Source of the DNA: Spirochaeta sp.
GTDB lineage: Bacteria > Spirochaetota > Spirochaetia > DSM-2461
Length of the DNA stretch: 10,088 nt
Reading direction: 5' to 3'
Assembly (NCBI GenBank): GCA_030592625.1
Contig: JAUVIY010000072.1
Span: forward strand, 1-10,088
The notes below the pieces were generated by a model, which saw only the letters and a list, made by a program, of their open reading frames with translations, ran no database searches and was not told the origin of the DNA. The stretch's first letter is position 1. Each line of letters starts with the position of its first letter. The position numbers and the translations under genes were made by a program. Shown piece after piece: positions 1-10,088 of this stretch.

Positions 1-17
1 AACCTCGTTATGGGGTC

Positions 18-56
18 GAATACATAATTATTTATATAATAATAAATTATGTATTC
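18..56. repeat. AT-rich inverted repeat upstream of sppA
   Basis: Arms GAATACATAATT (18-29) and AATTATGTATTC (45-56) are perfect 12-bp inverted copies. After a two-base mismatch four more pairs can form inside (32-35 with 39-42). No T-run follows on either side, so an intrinsic terminator is unlikely. It could be an operator-like dyad, the end of an upstream unit or a small repeat. Nothing coding is visible around it. Confidence 0.6.
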
Positions 57-65
57 TAAATGTCT

Positions 66-102
66 GGGTAATTTCAAAAATACTCGATTTTTGAAATTAC
101 CT
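66..102. repeat. Hairpin repeat, copy 1
   Basis: A perfect 15-bp inverted repeat: GGTAATTTCAAAAAT at 67-81, loop ACTCG at 82-86, ATTTTTGAAATTACC at 87-101. G66 and T102 can add a wobble pair. The same arms recur at 6206-6242 with a different loop. Both copies share flanks of the type TCT(A/G) on the left and TCA(A/G)C on the right, so this is a dispersed repeat of about 45 bp and not a chance palindrome. No T-run follows directly. Its right arm carries TTGAAA, which may act as the sppA -35 box. Confidence 0.85.
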
Positions 103-120
103 CAACTAGAATAATAGAAT
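91..120 (+). promoter_or_regulatory. Candidate sigma-70 promoter for sppA
   Basis: TTGAAA (91-96), 18 bases, then TAGAAT (115-120); each box matches consensus at five of six positions. The -35 box lies inside the right arm of hairpin repeat copy 1. The predicted start would be near 127, giving a leader of about 28 nt to the ATG at 155. This rests on motif match and position only. Confidence 0.45.
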
Positions 121-154
121 ATCATTCGTAGACCTTTCGGAGGATAAAGTAACT

Positions 155-2578
155 ATGTATCGCAGATTATTAATGATGGCTCTGATAATTGTTCTTCTGT
201 CAGGTGCAGCAGGCGCCCAGACTCGATGGGATGAAACGCCACGTGTCGGTATTGCCGTAGAAGATAAATCCAGTGCATCACTGGTCAATATGGCCGCAGT
301 CGGTGTTGGAGATACCACCGGAATCGGGTGGTCGGGCTATATGGACGGCTCCGGTGACATGGATCATACATTGAACCTGACTCTGGGTTGGTTGGCCTAC
401 AATTACAGACAATTCAACAACATAAACAATCATGAAATTGGTCTGGGTGTCCCGCTTTACGACGGACTGTATTTTGGAACCAGTATCCGTTGGACACCCA
501 ATCAGGGCTCCGGATGGAACACCCATCTCCTTTACCGTCCCTACACCTGGCTCTCGTTCGGCATCAAGGGCGAGTCTCTGAACAACAATCCCTGGATGGA
601 TTGGGGCGCGGGATTCAAGCCTTTGATGTTCAGCGATTTCTGGCGCAGCCGACTCACCCTGTTCTATGACGGCCGGGTCAATAACTCGGGTCGTTACGAC
701 AATATCGCCACCGGACTCAGGATGATGCCTATAGACGGACTGGAATTGTTCGGTCATTGGGATTTCCGGGATGATAAACTTGTTACCGGTATCAACCTTT
801 CCTGGCATCGTTTTCTCCTGGGAGGCGAAGTCACCAGTGCCGGCAACAATTCCTGGTCGGAAGGTAATATCCAAACCTTTGCATCCCTGAAACGGATGCG
901 TAGTCTGTCGACGCACCGAAAACGCCTCGTGATTTACGACGTAGCCCAGGTAATAACCGATACACCACGGATGTATGCCAAGGCTCAGGATTTCAAGCCG
1001 GATCCGAATCCAACCCGCTCATTGTTTGAATTCCTGCAGGATATGGAGTGGATTCTCAATGCCCCGGAAGTCGAGGCGATTCTGTTCGACAATCAGTCCC
1101 TTCGCACCTCGTTTTCCAACCTGATTGAAATCGAACAGGCCCTGAGGAGACTCAAAGAGGCTGGTAAGCGGATCTATTTCTATGGAGACTCTTTCGGAAG
1201 CACCCAGTATGCCCTGGCGGCTTCTGTTGGAGATGAGGTATTCATGAGTCCCCAGGGATCCATCGATCTGACGGGATTCGGCGTATCAAACCTGTATTTC
1301 AAGGATCTTCTGGCCAAATACGGGGTGAATATCTACAACTTCCAGAGTCACGAGTACAAAACCGTCTACAACAACCTGTCCGAATCCTCAATATCCGACG
1401 CCCAGCGCGAATCCCTGGAATACGTCTATGGAGGTCTGCAGGAGGAATTGGATCGCATGATCGGCCAGGGCCGGAGTGGTAAACTCACCGAAAATCTGGA
1501 AAATCTGTACAAAGAAGGATACTGGATGTCTGCCGCCCGGGCACATGAAGCCGGGCTGATTGACGAATTGATGTATCGGGACCAGATGGAAACCTGGCTC
1601 GGAATGCGCCGATATTGGGTATCATATTTCTCACAGGAACGTTGGGACATGGACTATGAATGGAAATCCACCAACCGTCCGAACATCGCCGTCATCTACG
1701 CCAACGGCAACATCATAATGAGTGAGGGTGCCAGAGGACAAAACATCGGCGCCGATAGCCTTGCCGCCGCCATCCGGAATGCCCGTTACAATCCCCTGGT
1801 TCAAGGTATTGTGCTCCGGGTGAATTCCGGTGGCGGCTCAGCGCTGGCCTCGGATATCATCGCCCGGGAAGTGGCCCTCTGCGCTGTCGGACCACGGCCC
1901 AAACCCATTGTCATCAGCATGGGCGGGGTTGCTGCATCAGGCGGCTACATGATATCCGCTCCGGGTACCAGGGTTATGGCCACGCCGGGGACCATCACAG
2001 GTTCCATTGGCGTCATCACTATGATTCCCGACATCTCCGGTCTGCTGGAAATGTTTGAAGTCGGCGTCGGTACCGTTACCACCACCGAATCGGCCGATAT
2101 TCCCAATATCTTCCGCCCGCTTACCGAGACCGAGGAACAGCGGATTCGGGATTCGGTTATGAAGAACTATGATTCCTTCATCAGCATGGTTGCCATGAAC
2201 CGGGATATGACATCTGAGTCGGTGGATGCAGTGGCCATGGGCCGTATCTGGACCGGGCGGCAGGCTATGGATCGCGGTCTGGTGGACAGTATGGGCGGCC
2301 TGGATGACGCCATTGAACTCGTCGAAGGAATGGCCGGTGTTTATAATGCACGCATCCTGGAAATCAATCCCGGGAACATCATTTTCGCCATCCCCAGTAT
2401 TCTTCCTGCTCTCGCTGTATTCCTCGACTTGCAGCCGGTGGATCCGATGGATATGGTTCCCGATGATCTCAGGAACGTTATCGAATTCTACAAGACCGTT
2501 TCGGCATACGAAAGAGGCGAAGCCCTCTTCCTGATGCCCTACACACTTAAGGAACTGGATCTGGATAATAGGGACTGA
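155..2578 (+). CDS. sppA: SppA-type S49 signal peptide peptidase with beta-barrel-like N-terminus
   Basis: An 807-residue exported serine protease of family S49, which cleaves leftover signal peptides and other membrane-associated peptides. Residues 1-21 are a signal peptide ending AGA before Q22. Residues about 30-250 are rich in alternating, aromatic-ended strands (GLYFGTSIRW, LSFGIKGE, LTLFYDGR), like an outer-membrane barrel. Two S49 modules follow, about 255-490 and 515-745. The Lys/Ser dyad of the long SppA type is visible: K402 in HEYKTVYNN and S595 in GGVAASGGYM, 193 residues apart (E. coli SppA K209 and S409 are 200 apart). A hydrophobic stretch near 745-765 precedes the C-terminus. 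The start is fixed by GGAGG at 139-143. E. coli SppA is 618 residues, so the extra length is the N-terminal domain. The gene stands alone. Peptidase identity is secure; the barrel reading is inferred from sequence pattern. Confidence 0.92.
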   Translation: MYRRLLMMALIIVLLSGAAGAQTRWDETPRVGIAVEDKSSASLVNMAAVGVGDTTGIGWSGYMDGSGDMDHTLNLTLGWLAYNYRQFNNINNHEIGLGVPLYDGLYFGTSIRWTPNQGSGWNTHLLYRPYTWLSFGIKGESLNNNPWMDWGAGFKPLMFSDFWRSRLTLFYDGRVNNSGRYDNIATGLRMMPIDGLELFGHWDFRDDKLVTGINLSWHRFLLGGEVTSAGNNSWSEGNIQTFASLKRMRSLSTHRKRLVIYDVAQVITDTPRMYAKAQDFKPDPNPTRSLFEFLQDMEWILNAPEVEAILFDNQSLRTSFSNLIEIEQALRRLKEAGKRIYFYGDSFGSTQYALAASVGDEVFMSPQGSIDLTGFGVSNLYFKDLLAKYGVNIYNFQSHEYKTVYNNLSESSISDAQRESLEYVYGGLQEELDRMIGQGRSGKLTENLENLYKEGYWMSAARAHEAGLIDELMYRDQMETWLGMRRYWVSYFSQERWDMDYEWKSTNRPNIAVIYANGNIIMSEGARGQNIGADSLAAAIRNARYNPLVQGIVLRVNSGGGSALASDIIAREVALCAVGPRPKPIVISMGGVAASGGYMISAPGTRVMATPGTITGSIGVITMIPDISGLLEMFEVGVGTVTTTESADIPNIFRPLTETEEQRIRDSVMKNYDSFISMVAMNRDMTSESVDAVAMGRIWTGRQAMDRGLVDSMGGLDDAIELVEGMAGVYNARILEINPGNIIFAIPSILPALAVFLDLQPVDPMDMVPDDLRNVIEFYKTVSAYERGEALFLMPYTLKELDLDNRD

Positions 2579-2590
2579 CCTCCGGCGACG

Positions 2591-2640
2591 CTCGGATTAA
2601 TGCCTGGAGATCCGGAGACAGGGACTGGGATTTATCCGAG
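2591..2640. other. Imperfect hairpin after sppA
   Basis: CTCGGAT (2591-2597) pairs with ATCCGAG (2634-2640), with three further pairs after one mismatch. CCTG/CAGG (2603-2606, 2619-2622) can pair inside. It begins 12 nt after the sppA stop, where a terminator would sit, but no T-run follows. It may be a weak or factor-dependent terminator or an mRNA end-protecting structure. Confidence 0.35.
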
Positions 2641-2694
2641 GTTACCCTCCGGGAAAGTGCTGCTTTATAGCCTTTAGTGTACTCACTCCGGCCG

Positions 2695-2714
2695 GATGTG
2701 ATAAATATCACATC
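2695..2714. promoter_or_regulatory. Crp/Fnr-family-like palindrome, no obvious target
   Basis: GATGTGATAAATATCACATC is a perfect dyad: two 8-bp arms around AAAT. It contains TGTGA-N6-TCACA, the consensus of CRP-class regulators. It lies between two convergent genes, with no intact gene starting on either side. A minus-strand TATAAA (2664-2669) lies about 38 bp away and would run antisense to the sppA end. A plus-strand transcript would run into the palindromic element at 2754. It may be a relic of a lost promoter or control an unannotated small RNA. Confidence 0.5.
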
Positions 2715-2753
2715 TATCGGTAGGGGACATGCCTCAAGATGGAACAGAATGCT

Positions 2754-2821
2754 GGCGAAATGGTATCAGTTGGTACCAAAGTGCAAGCATTTTGGTACGA
2801 TATTCTGTGACTCATTTCGCC
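2754..2821. repeat. 68-bp palindromic element at the copZ break point
   Basis: The termini GGCGAAATG (2754-2762) and CATTTCGCC (2813-2821) are perfect 9-bp inverted copies. Inside, GTACCAAAGTG (2773-2783) pairs with CATTTTGGTAC (2788-2798) as an 11-bp stem with one wobble and a 4-nt loop. TATC/GATA (2764-2767, 2799-2802) adds to the stem across a 5-nt bulge. On the minus strand, the copper-chaperone reading frame stops resembling its family within two codons of the element's edge, and the element supplies the stop codon. This is what a small inserted non-coding element would look like. A structured RNA is the alternative. No transposase or target duplication is visible. Confidence 0.6.
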
Positions 2822-2883
2822 CCGGAGCGGGACACGCAATGGCCGCAGGTCATACCGGTCACTTCTATCTCATACTTGTTCAT
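2812..2883 (-). pseudogene. copZ: Truncated copZ-type copper chaperone
   Basis: A 23-codon reading frame begins MNKYEIEVTGMTCGHCVSR and ends SGAK-stop. GMTCGHC is the Cu(I)-binding loop of heavy-metal-associated (HMA) domains, with C13 and C16 as ligands. CopZ chaperones are normally about 65-70 residues and carry Cu(I) to the CopA ATPase. Here only the first strand, metal loop and start of helix 1 remain. The ATG overlaps the copA stop (ATGA, 2880-2883) and has AGGA about 7 nt upstream, so it was the translationally coupled third gene of the csoR-copA operon. No frame downstream continues the HMA fold. The break coincides with the 68-bp palindromic element, whose GGCGAAATGA supplies the stop. 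Whether the short peptide is made or binds copper is unknown. Confidence 0.8.
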
Positions 2884-5093
2884 ATTCGTTTCCTGATCGT
2901 TATTGAATTAAGCACCACCCCGATGGAACTCAGGCTCATGGCCACCTCGGCAATAAGGGGATGAACCAGGGCCAGGGCCGCCGCCGGCAATGCAATAATG
3001 TTGTACACGAAGGCCCAGAACAGATTGCTCTTGATCGTCTTCACGATCAAGGAGGACAGGGTGAGGGCTTCGACGATGCGTCCCAGCCCCCCCCGGGTGA
3101 TGACAATGTCACCGGCCTCCATCGACAGGTCGGTACCTTCGGCGAGGGCGAAGCCCACATCCGCCGCTTTGAGAGCCGCCGCGTCGTTGATACCGTCTCC
3201 GCTCATGCCGACCCGCAGTCCATTCTGCTGGAATTCCTGAACGATCCGGAGCTTGTCCTCGGGACGGAGGTTTGAACGGACATCATCGGCGGGAATGCCC
3301 ACCAGGGCGGCCACGGCATGGGCCGTTCCCGGGGCATCGCCGGTAATCATCACCGGGCGGACACCCCTCTTTTTCAGGGCGGAAACCGCCGAAGCCGCCT
3401 CTTTTTTAACCGGATCCGCCAAAGTGATATGCCCGGCGACCCGGCCCTCGCGGCAGACTTCGATGAGGGTTTCACCCGGGGTGACGGTTGGAAGACCGCC
3501 TGCTCCGAGTTCACCGGCCGCTCGCTTTCCGGCCGCTCTATCGCCTGCCGCATTGTCGACTGCCGCATCAGCAGTCGGACGGCCCACCGAATAAAGGACG
3601 CCGTTCACCCGGCCCTCGATGCCTTCTCCGGCGGTTTCATTCACATCTTCCGGCATCGGCGTTGCGGCATCAGCAGCCCATTCCACAACGGCCCGGGCCA
3701 AGGGATGGACCGATAACCCTTCCAGGGCCGCCGCTGCCGCCGCATCATGGGCCTCCAGGGTAGATGAAGTAACAGCCGGGTGCCCCTCGGTGAGGGTACC
3801 GGTTTTATCGAAGAGGATAACGTCCAGGCTGCCGGCCACCTGCATGGCCTCGCCACCCTTGATGAGCAGGCCCCGCCGGGCCCCCAGACCACTTCCGACG
3901 CTCAACGCCATGGGAGTCGCCAGGCCCAGTGCGCAGGGACAGGCCACCACCAGCATGGACACCATGGCGAACACCGCCGTCGTCCACGGACCGGAATCCG
4001 CACGCCCCAGCATCGGCTGCATCGCCGGGTAGAATACCACCCAGGCCGCGAAAACCGCCATCGACAATCCGAACACCACCGGAACGAAAACCCCCGCTAT
4101 ACGGTCGGCCAGGGCCTGGAGGGGCACCTGCACTCCCTGAGCCTGTTCAACCAGAGTAAGCATTCTCGCCAGGAAAGCATCCTCCCCCGTACGGGTGACT
4201 TCGATTTCCAGCACACCGTTTTCCAGAACCGTTCCGCCGATCACCTCGTCACCGACAGTCCTGGCCGCCGGTAGGGGCTCGCCGGTCACCATGGCCTCGC
4301 CCACTGCACCTGAACCCGAGAGAATGCGACCGTCCAGGGGAATCCGTTCGCCGGTTCTCACCTGAAGCCGCATACCCATTTTCACCACTTCGACGGGAAT
4401 CTCCCGAACCGTTCTGCCATCCTTCCCGTCGCCCTGAAGCACTCGGGCGCTTCCGCCATCCATTGACATGAGAGCACGCAGATCCGCCCCGGCGCGCCGC
4501 CTCAGCCTGGCCTCGATATAGCGCCCGGTCAGATGAAAAGCCGGCAACATCGGCGCCAGGGCCCCGAATGAGCGAATCGGCAGACCGGCAAGGGCCAGGA
4601 TGGCCGTCACCCAGGCCGCAGCCGTTCCCAGGCTTACCAGGACGTCCATGTTCGCATGACGGTGGGTCAGCGCAATCCAGGCCCCTTTCAATATCATCCG
4701 GCCGGGGCCCAGAAGTACCCCGATACCGGCGATGGCCTCAAGAAGGGTCAGCCCGGGGAGGTGCACACCGGACATCTGTATCACCATCAGAACCATGGCG
4801 GGAATGGCCACCCCCCAGGCAACCAGAATGCGGCGCCCGGCAATACGGAAATCCCGTTCCACCTCGTCCTCACCCGGCACTTCCTCCAGTGGTTCGTATC
4901 CGGCCTTTTTCACCGCCGCGGCCAGATTGGTCCATTCAGACCGTCCATCGGTAACCGCATAAGCCTTGCCGTCGGTGAGATTCACTGAAACGTAATCTAC
5001 ACCGGGAACCTTCACCAGTTCCTTCTCAACAAATCGCACGCATGACGCACAAGTCATACCACCTACAGCAAAGCTAAAATGTTCAGATTCCAT
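2880..5093 (-). CDS. copA: Cu(I)-exporting P1B-1-type ATPase CopA
   Basis: A 737-residue inner-membrane pump that exports Cu(I) using ATP. One N-terminal HMA domain carries GMTCASC (C15, C18). The core shows MVTGEP (268-273) of the actuator domain, the transport motif CPC (385-387), the phosphorylated D429 in DKTGTLTEG, the nucleotide-contacting HP pair (H463, P464), and GDGIND (632-637). Y697-N698 and M719 with S722-S723 in the last two membrane helices are the other Cu(I) signature residues, so copper fits better than zinc or cadmium. Eight membrane helices are expected. Residues about 512-537 of the nucleotide-binding domain hold an odd Ala/Gly-rich stretch with repeated AAG(D/K)R-like units. 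The ATG at 5093 overlaps the csoR end by 11 nt, and the stop overlaps the truncated copZ start by 4 nt. One csoR-controlled operon is likely. Confidence 0.95.
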   Translation of the reverse strand: MESEHFSFAVGGMTCASCVRFVEKELVKVPGVDYVSVNLTDGKAYAVTDGRSEWTNLAAAVKKAGYEPLEEVPGEDEVERDFRIAGRRILVAWGVAIPAMVLMVIQMSGVHLPGLTLLEAIAGIGVLLGPGRMILKGAWIALTHRHANMDVLVSLGTAAAWVTAILALAGLPIRSFGALAPMLPAFHLTGRYIEARLRRRAGADLRALMSMDGGSARVLQGDGKDGRTVREIPVEVVKMGMRLQVRTGERIPLDGRILSGSGAVGEAMVTGEPLPAARTVGDEVIGGTVLENGVLEIEVTRTGEDAFLARMLTLVEQAQGVQVPLQALADRIAGVFVPVVFGLSMAVFAAWVVFYPAMQPMLGRADSGPWTTAVFAMVSMLVVACPCALGLATPMALSVGSGLGARRGLLIKGGEAMQVAGSLDVILFDKTGTLTEGHPAVTSSTLEAHDAAAAAALEGLSVHPLARAVVEWAADAATPMPEDVNETAGEGIEGRVNGVLYSVGRPTADAAVDNAAGDRAAGKRAAGELGAGGLPTVTPGETLIEVCREGRVAGHITLADPVKKEAASAVSALKKRGVRPVMITGDAPGTAHAVAALVGIPADDVRSNLRPEDKLRIVQEFQQNGLRVGMSGDGINDAAALKAADVGFALAEGTDLSMEAGDIVITRGGLGRIVEALTLSSLIVKTIKSNLFWAFVYNIIALPAAALALVHPLIAEVAMSLSSIGVVLNSITIRKRI

Positions 5094-5385
5094 GTCTGTC
5101 CAACACCATCATCATTTCATCGATGAGGGCATCGCCCTCTTTCTCTTCGGAGCGTATCGCATCGGCGACGCAGGACTCCACATGCCTTTTCAGGATACTC
5201 AAACCCGCCTTCCTCAAAGCCGACCGGGCCGCGGCAATCTGAGTGAGGATGTCGGGACAGTAGTTTTCGTCCTCCACCATCCTGATGATTCCCCTCACCT
5301 GACCCTCGGCCCGTTTGAGTCTCTTGAGGGCATCGGTATTTACGCCGTCGGGACCTTTCTTCGAGATATGACATGCTTTGTCCAA
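5083..5385 (-). CDS. csoR: CsoR-family copper-sensing repressor
   Basis: A 100-residue all-helical repressor of the CsoR/RcnR family. The motif LKRLKRAEGQVRGI at about 20-33 is the family hallmark. The Cu(I) ligand triad is complete: C43 in YCPDIL, then H68 and C72 in RHVESC. This Cys-His-Cys set separates copper sensors from nickel and persulfide sensors. Apo-CsoR binds its operator and Cu(I) releases it, which fits the copA gene that follows and the operator at 5407-5423. The start is TTG: an in-frame TGA lies two codons upstream and GGAG sits 6 nt before the TTG, so no ATG fits. Autoregulation of the csoR-copA operon is very likely. Confidence 0.93.
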   Translation of the reverse strand: MDKACHISKKGPDGVNTDALKRLKRAEGQVRGIIRMVEDENYCPDILTQIAAARSALRKAGLSILKRHVESCVADAIRSEEKEGDALIDEMMMVLDRHGI

Positions 5386-5406
5386 AATTCACTCCACTTC
5401 CGTCAG

Positions 5407-5423
5407 ATACCCCCGGGGGGTAT
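5407..5423 (-). promoter_or_regulatory. CsoR operator
   Basis: On the minus strand the site reads ATACCCCCCGGGGGTAT, the G/C-tract pseudo-palindrome flanked by TA typical of CsoR operators. It ends 21 nt before the csoR TTG and lies about where transcription should start, just downstream of the -10 box. Binding there would block the promoter, which fits repression relieved by Cu(I). Confidence 0.88.
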
Positions 5424-5427
5424 ATTA

Positions 5428-5456
5428 AATATAAGCCATCCACTCATATTAGTCAA
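5428..5456 (-). promoter_or_regulatory. Sigma-70 promoter of csoR-copA
   Basis: On the minus strand, TTGACT (5456-5451), exactly 17 bases, then TATATT (5433-5428). Each box matches consensus at five of six positions with optimal spacing. The expected start falls at the edge of the CsoR operator. It points left, back to back with the sigma-54 promoter at 5589. Confidence 0.8.
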
Positions 5457-5480
5457 ATATTTGTTGACCTCCGAAGGTGT

Positions 5481-5503
5481 TTCGGGGTTATTCCTACCCC
5501 GAA
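5481..5503. promoter_or_regulatory. Candidate enhancer dyad 1 for an NtrC-type activator
   Basis: TTCGGGGT (5481-5488) and ACCCCGAA (5496-5503) are perfect 8-bp inverted copies around a 7-nt spacer. The centre (5492) is about 124 nt upstream of the sigma-54 start predicted near 5616, in the usual range for enhancer-binding proteins. CCGAA at 5471-5475 can also pair with TTCGG at 5481-5485. It shares the core GGGT-N7-ACCC with the dyad at 5514-5528. Confidence 0.6.
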
Positions 5504-5513
5504 TCCCTGCGAT

Positions 5514-5528
5514 GGGTAATATTTACCC
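5514..5528. promoter_or_regulatory. Candidate enhancer dyad 2
   Basis: GGGTAA (5514-5519) and TTACCC (5523-5528) are inverted copies around TAT, again fitting GGGT-N7-ACCC. The centre (5521) is 29 bp from dyad 1 and about 95 nt upstream of the predicted sigma-54 start. Two similar sites roughly three helical turns apart are what NtrC-type dimers need for cooperative binding. Confidence 0.55.
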
Positions 5529-5588
5529 TTAAGTGTCTCTCTCCACCGGTATCCCAAGTCTCTGCAAGCTACTTAGCGTCGACCCGAC

Positions 5589-5605
5589 TTGGCACGGAAA
5601 ATGCT
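5589..5605 (+). promoter_or_regulatory. Sigma-54 promoter (-24/-12)
   Basis: TTGGCACGGAAAATGCT matches the RpoN consensus TTGGCAC-N5-TTGC(A/T) at all but one position. The invariant GG (5591-5592) and GC (5603-5604) are separated by exactly 10 bases. Start of transcription is expected near 5616, giving a leader of about 28 nt to the ATG at 5644. Such promoters need an NtrC-family ATPase, and one is encoded at 9059. CCAAGTC at 5554-5560 is an inverted copy of GACTTGG overlapping the -24 box. Confidence 0.88.
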
Positions 5606-5643
5606 TTTAACTGTTCATAACAATTTTCCTGGAGGAAAGAACA

Positions 5644-6156
5644 ATGAAACGTATTATCACAATCATGATGGTAATGGCTCTGGTCGGCGGCGCAGCCTTC
5701 GCCCGGGGAAACACAGAAGAGGCCAATAGCAATCGCCAGGGCTATAGATTGCAGGATTCAGGCGAAACAGTCGCTCTCACCGGTATCGTCGAAGAGATGG
5801 ACGGACATGTCGTTCTCAACAGCAATGGAAGTCTTTACTCTTTGAGCGCCCCGGGGTTCTACCGGGCCGGAGTTGAAATACCTTATGGAGAAACCATTGA
5901 GGTGAGAGGCACCGTGAATACCGAACCCTGTGACGATTGTGATCTGGATGCCGCCGGTCACATCTTCGTCAAGAATGCCATGGTGAACGGCGAAGAACTC
6001 GCCTTCGATAATGGCCGTAGACGCTTTGACGACAACAACAGTCGGGGCAAAGCCGACGACGAGAATCGCGGCAGAGGCCGGGACAATGCCGACGAGGACA
6101 GCACCCGGAGCGGACGCCGGTCCGATACCGGACGCTGGAATAATCCCGAAGCCTGA
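5644..6156 (+). CDS. Small exported OB-fold-like protein with charged disordered tail
   Basis: A 170-residue protein not recognised by name. Residues 1-21 form a signal peptide (MKR start, hydrophobic core, AFA before R22), so it is exported, probably to the periplasm. Residues about 42-122 alternate strands and turns in an OB-fold-like order: VALTGIVEEM, VVLNSNGSLYSL, a helix-like APGFY segment, ETIEVRGTVN, HIFVKNAMVNGEEL. A CDDCD motif (C96, C99) could bind metal or form a disulfide. Residues about 123-170 are almost entirely Arg, Asp, Glu, Asn, Gly and Ser, a disordered polyampholyte tail. GGAGG at 5631-5635 sets the start. It lies directly behind a sigma-54 promoter and before a terminator, so it is probably a single-gene unit and the main target of the downstream kinase/regulator pair. 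A role in stress or electron transfer is a guess. Confidence 0.8.
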   Translation: MKRIITIMMVMALVGGAAFARGNTEEANSNRQGYRLQDSGETVALTGIVEEMDGHVVLNSNGSLYSLSAPGFYRAGVEIPYGETIEVRGTVNTEPCDDCDLDAAGHIFVKNAMVNGEELAFDNGRRRFDDNNSRGKADDENRGRGRDNADEDSTRSGRRSDTGRWNNPEA

Positions 6157-6173
6157 ACACCCTGAGGCAGATC

Positions 6174-6257
6174 GGTTCGGCTGGTTCGATTATTTCTTAA
6201 GGTCTAGGTAATTTCAAAAATCAAGCATTTTTGAAATTACCTCAGCCGAGCCTTTTT
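6174..6257 (+). terminator. Intrinsic terminator with a hairpin repeat in its loop
   Basis: GGTTCGGCTG (6174-6183) pairs with CAGCCGAGCC (6243-6252) as 10 bp with one G-U wobble, followed at once by TTTTT (6253-6257). That is a standard GC stem plus U-tract, 17 nt after the stop of the gene at 5644. The loop is unusually large (59 nt) because it holds hairpin repeat copy 2. With the inner hairpin folded the outer stem ends are brought together, so it could still work. Confidence 0.6.
6206..6242. repeat. Hairpin repeat, copy 2
   Basis: AGGTAATTTCAAAAAT (6206-6221), loop CAAGC (6222-6226), ATTTTTGAAATTACCT (6227-6242): a perfect 16-bp inverted repeat. The arms match copy 1 (66-102) except for the outermost left base; the loops differ. 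Flanks TCT and CAGC resemble those of copy 1. The whole repeat lies in the loop of the terminator at 6174-6257. Confidence 0.85.
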
Positions 6258-6258
6258 G

Positions 6259-6264
6259 TATAAT
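6259..6264 (+). promoter_or_regulatory. Possible -10 box for the NapH-like operon
   Basis: A perfect TATAAT directly after the terminator U-tract, 22 nt before the ATG at 6287. The -35 is poor: TTACCT with a 16-nt spacer matches three of six bases, and TTGAAA in the hairpin arm is 22 nt away, too far. The leader would be only about 16 nt but still includes AGGAGA (6275-6280). The operon may instead rely on read-through from the sigma-54 promoter. Confidence 0.4.
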
Positions 6265-6286
6265 GAGGATAAACAGGAGAAAATCT

Positions 6287-7120
6287 ATGAAAACCGAACG
6301 CTGGCGCAGGCCGGTTCAGATCGCATTTCTGGTGCTGATCGCCCTGATAGCGGTGAATCACACCCTCGCCGAAAACGGCAACCCCCTCCCCTTCGTACCC
6401 AAAGCATCCCTTCACGCCGTTTGCCCCTTCGGCAGTGTCGTCACCATATATAAACTGATTACCGAGGGCAGTTTCGTCCAGAAGCTCCACGAGTCAAGTC
6501 TGGTGCTCGGCATCGCGGTTCTGGCGGCTGCCGTTCTTCTGGGACCGGCATTCTGCGGATGGATCTGTCCCCTCGGTACTGTTCAGGAATTCGTCGCCAA
6601 AGCGGGACGGAAGATTCTGGGAAAACGCTACGGTAAGATTATCCCGAAGAAACTGGACGGCATCCTCAGATATCTGCGTTATGCGGTTCTCATCTGGGTG
6701 ATCGTCATGACTGCCATCAGCGGCAAGCTCATCTTCAGCGATTACGATCCATACTACGCCCTCTTTCATTTCTGGACAGGCGAAGTCGCCATCACCGGAT
6801 TCATAGCCTTAGGGCTGGTTCTGGCCCTGTCCCTCATCGTCGAGAGACCCTTCTGCCGTTATGCCTGTCCATACGGAGCATTCCTGGGACTCACCAATCT
6901 CTTTCGCATCATGCCGATCCGGAGAAACGCTTCCACCTGTATATCCTGCAGTAAATGCGACATGGCATGCCCCATGGGGATTACCGTATCGAATCAATCG
7001 ACAATCCGTGACACCAGCTGCATCAGCTGCCTTATATGCACATCCGATGCCGTCTGTCCTGTTCCGGACACTGTAGAAATCAAGGTTGTCCCCTACAGGG
7101 AGATGAAAGATGAAAAATAA
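6287..7120 (+). CDS. NapH/CcoG-like membrane 4Fe-4S polyferredoxin
   Basis: A 277-residue membrane iron-sulfur protein of the NapH/NosR-C-terminal type, which passes electrons between the quinone pool or cytoplasmic donors and membrane partners. Hydrophobic segments occur near 10-27, 72-88, 130-148 and 166-185. The family Cys motifs are C46 in HAVCPFG, CGWICPLG (C90, C94) and CRYACPYG (C190, C194). Two 4Fe-4S sites follow in the C-terminal domain: C218, C221, C224, C228 with normal CX2CX2CX3CP spacing, and C245, C248, C251, C257, where the last gap is five residues instead of three. I chose ATG 6287 and not 6263: AGGAGA lies 6 nt upstream of 6287, while 6263 falls inside a TATAAT box and has no ribosome-binding site. 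The end overlaps the next gene by 11 nt. The electron partner is unknown; nitrate-reductase genes are absent from the window, so napH itself is not claimed. Confidence 0.85.
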   Translation: MKTERWRRPVQIAFLVLIALIAVNHTLAENGNPLPFVPKASLHAVCPFGSVVTIYKLITEGSFVQKLHESSLVLGIAVLAAAVLLGPAFCGWICPLGTVQEFVAKAGRKILGKRYGKIIPKKLDGILRYLRYAVLIWVIVMTAISGKLIFSDYDPYYALFHFWTGEVAITGFIALGLVLALSLIVERPFCRYACPYGAFLGLTNLFRIMPIRRNASTCISCSKCDMACPMGITVSNQSTIRDTSCISCLICTSDAVCPVPDTVEIKVVPYREMKDEK

Positions 7121-7850
7121 AGCCGCTTTTGTCGCCTTCGTCATGGTGCTGTCCCTGGTCGCCGGGGTCGGGATCGCGAAAATCACCGGTTACTGGAAGA
7201 CCGAAAACAAAAAGGTTCCGATGAAAATCAGCCAGGGAGAATTCGAAGGTGAATCAGATCCCGATGACATCCGGGGCTCCTACAGTTTCGCCGATATTGA
7301 AGCGGCCTTCGGTATACCGCCTGAAATGACGGCCGCCGCATTCGGCATGACGGGAGACGATCCCGGGCAGATAAAAGCCAAGAACGTGGAAGAAACCTGG
7401 GGAGAAATGGAAGGCGGTGTGGAAGTCGGTACCGACTCGGTCAAGCTGTTCACGGCTCTCTGGACCGGCCTTCCTCATGATGCGGAAGAGACAACGGTTC
7501 TCCCGGCTGCGGCAGTTGAGATCCTGGAGACTTACCAGCGTATCGATTCGGCGAAGGCCGCCGAACTCCGGCTGACCGCTGTAGCACTCCCGAACGCGGT
7601 CGGGGGAGAAGCGGTGCCGGCTGAATCCGATCAATCCGACGATCATGAGATTCCCGACCGCATGATTCGGGGATTTACCACTTTCGGGGATCTGAAAGGC
7701 TGGGGCGTCACGGAAGAGATGTGGCAGGAGAAATTCGGTGAGTCCATGGGATCGAGATCCACAAGCATTAAGGATTGGGCCGAAGATACAGGCATTCCCA
7801 TGTCCGAGATAAAAGCCATCGCTCAGGTATTGGTCGACTCCGGAGCATAG
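7110..7850 (+). CDS. Membrane-anchored protein with an internally repeated domain
   Basis: A 246-residue protein without a name I can assign. Residues about 5-23 are a single hydrophobic segment, a membrane anchor or uncleaved signal, with the rest probably outside the cytoplasm. The body holds two related modules. The first starts IRGSYSF at 54 and runs through FGIPPEM to FG at 78-79; the second starts IRGFTTF at 186 and runs through WGVTEEM to FG at 209-210. They share the I-R-G, F, D, G, E-M and F-G positions. Between them lies LFTALWTGLPHDAEETT, followed by a helical stretch. From memory, similar helical modules follow 4Fe-4S or cytochrome-b-like membrane proteins in anaerobes; I cannot confirm this here. 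AGGGAG at 7097-7102 sets the start. Overlap with the polyferredoxin gene suggests a stoichiometric partner of it. Confidence 0.75.
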   Translation: MKNKAAFVAFVMVLSLVAGVGIAKITGYWKTENKKVPMKISQGEFEGESDPDDIRGSYSFADIEAAFGIPPEMTAAAFGMTGDDPGQIKAKNVEETWGEMEGGVEVGTDSVKLFTALWTGLPHDAEETTVLPAAAVEILETYQRIDSAKAAELRLTAVALPNAVGGEAVPAESDQSDDHEIPDRMIRGFTTFGDLKGWGVTEEMWQEKFGESMGSRSTSIKDWAEDTGIPMSEIKAIAQVLVDSGA

Positions 7851-7868
7851 GCCGGATATCCTTTAATC

Positions 7869-9059
7869 ATGAGCAGCATGGGCGTAAAGCTTCGAACATT
7901 GTGGTCACTGTGGCCCGCAGTCCTTATATTGATTCTCATCCTTGTATTTTCGGCGGCCCTCCTCAGGGAAGGCCGCCTTCGCGATCTCGATATCGCCCGG
8001 CTCGGCTCTCTGGAAGCCGCGACGTCAATTACCGAAGATGTTATAGAAGGCCGCCCGATCGGCAACCCGGCGGATTCGGTAAGCGGCTGGGGGATTTACT
8101 CACCGGAAGGAACCCCCTTCGCCACATGGGGTACCGCTCCCGATCGATTATCACCGGTACCGTCAAATCAGGTTGTATCTGAAGAGATGGTTAACAAACA
8201 TCTGAGAACAGTCCGCACCCTGGCCTTCACCAGTGAGAACAGCAGTGTCCGGGGCCACGGTTACGGTATGCGCCGGCAGGTTCTCATCGATTGGGATTCC
8301 CGGAAAAACGGGAATCCGGAGGTATTGAGGATTGCGGGAGCCGCAGGTCTCACCCTTCTGGCCATATCTTTACTTGTTATGCAGCAGGTATCGGCCCGGC
8401 GTTTCGAAAAAAATCGCAGACTGGTCCAGCTCGGTCTGGCCGCCCGTACCCTCACCCACGAAATCAGGAACCCGCTTGGGGTCCTCAAAGCCCAGCAGGC
8501 CCTGTTGAGAAAAACCCTGCCTCCTGAATATACCGGAAATCTTACAGTTATTGCCGATGAAGTCGACAGGCTGAGCGCCCTCACCGATCGGGTCCGGGAA
8601 TGGTTGGCCGATCCCGCTGGAAATCCGATCGTGTTTGATATATCGGAGGAGCTTCACGGCATTCTGAAGCGCCAGCCCTGGGATATAAGGCTGGACTTAC
8701 CCGATCCGGGTCCTTACGTCAGGATGGATCCGGTACTCTTCTCCTCAGCCGTCATCAATCTCGTACGGAATGCCGTTGAGAGTCAGGAAGAGAAATCCGA
8801 GGTATCGGCGCCTGAGGTGATTTTGACATCACATGGTAAAATCGTTCGTCTCATCGTACAGGACCGCGGCAAGGGACTGCCCGAAGGAAATACTGAAGAC
8901 CTTTTCAATCCGTTTTTCACCACCAAAATCAAAGGCAGCGGCGTCGGCCTGGCCCTGGCCCGGCAGTTTATCGAAGCCGCAGACGGTACCCTGAGGATCG
9001 AGAACCGCAGTTCCGGTGGTGTCCGTACGATAATGGAACTGCCGAGGGAGAAGACTTGA
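7869..9059 (+). CDS. NtrB/AtoS-like membrane sensor histidine kinase
   Basis: A 396-residue two-component sensor. Helices at about 11-33 and 155-172 bracket an approximately 120-residue extracytoplasmic sensor region with no recognised fold and no cysteines. The cytoplasmic part is complete: H-box LTHEIRNPLGV with phosphorylated H197, N-box INLVRNAVES (N301), G1 DRGKGLP from D332, F-box NPFF (347-350), G2 GSGVGL (356-361). There is no PAS or HAMP domain between helix 2 and the H-box, so the signal passes almost directly. It starts 18 nt after the preceding gene without a clear ribosome-binding site; M4 is an alternative start. Its TGA overlaps the regulator ATG by one base. This catalytic class usually pairs with NtrC-type regulators, as here. 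Confidence 0.9.
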   Translation: MSSMGVKLRTLWSLWPAVLILILILVFSAALLREGRLRDLDIARLGSLEAATSITEDVIEGRPIGNPADSVSGWGIYSPEGTPFATWGTAPDRLSPVPSNQVVSEEMVNKHLRTVRTLAFTSENSSVRGHGYGMRRQVLIDWDSRKNGNPEVLRIAGAAGLTLLAISLLVMQQVSARRFEKNRRLVQLGLAARTLTHEIRNPLGVLKAQQALLRKTLPPEYTGNLTVIADEVDRLSALTDRVREWLADPAGNPIVFDISEELHGILKRQPWDIRLDLPDPGPYVRMDPVLFSSAVINLVRNAVESQEEKSEVSAPEVILTSHGKIVRLIVQDRGKGLPEGNTEDLFNPFFTTKIKGSGVGLALARQFIEAADGTLRIENRSSGGVRTIMELPREKT

Positions 9060-10088
9060 TGCACGTACTCATCGTCGATGACGAAGACAATCTCCGGAAA
9101 ACCCTGGGTCAGTATCTATCCTTGGAAGGATGGGTGATAAGCGAAGCCTCGAACGGGATTTCGGCACGAAAGTACCTGGAGGAACAAACCTTCGATGCCG
9201 TCGCTCTGGATCTCCGAATGCCCGGAATGGACGGACTTGAGGTACTCGAGTGGATGACAAACGAAGGTCCCTCAGTCCCCGTAGTGATGATGAGCGCCTT
9301 CGGCGATGTGGGAGATGCGGTAAACGCCATGAAGGCCGGTGCCTCGGATTACCTGGTGAAACCCTTCGACCCCGATGAACTCATCATCCGGATCAGACGG
9401 GCCGCCGCTGCGGCAGGCCCCCGATGGGACGCCGTATCCGAAAGTGATGAAGAATCGGCTCCGATATCCCGGGATCCGGCCATGAAACCGGTTATAGCCC
9501 TGCTGGACAAGGCCGCTCCCAGCGACGCGACGATACTGATTACCGGAGAAAGCGGAACCGGCAAGGAAGTGGCGGCCCGGTACATTCACCGCAAATCCGA
9601 ACGGGTTCGTGGGCCCTTTATTGCCGTCAATCTGGGGGGCTTGCCTGAGAGCCTGGTGGAGAGTGAACTCTTCGGCTACGAAAAAGGGGCCTTTACCGGA
9701 GCCGATAGCCGAAAGATCGGATATTTCGAGGCGGCCAACGGCGGCACCCTGTTCCTTGACGAAATCGGAGAACTACCGGTGGCGCTGCAGGTGAAGCTGC
9801 TCAGATCGCTGCAGGATAAAAAGATTCAGCGCCTCGGCGGCACCGGCGTCATCCCGGTGGACGTCCGTATCATTGCCGCGACGAACCGGGATCTGGAAAA
9901 GGCCGTGGCCGGCGGGGCGTTCAGGGAAGATCTTTACTACCGGATCAACGTCATCAGAACAAATCTGCCCCCTTTGAGGGAACGTCCCGCCGACATCATC
10001 TATCTGGCAAAATTGTTCCTCGGCCGGCTGTCTGGAAAAGGGCGGACGGAGGCTGCTGAATTCTCGGTAGCGGCCCTGGATGTTCTGA
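9059..10088 (+). CDS. NtrC-family sigma-54-dependent response regulator (partial)
   Basis: The first 343 residues of a sigma-54 activator; the gene runs off the window. The receiver domain (1-115) has acidic D7-D8, phospho-acceptor D51 in [11 protein letters not shown]79 at the switch position and K101 in VKPF. The AAA+ domain has Walker A GESGTGKE (163-170), the sigma-54-contacting GAFTGA (210-215), Walker B TLFLDE (230-235), the sensor-like AATNRD and the arginine-finger region [11 protein letters not shown]. The segment usually written VNCAALPE or VNCGALPE reads VNLGGLPE here, so the common Cys is Leu. The DNA-binding domain lies beyond the edge. The ATG at 9059-9061 overlaps the kinase stop. 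With GAFTGA intact it should activate sigma-54 promoters, and the one at 5589 is the obvious candidate. Confidence 0.93.

Follow-up and report, generated by a model that had tools for sequence, protein, structure and literature searches.

Two dyads of the form GGGT-N7-ACCC, 29 bp apart, precede a -24/-12 promoter of the sigma-54 type ahead of gene 5644 in the window, the 10,088-nucleotide stretch of Spirochaeta sp. DNA analysed here (contig JAUVIY010000072.1), and the operon that follows includes genes for a sensor histidine kinase and an NtrC-family response regulator. We consider it highly probable that the response regulator encoded in the operon (gene 9059) uses the dyads as its enhancer sites, as part of a ZraR-like sigma-54 switch with a positive loop. 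On our best reading, the system is a ZraR-like, autoregulated sigma-54 switch dedicated to a single operon, whose target operon is uncharacterised. The features are collected in Table 1.

Table 1. Features of the sigma-54 operon, its control region and the divergent csoR-copA unit (positions in the window)
Feature	Position	Strand	Basis or remark
Copper-type P-type ATPase gene (copA)	2880..5093	-	Pfam, NCBIfam
CsoR-family metal repressor gene (csoR)	5083..5385	-	PF02583; best NCBIfam match RicR, below cut-off
Palindrome ATACCCCCGGGGGGTAT	5407..5423		beside minus-strand promoter-like site; outside the sigma-54 circuit
Distal dyad GGGT-TATTCCT-ACCC, GGGTTATTCCTACCC	5485..5499	+	candidate enhancer site 1, centre about -124
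Proximal dyad GGGT-AATATTT-ACCC, GGGTAATATTTACCC	5514..5528	+	candidate enhancer site 2, centre about -95
-24/-12 sigma-54-type promoter TGGCAC-GGAAAA-TGC, TGGCACGGAAAATGC	5590..5604	+	pattern match; kept in both orthologs
Gene 1 (gene 5644), 170-aa protein with export-signal-like start (by eye)	5644..6156	+	no Pfam or NCBIfam family
Strong stem-loop, copy of a dispersed palindromic repeat	6206..6242	+	between gene 1 and gene 2
NapH-like membrane protein with 4Fe-4S motifs (gene 2)	6287..7120	+	PF12801
246-aa family-less protein adjoining the NapH-like gene	7110..7850	+	no family match
Sensor histidine kinase (HisKA, HATPase_c)	7869..9059	+	Pfam
NtrC-family response regulator, proposed activator	9059..10087	+	PF00072, PF00158; contig ends before the Fis-type DNA-binding domain

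The original prediction of two dyads with the same core was borne out by their sequences and spacing, and the positions that it gave for their centres agree with ours if transcription starts about 12 bp past the GC of the -12 element. The intergenic region between csoR and gene 5644 consists of two back-to-back control regions, the right-hand one running from the dyads through the promoter to the gene. GGGT-N7-ACCC occurs twice in the whole window against 0.24 expected, and at least two copies were obtained in 5 of 200 shuffles; within the 258-bp intergenic region, two GRGT-N7-ACYC sites appeared in 0.03% of 20,000 dinucleotide shuffles. Single GGGT-N7-ACCC matches are nearly at background in the whole assembly (36 places vs 28 for the reversed pattern), and the window pair are the sole two of the 36 that lie close together. 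Because single dyads are common in the genome, the weight rests on the pair and on its conservation. A weak terminator-like stem at 5469-5487, which overlaps the distal dyad, was rejected as a feature, being one of seven such sites (3.1 expected) and having no counterpart in the alignment of the three upstream regions.

The promoter had been described as strong and near-consensus. The GG and GC of its two elements are correctly placed 10 bases apart and the site is conserved, but the -12 element reads ATGC instead of TTGC, and as a pattern the box is not above background, with 15 matches in the own genome vs 14 for the reversed pattern. Its weight therefore comes from conservation. Only one of these 15 boxes, the window's own, has GRGT-N7-ACYC dyads within 250 bp, and two others have looser single dyad matches only. 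A gene for sigma-54, rpoN, was not found in the own assembly (73% complete); it is present in 23 genomes of the family set, which numbers 26 with the own genome, among them G019 (partial), G021 and G023, and in 7 of 9 genus genomes.

Orthologous upstream regions that keep the promoter boxes and lose the dyads had been named as the outcome that would speak against the circuit. The alignment gave the opposite: both readable regions, from G019 and G023 of the same genus, keep the promoter, as ACTTGGCACG...TGCT with spaced GG and GC, together with both dyads. The distal dyad reads GAGTTATTACTACCC and GAGTCGTTCCTACCC in these two genomes, and the proximal dyad GGGTAATTATTACCC and GAGTCTTTTTTACCC; the sites fit GRGT-NNT-NNN-TACCC and are again exactly 29 bp apart. 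In 3/3 readable loci the spacing persists, as does a T at both position 7 and position 11, within surrounding DNA that has otherwise diverged; the distance from dyads to promoter is 61, 39 and 61 bp and so varies by roughly two turns of the helix. This conservation spans three species only. Chance palindromes beside a chance promoter match would fit the near-background frequency of single dyads and single -24/-12 boxes; with pair, spacing and promoter identical in three species, and a 29-bp pair in none of 20,000 shuffles of each of the three upstream regions, we give that explanation almost no credence.

The distribution of the pair follows that of the operon. Searching the 26 family genomes for the dyad pair, with no promoter required, we found it in three, each time at this operon, and the reversed pattern in none. 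An ortholog of the kinase (E <= 1e-45) occurs in four of the 26 genomes (G000, G019, G021 and G023), and in all four the NapH-like gene and its partner stand before it and the regulator after it. G021 is the kinase-bearing genome without a readable dyad region, as its contig starts inside gene 1. Because the dyads are kept in the orthologs and the pair co-occurs with the kinase, the reading as cognate enhancers is well supported. In the genome_contigs collection (GTDB, 84,980 genomes, which may not include the own genome), seven stretches contain the pair plus TGGCAC; a complete -24/-12 box together with the T's at 7 and 11 is seen in only two of them, those of Spirochaetaceae bacterium C14-11 and Spirochaeta sp. 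UBA2779 (this genus). The other five, four from Modestobacter and one from a planctomycete, were discarded because they have neither the -12 box nor these T's. We also discarded as noise the result of a wider pattern, TACCC-N24..26-ACCC-N36..66-box, which in 392 genomes of the phylum, a sample outside which G019 and G023 lie, matched the window and three isolated places vs two for the reversed pattern. Across nine genus genomes, an ACCC half-site with a box gave 17 matches, three of them with a GRGT left half, all at this operon; one further match, L125, was rejected as it passed just a looser test (AGGT). No second target of the circuit emerged from the own-genome box scan, the 26-genome pair scan or the half-site scan of the nine genus genomes.

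CsoR-type operators are rich in GGGT and ACCC. The cores of the dyads, which are located between csoR and gene 5644, share this composition, so that the dyads might be repressor operators, for example of the metal repressor of the divergent csoR-copA unit. We judge this very unlikely, since a separate palindrome, next to a separate promoter-like site (TTGACT/TATATT at 5456-5428 on the minus strand), is available to csoR, with a similar palindrome at locus L067, since the dyads remain at the G019 locus (L066, 12 kb fetched), which has no csoR-copA match, and since no dyad pair was found away from the sigma-54 operon in the 26 genomes. The palindrome, which we take to be the CsoR-type operator of csoR-copA, probably serves that unit together with the minus-strand promoter-like site. 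Given the lack of a csoR-copA match in the fetched G019 locus, the dyads travel with the sigma-54 operon. Further to the left, positions 155-2578 encode a protein of 807 aa in which two stretches are of the peptidase S49 family (signal peptide peptidase type).

The kinase and the NtrC-family activator predicted downstream were both recognised by Pfam, but the activator is cut at the contig end before its DNA-binding domain, which we took from the full-length orthologs of relatives. In L065 and L067 the orthologs match PF02954 as well and have the domain set of the NtrC family (receiver, AAA+ and Fis-type HTH). The recognition helix of their Fis-type domain is GITRKTLLNK, and the C-terminus of E. 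coli ZraR consists of GITRKTLLAK and four more residues, the two helices being identical at 9/10 positions. Of four E. coli regulators whose DNA-binding domains were set against this one, AtoC scored higher (93-106) than ZraR (70-79).

A regulator encoded elsewhere in the own genome, L020, has a related helix, VTRKTLGRK, and its DNA-binding domain scores about as high (98-109) against that of the operon's regulator as the AtoC domain does. L020 has orthologs (E <= 1e-130) in the same four genus genomes, G000, G019, G021 and G023, and could bind the dyads or compete for them. The dyads would then be enhancers for L020, or else for one of five other full-length sigma-54 activators or a fragmentary one, with the operon's own regulator acting elsewhere. 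We hold this to be improbable: orthologs or near-orthologs of L020 (46-53%) are also present in G002, G005, G006 and G007, which have no dyad pair, and the helix that matches ZraR at nine positions belongs to the operon's own regulator. In E. coli, moreover, most single-target regulators adjoin their targets, according to the accessible part of PMC8249747. The own activator L019 stood outside the domain comparison, and its C-terminal end was inspected. Kept in relatives and closely similar to the sites of a stress switch known from E. coli, the dyads probably serve as binding sites for the regulator that this operon itself encodes.

As a control we used 12 cousin regulators of the family (48-54% identity), which carry the helix SRRTI or TRRTI; the DNA fetched around them, which at L159 includes almost no upstream sequence, holds no dyad pair. 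A single dyad is present at 5/12 of these loci, that of L153 about 220 bp ahead of a box-like site, and single dyads therefore mean little. Eleven plasmid-borne regulators (two of them zraR) were hand-picked from 100 matches listed, and no dyad pair was found around nine with other helices. One of these nine, L168, has the helix GITRKTLWEK and no dyad pair nearby, which limits any simple helix rule.

The motif had been proposed as the recognition sequence of a regulator with no assigned regulon. By its sequence it is of a type already known, since it matches the dyads in zraP/zraSR spacers in its core, in its pairing and in the T's inside it. We found GAGTAAAAATGACTC and GAGTCATTTTTACTC 31 bp apart in the zraP-zraSR spacer of E. 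coli K-12, GAGTAAAAATGACTC and GAGTCATTTTTACCC 31 bp apart in that of Citrobacter, and GAGTAAAAATGACCC and GAGTCATTTTTACTC 33 bp apart in that of Klebsiella. GAGT-N7-ACYC pairs are thus present in 3/3 fetched zra spacers, all from one bacterial family, and since Citrobacter and Klebsiella each have an ACCC half-site, these are not foreign to zra spacers. When turned alike, the zra sites and the spirochaete dyads have the T's at positions 7 and 11 in common, and the layout of a ZraR-type enhancer, paired GRGT-N7-ACYC sites about three turns apart, is present by sequence. Outside the fixed core, five of the six sites show no more than a suggestive likeness to their E. coli counterparts (10-11/15, where random fillers reach 10/15 in 33% and 11/15 in 10%), and one site is clearly E. 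coli-like (13/15; random fillers 0.2%).

Besides the paired dyads and the near-identical helix, the E. coli ZraSR system has sigma-54 boxes 42 and 51 bp from the dyads, and its kinase and regulator are controlled from the same sites, as they would be here. In contrast to E. coli, the spirochaete dyads have a sigma-54 box on a single side, are spaced by 29 vs 31-33 bp and more often contain GGGT and ACCC half-sites, and the operon lacks ZraP and has other target genes, the product of gene 5644 matching no family in Pfam or NCBIfam. The sensor part of the spirochaete kinase is about 57 residues shorter and not alignable, convincing alignment with E. coli ZraS being limited to the kinase core, and its regulator is closer overall to AtoC. 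The NCBIfam ZraR model gave 311.8 bits against a cut-off of 760 for the truncated window protein, and the ZraS model 83.4 against 479. The best NCBIfam scores were those of AtoC for the regulator (375.5 bits) and AtoS for the kinase (101.5 bits), but both are below the curated cut-offs (714 and 646), and AtoC has the helix GISRRALMYK. At glnA the NtrC enhancer is likewise a pair of dyads, separated by about three turns and located ahead of a sigma-54 promoter, but its core is TGCACC-N5-GGTGCA and the helix of NtrC is GWGRNTLTRK. We rejected the identification of the regulator as ZraR itself, given the higher AtoC score and the absence of ZraP from the operon; because the AtoC domain is nearer, the scores lie below the NCBIfam cut-offs and L020 is similar, the regulator is better said to work like ZraR than to be ZraR.

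In the text available from PMC8249747, the dyads of the zraP-zraSR spacer are reported to be bound by ZraR, and gSELEX found this spacer to be essentially the single ZraR target; 25 more targets by ChIP are cited there (Rome 2018). The accessible part of PMC7657598 adds mgtA by ChIP-exo and refers to a ZraR consensus in RegulonDB. As far as the available excerpts go, ZraR-type genes under predicted sigma-54 promoters are discussed for Planctomycetota (PMC12316311), and the ZraR enhancer of Salmonella is listed as not known (PMC4987338). The open literature searched, represented mostly by listing-level records, yielded no description of spirochaete sites of this sort.

The target genes have few recognisable relatives. 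The product of gene 5644 has 19 relatives besides itself, with scattered weak Pfam matches among them, and the 7110 protein has 51 matches; no Pfam family is listed for any of either set. A sequence search of solved structures gave nothing convincing on the fold of either protein. A hairpin lies between gene 1 and the NapH-like gene in 4/4 loci (z -4.6, -2.7, -4.0 and -3.1; regions window 6157-6286, L065 160-252, L066 6698-6789 on the minus strand and L067 5444-5529). Its sequence differs between the window, L065/L066 and L067, and in L067 1/200 shuffles folded as well. Because a strong hairpin follows gene 1 in every locus, differential expression is hinted at, and the arrangement suggests gene 1 as the main product, with the rest of the operon expressed by read-through. 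In the window, the palindromic repeat GGTAATTTCAAAAAT-loop-ATTTTTGAAATTACC occurs at 67-101 as well as at 6207-6241, and it is found at least partly at the own-genome loci L087, L093 and L094.

The NapH-like gene and its partner are together in 15 of 22 other family genomes, with no kinase or regulator match within the fetched DNA. None of the 17 other NapH-like loci (L068-L084) has such a match within the fetched DNA or dyads ahead of a -24/-12 box; at L083 and L084 the NapH-like gene was matched in part and has no partner, and L073 ends inside the partner gene. Since elsewhere in the family they are paired with no such match in the fetched DNA, the two genes resemble a module that came under this control within the genus. 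The NapH-like and 7110-type proteins are encoded in one frame of about 500 codons at L080, L081 and L082, from three genus g6 genomes, which suggests that the two act together. By eye, no conserved metal-ligand cluster was seen in the sensor part of the kinase in the four sequences. Beyond the regulator, 3/3 loci that reach that far have a co-directional gene for a ZIP metal transporter (L065 4432-5262; L066, reverse complement, 9507-10337; L067 9854-10672; Pfam on L065 and L067). From the neighbouring genes, we would guess that the signal is metal, redox or envelope stress.

In the proposed mechanism, the kinase would phosphorylate the response regulator, whose dimers would occupy the two dyads, about three helical turns apart, and then oligomerise. 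The DNA would loop to bring them to sigma-54 polymerase at the promoter, where ATP hydrolysis would open the DNA. Gene 5644 would be driven strongly, and past the stem-loop the NapH-like ferredoxin, its partner, the kinase and the regulator would be expressed at a lower level, closing a positive loop; the circuit thus looks autoregulated. The sites would be of the type used by E. coli ZraR (GRGT-N7-ACYC pairs), read by nearly the same recognition helix.

We regard it as about evenly balanced whether the helix GITRKTLL-x-K and paired GRGT-N7-ACYC sites form a code kept between Gammaproteobacteria and Spirochaetota while sensor, targets and the remainder of the protein were exchanged; the code here would run an undescribed operon that combines an exported protein specific to the lineage with an electron-transfer pair of the NapH type and is probably an envelope device against metal or redox stress. 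The switch is otherwise of an ordinary two-component sigma-54 kind. For uncultured spirochaetes, the analysis turns an unassigned regulator into a testable circuit with defined sites, and the helix-to-site rule that it suggests could be used to predict, from sequence alone, the targets of other NtrC-family regulators.
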